A program made the position numbers and the translations under genes. The notes beneath the pieces are model-generated. The model made no database searches. It was not told the DNA's origin and saw only the letters and a program-made list of their open reading frames with translations. Shown here in pieces: positions 1 to 64,000 of a stretch of DNA of 64,000 nt; the stretch's first letter is position 1, and each line of letters starts with the position of its first letter. This stretch comes from Acanthochromis polyacanthus (lineage: Eukaryota > Chordata > Actinopteri > Pomacentridae), in the NCBI RefSeq assembly GCF_021347895.1, contig NC_067126.1, positions 31,446,482 through 31,510,481 of the forward strand, written 5' to 3'.

Positions 1-3000
1 ATTTTGTGTTTAAATGGCTTCAGATTGTTCAAGATTGTTTTTGGTTTACTCATTTATATCAGTGAGTGCGGGCAAGATAAATATTATTGGTTATTTCAAA
101 ATGCTTTTTGTCATTCGAAGATATTTTACTGTTGTTCAGTGTCAATAAGCTAACTTAGCTCTCTATTTCTAAAACTAGAAAATGGGAAAAGGCTCAGAGG
201 GAATGGCTTAAAAGCACCGCAGCAACTGTGATGCATTTGGGTAATCTGAAGGAAAAGACATTTATTGTTTTTTTTGTCAGTAGTTTTGGAAATGTTAGTT
301 TTGAGTAACTAGCGTCAGATGTAATTTGTGTTTTTTGAACTAACAGCAGGTGACGGCAAAAGTGAAAATGGAGCAGGATTTTATTTTATTTGTCAAAACA
401 TACTGAAAACAACTCGACATATCAGAGTATAGAACAAAAGGTGCCCTTATTAATCTGAACTTCAGCAAATCAAGCTGTAATTTTGATAGACAAACACAAG
501 GCAGCTTTGCTGAGTGGCTGCCTCAGTAATTGTGCGATCAATTACTCTTTAAAGGGAGTAGATAGACCTAATGTACTCTTTTCTTGTTTCTTCCCCAACT
601 GAGGGACCTCAAAGCCTCTCTCAGGGGTGACATTATTCCAGTAAGAGATCTCCTGTTTTGTTAGACTAAACCTCGTCCCACTATGGCCCCCTGTGCCGGT
701 ACACTAATCCTTCTCCGCCCTGTCGGAAAAGAATGGTTTCAAATGGTTTTGTATGTGGGGACTAACGTGGGGCATTGATTTTTAGCGTTTTCTGAGATTG
801 AATCAGCGGGGGAAGTAATGTGACCCGGTGGGATATATTGTACATTTATTTTCAGGAGTGAATTATTGCTCAAGTTATTGACAGTCACGACCGTTTGGGT
901 TGAATATAAGCTTCTGTATTGCTCTAGTTTTTTTGTTTTTTCGAGCATGCATTTATTTCATGTAATGGTAACTACATTAATTAACTTATTGCTCAGCTGA
1001 TGACTTGATGGCTAGTTTAAATGTTCTACTGATACTGCTTCGTATGTAGGACTTTCAGCCTTTTTTTAATTGCCAGGCACAGTTATTTACATATCAACAG
1101 CTAGTGTTTGGACAAACGCGGACAGTAAAGTGAAATGCTTCTCCAGGAGACTTCACAAAAGACCACTGGCACCTTTGAATATTTCCTGAAGCCGTCAATG
1201 CAGCAAACATGCAAAATGAATACCAGAATTAGCGAGGGGCCCTACTGAGGTCAAATGATTCAACTTTGGGACATCTGTCCTGTCTGGAAGCAGTGGGGGA
1301 CTTCCATGGTGGACAATGTGGCCTTTAACTGGTGGTAGTGGGAGCGCTGGTAGAACTTGTAAACTCACGAGGACTTGGCGTTACTGTGCTGTGGATGTAC
1401 TGAAATTATAAATAACCCCACAGAGCGGTGATGGTTTCTTTCATCTTTGGCAACTCCGAGGGGGAAAAAAAGAAAAAAATCCATGGCAATCAGTTCCCTG
1501 TTTCTGAACGTAAAGAGAGCCATTACACTTTTTGGGAACATGGCTTGAAGCTGATATTCAAACTGAAATGCGATGGCGATGTGTGCCGCTACTTAGTGTT
1601 CAGCGTTGACCTCTGAGTGTTCACCTTGTTAAGGGTTTGAGTGCAGCTGGTGTAGAGGCAGCGAGTGAGAGGAGCAGCAGAGTTCAGGCTGCATCTGAAG
1701 AGTGTTTGTCTCTGAGTGCATGTGGCCGGTCGGGGTGCGGTGCAGCTGGTGAGAGAAGAGAGACGAGGGGAGGCAGAGATGGAGTTGATGCAGCTGCCGC
1801 GTTGATGCAAGACTCGGATCAAAACTCACCTTTTAATCAGCCAAAAACACCGCGGTGCTGGACTTCTCCCAGAACGCTCTGATTTAGTGCCAGACCTTTT
1901 GTGCACGTGTGCTGCAAACGGGAGGAAATTGTAGAATACCTGTAGTCTTTCCATTCAAGTATTTACAGTAGATACAGAAATCGTGTGGATGTGTATTTCT
2001 TTCACTTTAAAGGTTTAAACTTGAATTAAAAACTGACAAATTGCTGCGAATTTTCAGCGTAGCGTGGCTTTTGGAGTGGATTAAACAGACGAAATAATAC
2101 CAACAGAGCAAATTAGATAGTTTGTACTCCCTTTGTACTTATTGTTAGAAATCAAAGACATTAACAAACTGTTCTAAGGGAACATTGTTAAGTTATATTC
2201 ATGCCAAACTAAGGCATCTATTCTGGAAGGCTGTGCAATTTAGTGTCTAGTATGTAGGAGAGTGCCCAGGACAAAAGGACGTGTTTGTCCATGGCCTTTT
2301 AAGTGTGGTCCTTGTTCCCTAGAAATGTGGCTGAACAATTACAATGGTTAAGAGGCATTCAGCTGCAGGTGCATTACTTCCAGTTAGATATTAGCTGATG
2401 TCTGAAAGGGAGGAATTAGCAGTATGTTGTATTAGCCTTTTGTAGTGCATTTTGCTCAGACCTTCTTCATTTCCCAGTTTTCAATGCTGAGCAGCAAGGG
2501 TCTCTGTGCCGAAATAATGCCCATCACACATGTAAATGGTGTGAAAGGGCTGCTTAGCAAAGTGTTCTCATGTCAATCCTTGTGGAAATGGATACAATGC
2601 AAACATTACAGCTGAACTAACCACACGTTGCACTGAGTAAAAAGTCCTAGGGTAGGGCCCCTTTGTCTATGAGGCTCTTTGAAAACGCAGGGGCAAATTC
2701 ATTTGATTGGGTTCACTTGGCAGGATTAGAGGAGAGGCCTCTATTATGGATGCCCAAAGGTTTGTTAAGTTGAGATCAATTCATAAGATTTTATTTCCCA
2801 GTGAGAAGCAGAAATGCGTTTATTGTGGCAACTTCATCACATATTCATGGTTTAACGTAAGTAGTAAATGTACGGATTTAAGTGGCCTTTTCACCGGGGA
2901 GGGGGGAGGGTGCTGCTGCAGTCTCTGCTCAGCTGACAGTTTTAATTGCCTAATGGTTTTCCTTTCATCAGCACAAAACATGTATGCTTCCAGTTTTATT

Positions 3001-3182
3001 CTGCACTTTCAGTAGTTTTGTCTAAATTAAGAACAAAAACATATTCTACACGCAAAGTCATTTTTAATTTAGTTTGAAAATACTTCACTGACTGCAACTA
3101 GGGAAAATCTAAAGCTGACTTGTTCTCGATCATTCTTACCTGCTTTCTGAATTGCTAAATTGATTCTCATTGTGTTTTGTAG
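1..3182 (+). other. hat1 upstream intron sequence; no exon recognised
   Basis: No coding exon could be supported in this stretch. The first recognisable hat1 exon starts at 3183 in the middle of the protein, so this DNA is inferred to be intron of hat1. The roughly 103 N-terminal codons must lie upstream of the window. I looked for the conserved hat1 segments that precede the 3183 exon and did not find them. Short open frames here, for example 1637-1882 and 2707-3015, show no family resemblance. Confidence 0.6.
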
Positions 3183-6100
3183 CCCGATGATGTTGAAGGG
3201 AAGATCCGGAAGATCCTTCCTGCCGGATTCACCCACAACACTGATGACTTCATCTCGCAGCTGGAGAAGGATGCCAATTTTAAGCCCTTCGGCACCCTGC
3301 TTCACACGTACACCGTTAACACCGAAGGGGGAAGAGAGTTCACATACCAGATTCACAAGGTACCAGAGAAACCCAGGAGTTCTTTTAGATTTTAGCCTCA
3401 CTTTAACAGTGGTTAATCTACTCCTTAAACTGTATTTGACATTTGTGTTGCTGCATTCGCTCCAGGCTGATATTACCTGCCCGGGATTCCAAGAGTACCA
3501 CGAGCGCCTGCAGACCTTCCTCATGTGGTACATAGAGACTGCCAGTTTCATCGACACAGACGACGATCATTGGGACTTCTTTCTTGTGTGAGTGCCCTCC
3601 TTAATTGACATCAAACCCCCCCAGCCCTACCCTACAGCCTTTATTGTGTCATTGAAAAACAAAGCCCCCCTTTGAGGCGCTTGTGACCAATTACCAGGCC
3701 AGTTTGATTATATTTCCCTCCGTAGGAGAATTGTTGATCAGGCAAGAGCTTCCTTTGTGCCCAAAGCCCTTTTCAGATTTTCCAGGGGCAAGAGCTGAAT
3801 TGAATGCTGTTGTCTTTTGAAACACTGAACAATGTCTTAACAGTAAAAAGAGCCTCCGCCAGTGTTTTCTTTACCCTGGCACCTATTAATAGTGACAATG
3901 GGGAAAATGGACTGAAGTGATTTTTGAGGAGCTCAGTCCCTCCTCCAACTCCTTCTCTTCCTCTAAGTTGCAGTACTCCAATTAAGTGCATAATGTATTC
4001 AGGTTGTAGCAGGTGTACCAATCGGGCCCTGGCTGCTCTAACATGCTGATGTTGGGGGGTGAGGGGTGGGCACGAGAACAGAGGGGCTAAAATGGACACT
4101 GCATGGGAGTGTGCCTGTAATTGACCTGTTTGCCTTTGTGTTTTATCTGCAGATTTGAAAAGTACAATAAAGATGGGGAGACTCTCTACGCAACTGTTGG
4201 CTACATGACAGTTTATAATTACTACGTGTACCCAGACAAAACCCGACCACGTGTAAGGTAATTGCTGGGGCAGCACGTGCCTTCCCATTCTTTTGTACGA
4301 AAAAGGAGTGGAAAATTATACATTTCTTTATCCTCTTCCCAAAGAGCCCAAATTACTGGCTTATATAGCCAACCATTCAACCAGATTTTGTTTCAGTACC
4401 AAACCAGGGTGATTTGTATCTGAAAACAACTTTATATTATTATAGATAAGCTTTTGATGTGATTTGATTTGTTGCATTGATGGATCAGGGTAACAATCTA
4501 TTATTTCCTGCTTTCAGTCAGCCAATTTCTGCTCCTACTCGGAAAAACAACTCATAATGCCACCTAAATGTGTCTTGTAACTAACCTGTATCCACCTTGG
4601 CTTTATGTTTTGCGTGTATGTTTGACCTTTAACTGAACAGCCAAATGCTGATCATGCCTCCGTTCCAAGGCGAGGGTGTAGGAGCTCAACTTCTGGAGAC
4701 CGTGCAAAGATTTTACTGTGGCAATCCCAAAGTGCAAGACATCACAGGTGAGCATCGCATTGTTGCTTCCTTCTCTTAAAATGGTATTTACTGTGTTGAA
4801 GAAGGTGGGATAAACATTTAATCTAAGATCCAGGCATCTCCCACGAACAGTTTAAATGATTTTTCTCTGCAGTTGGTGGATCCAGACGGTGAGTTAATTT
4901 GGAAGGCTGGCTTGTATACCAGAATGTGCTCTATTGAAACTAGCTGGATCGAAATAGACGCTTTGCATGCAGACGGAGGATGAATACTAAAGAGGCATCC
5001 CAGCTTTTTCCTTTCAGGGTGAAAACCTTTTCAAGAAAGAACTTTAAAATTAAGCAGAGAATATGCAGAAGGTTCCTCGTCTGAACTTGAGTAATGTTTC
5101 TTCTTTGTGTTCCATAGTGTAGGTAACTTATTTTAAAGTTTCAAGGTTTGAAAAATGTTTTTTGTCATTCATATGGATACAAAAGTGTAGTTAGTGAGTG
5201 TATTATGGTGTCTGTTTCCAGCTGAAGACCCCTCTGAGAACTACGTGAAGCTGAGAGACTATGTGCTGGCCAAGCTTTGTCAAGGTCTGCCGTCCTTCGC
5301 TCCAGACAGACTGCACCTTGGCTTCTCAGCTGACATGATCAGAGAGGCACAAGAGAAGATGAAAGTTAACAAGGTGCTGAACAGCATGAACATAATGTAA
5401 CAGACAAATATATAGAAGCTGTTTATAAATTCACGTGTTTTCACAATGTAATTTTGTCCAGTAGAAATTCATCATTTCAGACAACCTGAGGTGACTCCTG
5501 AACAGCAGCTCTAACCTCAAAATATTTATTCTCCTGTGATTATACCAGAAAAGCAAATAATCCCCGCATTTAAAGGGGAGCTATGGTTTTTTTCTTTCTG
5601 GGGTCTGTTTTCATATGTCATTTCATACATGTGAGTGATGGAGAAATGAATTTTCGACATAGCTCCAGTATTCAGCCAGACAGGCAGCTTAGCAGCTCAG
5701 CTAGCAAAAAGTATGGGGCAACTTGCCCCCCTGCGTCAAAGTCCGCCCTAATGTGCTTTTTTTCCCCTCACTGACCAGCTCAGATAGTCTCAATGAGTGT
5801 CCCACAACATACTAGAGATGAGAAGTGAACGAAAACCTCCACATTACTTGGCGATCGCTCTTTGTTGTGGTCTGTATCCAAATCTCGGGACGGTAGAAAG
5901 CAAATCTCGTTCCGAAATCGCGCGATAGCTCGCGCTATCACCGGTGTTTTGGCGCGAGCTATTGCACGATTTCGGAACGAGATTTGCTTTCTAGCGTCTC
6001 GAGATTTGGATACAGACCACAACAAATGGCGATCGCCAGGTAATGTGGAGGTTTTCGTTCACTTCTCATCTCTAGTATGTTGTGGGACACTCATTGAGAC

Positions 6101-9100
6101 TATCCGAGCCGGTCAGTGTGGGGAAAAAAGCATGTTAGGGCGAACTTTGACGCAGGGGGAGGCAAGTTGCCCCATACTTTTCGCTAGCTGAGCTGCTACG
6201 CTGCCTGCCTGGCTAAATACTGGAGCTATGTCGAAAATTCATTTCTCCATCACTCACATGTATGAAATGACATATGAAAACAGACCCCAGGTTGGGGGGA
6301 AAAAAAACCAAAGTTCCCTTTTAAGAAGCTGTAACTCTCAAATGTTTCACGTCATTTCCTGGTAAATGATTAACCTTCCATACAGTCACTTAGATTCAGG
6401 AAAACAAAGCAGACATCTCAGTGATACTGTAAAACTACTATATCATCCAAACTTAATTCCAGCTGCTTTTGAACATAATTTTTCCATTTTTGTACCACAG
6501 ACAGTAAGAGGCAACTAGAGTATATGTGGGCAACTTTAAAATAATAGTTTCTCAGTTAGTAATGAAGTAATGTGGACGATTAGTCAGCTACAAGATTAAA
6601 CTTGCCTCCCTCCCCAGTCAGCACCACAGTTGTTTAAAGTAATTATTTTATTATTGTACAGTGCCAGTTCACTGTTGCATAGAAGATGTTACAAAGCCAC
6701 CGTGACCCCTGAGCTGATGCACTAATAAAGGTTGTGTCCAAATTAACCAACATATAAGCAATTGACTGAAACTATACATAAAAAAATGTATATAACCACA
6801 ATCAGTGTGGACTTGTGGATGTTAACCTGCAGCAGGAAACACTGCTGGTTCACTTGAAGTTGTTCACATACAGACGCTGTGATCGATCCCACTCGATCTG
6901 AAAAGAACACGGAACTTGTGACACACATTTCAGAAGCTTTTAAGATTTGATTTGGTTTTTCAAGAATGCAAATAACGACTCAATTTGACTGCTTTCTAAA
7001 CATTTCCGTTTAATCATCAGGGAACTTACTTACATCCCACTTCTAAATACACATGAATACTTTTACTTGACAGTATCTCTTCTCCCCAGTGTCTTTTGCA
7101 AAAATTTTAATATCCCTGTGTTTAGCAGCTCCACTTTCTTGCCTGAAATACCTTCAATCTATGTTGGTTCATGCGGCTGCTTAAGTAAATGGTGAAAGTA
7201 GCAGCTTTTGTTGAGGGAAAAAAACTGCTAATAATTAGTTGCCTGATTAATCAAATGCCCTTTATTAAAGACTTTCAGTCGTCGTTGTGCTGGGCTGTGT
7301 TTGGCTCCTGTTGAGGCATAATGGTTTAAAAATAATGAAATTAAAAATTATTTTAATTAAAGTGTTCTCTATTTTCCACAGAAACACGCAAGGCGAGTGT
7401 ACGAAATCCTGCGTCTAAGAGCCACAGACATGAGTGATGAAGCACAAGCGAGAGCGTACCGCTTAGAAGTGAAGAGGAGGCTATATTTGCCCTACAGGGT
7501 GAGGTTTTAATTGTCACAGCTCCAGAGAAGAATACTTTACATGTCAGTGTGGAGTGGGTCAGGATGACGTTCTGAGTGATTCCCTCATGTATTCAAATAA
7601 ATCTGAATGTCAACTTGTCTCTGTTGCTGTCAAACAAGAATCCAGTGTGCAGTCTCCACCTTTTGTTAGCATAGCATTATAGCTGTTCTGTGTAGGAAGA
7701 AAAAAAGGCCCAAGTACAGCTTACAGTCCTGTGTTGTCACTGTTTATTATGTTACCTTTTAAAACAGCAGAAAAATTGATCTTCAGTCCTGTGAAAATTG
7801 ATAGATTACTAGTGCTGCATTGTTACAGCCACAATAGGGCGCACCAGGCGTCTGTGGTTTTGCTGCTGCTGGAGCTTTTTCCTATTCAGGCACATGTCAT
7901 TAGTCAGGATTTGCATTTCTTTGGGAGAAATAATTTTCATGAAAGTGTGTTTAAAGCACTTTGTCAAAAAGCTGCGACTATTCAGAATTCAGTGCTTCAC
8001 CAAAAGCAGTGCAGCTTTTTTTTTTTCTTTTTCGTTGTTTTGTCATGTTTTTCTGGACGAGTGTCTTTGAGTTTCAGACATTTGGTGTAACAGACGTGAG
8101 CGTGGTGAACAGAACATGTTCAGAGTGTCTGATTCTGTGTCTCAGACTTGACAGTGGGGAAATACCGAGCAGTTCTGTGCACCAGAATAACTACCTACAT
8201 CCTGTTTGCTTGTGACATTTTATGTTTGAGCTGCTCACTGAGACTTTGCATACCATCCATTAGAGAATTTGCTGTCAGCAATGAAACCACATGTCTCACG
8301 AAAAGGCAGAATCTGACATGGAAAAGACCTATGTGGTGAAGTGGGAAGGAGGAATTCCTTGGGAGAGTGGCAACGAAAGATCTGGTGGCCAGATGCAGAG
8401 CAATTTTTTTTTCCTTCCCTGAGGAAATTTAGCATGTAGTTAGTCGAATGGCAAAGGCCGCTCCTCTGTGAATGTGAGAGGGATTATACATTTCTGCTCT
8501 TACCCCCCAAGTCCCCAGTGACCATGTATACATGCATTTGCATGCAGGTTTTTCACACAGCAGAGTTCACTGGACTTGGTGAGTCTGTGCTTTTTCTGTC
8601 CACATCCAGAAACCTGCAGAAATCTCTGTGTTTTGAGCCATACTTTACAAAGAGCGTATACATCTCCTGGATCCTTCTGTTGCACAATATTATTTTTTAA
8701 ACTCTTTGATTCAACATACAGAAGGACTTCTTAACTGACATCTTGACTCTGCAAAGCTACAGAATGAGTGTTTGTTGTTCTGCCACCACCATCTTCAAAG
8801 AGAAATGCATTTACATTACTGTTAGAGCTGTGCTCTGCATAAGTATCACCATTACTCACATATTCAGGCTATTTACCAGTTAGACTGCATATCTCTGAGT
8901 TCTGCCTCCCTCTGTTTAAGAGGGCTTCAGGTACTGTTTGATCGATTATTAGAATCTATGATCCCTTTGTTTAATAGAGCAACCTACCAATTTTCTAGTG
9001 ATGACCTTGGCAGTTAAAATGTTAAGTGTTGATTAAAGGATTTGTGTGTCACGCAGTTTAGATGAACCACAGAGCTAGACTCGTTTTCCACGGCCTGAAT

Positions 9101-10428
9101 CCCAAATGTTTGTAATGGCTTACAGCTTACCTGTAAAACATTCTTTAACATTTGCAAAATCATTGCTTTTAGTATAACCACAACAAAACTTCTTTTATAA
9201 GATATTAGAGTTTAAAATGTCTTTGATTCCTTCTTGCCAGTAACATCTATAAACCTACATGAATGTGACCGTGAAATGTCCTAGATCTGTAACCAATAGA
9301 AAAAAATTAAAAAACACTGTTGCAGCTACTACCAACGGTGACAACAGTAAGGACTTCAATAATTGACTGGTATGATTGTAACGACTGCATTAGACATGCA
9401 AACTGTGCCTCCATCACATATTGCAAATGAAAGATGGAAACAGTTTGTAACCAGTTTATAATGGGTACTTGTTCAGTTTGCCAACCCAAATCTGTTTTTT
9501 TTTTGCAAATCTAGATAGATTTTCAAAGTCTAGATAACAGAATAATGCATTTCTAGAACAGATTTGGAGATGACTTGAAATGTCAATCTGATTTCTGCAT
9601 GTCTCAGTCCAGAAGCTCTCGCCACACAAATTGGATTTCAAAGCGTCTGTTGTGTCACTCATACACCAAGACAACATCAAATTCTGAGCGATGAAAGTGC
9701 TAAGCAGGATCCAGCAGAGTGCTATGGAAGGCGACATGTAAACAACTGTCTCTGGACAGACGCTGAAATATATTCTCCGCTGGCACTCTGAGGCGGAGGA
9801 TTTCTTTACAGGCACAGCTGGAGGAAACCTCTTGTCACCATCATAATTCCATAGCTACCTACGCATATATAGTTACCACAGCAACCTGTGCATATAGGTG
9901 GGACACACAATTCTGTTCGGATCACTTGCAGAGTAGAAGTGCCGTCATTTTATACTGGAGATCTGATTTGAGAAACGTATGCTTTACCTGAAGATGGAGA
10001 CAATAATCTCACCACCTAGTGAAAATATATGATGCTACCAAGTTGGAGATATGATGTGATGTGTTGTACCTGTATTCCAGAAATTTAAGGCAGTATTGGC
10101 GTGTTTTATTCACTGTAGAGGTGTGTGAATGGTGATGGGTCCTTTTACATTATCAATGCAATGAAAGTTGAGACTATGAACATTGCACAATATCCAAAAA
10201 TGTCAAGACGTGATCAAACTAATGTCTTTTTTTTTTTTTGCTGTTTCTGTTGTGCAGAAGAATCAGAGGGAGCTGGCGAAGATGAGGAAGTGTCTGCGGC
10301 CGGAGGAGCTGGTGTCCCACATGGGTCAGATGGACACTCAGACGCAGCACGAGGAGCTGGAGAAGAGTTATCAGGACCTCGTGGACGACTACAGGAGAGT
10401 CCTTGAGAGGCTAGCGATGCAGGCCTAA
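3183..10428 (+). CDS. hat1: Histone acetyltransferase 1 (type B), 5'-partial, seven exons
   Basis: Catalytic subunit of the type B histone acetyltransferase, which acetylates newly made histone H4 (K5/K12) together with RBBP7/RBBP4 before chromatin assembly. Coding exons: 3183-3359, 3466-3587, 4153-4257, 4641-4747, 5222-5373, 7382-7498, 10258-10428 (stop TAA). All junctions are GT-AG and the phases join cleanly to give 316 residues, about three quarters of the usual ~419. The first visible residues are PDDVEGKIRKILPAGF. The GNAT acetyl-CoA loop reads QGEGVGAQ in the 4641 exon. The acidic residues equivalent, as I recall, to human E187 (in YIETASF) and E276/D277 (in AEDPSENY) are kept. The C-terminus is a charged helix ending DDYRRVLERLAMQA. 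The N-terminal exons lie outside the window. The 5374-7381 intron carries a long foldback element. Identification comes from residue-by-residue recall of vertebrate HAT1. Confidence 0.95.
5574..6320. mobile_element. Foldback MITE with TTAA target duplication in a hat1 intron
   Basis: An almost perfect inverted repeat: the arm from about 5596 to 5935 is repeated as reverse complement from about 5955 to 6295, around a centre near 5945. The outer ends read AGGGGAGCTATGG and, on the other strand, AAGGGAACTTTGG. TTAA flanks both ends (5570-5573 and 6321-6324). No transposase frame is present; the open frames of 81 and 109 codons inside are mirror images produced by the palindrome. TTAA duplication suggests mobilisation by a piggyBac- or Kolobok-type transposase; the superfamily is inference. 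In the hat1 pre-mRNA this would fold into a hairpin of more than 300 bp. Confidence 0.85.
7499..10257 (+). other. Last hat1 intron, 2.8 kb, nothing further recognised
   Basis: GT at 7499 and AG at 10256-10257 bound this intron; a T-run precedes the acceptor. Open frames inside (for example 7731-8090, 9456-9815) have no recognisable family and contain homopolymer runs. No RNA gene or repeat was identified. Confidence 0.6.
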
Positions 10429-10940
10429 TCAGACTGAGATACTGCTGGCCTGGAGCCCACCCACTCAACACACAGGTGCTCTGCCCAATCTGTACAAAGC
10501 CCACATCACTACAGACTTCTGCTGCAGCCGAGTAGATGCGCTATCAGTGTAACAAAGTCATTGTTCCCATTGAAGAGTGTCACAGATGTATAGTAGCCGG
10601 TGAAAGGCTGCAGCAGAAAAAAGCCTGTCTGTTTCCCAGCTGATGTCGATACATTTGGGGAGGTGTATAGTGAAGCTGGAGGGTGTTCAATCGCATCGCG
10701 TGAAATTAAATGATAAAAAGTTCACAGGTGATCAGAGGCCCACTGTTCAGCAGGGAAACCCTGCTTCTTCTCCATGATGATGTTTTTTTAAAAGACCTTT
10801 TGTCTAAAGAGTTCCCGGTGTGTGTTTTGAAGCACTTCATACTGAAAATTAAAAAAAAACTGCATTTTTGTATATTATTCAAATGGGGTGATTGTTTTTG
10901 TTGAGGGGAAATAATAAAACTGAACAACTGAGTTTCTGTT
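10429..10940 (+). terminator. hat1: hat1 3' UTR with polyadenylation signal
   Basis: About 500 bases follow the hat1 stop without coding character. A canonical AATAAA lies at 10913-10918, and a T-rich stretch (10930-10945) follows it, as expected for a cleavage region. The end of the transcript is therefore inferred near 10935. Confidence 0.6.
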
Positions 10941-13900
10941 TTTGTCATTTAGGTTCAACATTCTGAGATTATGCATTATTCGTCAGTTATTTAGCATAAT
11001 AAAGAATAGTCCTAAAAATACTAAAAAAAAAAGAGACAACAAATACAGGCAAACGTAAAAAATAAGTCGGAGGTAGTCACATATTTAATGATCAGTTTCT
11101 TTAAAAGTGTTTAGAAAACACAGAAGGTTGTTTCCTGCTGCTGCACGACTGTAAGGATTAAAAGAATATTCAGAATTGCAACATTTTCAAAAATTCAAAG
11201 TTGGCTGGTCGTCAGCCACCCGGAGAGGTAGCAAAAACAATCTTTTTTTATTTAATTTTTTTTAGAAACATGTTTAGTGTCATGATTATTTTAGAGAATA
11301 TATCCAGAGCAGCAGTTATTGTGCAACATGATTGGAGAAAGTGGCCAACTCTGTGACCTCGATGTTTTCTTCCACATTAGATGTAAAAACTCAGGTTAGA
11401 GGTCTGCCAGCGAATGAGGAAATCATTACAATATTTCACTGATTGGCACTTTTAAACATAGATGCATGAACAAAATAAACACTGTAGAACCTGGAATGAG
11501 TTTTCTTCCTCATCAAATTTTGGCGCCTTTGCTACCCACGATGCAGCTCGACCGCTGGATTGGAGACTCATCTTTGCTATGCTAGTAGCAGCTACTGAAC
11601 AGGTATGTAGGACCTACAGACTGAGGTATGGTAATGTCTTTTTTCCTTTTATTTCTCATAGCCTTTCCACAGTTTTTTTTAACTTGTATTCAGTCGTATC
11701 ACTGCTTTATTTGAGACGTTAGTACATTTTAGACTTTCTTCTATCACTGTTGTCTAAATGGGCTTTTCTAATTGTGTTAAAATGAACCTCAATGCTACAA
11801 TAAATATGTCACTGTCAACCCGAGCTAGGGGTGGACTGATGTTGGTAAGTATTTGATAGGCATTTGCAGTTCAACTTGGAATCTTTGTGTCAAAATGTAG
11901 GTTAACTCCTACACAGAACTTTTTTGAAATGACGTGTATTTCTGTTTTATATATGTTTCATTTAAAAGATAACTTTTCAATGATAATTAAACCTGTGACA
12001 GGTGACCATTTGTTGAGGTTCTAGTTAAAGGCTTTTAATGCGTTGTTAATTTTTTCAAAATGACAGTACGCAGGACAGGTCCATAAGTTCAGTATCCTTG
12101 TTACAACACCAGCATTTGTTATCTTCACTTAAACACATTTCAAACAATACAAGAAGTGTAAAATCGAAATCTGTGCCCATTTTTTTGTAACGGATGAACC
12201 TAAATTCTCTTGTCTTCTTTGCAGCCAAGCTGACACTTGAGAATCACATCCTACTACATTTCTTAATACTCACAATCAGACTAGTGTATGAACTGCATCT
12301 AGCATTAAAATCTTGATCCATTCTCTTGTTCTTCAAATTAAATATATATTTTCAAATAATCTTTATCTGTTAAATAAATTGCTATTCAAGTAACTTATCT
12401 TCCGATTATATTTCTATTCCTGGTTGCATTGTTAGATTTCGTTTCCTACAAAACCGTAGGGTGTATTTTCTTCAGCATTTATGGGTTTTCTATCTCAGAT
12501 TGGAAGGAAAACCTTGTTCTTTTCAGGACTGTTCCCCTCTTAAGTGTTCGCTAAATGCAGCTTAGAATAGAAAGTAGAAAGCAGTTGAGGTATTAATGTG
12601 AAATTTCCAATGGTTTTTTTTTGTAGAATACCATATTAAAGATCACAACTGGCCTGATTAATTCCTTTCCTGGTATGTGTTGGGGATGTTTTACTCGTAT
12701 AAGGGCTGTAATTTTGCCCGGGCAGCCTCTTGCAGCTAATGCAACTTCTGATTGGTGCCGATGTTGAGTGTTGAGACTAATGAGTATTATGGTTTTCAAT
12801 TGAAAACCTTTGTGCCACTGTATTGCCCCCGCTTGTGCAGATCATTGTGATGAATACCCATCATACTTTATAATACTTTAACACATTGTCACTAAATGAA
12901 GGCTGCCGGGTCAATTTTCAATTTTTTCCTCTCTCCACTTGAAACAAGACAAAACCTTGGAACCCTTCACATCTCTAATTCAGACTGATTGAATCCACTC
13001 ATGGCCACGAGGGGCCTCATCTCACTGGAGTTTTCTCTGCTTTTTCTGCTGTGAGTGCACATTTCGCATTGCGCTGCACAGGCTCAGCCTACTGACCTGC
13101 TAGTGGAAAGTGGCGTTATTGTTTAGTGGGCCCATGAGTTTATACGCTGTCTCATTAATTCTACCACATTTCTATCGTCAGGCTTTCATTCTGCCTGCTG
13201 ATGCACCTACTCGGGTCTTCTCATATCTGGTGGATGAGGGAAACGAACCGCTGCGGAGTTGGCTTGTTTGGAGGATCTGCAGGCCCCTGCGCAGCTGTCA
13301 GAAGGTTGTGAAAGCCCCCTTTGCCCCTTCAGACCACACAGTTGAGTTTACAGAGGCTTAATTATTCCCCATGCATTCACACGTTGAGTCTATCCTGGGC
13401 CCTCAAGTCCAATTGCACCTGTCTGTATTGTTTTAGAAAAGTTTGACATTTTGGGAATTAGGCTTTTCATGTTCTTCCAGAGAGTTGGACCAGTTGCCCC
13501 ACATCCACTGGAGTCCTGATCAGGAAAAAATGCAGCACAAAAGTGACTTTTGCATTTTTGTGCTTCTTTTTTTTTTTGCAGATTAAACGAACCAGATAGT
13601 GTTTTAATGACAGCCCTTTAGAGGTGCTGGAAAATTATTCTTACTTTTTTTTTTTTGTCTTTATACCTTTGATCACCAGCAAAAAATGGATGTAATCTCA
13701 GAGTCAGAAAAGTGCGGGTTCCTTAAACTTGCATTCTTTCAAACAGGCAGCCGGGGGCGACTCCTGAGTCCGATTGTGGAGATGTCAATGAGAAAAAATA
13801 GCCCTACTTCTCCTTTGATTATTTTCGTAAACATTTTCTAAATTAGTTTATGGTCTGAATCGCTAGTTTGATGTCGCCTTCAATGCAGCATGTGTTAAGT

Positions 13901-14520
13901 TTGTAAATTAAAGTCCCATTTAAAGTATGAATGGTAAAGAAGGGTATATTTTAGGTCGTGTAGCATGCTTGGGTTTTTAGGTCAGATCCACCACTCGCTT
14001 GCTATTGAAAAACAAGTCTTAAAAACATTCGTCCATAAACTAATGAATATGTCACGGTTACTACGCCTGCATTTTATGTACAGTTTATCCTTCTGGCAGA
14101 GCAAGGCCAGTTGTTTCCCCCTATTGTATGTGAGATTAATGTTATTCTCATTTAACTAATCCTTGGCAAGAAAACAAAAAACTAATTTTTCCCAAATGTG
14201 CCTTGATATTCCACCGCATAAGTATAGTTGTTTCCAGCCACCCTCAGAATCTTAACATGCTTTGGTTTAGGGTTTTTTCTCACTTTATTTATTAATCAGT
14301 GTGAGCATTTACTCCTAATTAGAGCTGAAACAAATAGTTGGTTATCCAATTAGTCAGGTAAACAGAAAACTAATCAGAAACTTCAAAGATAATCAAGCAA
14401 CTGCTTTGAGTCATGTAGTAGTTTCAGGCAGGTTGCCAAACAGCCTCTGGTGGTTGGAGCATCTTTAATGTGGGCATTTGCTGTGTTTTTTTTTTTTTTT
14501 GGGGGGGGGGTTTGGGCGTC
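10941..14520. other. Intergenic DNA downstream of hat1, no gene seen
   Basis: AT-rich sequence with short poly-T and poly-A runs. Short frames such as 11462-11722 and 13110-13361 have no family resemblance. Nothing supportable as a gene or RNA. Confidence 0.5.
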
Positions 14521-14524
14521 GGAC

Positions 14525-14662
14525 TGCATCTTGTACACAAGTACACATCTTGTACTTGCACTTTTGTGACTTTTTGCACTCCTCTGTTTTTTGTTCCTAA
14601 GAGCCCTGTAACGGTAAATTTCTCCTTTGTGAGATCAATAAAGTCTATCTTATCTTATCTTA
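14525..14662 (+). repeat. 3' tail of a LINE-like retroelement
   Basis: The stretch ends in a TATCT-type simple repeat preceded by GAGATCAATAAAGTC, a 3' tail arrangement common in fish CR1/L2-type LINEs. The TTGTACACAAGTACAC-like segment upstream is also of a repeated kind. Only a short 3' remnant is present and there is no coding part. Confidence 0.45.
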
Positions 14663-14748
14663 CTGTGGGTCCCAGCAAAAAAGCATTTAAAGGGTGTTAA
14701 AAGGGGAACTCTGTAAGAAATATTTAGCTATTTTCTAAACAGTCAATT

Positions 14749-14877
14749 CCATCCATCCATCCATTCTTTATACACCGCTTTATCCTCACTAGGGTCGCGG
14801 GGGGTGCTGGAGTCTATCCCAGCTGACTCGGGCGAAGGCAGGGGACACCCTGGACAGGTCGCCAGTCTGTCACAGGG
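14749..14877 (-). mobile_element. 5'-truncated SINE copy with target-site duplication
   Basis: The sequence starts with (ATCC)n and continues into a block nearly identical to 53956-54084, where the full-length SINE lies. The direct repeat ctaaacagtcaatt flanks it at 14735-14748 and 14878-14891, a clean target-site duplication. The tRNA-like head found in the other copy is missing, so this is a truncated insertion in minus orientation. Confidence 0.8.
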
Positions 14878-15909
14878 CTAAACAGTCAATTGAGAAAATA
14901 AGTGATGATTAGATAAGATTGATCATGTAAAGTATCTTTAGTACTTATATCACAAATCACAAGGGCGGTTTTTGTGTTTGTTTCTTGTAAGTTCAACAAT
15001 GCTACCCTTCTATTCTTTCAGCTTTGGAAAATGCTCAATCTACTTTGGTGAACAACTGGCAACAGCTTGCTCTTTTTAGATTTTTTTCTTGCATCTTTTA
15101 AAACATATTTTCATGGAAACGGAAAGCTTTTGAAGTGCATTTTTGTGTTGAAACTGGTCTTGTTTTCTGTTTTAGTTGGCAGGTATGTATATCTTTAAAG
15201 CCACTCCAGATGTCAGGTTTTATATGTTCAGAAACAAAGCTATGTCCAGGCTAAGAAGTCTGATATTCAGCATGTCTATTTCAGCCTATTCCCCTTTCTG
15301 CAGTCGATCAGCCACTCAGGTGCAGTGAATTGAAATCTGAAGAAGGCAGTGCTCTTTCTGCCGGAGTCGAAGCTATTACAGTGGATCCAGCAGTGGGCCC
15401 TCAGCTGCTGCGCTTTCTGTAAAGGGGGGATGCAGGCTGTCTGTGTCAGAGTGGAGATGTGGGAGGTTGATTTATGTCTGAAACTCTCGGGGGTTTCATT
15501 CTCCCCTCTTGCTCTTTTCATATTTCACCAGATATTTAAAAAAAAAAAGGCAGGAGCATGCATTAATGCTTCCCGATCATGTTTAATCATGCAAATAACT
15601 GCATGTAACCTACATTAAAGCAGGCAGAAAAGGCTCAGTGCCAATTCTCCTGTGAAACAACAACAACAGTATCAAGCTTGACTCGAAATATTTGGTTTCA
15701 CCTGTTGGCATTTGTGCTACTGTTACCTTATGGCGCCTCCACATCTCTCCGCCGAGGCAGACAGTCAGGGGAATTGAACGGGAGCCCAGCTGTACTGAAG
15801 GACCTGCTGAACATGATACCTGTGTGGAGGAGCTCCAGCGTCTTAGCCCCCAGGTTCCCAGGAGGGAGCCGGGCAGGAAAGTCGCAGCCCCCCCCACCAC
15901 CACCTCCTT

Positions 15910-16754
15910 CACTGGAAAAAATGCCTCTGTCAAAACAAGAAAAAAAAAACTTAGTTCAAGGTAAAAGGGGCTTGAAATAAGTGGAAAAAATCTTCCAATA
16001 GAAGTGAAAAATGAAATATGATATTTAGAATATTGAGATCTTAAAATTAGCTGGGAAAGCTTAATTTAAGCTATATTTTATCAGGATTGTCAAGTTTAGG
16101 TGGCTTAACCCTCCTGTTGTCCTCATTTACAGCACCGAAAAATATTGTTCCCTTGTCTGGAAAAAAAAAAAAAAAAAATTCAGCAAAAAATTCCCCAAAT
16201 TTATAAAAAATTGCAAAATCTTCAGGAAGAAAATTCCATAAAAGTTTCTCTTAAAAGTTTTATTTAAAAAATACAAATTTGGGAAAATATCTAAAGTGAT
16301 TACATATATATCAGTAAAAGTTGTAATATTTCCTTTAAGAAATTTGCTGGATTTTGGTTGATTTCCCCCCCCCCCAAATGTTATTAAAGAAATCTTTTTT
16401 TTTTAGCATTTCTTTTTTCCACCAATAATTTTTCAAAAATTTCCCCTCAAAATTTGAAAATGTGGAAGTATATTTTTTCCCCATTTTTAAACTTTAAAGC
16501 AGGTCAATTTGACCTGCAGGACGACACAAGGGTTAAACTTATTTTGAGTTTTCTTGTAAAATACAACTCGAAGCAAGATGATTTCAAGATTGTTTGACTT
16601 AACAAGATATTTAAGAGGCATTGTCTTAAAACAGGTCCCTCCATCTTGCTGAAATGTCACTTGTTAAGTGAATTGATCTTACATTAAGTGGGATGAGAAA
16701 CTTTGACTAAAAATAAGACAAATAGACTTGGTAAGATTTTGAGTTTTTGCAGTG
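15910..16754 (+). mobile_element. Non-autonomous DNA transposon, copy 1, with a nested insertion
   Basis: The element begins CACTGGAAAAAATGCC and ends in TTGCAGTG, so the two ends are inverted repeats of the form CACTG(G/C)AAAAA. The body matches the copy at 18739-19695 in opposite orientation, including a segment with ACTTATTTTGAG and one with AAGTGACATTTC on the complementary strand. No transposase is encoded. A second element interrupts it at 16105-16536. I could not define a target-site duplication. The superfamily is uncertain (hAT-like termini). Confidence 0.7.
16109..16532. mobile_element. TTAA-flanked MITE nested in copy 1
   Basis: TTAA at 16105-16108 and 16533-16536 bracket a sequence starting CCCTCCTGTTGTCCTC and ending GGACGACACAAGGG, an imperfect terminal inverted repeat. 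The interior is A/T-rich and non-coding. TTAA duplication with CCC-type ends is typical of piggyBac-like MITEs, which are common in fish. Confidence 0.75.
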
Positions 16755-18738
16755 TTCACCACCACCACCACCATTGCTCTTCCTATCGTGTATCCATTTC
16801 TTTTGTGCTCCTCGGTTACCCACATACCCCCGGGCTAACTGAGCCCCCTCGTTGCCGTCAGTGAACCTGGCCGGTCCCTTTTCTTTGCTAAACGAGTCCT
16901 CTTTAAGATAATGTTTGATGCGTTGACAGCCAGAACCAAAACAGTGTAAAAGAAACCGAGTTTGACATCTTTTAATTGTACGTCAGAAAGCACAGATTGT
17001 GGTTTCTTGGGCTGCTTTCAGATCCCGCTGCTGATATGGTAATTTGCTCAAGTGAAGGATGTGATGAAAGTGGTGCTGTTGATAGTTTAGTAGCTAGAGG
17101 TCCCTGGAGTCCAGTCGGCTGGTTCCCCTCTCCATAAACATGACGTGATTCATAAAAGCAGCGCGGCTTTGAACAGCGTTTGTTTCAGTGAGTCACTTTT
17201 TGGTGTCAGCAAATAGAAAATGAGCAGAAAAGGTTTGAATTTTAAGACAATATGTTGTCTCACAGGGAGGGATCTCTCATCTCCTGCAACAAACACAAAT
17301 GCTCATTATGGTTTAAAATGAGAAAGTCCTGGGAGTGAACCTGCCGGTGTCTTTTTCAATATTCATGGTAATTGATTTCCATCTATGTACGACCAGAGCT
17401 GGTGGTTGTGATTACATCTGTCGGCTAAATGAATTGGGATCATGGTGTACTTCAAATTGAGCGTGCTTTAAGCCGGATTTCTATTCAGATGACATGAAAA
17501 TAGATCAGTTAGTGTATAAAGCACTGGATTTTGTTATGGTGATTGACAGCGAGTGAGCAGCCTCATGACAAGACTTGTTATTTTTGTCACAGGCGATGCA
17601 TGTTTGTGGAATAATCTTTCCCGTCTTTACAGCCAGATAAAGATGATGTCGCTTATTGAGAGGCTTCATTTATTTCACAGTTTTCATCCTCCTCGCTTTC
17701 TGTTGTGCTATTTTAATTGACTTCAACAAATGCAAATGACCCTACGCTTTGTAAGTCATCGTATTACGTATAATCGCGCTGACTGGAACCTGCTGTGGCA
17801 TTTGGTTTTCATTTACTCCATGTGCAGCGCTGAAATATGACATAACAGCATCTACCAGGAAGTTGGGCTGTTTGTTGAAAATCCAAATGACTTGTGGGTA
17901 ATTATTAGATGGAAGAACGGGAAACATTCATGTGTCAATGTTAAGCACAGCATGGAGGATTTAATTGTTGGTTATTTCTGTTTAAAAAAAAATAAAAAAT
18001 CAACATCAACAGAGGGTTTTATGTTTTGATCTGCACATGAATGGCCTCCTTGACTGAAGCTGCTGTTTCTTGAGACTGAATTTCCTTGCGGGGCCTGGCT
18101 GAGTATTAATCTCTTAAATGAGCCGTGCTGCGGAGTTGGATGAACATGTGCTTTTGCTAGATGTAGTTTTTCCTAATTTAAACTGTCCCATTAGACCGTA
18201 ATTGTTGCTATCTGAGGTTGGGACAGAGCCGTATGGGAGGGGAGCGAGAAGTCAGACCGAGATGGTATCAGGGTCGCGGAGACAGGAAGCCTCTGTGTAA
18301 TCATGTCAGGGTGGAGATCTGGGCCTGAGATCAAGCCAACTGGACTGCTCGCCTTGTTGCTGTGCTGCGGCTCCAACAGTCGGCATGTAGAGCTGCTGTG
18401 AACGCATCTTTGTTGTTCCTGCAGGGGCCTGGATTTCACCTGGGTGTTTAAGCGTTGGAGCAATTTCAAGTTTGTATATGAAAAGAGAGACAGCCTGCTG
18501 CTGTGGAATAGATTATGAGTACCAGCAGGGATCAGCGGTTAGTTTCTGTCAAAACTTAGAGGGAGGAGGGAACAGTGGCTTTGGTAGAATGAGGTAAACA
18601 TGTGAGGACAGGTTGGGAAGAAAAGTGCAGTTTTGCCCTCAGAATCATCGTAGGTGATTAAGATATCATTTACTGCTTCTACTGAATTAAACTAATAAAT
18701 AACAGTGTTTCAAAGGTCTCTAAGAAGGAGCTCTCGCA

Positions 18739-19695
18739 CACTGCAAAAACTCAAAATCTTACCGAGTCTGTTTGCCTTATTTTTAGTCAAAATGTCTCAT
18801 TCCACTTGATTTAAGATAAATATACTTAACAAGTGACATTTCAGCAACATGGAGGGACTGGACATGGAGAAAACTTCTGATCTCCACATTTTCAACATTT
18901 TTGGGAAATTTTTTGAACTTTTTTTGGTGGAAAAAAAGAAATGTTTCTTAAGAACCTTCACCAAAAAAATCAACCAAAATCCAGCAAATTTCACTGGATT
19001 TTGGATGATATTTTTTTGTGTGAATGTTCTTAAAGAAAATATTAGCAGTTTTACTGATATATGTGTGATCACTTTAGATATTTTTAGGGGTTTTTGGAAG
19101 ATTTTTACTAATTTTTTGAAAACATTTGCAATAATTTTCTTGCCAAGTTTGGGGGATTTTTTAAAACAAAACTTTTAAGAAATTATTGGAATTTATTATT
19201 GGATTTTCTTTTTTTTTTCTGCTGAATTTTTGGAATTTTTTCAGACAAGGAAACAGTATTTTTTGGTGCTCGTAAATGAAGACAACAGGAGGGTTAAGAC
19301 AAAGTATAATAAATGTCTCAAGTCACACAATCTTGAAATTTTCTTGTTTTGAGTTGTATTTTACAACAAAACTCAAAATAAGTTTAATACATCTCAAATT
19401 AGGCAGTTGCATGAAAGCAAAAATCTATTTTTGAGTGAAAAATGTGTATTTTCTTTAACATGTCTGGCTTCTTTTAAGACACCTAAGCTTGACAATCCTG
19501 GTAAAATATAGCTTAGAATAAGTTTTCACAGCTAGTTTTAAGATCTCAACTTTCTAAATGTACAGTATCTTATTTCAAGAAATCTTACCAAGCAATTTTT
19601 CGCTTGTTCTATTTCAGATCGTTTCACTTATTTCAAGGTAAAAGTTCCTTGAAAGTTTTTTTTTTCTTGTTTTGAGAGGGGCATTTTTTCCAGTG
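18739..19695 (-). mobile_element. Non-autonomous DNA transposon, copy 2, opposite orientation
   Basis: Begins CACTGCAAAAACTC and ends TTTTTTCCAGTG. Reading the minus strand reproduces the copy at 15910-16754 in the same order, including the poly-A rich CAAAACAAG segment near the far end. It is interrupted by an insertion of the same MITE family as copy 1, but at a different internal site. It encodes no protein; the 91- and 109-codon frames here are by-products of the AT-rich insert. Confidence 0.7.
18866..19293. mobile_element. TTAA-type MITE nested in copy 2, left end eroded
   Basis: The right end GACAACAGGAGGG is followed by TTAA at 19294-19297 and is the complement of the left end of the nested element in copy 1. 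The interior resembles that element read on the opposite strand. The left terminus cannot be found near 18866 and appears deleted, so the start given is approximate. Confidence 0.6.
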
Positions 19696-19699
19696 CAGT

Positions 19700-22600
19700 A
19701 GCGAGGTCTGCTCAGGAGAATTAAACAAATCCACATGAAGGTTTTTTTTTTTTTTTGCTGCACCAACACAGTAATGGATATGTTGGTGCATGTGCCCTCC
19801 AGCAGATTGAGGAATGCTCAGTAAACCTTAACTGTACACAACAGTCAGTGGATAATGAGAGGAGCGCTCTTACATTACACATACTGTATGTCACTCACAA
19901 TGCGATACCAAAACACTCCCAGGACCCGGGTCTGAAACGCTGCAAAGCTCTCGCTGTGTTTGTTCCAGCTGAACCCAAGCTTACTAAGTAAATAGGAATG
20001 CTGCGCACAGAAACACACTGACATTTGCCAGATGCTCGATGCTAATTAGGGCCAAGTATTCCCCCTCGGATGGAGTGTGTGAGAAACCGTGTAAGTGCAC
20101 TGCTGGCCGACCTGTAAGACCTGACTGTGTTTGTGCTCTGCATGCTTGAACATAAACTCAGGATTGTTATTCAGAGCAGGAGTTTGTTAGTTCAGTTTTT
20201 GTACGAGGAGAACAACACGAATTCCAGTTCTCTTTAAGGTATGTTTCAATTTGGGACTAAAATCTCTGTTAATTTGGAGTCTAAATAAACAGTTTTCACT
20301 GAGTGCTAAAAGCTCAGGATCTCCCACAAACTCCACTTATATGCATGAACAGATATTGCTCTGCTCCTTGACTCTGTCATTTACATTTTTGCAGATGGGT
20401 GCTGCCAGTGTGGGTGAGCTGCAGCCAAACACAGGTGCTGAGAGGCAAAATGCTTTGTTGCTCCCAGTTAGCAGCTTACCGTCGACACACGATACCTTTC
20501 AGTTATAGCATCCATCATTTATCATCTTGCCCCCACATTCAAGTCTACGCCTCCAACTGTGACCTGACTGTGGACCTGTTCCTCTGTCCCCAGAATGGCG
20601 GTGCATTAAGCAGGAAGTGAAAGGAGACCTGAGAGCTCCCGCCACCCACAGGCCCACCCTTTACCTCTCCTCACCCGGCTCTCCCAGCTCTGTGTCCTGG
20701 CTCCTGTCCAGGTTCTGGAGCTGTGATGGGGAAGGGTCACGGTTCGCGTCTGACCCCAGGCCTGCATCTTGGATGTTGTTATTATTAGAGCTCCGTGCCC
20801 CCCGGGCGGGCCGTCCCCGACGCAGGAGGAGGAACTGCTGGGCTCTGGAGAGGCTCTAGACCTGGAGAACAGCTGTGCGGGTTAGAGGCTGCTGGGGCCC
20901 CCCTGGGAGGGGGGTTCCTGCACCGACCCGCCAGGAGGTACAACTGTTTTCTATATTGACTCTCTGCACAGCTTCACACACTGACCAAAGCATGTTACTG
21001 GACACACTGTGGGGCCATGAAAGCTAACAGAAAGCTTGCAGTACATGCAATAAATTACAGTGCAAGCTTTGATCTGTAGGGTTGGGCGCTAGGACAATAT
21101 ACACTGATTTTTCATCCAGCAAAAATGGGCCATTTTATCTGTATTTCTTCAAGATCTTGGGTGTATAAGAGCATTTACAGAATTATTTTAAAGCATTCTT
21201 TGGCCTGTGATGCCTTCAAATAAAATAATGCAATCAATCATCCCAGTTAAAGCCATTTTAGGTTGTTTTTTAAAGTCTGACAAGCTGAAAGTGTTCCGTA
21301 TTTCGAAGAAAAATTCAAGAAAATAAATGCATGGCTGATTGTTTTCCATCTTTTCTCATTTCAGATGTGCATTGAGGGTCCTGACCGACGGTTCGGGAAA
21401 CACTGTATTAGACTGAGGTGAGCAATGTTGAAAATCCATTAGCAGGACTGCTTTATGAATTATTAATATTGGTTTTGTATATGCTTTTTGCATTAATCTC
21501 TTGAGACTCTTTGATCTGCTTAAATAGCTAAAAAAAAAACAACAACTTCCTAGCTATTTACCCTATCCCTTCATTGATTTTCCAGATAATTAATTATATC
21601 ATGATATGTCTGGACAGTTATTGTGTCCCAGAGGTGCATTATTATTTACTGGTGGACTGTCAGTACTTAGCAGGTGCTCTTCAGTGGATTTATAATCGCA
21701 TTTGAGTTCTGCTTTTGCTGCATAGCTCATATACTGCAGGCAGATTTTTTATTTGTGTAAGCCATCACTTGCTTTGTGAATGGATTACAGCCACGAGAGG
21801 CCAAAGGGTATTTAAAAGGCTACCTTCCCTCTCTCTGCCATCTTAATTCTGCCTATTCTTGGCAGGTCTGGAGGGGGGCCTTCTAACTGTGTAAATAGCT
21901 CTGGAAATTGCGTGTGGCCTTTGACTGTCTCTGTAATTGCGAGCCTCTTGCAGTATTTTGCTTGGCAGTCTGAGAGGTTAACCCCTGAGGGCTGGAGGCC
22001 TGGAGCTCTGCGTCTGACTGGCAGAGGGCTCCTCAAAGCCCCACTTGTTCACCTCCCAGCCTGGGCAGCTCTGAGCCACCGCTGATCCTCTTCTGGGCGA
22101 GAGGGAGAGTGGGCGGCCGCTGCTGCATTCAGCCGTGGCTGAAGCTCTGCAGGTTGAAGTCTGGAGTGTCGCAGGCCCACACAGACGAGCTCAGGCTGCC
22201 CGGCTGCACCTGGGCAGGCGGCAGCGCTAGCAGCTTTGTCACCTCTGCTAGAGAGCACCACTTAGCTCGGGTTTTAGACGTAATCAGATTATATGGATGC
22301 TGCCGTACTAAGTGCTTGATCGGTTTCCCCAAAAACCTTTTTCCCATATTCCCATGAAATTGCAAATGTGGACTGCAGCTCCAGTTAATTGTGTGCAGAT
22401 GGATGCACTCAGTTTGGTTATATTGAATGAGTGCTTGATGCACTTAAATTCCAATTTATCAATTTACACAATGTACCACTGTTCATTTACAAAAGGAATT
22501 GTCCGTACGAAGCCACAAAACAGTGTTGAGTGAATCAGATTAGGAAAACAAATGTTGAATATTCAGATATGGCCAAAAATAATATAGTGTTAAATAGATT

Positions 22601-25600
22601 TTTGCTCCTAATTTTGCACATTAATCCTCTGCTTTGAAGGTTTCATGAGTTTGATTCTCAGACAAATTCAGGGGTCAATCTGGGGGTCTGGCCTAACCTG
22701 TCCGCTGTGATGGATGATGTTGCCGTATGAAATGGGCTGTAAAGATGCAGCCTCTTTTGGAGTCGCAGCAGAAGCTGCAGAGAAAAGACAACATGTGCAG
22801 TTTGCCTCCTCGGATTCCCACATTGTTCTCGCCAGCTCTGCTCCCCCTGGGCCTCGACAACGACTCGCTACACCCCAGACAAAAGTACACTGGCAGAAAA
22901 GAAATATCAAGGCACAAAGGCTCTTTATGTAACGCTGTCAAGTTGCATTGATTTTTTTTCTGTATATTTGACAGACAACATAAAATCGTTGCTTCATGTC
23001 ATGTCAAGCTGGGCTTCGGAGATTGCATCGGCTCTACCAGTATCGTTCCATTCTTTGGTAGAAATATTTCTTGGACTGCACTTTGCGGAGAGATGTTTAA
23101 TTCATTTGTGCGAGCTCTGAATACGTTTGTTGCCTTTACACAGTGACACATATACAAACTGTTCTACGCAAAGTCAGATCTGAATTAGTTTTGGAACTAA
23201 ACTTTTGTGCACTGAACCACAAGGCAGCAGGCTGTGCAGCATCTGAGGCCCGCGTCCGTTTTATCAGTGAATGGATGGATTCAAGGGCCGACGCAGGAAT
23301 GGGGTGCTGGTTTGTCTCTCGGATTTTTTGCGGAGGATCAGCAGCTGTGCAATCAGACCTGGCTCTGACCCTACCTGTCCGGACGTTCCTCCACACCCTC
23401 CGTCATGTCCAAGTGTCACGCACACGCTGACGAACCGCCGGTCGCGTGCAACCTCTGAGCTGGCTTGACCCGCAGTCTGATTTAGTGAGGATAAGCCACA
23501 ACTGCCAGCACTGTGGAGACTTTTGGGGAACACAGAGCATTATTCTTTTCCCTTAGCATTCATCAGGCCTTTATTTAAACTCCAGCCTGATTTATTGCAG
23601 AGCTGTGGCCGCTCATTCTGTGCGATACGGAGGCGGATCGCAGGACCATGATAAAAACTCTCTTCATACAGTTTTGGGTACTTTAAGATCTCGTGAGAAT
23701 GTCCTCTCTGGGTTTAGTTCTACTGTTTAGTCCACTGATTGAGGTTTCACACACAAAACAGATGAAACATAATGAGTGGTAATGCATTAATCTTTTGAGG
23801 AGCAGACAGACTAATCAAAATTAGTTACAATACAATGGTATACACACACATTACTAAATCAATAATCCAATATATGCTGTATACTGTCCTACAAAAAGAG
23901 CATGTCTAATCAAACATAGATGTGTACAAAGAAACTTAAAGTTTTCAGGCTGTCCAGATCAAAAGGTTAATGCTGTCATGTGTTTATAGATATGATATTT
24001 TACCCTAAAATCATTGACATAATGAATTAAAATGCTGAAGAAATGTTGCATTCTTACAGCAGTGTGTTTTTTAGGTTCATTGTTGTGTCTGGAGAGATCA
24101 AATCTAACTTAAACTGTAGTTGTACTAAAGCCAATCTGATAAACAAATCCACTTATTGATACATTAATGTATGTACTTTATGTAATATAACCAAAAGAAA
24201 TTGCATTAACTTCAGTCAGAAACTGAGATAACGTTTAGTCCTAATCTGCTCAGCTTACTGTTACTTCACAGTGAGTTTAGGTGTTTTTGTCTTCAGCTGC
24301 AGACTCATTCACTTGTGAAAAAGGAAACTGTTTGCCAAGATGCTGGTTTATAAAGCTGATATTCTCTAAAATCGCATTAATAGTCTCCTCTCCAGCTACT
24401 GAGTTTGCTGTTGCACAAATTGAAGTCCTGTGTTCTGTTCATTCTTTTGGTGAACGCAACTTTTTTAGGCTATTTTCATTCAACCTTTACATTTCTACTG
24501 TATTATTTGAATAATTATGGCAGTATGAGACTGTATAATGTGCACTTTTCATACATTTTGCTTCAGTACTGTTCACTAAAGTTATAAACACCTGATTTTT
24601 ACTTGTATTAACATAATTTTGCACTGTACTATTATTACTTTTACATTAGCAAGGAATCCGAGCGCTTATACCCCTTTTCTCCGATGAAGAGCCACAGTGT
24701 GCGCTGACATTGTTTATCTGATGACTGAATGTGACACAATAGAAGAAGCAGTCGGTGTCGGACATGCGGATGCTCTGCCGATCCCCGTTGAGAACACTAA
24801 GCTCTGTATTTGCCCTCCTCTTGCTGAGTATAACAGCCTCTCCAGCCCAGGTTAGGAGTGGGGCTCCCTGCAGCTGCTGTCTCTGCGGCTGATTAGTGCA
24901 GTGATGAGCGAATGAGGGCTGGGGGAGACGCGCACACACACACACGAACACACACACTATGAAAGGGTTAAGCAGCCGGTTAGGGAGGAGACCTGCTCTG
25001 TGTCCAGGATGTTGAGTGCTGCAGTGCGATGGTGTGCTGTTACACTGTATGAGGCCTCAGCTCCACTTGGGCTCTGATTGGGCCTGTAAGATCACAGCCA
25101 CCCCCCCACCCCCCCACCCACCCACCCCCTCATCCTCCCCTGAGGGTTTCTCTCTCCACATCCTCCCTGTTGATTATCACCACTGCCAGAGCTGACTCTT
25201 GCACTCCAGCTGCTGTCCACACTCTGGCTCTGGGGCTAATTTATCCAGGCTGCATGGAGGGAGAAAACTTTCTCACACAGTACAGAGAAGCCTCAGCTTG
25301 TTGCCCCTCTGTAGAAAACCGCCATCAACCACCACTGCTGCTTCTGCTGCTGCTTGCCTTTTCTGTCAGGCTTCCCTCAGTGCTGAGTTTAAACAATATC
25401 CAGAGCTGCAAATGTTCAGAACAAGGTCACCATCCTCTTTACTTGGAAATAGTTCATCAGTGATAAATAGACAGCAGAGGTTTCCCCACATGTGTTGCCC
25501 TCTGCAGGTGTTTCCTCTGAGCAAAGCCAGGGCAGAGGGCCGCCTTCACTGTCCACAGGGTGACTCTGAGCAGTCATCTCCAATGTGAAGCTCAGCCCTT

Positions 25601-26540
25601 AAGCTCTTGATACAAAACACACATACAATATCTCACTAGCTACTGTATATCAAAGCATTGTGCGCTTCCTTCACAATGCAGCCGTGAATAACACAGGTGA
25701 GTGATGTTGGAAAGATTGTTGGCTTGATGATTTCTTTCTCCAAGAGAGAAGGCTGAGGATGAAAAGTGAGTTGGAGTTTCTCCCCGAATTGCTATTTCTG
25801 CATTAGGGTATTTCAAGTTATTGTTATTTGATAAAAGCAAAGCCTGAATAATTCACACAAACATCGTCATAAGACGGAGCGGTGAAAACATCTATTTGAC
25901 TTTGTGAGGCTGTGAGGGAGAAAAACACAGTAATTGACCAGTCAAACAAGTGACTTTGGAGCAGGACAAAAGAGGTGGATCTCAAAGAAGACAGGAATCA
26001 CAATAAAGTGTCGCCTTCAGGTTTTCTGACAAAAATTTGAATTTGAAATGTAGCCGACTTGCAGAAAATGTTCACTTTATTGAAAGTGGCTTGTCAGAGC
26101 CATAATTAATGTATTTAAGTGACACATTTTGACTCTAAAAATACAGTTTTTGCTCATAATGGGAAATATTATGGTTCCCATTTGTATTTAATTCTGTATG
26201 ACAGTCAATAATTCAAACAAGGCCTGCATCCTCTGCCCTGGCATGTATCCATAAGCCACTTGGACACACGCCAGCAGCTCTGGGAGTAAAGCCTTATCTT
26301 ACTTGTGATTCTTAGCCAAAGCAGCATTATATGAGTGTTGATGGGGGGGAGTCCTCTGTCAGCCGGCGGGGCTCCGGTGTCTCAGCCGGGCCGTCCTGGG
26401 TCGCACAATTGGGCTGAGAGGGCAAGACGTGGCTCCACAACCCCAGCCGCCCCCTCCTCAGCTCGCCACGTTAAATGAGAGCATTGTGATTGCAGACCTG
26501 CTCTCATCTTCATGTACAGTCTCTTTTTTTTCTCCTTCTC
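19700..26540. other. Intergenic DNA, no intact gene seen
   Basis: GC content rises locally near 20600-20950 and 22000-22250, but no splice-bounded coding frame with a recognisable family was found. A CA repeat lies at 24931-24957 and a C/A-rich simple tract at 25099-25129. A 53-base stretch at 21365-21417 is bounded by splice-like signals (see findings). Confidence 0.5.
24931..24957. repeat. CA microsatellite
   Basis: Interrupted run of CA dinucleotides directly visible in the sequence. Confidence 0.9.
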
Positions 26541-26544
26541 GCAG

Positions 26545-28050
26545 CACATAATGACCCCAGACTAAGTGACGACAGGCGCTGTATCCGACCAGGACGACCA
26601 CGTAGAAATTAAAGCTGAGGATCTGATTCAGCGTCTCTTTCTGCTGTCCGGAGACGTTTCAGGTGCGTGGTTGTGTATTAATGTTTATCGACACACGTGT
26701 TACATTCTGATCCTCCATGTGACTCCTGGAAGCATCGAGGCAGGTGGTAACAATTGATTAAATCAAATTTCTGCCCAGAGGAAGAATTCAATTACGGCAT
26801 TAAGACCTGTAATCTGATGCACTCCTGCCTTCACATGTAAGCTGTGTAAATTGACAATATGACACACATCCATAGTATTAATCCCTATAATTTCACTCAC
26901 ATGTGATAGGAAAATAGTGCAAGGAGCGTATGGCTGAATGCATTTATCTAAACAGGTGCAAACACATGCATCAAACCCACCGTGGAAACAACAAAGAGAG
27001 ACATGATTAAATTGTTCTTCCCTCCACAGAAACGTCCCTTCCATCATCTTTACAGTGAACAATGTGGTCACACTACACCTGACAGGTATTTAAGCTCTTG
27101 TAGCCCTTTTAGCGTGGAATCCCCCCTCTCTTTCAATTAGAAGGTGCAATTCAGAAATCAAACCCAGCAGCACTGTTCACCGGCAGAAGAGTTATGAGAC
27201 GCTCCATTTTTGTCCACATTTAACTAAAGTGCACCAAGATCGTGCAACCTTTTGTGAACTACGAGAACAACCCTTCCACCGAGGTAGAGATTATGTTCAA
27301 AGAGTGGTTTGTTTTAGTCAAAGTCAGCTTTATTGTCAGTTCTTCAACATGTACATGACATACCAAGAATCGAAATTACGTTAGTCTCTCTTTGTGCAAC
27401 AGTAGGCATTAAATAAACACTTAGAAGGTTCTGAGATAAAAGAAATAGTATAAATTTAGAAATGTAATGTACAAAATAAGATACAAAAGGGCAAAAACTA
27501 CTTAAATTAAGAACTAGAGAGCAAAAAACAGGTAAACTAAGAACAAGGAAGCAAAACTAGAACCAAGCAACAACTGAGAACTAAGAAAAGCAGAACTGAG
27601 TGAAATGTAAACACGACCATGAGATACTCACAAAATGCCCTATTGGACTGTTGTCAATACTTGGTAGCTTAAAAACTGGTACCGTGATTCTATCTCGCCT
27701 TTATTAGCTGCTGAAAATACATTTCCTTTCCCATTTTGCAGCTACTGCATGAGCATGAATCCAACATATTGTAGCAGCTTCGGTGCTTAAACTGACCACA
27801 GAGATAGCATCTTAGAAGGCAATTAAAAAGAAACTAGCTCAAATTGTGTCTAACTTTGTGTTGCCGTGCTATTTTCCCTGTTTATTTTGAGCGAGGTTTC
27901 TCGGAAACTCCCGTTTCTTAATTGCACCAAATGCTTATTTTAGTGTTTTTGCCAGCCTGCTTTTTCACGGGCCTGCAAACAGCGGGAGATGCTATCAACA
28001 ACGATGCCAGCGTGGCTATTTCTGCCCCTACAAACGCACATATACAGCAA
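26545..28050 (+). pseudogene. metap1d: Decayed metap1d (mitochondrial methionine aminopeptidase 1D), three exon remnants
   Basis: In vertebrates METAP1D removes initiator methionine in mitochondria and lies between HAT1 and DLX1. Remnant 1 (26545-26662), with intact AG acceptor and CAG|GTGCGT donor, reads HIMTPD, then TAA (26563-26565), then VTTG and a segment ending VEIKAEDLIQRL. This matches HIKKPDYVTTG...IEVKNEDQIQGL of the family, with a stop in place of tyrosine and about 30 bases missing before FLLSG. Remnant 2 (27030-27085) keeps an acceptor, GTGAACAATGTGGTC (family VNNV) and CCTGACAG|GT (family PDS), with internal losses. Remnant 3 (about 27965-28050) reads LQTAGDAINNDASV against LQDGDIINIDVTV, and its acceptor is CAC instead of CAG. 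The exon order is collinear and on the expected strand. The remaining exons were not found. Comparisons are from memory of the family; remnant 1 is the strongest. Confidence 0.8.
27315..27560. repeat. Degenerate dispersed-repeat fragment
   Basis: The opening AAAGTCAGCTTTATTGTC followed by GAATCGAAATTACGTT is a pattern I recognise as a recurrent fish interspersed repeat (retroelement 3' part). It is followed by a purine-rich degenerate run with repeated GAACTA/GAGCAAAA words. It sits in the interval between metap1d remnants 2 and 3. The family name is uncertain. Confidence 0.4.
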
Positions 28051-31000
28051 TCTGACGTGTGTATAAATAATTCACATAGGTCAAGCTTTGATCCTCTGAT
28101 ACAGCCTCTCGGATTGCCAGTGGTGGCAGGAAAACCAGTAGATTGAAAACGAGGAATGCGTCAAGGGGTGTGCTGTTTACTTGTAGCACGGGCAGCTGGT
28201 TAGCCACCCCTCTGCCGTTTTACACCCCCCTCCCTCGCTTTTCAATTCCAGCCAGACCCCAGGCTCAGCTACTAACTGGGGGCTGGAATATTGTGCACTG
28301 GGGATCAATGCGGCCCTGAGTGAAATGTCAACTGTGGCCCTGCAATGTGTCAGGCTGTGAGGGAGTTGTAATGGCTATTGATCCACTGTGCGCTTAATGC
28401 AGAGCTGCCCCGCCACGACGCGAGCCAGCTGCAGCAGAAAGATATGTATGAGATGAGCTAAAACTGAGAAAATAGAAAAGAAAGAGCCCACAGTTTGGTC
28501 CCCCTCCTTCCATCCCTCCCTCTCTGGCTGCAGATTGATCTTCCTCTTCCTGCTGATTCTAACTGGGGTCTGTCATTATCTTACTCTGTCATTAGGGGCT
28601 CCATTGACAGCCTTGGCCTGTCTGTGTCACTCTATTGAGACAGCAACACTTTTCCCATGCAGTGTTCCCTACATTTATTAAAGTCTCTGACAGCCTTGTC
28701 TTAGCTTTCTCCATAGATGGCTGAGCTTCAGGCTGTGGCGCTGCAATGTAATTGGAAGACGAGGCTCTCTGTCCCTGGCTAGTAATATCTGTGAGGTACA
28801 GCTGTAGGTCAGACTGGTTTATATCAGACTGCTGGTTATGAAGTGCAAAATCAGACCACCTCTGTCTGAGGGTCAGCGTCTGTGCTAGTAGGGGTGATGG
28901 CATACACCCCACATTTACGCCTTTATCTCTGAATCATGTGCATGATTTGAGTTTTCTTGCTGCCAGTGTTAGGAAAAAAAAAATATTTCCAAAGTGTAAG
29001 GGTAAGAGATGGTGTGAAAATTAGGCGCTTTGGGGGATCACAAATGGGTGAGGGTTATGGTTTTTTTTTTTTTTATTGCTGGAAACAAGGCCTTTTAACT
29101 TTTTCTCATCCTGGAGTTTGATTCCATTTTGCTCTAAAATGTAAAAACACAAAACTTAAATCAAACATTTAGGCTTTAAAAGTTGGATTTTGTGTTCACC
29201 TCTTATTGCAAACATTTGTGACTCTGCATTAAAAAACAATTCTAATCATTTAAATCAAGTCAAACTAATAGAATGAATATATGTTTCTTGAAGTGTTTAG
29301 AAATGGGGGACTAATTTGCTTTATTTGGCATTTTTGCAGAAAACAGAACGTTACATGTGTCAAAAATATTGAATTTGTCATATAAAATAAGCATGGCAGC
29401 TCTTGGGCTATAAATATAGGATTTTTTTAAATTTAATTTTGTCAATTGTTAGTTCCTCTCATGTTGTTTAATTTTTGGTTCTATATGTGAAAAATTTTAA
29501 GTTAGAGCTCGCCATTTCATATTCTCTGTACACTTTTAGCTATAAAAAACAAAGTGAATGATAATGGTTAAGAAAATCTACACTTTTCAAAGCCAGGCCC
29601 AGCAGAATTGCCCAGAAAATATAGAAATGCAGGATCTTACTTAACTAAATATTAATAATAATGATCATAACAATAACTATAAGGTGTAGCTGCTTGTCAA
29701 TAACTTTCATACAGTCCTTAAGAAACAGCCTTTTTGATTTTAGCTCAGTCACCATCCATTTTGGGATTAAGGGTTCGTTCAGAGAAATATTCGTCAACAC
29801 AGTTTTTTAAAGTCTCAGATTTGCTGCAGCAGGTTTAGTCTTTGTGCAGCAAACAGGAAGCAAAGAAAGAAACATAAAAATATACAACAGAAGAAAAATT
29901 AACATAGCTGGACGTCTTCAGTTTTAACAAGACTAATGACATTTTAATTTAGTTAATTTAATTGTTGCACTATCTAATAATACATTGTTCAGCGAAGTGC
30001 AGAAATGACTGCTGTGGGGCGACAAACAAACTTTTCTAAACACTAACTGGTGTTATTAATAGTTTTTGGGTCCCGTTTTTAGCGTAGAAAAGAATTGTGA
30101 CTTATCCCTTCTGATATCTCAAAATAATATTTCAATTGGTACCATTTGTTTTGTGAGTAGCAGCTAAACATGCAGAAATAAATTATGTGTATTTGTGTTG
30201 AAACTTTGATATGGTAGCAGGACAAACTTTCAGGAAATTATCAGTACGGAAAAAATAAGGCAAAAAAATGGGAATTATGTTGTTTTTTTTCTTTTCCTCT
30301 GGAGGCATGATAAGTTAACTTGTTTGGATGAGCTTTTGGCTTTTTAGTACTCCAGAGTGATATTTTATTTATCTTCATTAATCTTCTAATCGCTGTGAAA
30401 TTAGCTATAACTACAACAATATTGTTTACACTTTGCATGAGAACAAATAAAATATCCGTCTGGGATACAAAAAAAGTCAAAAGTTCACTGCTTTTCCTTT
30501 CAAACTAGTCAAATTATCCTCCTTCCTTTTAGAAGAAAAGAAAAAATACATAAGACTCCCCCTGTTTTTTGCCCACTAATAATTTCCTGACGGTCCCTTA
30601 CTGTGGTCAGGATAAATAAACCTGTTTGTAAAAATGAATTTGTTCTCAAATATCACAGCAGCTGCTGCTCCAGACAAAGAGCTACAAGTAAAGTGATTGG
30701 AGAAGCCAGTTTGGTTCTGTGCCAAGCTGACCAAACAGTTTAAATACGACAGCAGCGTTCCACGTGAAACAAGCAGCAAATGAAGGAGCCTGGAAGACTA
30801 GAAGCAAGCATCTTCCTCCAGCCTTTTACATAACCTAAATTTCTGATCATATGATTATTGTTTTGTTGTGTTCTCGGCTCCCGGACTATTACTGCAGGGA
30901 CTTGACAAGTTGAAAACATTTCTGGAGGCTGTCAGGAAGTTCACAGTGGGGTGCACTGAATTGAGATTGGTGGTTTGTGGGCATGTGTGTGTATTTGTGT

Positions 31001-32869
31001 GTTGCACAAAAGCGATGCTGAGTATAGGCTGGTGGTGGGACCAAGCTGCTTCTCCATGTTACAGGAGGCACAATCAAGTAGGACCAGGGGGTCTCTGGCT
31101 GTCTTGGCCCCCGTAACACACAAGGCTGCTCAATGGGACGGAAGTTATTGGGGGGTTGGGGTGAAGCTGATGACATGGTGTGTGACAGAGACTCATCATT
31201 TGAGTGCGATACAAGTATTTGAGCTGCAAGGCTGTAATGTTGCTCGGCTTGTCTGGAAAGATTTATTCCAGATTGCAGGGCCTGAGGGGTCAGCGGCCGC
31301 ACATGTGGGAGGCTTTTCTGGAAAAAAAAAAGTACTTTTAGGAGGGAAGAGGTGATGGGCATAATGAAATGACATGCAAGAGTCAGTCTAACTCTTGTAG
31401 TGCTGGTATTTTCCTCAAATTCTTAGAAACAAAGCTCATGATGAAGAGTTAATTTTGCCTTCATGCTGATGTGCATATGTTGGATACGTCCAAGAATACA
31501 ATGAATTTCTGCCTCGACAGAAGCTGGACTTGCAGCCACGCTCCTCCCTGACAGATAGATGCTTTTCTTTTTTCACCGAGGAAGAAGAAATGTTTAATCC
31601 AACACCCACTGTGAAAGGAAAAAGTAATGCATATCTCACTATCTCGTCTGTCTCCCAGCAAGATGAAATTGAAATTTTAATGCATTTTGGAGGTTTTTTT
31701 TCCCCCCGAATGGAGACGCTGATAGACACGGGGATGTCATATTTACAGTAGGAACACTCATGGTTTAATGCACTCTACAATACTGCCATCTCCAAGTTCT
31801 TCGGAACAAAACATGCTCTTGAACATAAAGGAAAGGCAAAGAACCAAATTATTCCTCAAGCTTTCTATCAAGCTTCTGCATTCATGGCAAAGTCTAAAGG
31901 GCATGTCAGTCCTCCTGCCTCTGAGAGAGGTAATTATCCTTTTCCTGTCAGAGAACAACAAAATTGTAGCCAACTATGGGGGTGCATTTTCAGGAGCTGA
32001 AATTTGTCAATAGGAAAGAGAAGGAGGTTTAATTTTCTGGCAGCTGCATATCTACTTTTATCATGCTTTTTTTCCCCTCTCAGTGGTCATTTGTTGCTTT
32101 TTTTTTTCCTGTTCACATGAGCTTGCTCAGTGTAGTGCTGTTTGTTTACGTCTGCGAGCTTCTGAGGGTGTATTTATGTGCCCTGCATTAACATACCTAT
32201 TTATAGTCCTACACTTTCTTACAGTCATCTTTTTTTTTCTGTTGTGACCATTTCACAGATTATATATTGTCCAAGTAATTTCCCTTTCAGCATCTGTGTT
32301 TTTTACCTTTCAGAGAAAGCAGTGAATGGAGGGAAAATTATCACAATTACTCATATAATTGAGCCGTCTTTGTAGCAAGTGCAGCTTCAGTAGCCCCTTT
32401 TTTCCATCAGCCAAAATGGTTTCATTATATGGGTTTTTCATATTCCCTGACACAGGGCTCTGCTGAGGGCCTGGCGCGTGGATGAGAATCATTAAGGTCA
32501 CAGTAGGAATAATTATCCCAGCTATGGAAAGAGCATCTACAGCCTTTTTTCTCCCCCGGCACAAATGCAATGTCCACGGCTTTTAGTCACAAAGAACTTT
32601 GTTACAAATGGAGCTTCCACCTTCTACTTATACAAAGAAGAGAGGGGGAGAGCAAGACTTGTATCAACATGACAATTTTCCATCATTAAGACTAATGACA
32701 GGCACAGACTGTGGGGATCAAGGGGAGCACAAAAAAGAGAGGCGCATTCAGGTGTTGGCTGAGTGCTGACCTCCTTCCTGTCTTTGTTGGAGACTTAACT
32801 CTTAACAAAAACTAAAAAGGGTTTCAGACTAAAGGCGCAGTGGCAGCTGAGCGTCAAGCAGCCCAGCTC

Positions 32870-33110
32870 TCCATGGGCAAATGACTTAATTGGCAAATTT
32901 GCATGTTTTCCATTTGCGAGGAAATTAATTCAATAAGACCTACATGTAAAGATGTTTAATCAATCGTTGTTTTAGTGTTGGTGAAATAATTCCCCCAGCT
33001 TATAGCTATTGATTTTACTCCTGCGATCTGGCTCTTTAGCTGCAAAGACTTCATTAAATTTTCTGTAAAATTCATTTTCTCATTAGCTTGAAGCACAGAT
33101 CTTCGTTTCA
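32870..33110. promoter_or_regulatory. Enhancer-like tract upstream of dlx1a (candidate)
   Basis: Dense homeodomain and POU-like words: GACTTAATTGGC, AAATTTGCATG (octamer-like), GGAAATTAATTC, GATGTTTAATC, TTCATTAAAT and CTCATTAGC within 240 bases. No coding frame. Function and conservation are inferred only from motif density and position about 4.7 kb before the dlx1a start codon. Confidence 0.35.
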
Positions 33111-35369
33111 CAGGTGGGAAACTGTAACACATAGCGAGGACGAGGCGTCGATACGACAGTAGTTTCTTTTACAGTTTAGCTGAATTAAGTAAAAGCCATA
33201 TTTTTCTAAGTCCTTTCTCCACAGCCTTCACTCAGGTAATTGGTCATTTTGCAGCCAATTTTGGGCAGGTTGGATGCTTGCTGCCATGGCCTGACCCCTG
33301 CTGCTGCTGTAATGGGGACAGCATTTCTACCAGTTCACTGGGGGCTTTTCCACACTGTGACCCCTGCTTTCTGAGGAGAGGGCTGCTCTGAACACTGACA
33401 TGGAAAAGGGAGTTGAAATGTGACTTTTCAGCTCTGCAACGAGCAGCCTCGAGTCAGTCAGCCTGCATTACACGTGGGTTAATTAGAATTTGTTTCATCC
33501 ACAAAAGAAGTTTTTGTAGTTATTGGGTTACCACGCTGGACGTCAGAGAATTGGATTTGGGATTTTTCACAAATGGTATGTGCACGAAGAAAGAAAAAAA
33601 CACAATGAAAAAGAAAAACAAATGCACAAAAAAGAAGTCAAAATAATGACGTTGAATTTAATTCCGCTCTGTCTGGTTCTTCCCACTATCACCAGGCTTC
33701 CACGCTGAATTACAGTGCCAGTTGTCCACAAAACCACAAGTCCAGTTTAGAGGCCAATAAAGCGTTTTGGTCATTAAATCCCCCAAATGATGCAGGAGTT
33801 CCTGGAGTCATCACTGCCTGGAAACAAACAGAAATAATTATTATAATCTTGCACACAACTTTACAAAATGACCATAACATCTCAGTTTATTTATTTTACT
33901 GTCTTAGAAAACATTTTAAATTATTTTTGGCTGTTTAAACATGGAAATAATTAGTTTTTTTTAAACTGTGTCTTTACAACAAAAGACTACCAAAGTTCTA
34001 ATGTCTTAAACAAAGACACAAAAATGTTTTTGATTAAGATGTAAAATTAAATGCTTTACAGAGACAAATATGACTAATTGAGTCCCTAAATATTTTTTGC
34101 AGCATTTGTTCTCACTATAATTTCATTTTAGGAACCAGAAATTGTGACACAATAAAATCACACATTAAAATTTGATTTGCAATACATCCACGTTATTTAA
34201 ACATGTTAAATTATTGTAAGCTGGAGTGATTGTGAATTTGAATTTGACTGACCGAAATACATTTGAGTTCTTCTGTATTTTCTGTAAACAATCAAATCAA
34301 ACTTAACACTATTTCATTTTCTCCCTGCGCCCCTCCTGACCCTCATGATAATACAATAAATTAGCCAATATAACAATGTCGCTCCTCAGATACTATGATT
34401 CATTTTTTTGTTTACACATAACTCTGTAAGCAAAATCAATTCACATTTTGCAGCCACATTGAACATGAAAATAGACATTGAATCGAGTTAATTGTAGTGC
34501 ATCTAGTTTGCGTTCATTGACGCTGCAAATTACAGGATGGCAGCAAGAAGCAAAGGCAGAGAAGAAGCAGAACAAAAGGCAATTTCACTTGTTTGATCCG
34601 CTGCCTTTAAAACGTGAAACACAACCTTCGTGTAGTTTGACATTTCTGCTGGAAGTCTCTCACCAAATTACATTTAGATGGGTAGCTGAGGTGGTAATAA
34701 TGTCTATAATGGGCAGTTTGAGGAAAAAGATGAGTACTGCAATAAAAAAAATAATCATTTTGTGGCATGAATTGGTTTATCTGAGATATACTGTTAACAT
34801 GTTTTTTGAGATATTATGCAGCATGATGTTTGGTGCATGGCAGCAAATGAATTCTATAAAAATGTGGTTTTATTTTGAAAATGGGGTTTCTGATAGTGCA
34901 GCATGTTTTCACCAAAATAATCAAATGTAAAGAGAAATGATTAAACCTGAATATGCAGAAAACAAACAAACAGATGCATCATATATACAAGTGCATGTTC
35001 AAAAATGTCGTTTCCTCTATAAGGGAGGTAAAAGCCACATTTCTGCGCCTCAGTAATTAATCACAGCTCACATGCAGCGTGTGCAGGACGCGCAGGAGAG
35101 CTGAGGCTTCCACGCAGCGTGGACACACCGTTTACCAATGCACCGCGGTCGGGATAATATTTGGTGGCTGTTAAAAATGTAGGTTGGTGTGGCAGCTGAG
35201 GAGGGCTTTCTATCACCGGACTGAAATGAAGTCTGTGACATCTTGGCCCGTTTAGCCCTCCACCTCCTCCCCCACCTCTCCTCCTCTCTCTCTCTCTCTC
35301 CCTCCCTTCCTTTCTGTCTCTCCACCTCTGCACTAGCCCTCAGGTGAAGAGCAGCAGGTGTTAAAACAC

Positions 35370-35620
35370 CCTCAGCCACAGAGCTACTCACTCCTAATGA
35401 GTCCTGCCTCCGCGCTCCATCCATGCATGGAGGACTTTATTTTTAGTGCGGCTAGTTAGAGCCCTGCTCGCATGGAAGGGACCCGCGCTGTGGCCTGCGC
35501 TGCCCTCCTGCCAGCCAGCGCAGGAGTCAAATTATTAATGAAAGTGGTAATATTATCACACGTCCGCCTCATCCTAATGGCACCGAGGACGGCTGGAGGA
35601 TTAAACTCAAAATGAGCAGT
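35370..35620. promoter_or_regulatory. Enhancer-like tract upstream of dlx1a (candidate)
   Basis: A balanced-composition block with CTCCTAATGAG, GGACTTTATTTTTAG, AAATTATTAATGAAAG and CATCCTAATGGC embedded in GC-richer sequence, about 2.2 kb before dlx1a. It stands out from the AT-rich surroundings. Regulatory role is inference. Confidence 0.3.
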
Positions 35621-37404
35621 TTGTCTTTAAAGTTATAAGCAAGAAAATCAACACTAAATGATTGCAAATGAAATGAATATGCAGGATCTTTTTTATGCCT
35701 CAAAAAAATCTCTCATTATTATTGCTATTATTAGCCTGTTTTACTTTTTTTTCAGCAAATTCTGCCTCTATTCTGTTAATGGTTTTGCTCACAGCCGTCT
35801 GTAGATACTATAATCGTGGGAAAATAATGACAGTTATCAGTCGCACCCACCAAGTACCCATAAAAATCTGTCCTCTGTTCTGGAAGATGATAATTATTGG
35901 TTGTACTACCATTATCATTGTCGTTGTTGATAGAGGAAATCTTGAAGCATTTTTCGAAAGTAATTCCAGAGAAATCACTTCAAATTGGCCTATTTTAGGG
36001 GGGACAAGGGACCAGCTTCAGTTATAGCCTAATATTTCACAGAAATCTTTAAATTCAGGCATCGGCAGCCGCCTGGCACACTGTGGCACACGCGCCGTGA
36101 TGTCAGCGCCTGCATTTTGATAACACATTTTGCAACTTGCTAGTTCTGTTTTGAGTTCAATTATGTAATTACACTGATAATCACAGTGACGGAATTTAAC
36201 TGCCTTTAATTTGTTATTCAGGTGGAGACGGAGGGACTGTGGATGGAGCAGCCGGGCTGGGTTTCTGCTGCTCTGCTCAGACACCAGAAGAGCTGCAGGA
36301 GTCTGCAAATGAAAGCAAATAAAATGAAGAGCCGATGGATACTTTCTGCTTCTTTCCCCATGTGCGTCCTGAGGAGGCATGGATGGCGCGGATTTATCTT
36401 CTCCATCACATGATTTTATTATTTAAAGTAAGTGAATATACATTGCTTTTGGGCTTTATTTACAAAATATAGCAAGGAGTTACAGTTTAGTTCAGGTGGT
36501 GTGCAGCTCGAAGGGGAAACAAGTCCAATTTTGTCAATTCAATTAAATGAAATGTCCGTGGATAATTATTCCTGTTGGTGCTGTGGGAGGCTGGCCGCAC
36601 CCCATCCTCTCTTGGAGTCATACTAATCAAAGGTGGCGGTGTTTAACAGACCTGCGAGCATTAATTGATTGCGACATAAGGTGCGTAAAAGTCATTTGGA
36701 GACGTATTTTTACGTACGGTTAGACAAAAGGTTTACATGCGTGTTTCTCTGCGTTATAAAGCAGTGTGAGAAAAATGCATCCGAGCATGAAAATCAACCA
36801 GTTTTCTCACCATTATAGGTGTGTTATATTATTATAAAATGATCCATAATAGCAGGTAGTTTAAAGGTTACAGCAGACTGCATTGGGTCAGTTAATTTAG
36901 AGTTGTTGCTTTAATATATTTGCTGTATTTTATGGAATCTGTGGTTATTATTGCGTATTTTTTAGGTGTTATAATACATCATCAGGCCTGTACCTGAGCC
37001 CTCCTCCAAACTGTTTTACCGTCCCACTGCTGCCAGGTGTAACTGAGACCTCAAGTCACTCAAAGTGTTAAATACATGACTAATTACAGACCTACTTATG
37101 AAAATTGAACGCCAGTGTTATGCTAATACGCTTCCCTCCTGATGGAGCATTAGAAGCTTTAATCACAAAAAAGAAGCTTTAATCAAACTGGCCAGCACAC
37201 AGAGCAGCTTTAACGAGGATGGAGATGTTATTTAATTTTATTAGACGGCTGGCAAAGCGTCCATTTTAATAGTACTTTAAATGATAATATTAATAGTTAT
37301 AGTATAATAATCATAATAATAATATAGTGGATCTTGACGTGTCAAAAGCAAATCTGAGGTTTTGTGGTTTTCCTTGACTTTATCAGCTTCTTCGGACCCA
37401 GCCC

Positions 37405-37480
37405 CAGCGTCACCAATCGGCTTCCCTCTTGGAGAGAGTGGACCAATCAGCGACAGTCTTTGATGAATATTCATGAGTCC
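37405..37480 (+). promoter_or_regulatory. dlx1a: dlx1a proximal promoter elements
   Basis: Two CCAAT boxes in the same orientation lie 30 bases apart at 37413-37417 and 37443-37447, followed by the perfect palindrome ATGAATATTCAT at 37463-37474. The group sits about 200-260 bases before the dlx1a start codon. CCAAT pairs bind NF-Y; the palindrome fits a POU-dimer (MORE) consensus. The transcription start itself is not defined; no clear TATA box was found. Confidence 0.5.
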
Positions 37481-37669
37481 GAGATTCAAACCTTTGAGCG
37501 AGTTTGTCTTGGTCCACAGCATCATTCCTAGGACTTTTCACAGGCACAAACTACATTTTCTTATGAATGGAAAGAGAAAAAATCAGTTCGGCTTAAATTG
37601 GGACCCATCCTTCACTGAGATCATAGAAGGAAAACAACAAAAGCAAGACAAGGGGAACCGCCAGAAGAG

Positions 37670-39087
37670 ATGACAATGACTACGATTCCAGAAAGTCTTA
37701 ATAGCCCCGGCTCAGGAAAAACCGTTTTCATGGAGTTTGGACCCCCGAGTCAACAAATGTCGCCTTCCTCCATGTCTCACGGACATTATCCCATGCACTG
37801 TTTACATTCTGCAGGTCACACACAGCACGACAGCTACAGTCCAGCCTCGTCGTTTCCCAGATCTTTGGGTTATCCATACGTGAACTCGGTCGGCAGCCAT
37901 TCCACCAGTCCATATCTCAGCACAGTACAGACTTACCAAAACAGCTCGGGACTCGCACAGACGCGTTTAGAGGACGCAGGTAAGTGTGCCACAGCACGTT
38001 TGCATCTTAAATGTCAACTTTCTGTGTTGCTACGGCTCCGATGCGGTCTTCACTGCATGGAAAAAACAGACGACCCAGATGTGGAATTAGGCTTGGTAAT
38101 TATTTATTGCGTAACGCTATAAACAATGTATGCAATTAAGGGTAATTATACCTAAAGTACAGCCAGTAAAACTTGCGCTGGAGTATTCATTGCTGCGCAG
38201 CACTGTTGGCTACAACTGCCTCCTCATTTTTTCCCTCCTTCTCTTTGCTCTCCTCTGTCTCCATCAGCGCCAGAAACAGAGAAAAACACAGTGGTCGAAG
38301 GCGGAGAGGTTCGGTTCAACGGGAAAGGGAAAAAGATCAGGAAACCAAGGACTATATATTCCAGTTTACAGCTTCAAGCTCTGAACAGAAGATTTCAACA
38401 GACTCAATATTTGGCGTTACCGGAGAGAGCGGAGCTCGCTGCATCGCTGGGTCTCACCCAGACACAGGCAAGTCTATGGAGCTGCACATAGCTTCACTCT
38501 GCTGCTGCTGCTCCACGCATTTTTATACACTTTAAATGATATTTCCTTTCCCCATTTTTATTATTATTATTATTATTATTTCAAATGTATCAAATAATAC
38601 TACAATTATTTGGTCTTGGAGATCATGTCAAAGATAAATTTTATATGCTATTTATATTTCTGTATCTATAGAGTAAAATTACAACCATTATCCACATATA
38701 TGTGCTTGCTATGATAGATCATCTAATATTTTCGCAGTGCGTAAAACGTGCGTAATTGTTTTAAAATCGTGTTTGACGCTTTCCATTTTGTCTCTATTTT
38801 CTGATCTAAGTACAGTCTTTATCTTGATCCTTTAGGTAAAAATTTGGTTTCAGAATAAACGGTCCAAATTCAAGAAACTGATGAAGCAAGGCGGTGGCAC
38901 AATTGACACCAACGCCTTGGCCAGTGGCCGCGGACTTTCGAGCGGCTCCCCCTCGGTGACACCTGTCTGGAGCTCGCCGACCACCGTGAAGACTTCAGTG
39001 GGCACAACCGGATCTTACATTCCCAGCTACACCTCATGGTATCCAACCACGCACCAAGAGTCTATGCAACAGTCACAGCTCATGTGA
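37670..39087 (+). CDS. dlx1a: Distal-less homeobox 1a, three exons, 253 aa
   Basis: Homeodomain transcription factor acting in the nucleus, needed for forebrain GABAergic interneuron and pharyngeal arch development, usually co-expressed with dlx2. Exons: 37670-37979, 38268-38467, 38836-39087 (stop TGA). The protein starts [20 protein letters not shown], the DLX1 N-terminus, and ends [20 protein letters not shown] plus SQLM, the DLX1 C-terminus. The homeodomain covers about residues 127-186, from [15 protein letters not shown] to [15 protein letters not shown], with Q50 and N51 of helix 3 kept. Length is close to human DLX1 (255 aa). The start codon matches the conserved family start. The second intron begins GC, not GT (CAG|GCAAGT). 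Convergent with dlx2a. The 'a' suffix rests on linkage to hat1 and itga6; a 'b' copy is not excluded. Confidence 0.95.
38557..38581. repeat. TTA trinucleotide microsatellite in dlx1a intron 2
   Basis: Directly visible run of ATT/TTA units shortly after the second exon. Confidence 0.9.
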
Positions 39088-40130
39088 ACACAGACTTCAG
39101 CATCAGGATGTAGAAAAGCCCTGCAGGCGCCATGCGCGGCTCAGCACTGATAATGCACAACAACAATCCCGGAGTCTGCTGCTGCTGCATCCCGCCAGCT
39201 GACACAGAGGCCTCCTCATACTGGATGACGGCGAGCAGAGAAGAACAAGAAGCAGCAGGAGAAGAAGAAGATGAAGAAGGGAGCTGAAAAGGCACTCAAT
39301 GCGCAAGGGCACAAGTCCGTGACAGTCCGTGACAGCGGAGACAAAAGGATCCTTTTTTGGCTGCTGTTGATCACTTTTATGTCAGTTTCTATTTTTTAAC
39401 TCATATTTGTGTGAACACTTCTGTTGTTGAGCTGTAGGCTACATGTTTATTAGAAAAACACGTGTTTGTTTAGGCCAGATGAAGGGCCCAAGGTGATGAT
39501 GACCTAAAATCAATCTGCATCTAATGACAGTTAAAGGCTAATTAGGCTGTACAGGCCACAGCAGTGTTTCTTTAACCAAATAATTCATTCTGAATCCCAC
39601 CGGTGGCCATCAGGTCATGACGCTTACAGCACATTCAACCACAGAGCATACTGTGCAAAGCCTCAAGTTGCTACTATGTTGTTTCTATGTGTTTGTTATT
39701 TAAGTTAAATTATTCAGACTAGTTTTTCTGTTGAGGTCAGTCTGTGTTCATTTTGTAAGCGTGTTTGAAACAACAACACTGTGTTGTTAATGCTGCACTA
39801 ACGCAAGCAAAGCTTTTCTATGCCGTGCCCCGATGTTATGTGAAAAATGTAAAAGGCCTGACGATTTGCTGCTTCAGAAAAAAAAGAATCTCCCGAGGGT
39901 GAGCAGCTCATTTGTCACTGTATTTTGTACATAACTTTCAGATTTGTTTTCGTGCTGTACTGGATACGCTGTGAAACAGGGTTTAGGCTTTGTGTATTCG
40001 TCCAAATGTGTTTAGTCAACATAGAAAATATTTAGTTTTGTATTGATCACTTTAATTTATTTATCCGTTTCTGAAGTTTATGTACATAATGTGCAAAGTT
40101 TCAAAAAGCAGTAAAATATGATTTAAATTA
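39088..40130 (+). terminator. dlx1a: dlx1a 3' UTR and probable poly(A) region
   Basis: About 1 kb of mixed-composition non-coding sequence follows the stop codon. It begins with a purine-rich AAGAAG stretch (39240-39290) and becomes AT-rich near the end. The best polyadenylation hexamer is the variant AGTAAA at 40110-40115; no canonical AATAAA was found before it. The end point is inferred. Confidence 0.4.
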
Positions 40131-40899
40131 TGTCAAGAACGGCGTCTGATTCATCCCCTCCACCTCCTCCTCCACCAGCCCGCCTGAAAAGAAAAGGCTT
40201 CAGCGTGGCGCACGTTTAATGTGAGCTGACACAAAGCAGGATCATGTTGGCTTTTGTAGCAGACACCGTGTGAGCGCGTTTGTGTGAACTGCAAAAGGCT
40301 CCTCGTTTAGATTTATGGTCATGTTTAGCATGTGGCCTACATGGCTCTGCTGCTGCTGCTCTCATGGCTGCAGATGTGGACAAACCTCTGGAGCGACCAA
40401 AGAATTACAAATTGACCTTTTATAAGGGAAAAAAAATCCACCAAAGTTTCCTGAGATATTTCATACTCAGTTACAATTTTAAACATTAAATCTGAAATAG
40501 AAATTAGTACAGAGTCTTAAAAATAATGCTGGAGACCACAGTGGATCTTTTGGCACATAAAAGCAGCATCATTTTCTGTATATTGTGATTTAAGCGTTGC
40601 GGTGCGGGAGGCATGGCCTCATTCAGCAGCATCGCTTATTTCTTTTCAAGCTTTTCTTAAAGATAATCTCCTTTTCTGTTTGTCTTCGACTATCCCCATT
40701 TTTTCCGTCATGAGAGAAGATCAATTGTGTGTGTTAAGTGAATAATTGCTCAAGAGGCACTGAAGGCAGGTGCTGCAAAAAAAAAAGAAAAAAAACTGGA
40801 TGAGGAAGCAGGACTGGTCAGATGGAGATGAGTGAAAGTAGAAAGTTTAAAGACCTTTTTGTTTGGTTAACAGAAAATAAAGACGCTGCAAGTAGCCTT

Positions 40900-41640
40900 T
40901 ACGGTTAGGGATACATTTAAAATTTTAAAAAATGTTTGAATTTATCTACAAACATACAATTAAAAATGCATTTGAAAAAAGTGAATTTACCTGTTTGTTC
41001 AACCAGAATTTATATCAAATTAGGCGACATATTTAATAATAATAATAATAATTTATATTATTATTCTAAGATATAAAACTATAAAAATATTATTGATAAT
41101 AAATTTTATTATAAGACATAAAGCTATAAAAAAAACAAAAAGCTAACGATCTAGAAATTATTATTATTAATATTATTATTGATGATAATAATAATACATT
41201 TATTATAAGATATAAAACTATAAAAATTAAATATCTAGAAAATATTTAGAGACATATCTAGAGGATTATCTATATAAATATTTATATTTGTATATATATA
41301 TTTGCAGATATATTATTTGTATATATATTTTATAGATATATAGCTTGATTTTTTCATGTGTCTGCAAAGAAACAAACAATTTAAGGCAGAAATATACAGC
41401 TCGACCTATATTCACTCTTTTGCAGCTGTGAGCTTCATAAAAATATAAATGTTTTGCAATTATAATAATTAAAAAATCATGCAATTTGTGACAGCACACA
41501 TTGCCTGAAACCAAGATCCAAAAAGGTGAAAACATTTATTTTATTTCTTTTAATATATAATTTAAAGGATCTAAATCAGGCAAATCAGATTATTATTATT
41601 ATTATTATTATTATTGTTATTATTATATAAATGATTACGT
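40900..41640. repeat. AT-rich low-complexity tract
   Basis: Runs of AATAAT and TTATTA alternate with TATATAAATATT-like sequence; two long TTA microsatellite segments lie near 41034-41064 and at 41589-41627. Words such as ATAAAACTATAAAAA recur three or four times at 41070-41230, suggesting slippage-type local duplication. No gene. Confidence 0.7.
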
Positions 41641-41849
41641 TTCACTAAAAAAAAAAAAACAAGCTCAGGTCTCGTTTATTGTCTGCTCCTTTTGTGACAT
41701 TCTTTTCTTCAGCCTTTTCTCCATAGCAGTTGGAACATATAGAGTCCTTTGTGAAGAGCCTTGCATCTAGAACAGGCCTTATGTATATTCCACTGCTATT
41801 AAGGAAGAATATGAATTGTGCTGTTGCTGCAGTAGTGCACATAAATCTG

Positions 41850-42130
41850 CCTACCTAGCCCTGGAAAGGCGCAGCTGCACATCCAAGAGGGTCAGTGTTA
41901 TTTCGCTGTATTCTCCCCTTGATTATACGAGCTGAGCCCATCAAACCCAGCATAATTACAGTAATTTCGCCCTTATTTATTCTAATGCAGTTTCCTATCT
42001 CTGAGGTAATTATGAGCAATTTTTTTCGCACCGAGGATCTTTCTGCTTTGACAAAAGAGATAGTGCTCTGAAAGAAATTTTCTGCTGCAATAGAGAGAAA
42101 AAAGCGAAATAGGTGAGCTGCCATTTCGTC
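41850..42130. promoter_or_regulatory. Candidate I12b-type dlx1/dlx2 intergenic enhancer
   Basis: The I12b enhancer between DLX1 and DLX2 drives forebrain expression and is bound by DLX proteins and by ASCL1 (MASH1). Here a block of distinct composition holds an E-box CAGCTG (41872-41877), CATAATTACAGTAATTTCGC (41951-41970) with two homeodomain sites, TTATTTATTCTAATGC, and GAGGTAATTATGAG (42002-42015). It lies between the convergent dlx genes, about 2.8 kb past the dlx1a stop. The arrangement matches what I recall of I12b; sequence identity to a reference was not checked. Confidence 0.55.
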
Positions 42131-42869
42131 ACTGTTCCCTCAGACTTAGCCTATGTATAAGACTGACAAATTGCTTGCAGGTGTACATCACCGAGTTGTC
42201 AATGCGAAGAGGCTTCAAAATTAGCAAAGCACAATGTAAGAGGAACGAGTGCAGCGACTGAAGAACAACTTCTGTGTCTCTCCTTCCTTACATTTCCTCT
42301 CGGGGTGAACAGCTTTCTCGGCTATAGGAGCTTTTCCCCCACAAAAGGAGTGCCTTGGCTGCGCGTAAAATGCGCAGGAGACACAGGATAAAGTACATTT
42401 TCTCTTAAGGAACTAGGCTTTGAAATAGTTTTAAGGCATCAAAGAATCAGCAACATTCATCGATTTGACTGGGAAATTAATAAACCTTGTCGGCATGTGA
42501 AAGAAATGGAGAAATTAGGGTATGTCTGTGAGGAGAATCGAGCCTGTTTCCTGCTTTTAATGATCCCCAAATGCATTCAGTAAGTCAGTCAGTCCCGCTA
42601 AAAATAAAAAAAATAAAAAACGAAAGAAAAAAAAAGAAATAAACATTTACCTTTCAGCTTGAAATTGAAGAGGCAAGCTCCCTCCCAGGATTTCCAGAAA
42701 TCAGCATGGAGGCAGAAGAGCAGCAGCATCCTGCAGCACAGACACAAGATGAACGCTTAAATCCCCACAAAATGCGTCCCATGTGTTGGTCTAAGCTATA
42801 GCAGCAGAGATCAGAATATGACTGAAAATGTCTGCTTTATTTCCCCTCTTTATAGCTGATGGGGAAAAA

Positions 42870-43075
42870 AATGTAGATTATTAGCATAAATGTTTACTCC
42901 TCATTACGCTGATGACATTGTGCACTCGAGATCTTGGTAATCTTTGGGGGAAATTATGAGTAATTTTTTAAAATTTAAAGCAGCAGTTACCATGCAATTC
43001 AGGCTAATTCTGCGTAGGCTCCACACGGATATAATTATCGTTGAGTCAAGATGTTAGGCTAAAAACTATGCATTG
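42870..43075. promoter_or_regulatory. Candidate second intergenic dlx enhancer (I12a-like)
   Basis: A second motif-rich block in the dlx1a-dlx2a interval: GTAGATTATTAGCATAAATG, TCATTACGCTGATGAC, CTTGGTAATC, AAATTATGAGTAATTTTT and GCTAATTC, with GATATAATTATCG at its end. Vertebrates have two conserved enhancers in this interval, so this is a reasonable candidate for the other one, which is reported to be active in pharyngeal arches. Assignment is by position and motif content only. Confidence 0.35.
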
Positions 43076-44099
43076 ATATTCCCATTTATTATGTACATAC
43101 AACTTTGACAATGTTGATGCTTGAAATAGCGGGAAATTGTCTTGTGTAAAAATTACACCCCATATTAGGACATCTAAAATTGCGAAGAATTATATAGTAA
43201 TTGCAGGCTTTCAGATTTGAAAGCCAGAATGCTCAAACCAGAGCAAATGTGGATGAAATTACAGATCAGGGTATAAATTAGGATAGGGGGTATGGCATTT
43301 ACAAGTTGCCTAGAGAGATGCAAAAGTATAAACCACAGCAGCTCTAATCCATGAATAAAATCACAGAGAGCGACAGAAAACAACCAGAAATCAATTTATA
43401 TAGAGAAAGAAGCCATTAAATAATAACAGCAATAGCAAGAACAAGCAATTGTGTTATTTAAGAATCTGATTGCTTGTTATTTGAGTGCACGGTGCAGTTA
43501 TCTTGCATACTTGTGCATGTATTTGTACAGTTAGTTTAAACGTGATCATTTAAAAGAATAGGCGTGCTTGCATGTGGATATTTATGTGATGCTGTGTTAG
43601 CACAGAGAGGCTGCATACCTGGGGTCTGATACTGTCAGCCCCAGGGGGGAGGCTCCATCATGCAGATATAGCAACCGCTGACAAGCTACAGTCCTAATTA
43701 TGGACAAGGAAACGATCCCACTTTCTGGCCTGTGGTTGTTTGAAGGCAAGTGTGTGGAGAAGACAGTGAATCAGAGCCGCATTAGAAATATGTGCATGTC
43801 CTCCTGTACCTGCTATCTACACGTGGGCGTCTAAAAAGCTCAATAAAATTGCTTTAATATAAAATGCAGGATGTTCCTGTGAATTTTGGACGCGTGCCTG
43901 TGTTTTCCATGTAGCCCAAAGGCCCAACATGAATAATGTGGGTCAATCTGCTCGTCTTTGGAGATCACAGGCTTCGCTTGTGAGGCGTGAGAAATGTTTC
44001 CATGATACCGTAGCTCCGGGCTAGTCTTGGATCTAGTTCCTGTCTCTCTTTCTCTCGTTAGTTCATAAAACGTCTGGAAAGCGGCTCTCTGACTCCACG

Positions 44100-44563
44100 G
44101 AGTCTGTTGTGTTCATTCATACCCACCCTCGTCGTCGCCCTCTCGCATGCCAAGGCGTGTTGTTGTGTTCTCAGCTCAGCAGCAGCAGCAGCAGCAGCCC
44201 CGGGCCTCTGCCTCTGCCTGCCCGGAATCCGGACCGGCCGTCGCTCGGCTTATCGGCACTTGACGGGACCGGGTGGAATAAATTCAACCCGAGACTGTTG
44301 TGGAATTATCCCACGTTTGTAATAGCTCACTTATGTAATTATACACAACATTTTGGAACACGTTATTAATTAAGAAATAGCGTTTTCTATCGGCTGCGTT
44401 AGCTAGCCAAAACGACCGCCTAGCTTGAAGTCCTGCTAACTTAGTCAGTTTAATAGCAACGCAGCTAGCAATTAGCATAATGTGCTACGATATTAGGAAA
44501 TTAATTTAGCTAGCAGCCACAGGTGTGCGCTCCACTTTGAGCAGTTTTACAAGCAAAATGCAG
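44100..44563 (+). promoter_or_regulatory. CpG-rich block and candidate first exon of an unannotated transcript
   Basis: A local GC- and CpG-rich stretch (44120-44275) with an AGC repeat (44176-44197) passes into 280 bases of ordinary sequence. It ends with AAAATGCAG|GTAAGTATA, a perfect splice donor at 44564 preceded by an ATG at 44558-44560. This looks like a promoter plus first exon reading on the plus strand, antisense to dlx2a downstream. No second exon was identified. Antisense non-coding RNAs are known at mammalian DLX1/DLX2. The CpG block could instead be an enhancer. Confidence 0.3.
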
Positions 44564-45261
44564 GTAAGTATAATTCAAATAAATGCAGCTGTAGTTGTTA
44601 ATTGTTTATGGACGCCTGCGTTGGTAAACAAAAACATTATATTGTGCTTTTGAATAAATCAGAATAAAACCATTTGACGTGGAAAAATCATGTAGCTAGC
44701 ATAACCCTCACCTAGCATGAAATATATGCTGTTTTTAAAACAACAAAAACCAGAATAACTCTCAATTTCTGGAATTAAAACAAGATAAAATAAAATAAAA
44801 ATAGTCCCCATGCAGTTATTAGACCCACTGAAAAATAAATTAGCAACGTACAATTTCTCCTGCAACGCTAAAGAAAAACATCAGGATGCAAATACACAGA
44901 AAACATTTTATTTAAATAACGTCTGGCCATATATGGAACACTGCTAAAATAAATAGGACAAAAAAAATACAATTAAGTGTGATACAAGTAAATCAGAGGG
45001 TAGGACAATCAGTAGCTTACGGTGGTTAATGGATTTGCACCAGAAAGAGGCAAAGCAACGAGGGCTATCAAAAAAGCTGTGTTAAAATATTTACAAACGT
45101 GGATCCAGACACTTACCCCCCAATATATTCAGATCAACTACATGAGGAATGAATAAAGGTAAGCTGTTTTTGTCACACAAACAAAATGAGGTCATATTGA
45201 AAAAGGCACGATACAGTTAACTTGTGCTACATTTGTGAAAGGTTTGTCCTGCGATGAATGT

Positions 45262-45598
45262 TTTATTTTTTGCAGGAATGGCAAAAAAGTGACGTCCGCG
45301 TAAAAGTAGGCTTGCGCCCAGGCTGTGATTGCTTTGGGTAATAGTGGTTCATTCATCCCTCACATAAACAAAATAAATAAATACAAAAATAACTGTAGAA
45401 ATCTGTGTCTACCATTTGCCAGCGCGAAAGCTGGCAAGGTCCATGAACCCCTCTGGCTCCATTAACTTCTCCTAGAAGCTTGCGCGTAAAGTTCGCATGG
45501 CGCACACACGAGGTCTGTAAAATGAAGGTATTGGCATTTTTCTTTTTTCACCAGTATTGTCCGATTCGAACCCGATGTTGTTGCTGTTGTTTTAAATT
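45262..45598 (-). terminator. dlx2a: dlx2a 3' UTR and probable poly(A) signal
   Basis: Reading the minus strand from the dlx2a stop codon, the first AATAAA is at 45267-45262, 332 bases away. A longer UTR using AT-rich hexamers further on is possible. Confidence 0.4.
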
Positions 45599-46940
45599 TC
45601 AGAATATCGTCCCAGCGCTTATGGCGGCGTTGTGGTGGTGCTGGACCAGAGGAGGCTGCAGATGCGTCGTAGAGTTCGTGGTCGAGTACCAGGAGTAGTT
45701 TGCCAAAAACGACGAAGGCGCAGTCGTGTTGGGAGGGCTGCTGCTCTGAGGTAAACTTGAGCTGACACTGTTCATTCTTTGAGTCTGTGGAAAGTCCCAG
45801 GCAGTAGTTGGCGGAGACGTGCATGGGGGAGATTCACTGGAAGCAGCGTGTTGTTCTGGGGGAATTTCTCCACTTTTCCACAACTTCTTGAACTTGGAGC
45901 GGCGGTTTTGGAACCAGATTTTGACCTGAAAAAAAAGAAGAGAAAGCATGAAATTGATTAACCGATATTTTCCGGCTCAAAACCTCATTCGTCAGTTTTA
46001 ATTTCTTTTCATGAGACATAAAGCGGATATTTGACAGCATATGAAACCATGCCTTAGATGTACCCACCTGTGTTTGCGTAAGGCCCAGAGAGGCTGCCAG
46101 CTCGGCCCGTTCTGGTAGGGCTAAATACTGCGTCTTTTGAAACCTCCGTTGAAGTGCAGCCAGTTGGAAGCTGGAATAAATGGTTCGAGGTTTCCTGACC
46201 TTCTTTGGTTTTCCATTAACCATCCGGATTTCTGGCTCGCTCTCTTCTTTCTCTGAGGGAACATTCAAATAGGACGGACGTTGTATGCATGAAAGGTTTT
46301 TTGCAATTTTCAGTCATGTAGAACTTTTACGCACATTTGCACTGCTCTCGTTTGATTGGCACATTTGTGTATAGCTATTAGCCTAATAAAGCAGATTAGA
46401 TTTTAATATTTTAGGCTTATGATGTGATATATGAGGTAGTTGTTTTGAAAGAAATTTAGCAGAAAATTGACGAATAGTACGTCGCCCTTTTGTGCAAACA
46501 AGAATGTCTAGTAATATTTCACCAGATAATCTAATAATCAATCATGTGCAGTAAATATTCAGACATGTCAAGCCTACAAATCTTCTAAATGGTTTCAAAA
46601 TCAGCTTCAGAGCATGCCTACCCGTTTCGGCTGGAGTAGGAGAGGAGTTGGAGCCGTAGGAGCTGTATGCACCATAAGCTGAGTTGAAACCGAGGTCGTA
46701 CGTCTTGGCGTTGTATGGCACAGAGCTCGTTGCGCTGCCGTGGTACTGGTAGGAGCCCAGTTGGCCAAACGGAGACCCGGCGCAGTGACCAGGCTGCTGG
46801 CTGTTGTAGTAGCTGCTGTCCGTCGCCGTGGACACCGGCAGGGTCGGGGACTCCTGCGATTTGTGCAAGCTGTGGTAATTGCTTGAGGTAATCTGGTTCG
46901 AATGCATATCAGTATTTAAGTTCTCAAAGACCCCGGTCAT
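45599..46940 (-). CDS. dlx2a: Distal-less homeobox 2a, three exons, 276 aa
   Basis: Homeodomain transcription factor partner of dlx1a in ventral forebrain and cranial neural crest. On the minus strand the exons are 46940-46622, 46252-46068 and 45925-45599 (stop TGA), all GT-AG. The protein begins [20 protein letters not shown], the family start, and includes [20 protein letters not shown]. The homeodomain spans about residues 125-184, from [19 protein letters not shown] to [15 protein letters not shown]. It ends ISAGTIF, diagnostic of DLX2. It is shorter than human DLX2 (328 aa) because the C-terminal glycine/histidine-rich runs are absent, as in other fish. The open frame extends upstream to 47030, but the conserved ATG at 46938-46940 is preferred. 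Tail-to-tail with dlx1a, 6.5 kb between stop codons. Confidence 0.95.
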
Positions 46941-47164
46941 CTTCCAGTCGGAGCGGAGCAGCCTCGTAGCCTGTGCGCCAGCAGCAAACAAAACCCCCGC
47001 AAAATTTACGAAACTGCAAGCTGAAAACACGACTCAAATCTTGCACTGATGACACCTTTACGTGAATCAAAACGCATCCCCTGTGCAAACTGTGGCAAAA
47101 TCAGCGGAAGGTGTGTCCCTCTCACAGTGGCCTGTGATTATCTGCTACGGTCGGCGGTGGGAGC

Positions 47165-47215
47165 GCATTTATGGGAGAGTGAGAGGGAGAGCTACTGTGT
47201 CTGAGGCAACCAATG
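47165..47215 (-). promoter_or_regulatory. dlx2a: dlx2a proximal promoter elements
   Basis: A CCAAT box at 47210-47214 (plus-strand orientation) and a TATA-like CATAAA on the minus strand at 47173-47168 lie about 40 bases apart and 230-270 bases before the dlx2a ATG. The spacing is that of a CCAAT/TATA core promoter, placing the start near 47140. Inference from motifs alone. Confidence 0.4.
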
Positions 47216-47299
47216 AGTAAGAGCTGCACGACTGACTACTCCCCACCGCGTCCACCCTCCATTATTTGTTCGGGTCTGTCTGTGCCGGTTGTCTGCCGA

Positions 47300-50200
47300 C
47301 ATTTTTCCTCCATCAAAGCATCTTAAAAGAGTCAGAGAAAGGTACCGTGACCAAAAGTGTGGGCCCTACCAAGTAGCCTGTTATTATCTCCGTGTCCAAT
47401 CAACCATATAAAAGGATAAAGAAATAACTTCAACATATGGGTCGCATGTACTGCACATTAAGAAAAGGAAGAATTGAATTAAAGCAGAAAATTGGTTGTT
47501 TTTAGTTTTGTAGTCAGCCCTATTCATCTGGATTTTATGTCTGCAATCTAGCAAATCAGCCTAGATTGTGTATCCATTCATGTCCTGCACATTGTTGGAA
47601 GCATTTTCATGTACTTCTCGTCCACATTTGTGCCTCAAAAAGCCTTAAAATTAAGTGAGGCTAACTAAACAGGTCAGATACAAACACATAAAGAGGTGGA
47701 CAGGGGGGAGACTGGTCAAAGGGGAATGAAAGATGTTGCACAAATTCAGACCCTGTGGAAGATGCTGAAGGTGAAGGTTTAGAGACTATAGAAGAAGCTA
47801 CAACGCCCCCCGGTGATGGCAAATTCACTTACAGGCTTTTTCTTTTGCATTCCCCTTTGTGTGTAGCTGGTGCACAAAAGTGGACAAAATTAACTTCCTT
47901 ATGATGTTACTCACTTTGTAGGCCTTCTGAAAAGGGCTACCTTTATATTGGAGTCAAAGATGTTTGTTGTTTAACCTGTGATGCGTTTAGTCTCCAGGAA
48001 TTTTGAAGTTCTGGTGATAAAAGTTGCAGAGGTGCTTGTGTTCATCACCAGAAGATGGCAGCATAGTTCCTTATATTATCACAATTGGCACAGATTTTCA
48101 GTTTACTGGAGTGGCACTGATTGTACTGATGAGGTTAACATGTAGATTGTCAAGATGTTGTTTTTCTCTCTCTCTCTCTAGACAATGTCAGGGGCATAGA
48201 CAACTTTCAAAAGCAAATGTTTTCAATCCAATCGAAGACTCTAATTCTTTCTTTATGAATCCTGCCTGTTTGTCAGTGCTAAGATGTCTTTGGGTTCTTT
48301 CAAGTTCTGAATTTGTTGGTCCATTGTCCCATTAACTTGAACATCCAACATTGAAACAGTCACAAAATTAAACACTCCAGCCATAAAATGCATTAAAGCT
48401 AAAGTGGCTAAAAGGCCTGCAATGCTCATGTCTTTAAAACTTCACACACTCATTTTTACCACAGACTACTTAGAAATGAGTAATATGGAGTGCTCACATA
48501 CAAAATCATTAGAGGTTTAGAGGTTAGAGGTGCTTTCAATTCCACTGAAAGGAGTTTTCTCTTAGGAATGCACAAATCATCAGATTTTTAGATAGCAGTC
48601 ATGAGGGATGTCAAGCACAGTTTAAAAGCAATATCAGGATGTGCCAGAGTCGACAAAATCCCACTCAAAGGGGAGTACTCAAATGATTTCCTATGGCTAT
48701 TTCCTGCTTGCTATTGATTTACTAAACACTTGCATAAAGTTCGGCGGCTTGATATCAGATTTAAATGATGCCAATCAAACCAGCAGAGGCAGATATTTCT
48801 GATTTTTAGTTTCCAAGAAGAGGCCAAATTGCAGAAATGCAGGAGAAATGCAAAATTCTTAATGCTGCTTTCTTTTGTCTCTGCTTATCTGCAGCTCCAT
48901 GTATTTTACACTCCTCTTTCCTATTCTATAGCACAGGCTTCTTGTTATAAGTCATGTCCAGACAATGTTAGGCTAAGAAAGCCCTTCCACAACCAAAGAG
49001 GAATTTTTACCAAGCTGACTACTCCTCTATTAACAATTAAACTAATCTCCTGTAACACTGTATAAAATCATGTGCAAAAATCAGCCCCTTTAATTTTTCT
49101 TGTCTGTTAATGCTTCAAGTACTTGCTAGTCTGATTCTCTGAAGCATCATTCAGTTTGGTCCATTTCATTTCACACAAGTAGTTTTTTCTTTAATTCTGC
49201 CTGTTTGCCGGTGAGGGCATGATGCGTTTTCTGTGGCTTCTTTTCTGCTGGACCTCTCGCTCAAGTCCAGGGAGGATTCTATTGGCCCATTGTTTTCCTG
49301 AAATGCAAGCGGTCCTCTCCCACCATGGACCAATGTAGCTGCATGTCACTGCTCATTAGTGGAACAAAGTCTCTGCATTCAGCTCCCTGCCCTCAGAGAC
49401 AAAATGAGCAAAAACTGTCCAGGCAGAGTCACGTAGAGGCTCATAAAAGACGTTTCTCAAATTAATTATTCTCATAGTTAATAATGGAGATCAGGGGAGC
49501 AATTATATTCTCAGTACAGTTTTATGTTTTTAAATAATAGAACTAACTTTTCATATTCCCTCTGCTTTGTTCGATTCTTTGGGGGAAAAGTCTTTTAAAT
49601 TTTCTGTATGTCATTCGTGGCATTTAGAGTTAACTATAAACAGCTTGAAAAACAGCTGAAAGAAGAAAGAAGTTGCTCTGGATAATGCACAAATCATCAG
49701 ATTTTTAGAGAGCACTCAGCACGGATTTTGCAACGTAGTTCACAGTTCACGCCAAAATGTGCCAAAACAACAGACTCTGCATGTTGGGCAACATTTTCCC
49801 CACCATGTCTTTTCTTTCATCTTTCGAAATAGAAATAGAAAAATAGAAATTGACGTGCAGTATGTTGCTGAATCCAGCTCTGTCTGTTTCTATGATGATC
49901 ATGCCCAGTTGGTTGATTATAAATGTTATGTTTTCCCCTCTGTTGCAGAGCAGCTGGTATAGTGGATCCTGCCAGTGTTCAGTGACATGGAAAAGATGCC
50001 AAATGACCGCACACAGATGCAAGTAGCTTTTATCATGCATTCCAAATTCCCCACTTACACAGGAGCTTCTCTTGACTTGCCTTTAGCACAACAGACAGTC
50101 ACAACATGTTACATGTACAAATCCGGTTCATACGGTCACATCTTTGTTTATTCCTATTATAAAAAGGAACAAAACTACAGTGTACACCATAGAAGTTTTT

Positions 50201-53200
50201 CCTTTATTTTAATCTGCTATCAATAATTTAGTCATATACTTACTGAAATACCAGTCCATTATTTAAAAGCCATGAGAATTTGGCTTCCGATTGTAAATAT
50301 TTCTTTAACAGATTAAATATTGAAACATCTCTGAGTTGATATCTTATCTTATTATCTGATAAGATATCAACACTTTAAACCTCAGCTGATCTACTTCGTC
50401 AGGACTTGTTTGAGATAAACCCTCCAACTATTTTTATATTCTTATTCAAACATTAGGACTACGCGTCATGGGTTATGGCGTTTTTTAGTGTCATGTTAAA
50501 CATTCAACATAGAATCCATATAATTAGAAATGTCACTCATCATTGATCTACAGCCTATATAGCAATGCAGTCTGTGTTTTCCCTTTAAAAAGCTTGTTAG
50601 AACACAAATCCTGCTCACATTGATTGATACTGAATCAGAGGAACCAAACAGGAAGTCACTTTGAAAGGTAACAACCCTGACATTTTGGGAAGTTATTGAT
50701 CTTGAGCGTCTGTTATCTTTCCTTTTTGTTGCAGAAGTTCAAATGACGAACAAAAACTTAGATATTATTGATGACATGCAATTGGCACACACTGAGTTGA
50801 AGAAGGTTCAAGAAATATTAACAGAGAGAGAGACAATGAAAATCAATGCAGCCTTCTATGACCACACAGTGTCTACTGTCTGTTTGCTCTGACAATCAAG
50901 TAGCAAAATCCCAATACGGCTGGCGATAGATAAGGACAGCTAGAGGACGGAAACGCTTCCCACCTGGAACGGATGCTACTCTGATTATTGCTGCTCATGT
51001 CAGGACATAGTGGAAAGTAAACCAGTAGCTTGCTCATAACGGTGTGCTCTGAGGAATCCAATAAATGCAGAACAATGATAAAGATGATGATCTCTGCAGG
51101 AAAGTTGGCAGGAGCTTACAGTGGGTACGCTGCATAAAGGTTATACTTCACAACACTTCACATCCCACAGCGATTGGTTGCAAAGATTGTTCTGCAGCTT
51201 TTGCTTTCAGTGTGGAAGTCTTGCCTGCTCTTGTTCTGAGTGGTGGCAGTTCAATCTTGTTGATTTCTGGATGAAGTAGATTCTCAACAATAACAGACAG
51301 GTTCTGGCTGAAGATGGCTTTATGTGGTATTTGAGGAAGCATATTTTATTGAGGATAATGACAAATCTTTAGATTTTTTTCGATATGGATAAAGACATCA
51401 GATTAAAGACATTAGAAGTTTGCTTGTTTCTGCTTTCAATAAATGTCTCTAAGCAAAAGAAAAGGGGACTTTTGTACACCTGAAATATATATAGCATATA
51501 AAGTGTGTTAATTGCTAAATTTTATTAAATGAGGTTATCAATATGATGTGAATCTATGTTTAAATAATTATATCAACATAGTAATGTAACGTAGGCTGTA
51601 TATTAGCATATTTATCACAAATAGAACAATTCTGATAGTAAGGTAGTGTTTAATTTACTTTTTTGGGTAAATGCTATTGAGTTCATTTTATGTTATTTTG
51701 CAACATTTTTATATTAATTTAAAATTCAGTTTGTGTTAAATATGCACTAATTTTAAATAGAATTTTATTACCAGACATAATGTAGCGTTAAGGTTCTACT
51801 TTTATAGAATACAATATTAAATAGTGTATTACATTTATTTATTTAAAACAAATAGAAAATAATTCAATCCCATTAGTTTGTTATCATAGTTGGCAAACAG
51901 AAATATGCAAAAACGTGATACATAAATCTTATTATTTTTAAAGACATCTTAATTCCATTACAGATGTACTAAGAACAACTTATGTGGCTTCAGTTCACAA
52001 CTTTAAGTGTATTAAAATAGTATAATAATAATATGCCAGTTATTTGACATGGGTATTGATAAAACAGCTGTTTTCTATACTGTACTGCAGGTCATCAGGA
52101 GCTGCAGGAACCCTGTTTGTATTGCCTTGTGTGAAATGCTGCAGGTTTCTACCTCAGTAGAGTGATTTGGCTGTTGGTAGATTCTCTCAGCTGATCTCCT
52201 GCTGGGTTAGTTGGAGCATTCATCTCCTTGGCAACTGAACCTTTTACTCAAATCACATTACTGCAAGTTTTTCAGCTTTGGCTTAAAAGTTTAAATATCC
52301 GCGTGAAACAGGTTCTCACAAACCAGAGTCACAGCAGGCATTTATTCGTTCTTCTGTTGTTTCTAAATAGTTTTAAGCTGGCATACGTTCATCTCATGAG
52401 CTTCTTGCAAACATGGAAATGATCTACCAAGTGTTTCTTGACCTCTCCATTTCAGAGGTTGAGCGTTACTGCACGGCTCCGGACGTGAGTGGAGTTTAGG
52501 TTGGAAACCTTCAGCAGGGTGTTCATGATTGAGCATGTGTTTCCTAGGAATTAGTCATGGTGGCTTTTCCCCTCAAGAGAGGTTATTTTTAACAACAAAG
52601 GCCTTAATGACGAGCACAGGCAGACAATAACAATTGGAAGGAAGTGTTCGGTTTTGAGCTCATAACAGATGCTTAGGTTAATGTTTGACGCTTCACACTG
52701 GGACAATCTGTGTTAAAGATCACTGTTGTGTTTGAGTTAGAGGCAGCCCACTCATAATGCATATCCTTTAATTTACTAGGAAGAGAACAAAATGATTTAT
52801 GCATTGCTGAAGCTGTGTTTTTTCTTTAGATTTGAATGATTGCATAGCTCTTTGCAGGTTGAAAAATACCAGCTTTGCAGGATTATGTAAAAGAAACAAA
52901 ACAATACTGAAAAAATTGACAAATTCCTGACTCAGATGACTCTACACATTTCTGAGCATGGTTCTCCTTTGTTCATTTGAATCTGATTATTGAAAAAGTT
53001 GGGTTTCAAAAGTCTCATCTCAGGTATGCAGATTGGAAAATGTATAATTTGATTGACATGACATAATGATAATAATGCATCCCAGTGGGCAGGCCTGTGC
53101 ACTAATGCAGAAATGATTTTTCATTTTGCAGGACTAACAAAGGAATCCTCAGAATTCCCTGTGTCATCTGCACGGCCTGTTTGAGAAAGAATTCAGAGAG

Positions 53201-53940
53201 GTCTGCGAGGTCCTGCTCCCTTCATTGTTGATTCAGCTAGTGGCACACCCCCCACTCAGGACCCATAAATGGAAGCGGTCTTTTGTGCGAGGGGAGTGGA
53301 GCAGATTTACTGCGGATGGTCTCCTTACAAAGGGCTGCACCACTGTCACAACAGGACCAGGATCAGCTGCTCCAACTTTCACACAGTATGATTTAACACC
53401 GTGCTTTACACAGTCGCTGATGCAGACACAACTTCTGTTATCACTCAGCAGCGTGCACCTCCGCGGCGCAGCAGTGTGAGATCTTCCTTAGCTATCTGTG
53501 GATGCAGTCACAACTAAGATTATTTTATTTACTTTTACTTCCTTTTCACGTTGTTGAATTACCATAGTACCAGTCTAAACATTTCTGTCAAGGACACCAC
53601 TTGTCTGGGACACAATTCCCCCATAAAGGTCTGCTCCAACTGTCAGATTTCAAAATGACAAGACACTTTGTTTTCCACCACCTTTAACTCAATTAAATTT
53701 GAGACAGTTCATTCACATTTTCCTCGCATCGTAACCACACTGCACTTCTCCCTCTGTCTAATCTGTATTTTTCTGCCATCTTAATTTTGTTTTAGAGTTC
53801 ATGTTATTCCTTAGAACACATTTATGTTTGTCTTTTTACATTTCATTCATTTTATATTTCAGCTTATTGCCTTATATATATATCCTATGTGAAGTACCAT
53901 GTAGTGCTTTGTACTTGAAAGATATTATTTAAATAAATTA
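47300..53940. other. Intergenic DNA between dlx2a and itga6, no gene seen
   Basis: AT-rich, with a CT run near 48167-48179 and a perfect short inverted repeat at 50335-50371. Frames such as 48024-48335 and 49747-50040 have no recognisable family. A motif shared by 48567-48605 and 49684-49720 indicates an old duplicated repeat. Confidence 0.5.
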
Positions 53941-53953
53941 GCTTTGGAACACA

Positions 53954-54321
53954 TCCATCCATCCATTCTCTCTACACTGCTTTATCCTCACTAGGGTCAT
54001 GGGGGGTGCTGGAGCCTATCCCAGCTGACTCGGGCAAAGGCAGGGGACACCCTGGACAGGTCGCCAGTCTGTCGCAGGGCTACATATACAAACAAACAAT
54101 CACACTCACATTCACACCTACGGGCAATGTAGAGTTATCAATTAACCTCAGCATATTTTTGGACTGTGGGAGGAAGCCGGGGTGCCCAGAGAAAACCCAC
54201 GCATGCACAGGGAGAACATGCAAACTCCATACAGAAAGATCCCAGGCCCACACCGGGATTTGAACCGGGGATCTTCTTGCTGCAAGGCAAAAGTGCTAAC
54301 CACTACTCCACTGTGGAGCCC
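53954..54321 (-). mobile_element. Full-length tRNA-derived SINE with 13-bp target duplication
   Basis: On the minus strand the element starts with a tRNA-like head containing a box A (TAGTGGTTAGCAC, 54305-54293) and a box B (GGTTCAAATCC, 54266-54256), the RNA polymerase III internal promoter. A conserved body follows, and it ends in (GGAT)n at 53954. The direct repeat gctttggaacaca at 53941-53953 and 54322-54334 is the target duplication. The end shared with 14749-14877 shows they are the same family. Confidence 0.88.
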
Positions 54322-54502
54322 GCTTTGGAACACAGATGTTAATAATAGCTATGCCTTCGGAATTGACCCCAGAAGTGCTGTGTTTGCCCTCACATTTGAG
54401 CTGTTTTACATCATGCCATTTTAGATTTCTTTTTGCATAATCAGATACATGGAACCCTTTGGTTTATCATGTAAAAACAAACTTAAAGAAGTATGATAAA
54501 TA

Positions 54503-55125
54503 CACGTCTGTTTGTGCTGCATAATTATCCCAAATCTGTTGCATTAGGAATAAATTCATTCTATTAAAAGTTCTTTTATTCTAAAATAGCAATATCCTGT
54601 CATACTAACCAGTAAACTGCCTGTGCCAGCTGTACATTTAGAGCATGTTTTGTCGTCTCTCTGATAACTTGTGGGTTCGGTTTCCGTCTCGAGTCTCTAT
54701 TATGTTGACTTAATTTTGAAACTCAAGGAGCTGTCCCTTCTGTCTCAGCAGGAGTGTTGGTAATCCAACCATTCACACTAATAAAACTCTCAGCACCACT
54801 TTCAAACATGGCCAGATTGCTGCAGATATTTAAAATCTTGAATTTACTGTCTGAATAAATTTACTGTCAGTAGCACTGAAAAATGCATTAAAGTATTACA
54901 GACGTTCTCCATTTGAAGCGACAACATCCATCTGTTTGCACTGCATCACAGTCATCACTATGGTTTAATGCCTTGGCACACCAGCAAATTGTCTACGCCA
55001 GCTGTGCATTTTGGGCATGCTTCCCTGCCCCTCCGATGACTTTTGGGTTTGGTTTCCTTCATCAGTTTCTGTTATGTAGACTTCAGTTGTGTGAAACTTA
55101 AGCAGCTTACCCTTCTGTTCTGGTT
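54503..55125. repeat. Diverged tandem duplication
   Basis: The stretch 54609-54748 (CCAGTAAACTGCCTGTGCC through CTGTCCCTTCTGTCTC) reappears with many substitutions at 54981-55121 (CCAGCAAATTGTCTACGCC through CTTACCCTTCTGTTCTG), 372 bases downstream. Weaker similarity extends upstream (GTCTGTTTGTGCTGCAT versus ATCTGTTTGCACTGCAT). No coding content. Confidence 0.6.
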
Positions 55126-56454
55126 TGAATTTCGGAGCCTCTTAAACCAGCTTTAGTATGAAGGTGGCAAATCAGTGCAATCCATCCAAAACAATAACGG
55201 AGATTAACTTCTCTGGGCAAAACTTCTGTCCGTGAATAAAGCTTTTATATAAAAATCTCAAAACAGATGTCATACGTTTGTATGTTAAGCTATAAAACAA
55301 TAAGGAGAAAACCGTGGCATATGTGATGTATTAATGACTGCCACAGCCTGATACATAGATTGTAAAATGAAACAAAGGTTTTATTTCCCTTGTCCTGCAA
55401 TTATATGGAAGACCTTAAGCTTTAATTATTTATGTCAGAGGCAGATCTTGTTAACAGCATCTTACATTTCTCAACATTTTTACCTTCATTGGAAACTGAG
55501 TTTGTCTGGAGCAAGCACAGATTCTGCCTTATGGAATCAATGTTACATCTTCTTTCTTTATAATTTAAAGCTAGAATGACTAAGCTGTGAAGTGTTTGCT
55601 TGAAGACTGATAGTGAAAACGTTTTTATACTGAACAGATAATATTACATAAAAGTCCATTCTTATCTCCAAACATTTAAAATTCCAAAGCTAGATAAACA
55701 GATCATGAACAGATCAAACAGATCAAATCAACCTTTTTTCTGTTAAAGTTTGGGTTGTAAGCAGGCGTCAGAAAGTCTACCTGTATAGTTAACAATTAAG
55801 GTGACTGAACTGCAGCTACTTATTTGTAATTTGTTGTTTGGTGAAATGTTGCGTTTTGTTAAGCATAAACATATTCTGAATTTAACTGGCTTAATATCTC
55901 TTCCAGTGATTTGACTTTGGGGGCCACGCAGACTTCCTCAAGTGAGTGTTCATTCTGTTTGAACAAAAGTGCTGCTAATCTGTGAAGAAAGACCTCGTCA
56001 CCTGCAGGGTTTCACCTGCCCGACCTGCACCGGGTCTCTGGTTTCTCTCTTCCCACTGACCTGAGACAATACAGGGTCGGCCAGCTTCACCTTCTGTCCC
56101 TGCTCGAGTTACACAACCACCCAGGGCAACGGGGGACATGAAAGCTCTGCTTCTTTGAGGTTGGGTGAACTCAGGTGAAGGCAGTTGCACACCTTTACGC
56201 TCACAGGGACACACACAGAGCATGCCAAGTTAAACAGTAAAATAATATTTTTCCTTATTTACCATGAAATATTTCACATCAGAATCAGAATGTCTTCATT
56301 ATCATTGTATTAGAACATCATATGACAATATAAATATGATAATTGACTTAAATATGTTCTGTATCATCTACAAGAACCATCACCAACACATCTGATCTCA
56401 CATGGACCTGTAACTCCTTGTATATGACACAGTCCAACACAACCCAACTGCATT

Positions 56455-56612
56455 TAGTTGTAATTGGTGCTGCCAGGCTCTTAACTGGTACAAAGAAAAG
56501 ACAGTACATCACTCTGTTTCTGGTGTATTTATACTGGTTACCTGTGAAATACAAAATTAAGTTTAAAATTTGATTGTTTCTTTGCCTTTAATGGTTTACA
56601 GTACCAATCTGC
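56455..56612 (+). mobile_element. L2-like LINE fragment, reverse-transcriptase 3' part
   Basis: Conceptual translation from about 56458 gives VIGAARLLTGTKKRQYIT, then a YWLPV segment and KIKFKI before a stop. This is the pattern AARLLTGTKKRxHITPVLxxLHWLPV...FKI found near the C-terminus of L2-clade reverse transcriptases. In-frame stops show it is dead, and only this scrap is visible. Confidence 0.65.
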
Positions 56613-57432
56613 TGGAGTCTTGCTGCTAGTCCATTCTGTACTGCATAATGGTCTGGTTGCACTTCACTGTCTGCTATAGGTGGAAAAGTGCTCTGGCTTT
56701 TTTGAATTTCTTTAAACCAGTCACAATCGTCTTAATCAAAAGGTGTTCTGGTGTTCCCTCAAAATAGTGAGTTGTTTTGGTAGAATATTTGCACACAGAC
56801 AGGTGAAAAATGTCATTAAAATGGATCATCAATCAAAAAAAAACTAGCAGGGGCCTGCCTTACAACACAATCCAAGTCCTCTGCAAAAGAAATTTCAGTG
56901 TAATTGGAGGGTCTTATTGTTGTTTTCCACTGTATAGCAGATTTTGAAAACATACAGATTGCGGAAGGGGAGGAGAAAGCCGTCTGAAATGAGCGACCAA
57001 TGGCAGGTTTTCACTCGTCTGATACATACTGAGCCAGACTACTAGTATGTTAAGTTTGTTTTGTGCCCCCAGGCCACTTAGGTCATCATCACAGTTACTA
57101 CCCTCAGTGTCCCACTCAAAACCAAAGACACTAGGGCTTTTTCAGTTTGACTTTGGAACAGTCTCCTACTCCGTATTAAGTCCTGTCCTGCCGTTATCAA
57201 TTTCAAATTAAAATTAAGAGTAAAATTCTATTATAGTAATGTCCATTCTAAGTTTCATTTTATTGTTTTGCGTTGATCTGTTGCCTGATTTTGCTCAGTT
57301 TTCTCTTTTGCTCTTATACTTCCACCTCTTTTATAAACTTACAATTGATTAATTATGCAGATTAATGATCAAACACATTTAGCCATAAAGCTCTGCCATC
57401 TCGGTAAATTCATCTTCATGAGTGTAAATCAG

Positions 57433-57986
57433 TAGCCTAGCCGCGCTAGACCCATGCTCTGAAGACACAAGGGTCTAGGCACGCTCGACAGGGAGGGAGG
57501 CGGGCTAAAAGGTTGTCTATCAAATCACTCTGCAGCAATTGGGTAGTTATACAACCAATCAGCGCAACGAATAGGCTCCTAGAGCACCGGAAATCAGAGG
57601 ATGCGGTAGTTCGGTGAAGCCTTATTTATACAGTCAATGGATGAAGCTCAAGTATATTACAGACATGTTAACAGAAAGATTATTCAGAGTCGGTGCTAAT
57701 GGAGCTCAACGACTGTTGTCGTTTTTGTTGTCGACCCTGGCAGAGAATGAAATTCGTTGCCGTGGGTTGTCTAGCGTGGCTAGGCTAGTTGTTTCCGGTT
57801 GTTTCTGTCAGAATCGTCGCGCCTCCGTCGTCACTTAGTTATGCCCGCCTTCTGACTCTACACTTCATGGTGATTCGTCCGGCCAGTTTTAGGAGCATCC
57901 AACCTTGAGCCTTATGGAGGGTAACTAGACCCACCCTGGCAGAGAATTAAATTCGTTGCCGTGGGTTGTCTAGTGCGGCTAGGCTA
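57433..57986. mobile_element. DNA transposon-derived element with 9-bp target duplication
   Basis: The ends TAGCCTAGCCGCGCTAGAC and GTCTAGTGCGGCTAGGCTA are inverted repeats, flanked on both sides by gtaaatcag (57424-57432 and 57987-57995). A second copy of the right end (CCTGGCAGAGAATGAAATTC through GGCTAGGCTAG) lies inside at about 57737-57790. GC content and CpG density exceed the surroundings. The 75-codon frame at 57614 is not related to a transposase I know. A 9-bp duplication suggests a Mutator-like mechanism; hAT (8 bp) is the alternative. Confidence 0.75.
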
Positions 57987-58199
57987 GTAAATCAGATCTT
58001 TCATTATCTGCTTCATAGGCTGTGTTTTCTGGCTGTATCGTGCACTGCAGAGAGTGTGGGTGACATCAGTGAGGAGGCTTGTGATGTGTTAATATGTGAT
58101 GCATCTGTTACCAAACCCACAGCAACAGAGATGCCTTTCACATGTCTTACACTAGAACCTCCCCAAGTCTTTTGCTGCAATTAGGAATGTGGTTAAGAC

Positions 58200-58315
58200 C
58201 CTGCTGCACCCCCACCCACTCATCCACCCCCATGCACACACACACACCACACACACCACCATCCCCTGCCTGCCAACACACACTCACACACTCACACATA
58301 CATACAGAAACACAC
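58200..58315. repeat. CA-rich microsatellite region
   Basis: Interrupted CACACA runs in a C/A-rich stretch with repeats such as ACTCACACACTCACACA; the 68-codon minus-strand frame here is low-complexity and not a gene. Confidence 0.85.
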
Positions 58316-59791
58316 TGACGTACACCACTCTTTCTAACTTCAACAATGCCCACATTGTGTCACGTTCTGCTGTGCAATTGTGGCCCAGTCTGGTTCAAAC
58401 TTCACACCACCATCAAACACCAGCAGATACACTGAGAGAAGTGAGCGGGCTGCACAATGAATCTGTTTTATGTTGCTGGCAGGTTTGGGAAGATGACACA
58501 CAATGGCCCGTATCACTCCCTACTTGTGGGTGGAAACTTCAGACTCCTTAGATGCCGCTTTTTCAGGGATTAGTCTGTTCAGCTGTTTGTGAAAGAATTC
58601 CTCAAACTTGGAGGATTGTAATGTTTCCGGTCTAGTCTGCTGTGATCGCTCAGGTAGAGTTAAAACATGAGCATTACTAGAAGTGGAAGGATATGATTTT
58701 GAAATGGAGTGATTATTTATTTATGAGCACGGTGCTCAGCAGGTGTTGTTATTGATGGCACACATAAATATTTTATTCCAATTTTCTTCGGAGAATGATC
58801 AACCCCATACCAGAATATCTTGTCCCTGATCAAATAGTTTTTCTCTGTTTTTATCACTTCAGGATTTTGACTATAAATCAGATATTCTGAGCCCTTTAAA
58901 CATTGTTTTTCTGTTAAATGACCTACAGCAGCTTGTCTCCTTGTCTGTCTGAATTTCTGAGGTTTATTTGTCCAGCTGACGCACACACTTGCTGTTTGTG
59001 TGCATCCACCCAACAAAAACAGCAAAACAAACTTCATTATGTGCTCCTGGCTGCTCCATTTGTCTACTGTCCAGCTCAAAACAAAGAAACAGGAGCTGAT
59101 GTCTGATAAATCATGGCTCTTTCTTATTTTCCTCAAACTTATGTGTTTCTGTTCAAATCAAACCAAGATTATTTTGTATAGCACATCTTAAAACAACCTG
59201 TCCATATTATAAGACAGTCAACAGCAAAAATATGTGCAAAAAGTAAAATCTCATTCTAAATGAAATAAACACAGAATGCTAAAATGTTATGACCATTTGA
59301 GCAACCAAAAGCCGTTGAAAACTTGCATGTCTTGATATTTATCTTAATCTTCTGTAGATAGAAGAGGAATGCAAACATTTCAAAGCATCTTCAGTGGCTT
59401 TGCAAAGGCAAAAACCTGGCCTGTTATGTAAATAACACAAACAAACAAACGAATGATGTGAAACAGCGGTGAGTTTGCAAGTCAACCTGCAGGAAATACA
59501 CCTGATTTTTATTAAAATAATAACACATTTTGAGCATATATTCGTTGAGTAAAATCTCTCAAACATGTACATGTAAATATGTCTCTTGCATGTGGTGCAT
59601 AAATGCAGGTTGTTTCTTCCAGTTGCAGTTCGCCTGATTGTCCAGTCGGGGCGCTGTGGAGCAGCTGTTGGGAGCCTGCGGTTAAACATGCGGCTGCAGC
59701 CTTCAGTCATCAATTGACTGAGCTGAGAGGAGCTGCGGGACCTGCGGCTCTGAACTTTGGGACTGTTGGACACATCTGGACCAGCGCTGCG

Positions 59792-59982
59792 ATGCTGCTG
59801 CAGGGAGGACTCTCTGCTCCTGTTCACGCCTCACTTTTATTTAGTTTTTTCTTCCTGAGGCCGGCTTTGGTGCTCGCCTTCAACCTGGACACCAGTCATG
59901 TCATCAGGAAACACGGAGAGCCGGGGAGTCTATTCGGGTTCTCTCTTGCCCTGCACCGACAAATCAACCCGGATAAAATGAT
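59792..59982 (+). CDS. itga6: Integrin alpha-6, first coding exon (3'-partial)
   Basis: Integrin alpha-6 pairs with beta-1 or beta-4 as a laminin receptor at the cell surface and in hemidesmosomes. The exon begins at ATG 59792 and encodes a hydrophobic signal peptide (residues about 13-29, likely cut before FNLD), then the start of the beta-propeller: FNLDTSHVIRKHGEPGSLFG followed by FSLALHRQINPDKM. This corresponds to FNLD...NVIRKYGDPGSLFGFSLAMH of the family. It ends with the donor GTAAGT at 59983. The frame is open further upstream to 59603, but the ATG directly before the hydrophobic segment fits best. The next exon was not found in the remaining 4 kb. The location beyond dlx2a matches the vertebrate order. 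ITGA3 and ITGA7 are related, but synteny favours itga6. Confidence 0.88.
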
Positions 59983-62900
59983 GTAAGTGAGCCTTTTATT
60001 TCTACTGATTAGGTTCACTTCTCTCTGTTTGGGTACTAAAGTTGTTGCATGTACTGATAATATATTGAGAAGCAGCAGACACAAGCAAATCAGCACCCTT
60101 TTCCCTTCTCATTTTAATTTTACTCTGCACAAATCCTCTTCATGAAAGTTACTGTAACTGTCTCCCAAGACATTAGTGTTTCTTAGCAGATGGTTTTTGT
60201 TCTAATATTCAATAGATTTCGAATTTCCCTCATGCAGTGATGCTTTGAATCTGAAATGAGAAGCAGCCAAAGGACAACAAGTGCAAAAACAATGGTTAGA
60301 AGTGTCATGCAAATGTGACTGTAAGGTGAAAAGGGAGCACTGAGAGAAGAGATGTAGTAATGGAGGAATATATCAGTCTCTGAGCTTTGCAAATGTGTGG
60401 ATCTGCAACTTTTTTCTGTTTAGAATAACATTTGTAGATATAGTGGACTGTTGATCAGACAAAACAGCAGTTATGTTACACTGCTAACTTATTAAAAACA
60501 GGACTAAATCATTTTGGGATATACGTTGTGAGGGTACAGTTCTAGCCCAAGATCGAGAGATGATTTTTTATTGATAACTTTTTCTCAAATAAGATTTTTC
60601 AGTGTCAGTTTCGCCTGTTAATATAGTCAGTTTCCTTTTACCACTGGTAAAAGTGTATGGTGTTTGCTGGGTTGTAAGTTCTCTGCCCTTAAAAAGCTTT
60701 AGCTAAAAGTAGCTTTTTTTAGTGGCTTTTAACCTACACAGAGGACAGAAAGAAATAAAGAACAGAGGACAGAAAGAAATAAAGAACAGGAGCAGGTGCA
60801 TTTCCATTCTACATTTGTACTGATGAAGTATGATTCATAAACGGTGCTGAGAAATGATGGCTTAAATGAGCATTCATGGCATCTTGCGCTCATCTCATTC
60901 TTCAGACAGATAGTCACAGAGATGTCTTAAGTTTGTGCCAAGATGAAAATAAACAGCAGTCAAATTTTAAAATATTTCTTCAATGCAGCAAAGAATGTCT
61001 GGCAGTGCTATCACATGTACACTACAGGAAATTGTCTGGTTTGGCCTGCCCTGAGGGGGCAGAGTAGACATCAGTGTAGTGAGTCTGATCGTCTTGTCAC
61101 ACAAAGTGCAACAGGGATAAGTTGAGGAGAGGGAGTGGCATATCAAAGCCTGGAACGAGGGTGAGGCTTTGTGCAAGAGGCACTGTGTTGGCAGACAGAG
61201 GACCCTGCAGGAGCATGTTGAGAAACAGAGAGGAGGGATCAGAAGCCCTGATAACAAGACTTAAAGAGATTTCCCAAAGATGGCATTGATCAGACTTAAC
61301 TTGTGGAATTTTATCTAACTGCTGTTTTGACTATTGCGCAAAAACAGGTCATGGTGTAGTGGACGTATTCCACAAACTGTTCTTGTGCAGACATTCCTTT
61401 GGGCCTGGATGCTAAAAAGCGGCACTTTCACATGTACCAGACTTCACAAGAGTGAAAAGTCATGAAACTGATGTCATATTTGTTGGGCAAATAGAGGCTT
61501 GAAATGTGACACAGGCTTGATACTTTGTTTTCAGCCAGTAAAAGTAAGAGGAAGGTGCAGATTTGCCTCCTTTACACGCTGCTCTATTAGAAAGCTGCCC
61601 TGCTTTTACACCAAAAGAACAAAATCACTGCATGTGACTTACGACCTTTTACAATATATAATAGTAACATGAGTGTTTTGGGTTTTGGAGTTTTCAAGGA
61701 GGATTTTTTTTTTGTCTGTCAACCTGAGAATTATAGCTACAGCTAATGAATGTTTTATTATTGAATAACAATAACTTGATTGACCATGATATATAAAAGA
61801 TCAAAATATGAGAGGTTGTGACCTATTTGTGTAACTCTCTCAACCCCAGCATGTTCTGCTGGGTTCGGAAGCCATGTTAAAAAAAACGCCAAAATGACAC
61901 CGTTTATCAGAGCCAAACTGTTTGCCAAACTTTTTTAGCTGTCTTTGAACTAATGTTCATTCATTTCGTCTGGGAAAATTTACCAGATTTAAGCTTAATT
62001 TCATGATATTTTACGAAATCTCTTTATTCTACATGTTTCATTTTTTAAAAAAAAAGCCGAAATCAGAGGGTTTACAGTAATTAAATTCTGAAAAATAAGT
62101 AAATAAATTCTGTGTGAAGCCACAGTGACTTAGCCTTGACAAACAGTCAGAAACATTGTCAGAAATTCAGGCACTTTTTGACTGAACTGCAGGCTGTGTT
62201 TACACAAAGCAGATTGGAACAAATATGGAAACAAATTTAAAATGCAAGTAGTGAAATAGCTATTTATTTTCAGTATGGAATGACTGTTGTACATGATGAC
62301 TAAAAGATTTTAACATTTTTGTGATATTAATTGTCAAAGAAATTCACTTATGCTTGTCCTTAGTAATTTCAAAAGACATTTCTTGAGTATTCTCTACTTT
62401 TGGCCATAGTTGTGTTGTTTCCATGCAGGTGCTGGACTTTATATTGCAGTCAAAAATGAACCCACAGGTAGTAAAAGTGTGAGAGGAACAAAAACACACC
62501 CAGCTTTGGGTTCAAACAGTCAAAATGTAACAGATACGATCTATTATTTAGAAAGTAGCAGCCAATTTTTGGTTTCTATTTGTTTTTTTTGTTTCATCTC
62601 TACTAACAATCAGTTGATTAATCAATTAAACATATAGGCACTAAAGTCAGGCGGCTGTCCTGCTTGTAATTATCCCACATTGACTAGCCTTTATTTCTTG
62701 GCTGAGTCACTGTAACGCACAACAATTCTTGTTGTAATAGAGGAAAGTATGGAGCAAGCAACAGCTCGCTCTCCTCTGCCATGATCTTCGCTCTAAATCC
62801 TCATGTGACCCTGAGATAATCAGCCAAACGATTCAAGTGGAAGCTCAGCACGGCACACAGACATAGGTAATGAACAGCCTTGTCTGACTTGAAGAAGTGA

Positions 62901-64000
62901 CAGACACTGGATCCACAAGTCAGCGATGTGTCACACAATCTGCATCTGCTGCTCTTGTTCTCCTATGAACGTGTTTGATGATGATCGCTGGCAGCTGCAG
63001 ACGTCTGCCACATTAATCAGATTATTGTAAATCAGATGTGAAGAGAGAAGCGCTGGTCATCGCATGCTTTCTTTCTGAACAAGCTGTGTGAGGTGAGGTA
63101 TAGATATGGCTAAAGAGGTCACATTCCTTTCAAGTCAGTTGTAGCAGTCTTTTCGTTCCTTTTTCAAACATAAAAACTCAAATCTTTTCCACTCTTCTGT
63201 TGACTGAAGGGTTGTTTTATTTATAGCCATTTCTGGAACTCAATCCATTCTGTTCCTCTAATGGTTTCTCTGGAAGCACAACTTGGTGTTCGCAGGTCCA
63301 AGCAGATCCAATGTGACATCTTGCAAAGAGGCAACTGGATGCCTCTTCCATGAATAATGTGTGTGGTTAATGATGCGGATTTAACATCTTCTCGATGAAA
63401 CCAGAGAAAAAGAGCATTTGACTGGACGTGGACGGCCATCTGTGCATGCACATGTAACCTGATAGATTAAACGCATCAGTGAATCATCAGTCGTTTTAGT
63501 TAAAGTTCTCACTGGCATCTGAAGAAAGGGGTTAATAAGTGCAGTTAAACAGGTGCACAGAACTTTCTTTAAACTTTCTTCTTGATTTAAACTCGTGCTG
63601 AATATTCATGGTGTTTTCTGTGATGTGCTTCCAGCCAATCACGGGTCAAATCCAATCAGCGGGCAATGTGCGAACTGAAACAGTTAGAGCAGCTGCAGCA
63701 GTTCCTGTGACTTCTTCTTGCTTCGAGTGCACAGCTGTGAGAGCGCTGGAGCACATCTGTTGACGGAGACCAGTGAGATCACTGTAAACCCACACCAGTC
63801 GCCATGCATTCCCATTTACACTGCAGTGAAAGACAATGTGCATGATGGGATGCGGTTTCACGCTGTAGACTGACACACACTGGGTATATGTAAGTTTGAA
63901 AAATCCAGCAGTAAGACAGTGACTAATTACATTTCTAAAGGATTACTCACAGTGTGTGACTCTGTATATGATTTGTCCTTCGTGGGGCATTTTACATTTC
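59983..64000 (+). other. itga6: First intron of itga6, no exon seen
   Basis: No second itga6 exon (family LLVGAPRA segment) was found. A perfect 24-base tandem duplication lies at 60740-60787. The rest is AT-rich non-coding DNA with short uninformative frames. Confidence 0.55.

Follow-up and report, generated by a model that had tools for sequence, protein, structure and literature searches.

A fossil exon 3 of the metap1d ohnologue beside dlx1a in Acanthochromis polyacanthus and its possible non-coding retention

Former exons at duplicate fish loci that no longer hold the gene drove reporters in four cases, and three of the four needed the exon itself, as Eichenlaub and Ettwiller reported in 2011 for the recycled regions at ttc29, dock9, ccdc46, and fam44b (PMC3206014). 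A related account concerns the bystander genes of genomic regulatory blocks, in which targets and elements stay on one copy after duplication and the bystander on the other (Synorth, PMC2745767). In the Dlx literature, one report places the mouse enhancer URE2 inside Metapl1 intron 6, and for zebrafish it describes a unique metapl1 that is syntenic with dlx2b (chromosome 1), dlx1a/dlx2a on chromosome 9, and URE2 left upstream of dlx1a on chromosome 9 (PMC2891724, 2010). Since that report had already set out the zebrafish gene split in 2010, loss of metap1d at the dlx1a side is not new. A search of the open PubMed Central literature found no paper naming a metap1d relic beside dlx1a. Here we describe such a relic in the damselfish Acanthochromis polyacanthus and consider why it may have survived.

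A METAP1D-like exon between hat1 and dlx1a

The window, by which we mean the whole 64,000-nucleotide stretch that was analyzed, is C14:31446482-31510481. One of several hat1 exons lies at 3183..3392 on the plus strand (PF10394; HAT1 in the PDB, E 2.7e-21). The coding part of the first exon of a gene that we take from its peptide and locus to be dlx1a lies at 37670..37981 (plus strand, with the homeodomain in the following exons), and that of dlx2a lies at 46620..46940 (minus strand; PF12413 DLL_N). All three positions came from comparison of contigs C14 and C9. The interval between hat1 and dlx1a spans 27 kb and holds one exon-like piece, at 26545-26662; dlx1a lies about 11 kb downstream of it and dlx2a beyond, such that a developmental gene flanks the piece. 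A preliminary description had placed a relic between these two genes, and the hat1 matches to PF10394 and the PDB, together with the homeodomain and DLL_N domain of dlx1a/dlx2a, bear that out.

Farther along, 59876..59987 (plus strand) has a 73% DNA match to C9 and is probably the first coding exon of a gene that, by its peptide, is presumably itga6, a further exon of which was matched downstream at C14:31519908. As the piece follows dlx2a and precedes the later itga6 exons, itga6 would begin inside the window. A reading of 59876-59987 as a non-coding element was rejected because it reads as the itga6 first exon. Elsewhere in the window, repeat-like stretches at 15910-19695 have 71 to 90% matches at several places on C14 and at two on C9 (28530.6-28531.2 kb and 28539.0-28539.5 kb), and two opposite-strand frames with a near-identical peptide at 5780-6191 suggest an inverted repeat.

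PDB, tblastn, and profile searches identify the piece at 26545..26662 (plus strand, 118 nt) as a fossil of exon 3 from the metap1d ohnologue on the dlx1a side. Frame 1 translates as HIMTPD*VTTGAVSDQDDHVEIKAEDLIQRLFLLSGDVS, with one stop, and when X was placed at the stop the peptide matched one distinct sequence among all PDB chains at E ≤10, namely, residues 45-75 of human METAP1D (8khm; E 0.00049). All 29 METAP1D proteins compared with the window by tblastn matched at the piece, with E values from 5e-7 (conger) to 0.18. Moreover, profiles made from 50-residue METAP1D pieces from gar residue 46 onward and from the whole protein were run on the window and on the reversed window, and the profile covering the exon gave an E of 1.1e-7, whereas the best value in the reversed control was 0.11. 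Homology to METAP1D thus exceeds chance by all three approaches, in agreement with the preliminary description of a METAP1D-like exon at this place. The same profiles found no further metap1d exon in the window beyond the reversed-window control. The best other profile match, at 22077-22154 on the minus strand (E 0.049), was rejected for its wrong strand and its closeness to the control value. Numbered by the intact gene on C9, in which exon 3 has 150 nt and both of its ends fall on codon borders, the piece corresponds to exon 3. We conclude from the sequence that 26545-26662 is what remains of a METAP1D exon 3.

The coding capacity of the relic is destroyed, as the frame is broken twice. An in-frame TAA at 26563..26565 (plus strand) occupies codon 7, where METAP1D has tyrosine, as seen in the sequence, the translation, and the codon alignment and as had been claimed. 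Second, codon alignment to the intact exon of the same genome indicates that the 118 nt of the relic represent a net loss of 32 nt from 150. Ten codons after codon 31, near the 3′ end, are missing at a junction at 26637..26638 (plus strand; the place of the 30-nt gap is an alignment choice), and 2 nt more are missing before the donor. The loss of about 30 bases, or ten codons, given in the preliminary description was therefore right about the codons but incomplete in extent. Because 118 nt is 3n + 1, the length alone would suffice to break the frame.

Both splice signals, by contrast with the frame, are kept as first described, with AG at 26543-26544 and GT at 26663-26664. The acceptor comprises a pyrimidine tract and AG at 26517..26544 (plus strand), in which pyrimidines make up 24 of the 28 bases preceding the AG, and the donor is GTGCGT at 26663..26668 (plus strand). 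One way in which such signals could persist is if the exon is still spliced, either into a non-coding transcript or as an upstream untranslated exon near dlx1a. The tract and the donor would fit that reading, but the stop and the 3n + 1 length exclude the old coding use and nothing else supports a transcript; thus, we consider continued splicing improbable.

The duplicated segment and the metap1d gene on C9

The genome searched comprises 957 Mb in 81 contigs. A METAP1D search returned 11 matches, 7 of which fall on C9 (28552791-28556839) with 74 to 92% identity to the tuna protein; the remaining 4 fall on C1 and are presumably cytosolic METAP1. The C9 gene has ten exons at C9:28552791-28558801 on the minus strand, and the best match to its protein among those listed was the tuna cluster, at 89%. 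A METAP1D gene is therefore present elsewhere in the genome, and the suggestion in the preliminary description that metap1d was lost from the lineage is not supported. One caveat is a frameshift of a single base within five consecutive C at about 28556833 (minus strand), within the transit-peptide exon (exon 2): exons 1 and 2 together make 200 nt, one base short of frame, and every later exon is open. The frameshift may be a homopolymer sequencing error; if it is real, the sole metap1d copy is damaged too. A unitary pseudogene has no functional copy elsewhere, and the relic falls outside that class given the metap1d gene on C9, which carries the single-base exon 2 frameshift in the assembly. 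Recent loss of a percomorph gene was rejected as the main reading, as metap1d is present on C9 and the relic lacks derived residues.

The order of genes on C14 is dync1i2 (31405350), an slc25 carrier (31412819), hat1 (31449664), the relic (31473026-31473143), dlx1a (31484151), dlx2a (31493421), and itga6 (31519908). On C9 the order, reversed, is dync1i2 (28576071), slc25 (28571225), metap1d (28558-28553 kb), and itga6 (28529627). ITGA6 and DYNC1I2 were named by PDB matches (E 1e-27); for the slc25 piece the matches point no further than to carriers in general, and we take it to be SLC25A12. In the 80 kb of C9:28516001-28596000 around metap1d, no hat1, dlx1, or dlx2 was found at E 1e-4 or at 0.01. 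The lack of a Dlx match near C9 metap1d, unlike the case of zebrafish dlx2b, indicates that dlx2b is gone from those 80 kb. The C14 and C9 blocks are collinear with complementary losses, and the window is therefore the other copy of the duplicated segment that holds the intact gene. Within it the relic occupies the ancestral place and orientation, which accords with the earlier statement that it lies where metap1d lies in other vertebrates and with the alternative offered there, loss at the post-duplication copy of the locus. On the strength of synteny, and not of the exon tree, we conclude with near certainty that the relic is the metap1d ohnologue at the dlx1a side.

Ancestral residues and preservation

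A set of 166 METAP1D proteins was assembled, with names from the best 120 of 7,972 and the best 120 of 227 matches, and the relic was compared with 71 of these over 30 residues. It shared 20 residues with sturgeon, 19 with gar, and 12 with the C9 copy of its own genome. Identities were 17 to 20 of 30 (mean, 18.6) with 19 lobe-finned, tetrapod, and cartilaginous sequences and 15 to 20 (mean, 17.5) with 6 elopomorphs and osteoglossomorphs. They were 11 to 14 with 8 otocephalans, 8 to 16 with 8 other euteleosts, and 8 to 14 (mean, 12.5) with 28 percomorphs, two of which are without part of the stretch. At 11 sites where the non-teleost and clupeocephalan consensuses differ, the relic has 6 ancestral, 0 derived, and 5 other residues. 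At the residue level, therefore, the relic is closer to METAP1D of non-teleosts than to that of percomorphs.

The possibility that the relic is a recent partial copy of C9 metap1d inserted at the window is contradicted by these counts. Homology alone would be explained, but 12 of 30 residues shared with the C9 exon against 19 of 30 with gar, an identity of 14/39 with the C9 exon at third codon positions, and the ancestral place and orientation of the relic make a recent copy scarcely credible.

An exon tree placed the relic outside Clupeocephala with support of 97/92, and an AU test on the 39 residues did not reject a grouping of the relic with percomorphs (p 0.37) or one with all Clupeocephala (p 0.58, with slightly higher likelihood). 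The 166 proteins listed divide into 94 of ancestral type, 53 of derived type, and 19 unclassed. By the names listed, the ray-finned fishes of ancestral type are gar, sturgeon, Albula, Conger, Gymnothorax, Megalops, Arapaima, and Brienomyrus; among the matches listed, the best 120 of each set, no named clupeocephalan was one of the 94 ancestral-type proteins. That absence among the matches listed suggests that the coding loss is probably old. A protein search with the open frame, directed at the relic as a predicted small protein in other fishes, gave no candidate sharing three words.

An old loss is difficult to reconcile with the state of the relic. At the protein level it matches the non-teleost consensus at 19 of 30 residues, and the working C9 copy does so at 18 of 30. 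In simulations of neutral decay without indels, the probability of at least 19 of 31 residues matching gar was 0.69, 0.19, 0.027, and 0.0026 at divergences (d) of 0.2, 0.3, 0.4, and 0.5, and 0 of 5,000 runs reached it at either 0.75 or 1.0; with indels allowed, the values were 0.14, 0.012, and 0 of 3,000 at 0.2, 0.3, and 0.5. Neutral decay of at least 0.5 substitutions per site thus rarely leaves the 19/30 of the relic. A loss early in clupeocephalans would be more than 200 million years old, and the neutral rate in fishes is a few 1e-9 per site per year; together these give a d near or above 0.6. The relic appears better preserved than its likely age would lead one to expect, which implies either that the loss was late or that the DNA was constrained.

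If the loss was late, the dlx1a-side metap1d would have been functional until fairly recently, the other exons would have been deleted, and exon 3 would be the last piece of a neutral relic. The relic-gar divergence fits a d of about 0.2 to 0.25 in the simulations, the splice dinucleotides and pyrimidine tract survive, the AU test does not exclude a percomorph placement, and at a d of about 0.2 to 0.3 neutral decay would be enough if the other exons were deleted. A coding pattern relative to the C9 copy, with identities of 21/39, 27/39, and 14/39 at codon positions 1, 2, and 3, is also consistent with late loss, although the old divergence of C9 could alone produce it. Zebrafish, however, is already without metap1d at dlx1a according to PMC2891724, and no named clupeocephalan of ancestral type was among the 166 proteins listed, such that late loss would need several parallel losses. 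Moreover, simulated detection of the five other exons was 0.93, 0.93, 0.76, 0.69, and 0.63 at d 0.2 and 0.69, 0.57, 0.41, 0.29, and 0.29 at d 0.3. The probability of missing all five, taken as the product of these values and assuming no large deletions, would be about 1.6e-4 and about 0.04, respectively. The exons should have been visible at d 0.2, yet none was; equally detectable in simulation, they left no trace in the window. Late neutral loss is possible, but we think it unlikely.

Regulatory retention and comparison with known systems

We lean towards the reading that the relic was retained for a non-coding reason, most likely cis-regulation of dlx1a/dlx2a; from the analyses above we infer retention, constraint, and early loss. 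Teleost genome duplication left the HAT1-METAP1D-DLX1-DLX2-ITGA6 segment in two copies. As synteny shows, metap1d stayed on the C9 copy, from which hat1 and both dlx genes disappeared, whereas on the C14 copy in the window hat1, dlx1a, and dlx2a stayed and metap1d ceased to be a protein gene. Exon 3 alone escaped erasure there; it gained a stop and lost 32 nt, yet it is as close to the ancestral sequence as the working exon is. Most likely, selection would have acted on this DNA because it served dlx1a/dlx2a as a cis-regulatory element. This reading is favored because the relic is as near the non-teleost consensus as the working copy is, which strong neutral decay rarely leaves, and it is in line with the Dlx1/2 enhancer that mouse Metap1d introns house in this stretch (PMC2891724). 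We infer that such an element would be conserved across fishes. Against an enhancer role, an enhancer would have no use for a splice acceptor and its long pyrimidine tract. Two elephant-shark primer patterns for URE2, allowing up to three mismatches, gave zero matches each.

A more speculative extension, which we offer tentatively and consider rather improbable, is that METAP1D exon 3 was dual use in ancestral bony fishes, encoding enzyme and controlling Dlx1/Dlx2, and that the functions split after duplication, with the dlx1a side keeping the control and the C9 side keeping the code, freed at exon 3. In clupeocephalan METAP1D, positions conserved in non-teleosts have changed at 11 of 40 in exon 3 versus 7 of 147 in the other exons (Fisher p 1.3e-4, with columns taken as independent). 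By pairwise identities, the exon 3 divergence ratio is 2.5 to 2.7, and the other exons lie at 0.83 to 1.38 apart from one of 16 residues (1.95 and 4.8). Tree length in Clupeocephala relative to non-teleosts is highest in exon 3 of the eight exons (3.8), with six others at 0.8 to 1.7 and the 16-residue exon at 2.9. The tree lengths were obtained after ten of the 71 rows were dropped, the last six of which had missing or odd exons, and before those six were dropped exons 5 and 9 were as high as exon 3. Relaxation of exon 3 fits the split of a dual-use exon, but a protein-level shift would give the same, and by chance alone the fossil exon would coincide with the relaxed exon about 1 time in 8.

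Among described systems, PMC3206014 presents recycled regions as likewise ex-coding exons at gene-less duplicate teleost loci, with a broken frame, adjacent developmental genes, and a recognizable sequence. The relic lies at the locus of a lost duplicate, carries a stop in the old frame, and adjoins a developmental gene. Recycled regions, as described there, show conservation across teleosts and reporter activity in medaka, whereas the relic is known here from the sequence of one genome; they also show amino acid similarity below that of the coding paralogue, whereas the relic equals it (19/30 versus 18/30). Terms for Dlx and METAP are absent from the main text of PMC3206014. Should the element prove conserved beside dlx1a in other fishes, it would join the four published cases as a fifth candidate for an exon turned element, near well-studied forebrain genes, and would allow a test of whether elements arise after coding loss or were already regulatory in the ancestral exon.

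The arrangement also resembles that of bystander genes after duplication, but the Synorth accounts concern elements and whole genes, whereas the relic is one exon, and dlx and metap are absent from that text (PMC2745767). URE2, the Dlx1/Dlx2 forebrain enhancer, is intronic and distinct from the relic exon (PMC2891724). The two nonetheless share the locus, a Dlx control element, putative in the case of the relic, inside or beside metap1d, and the same split of genes as in zebrafish.
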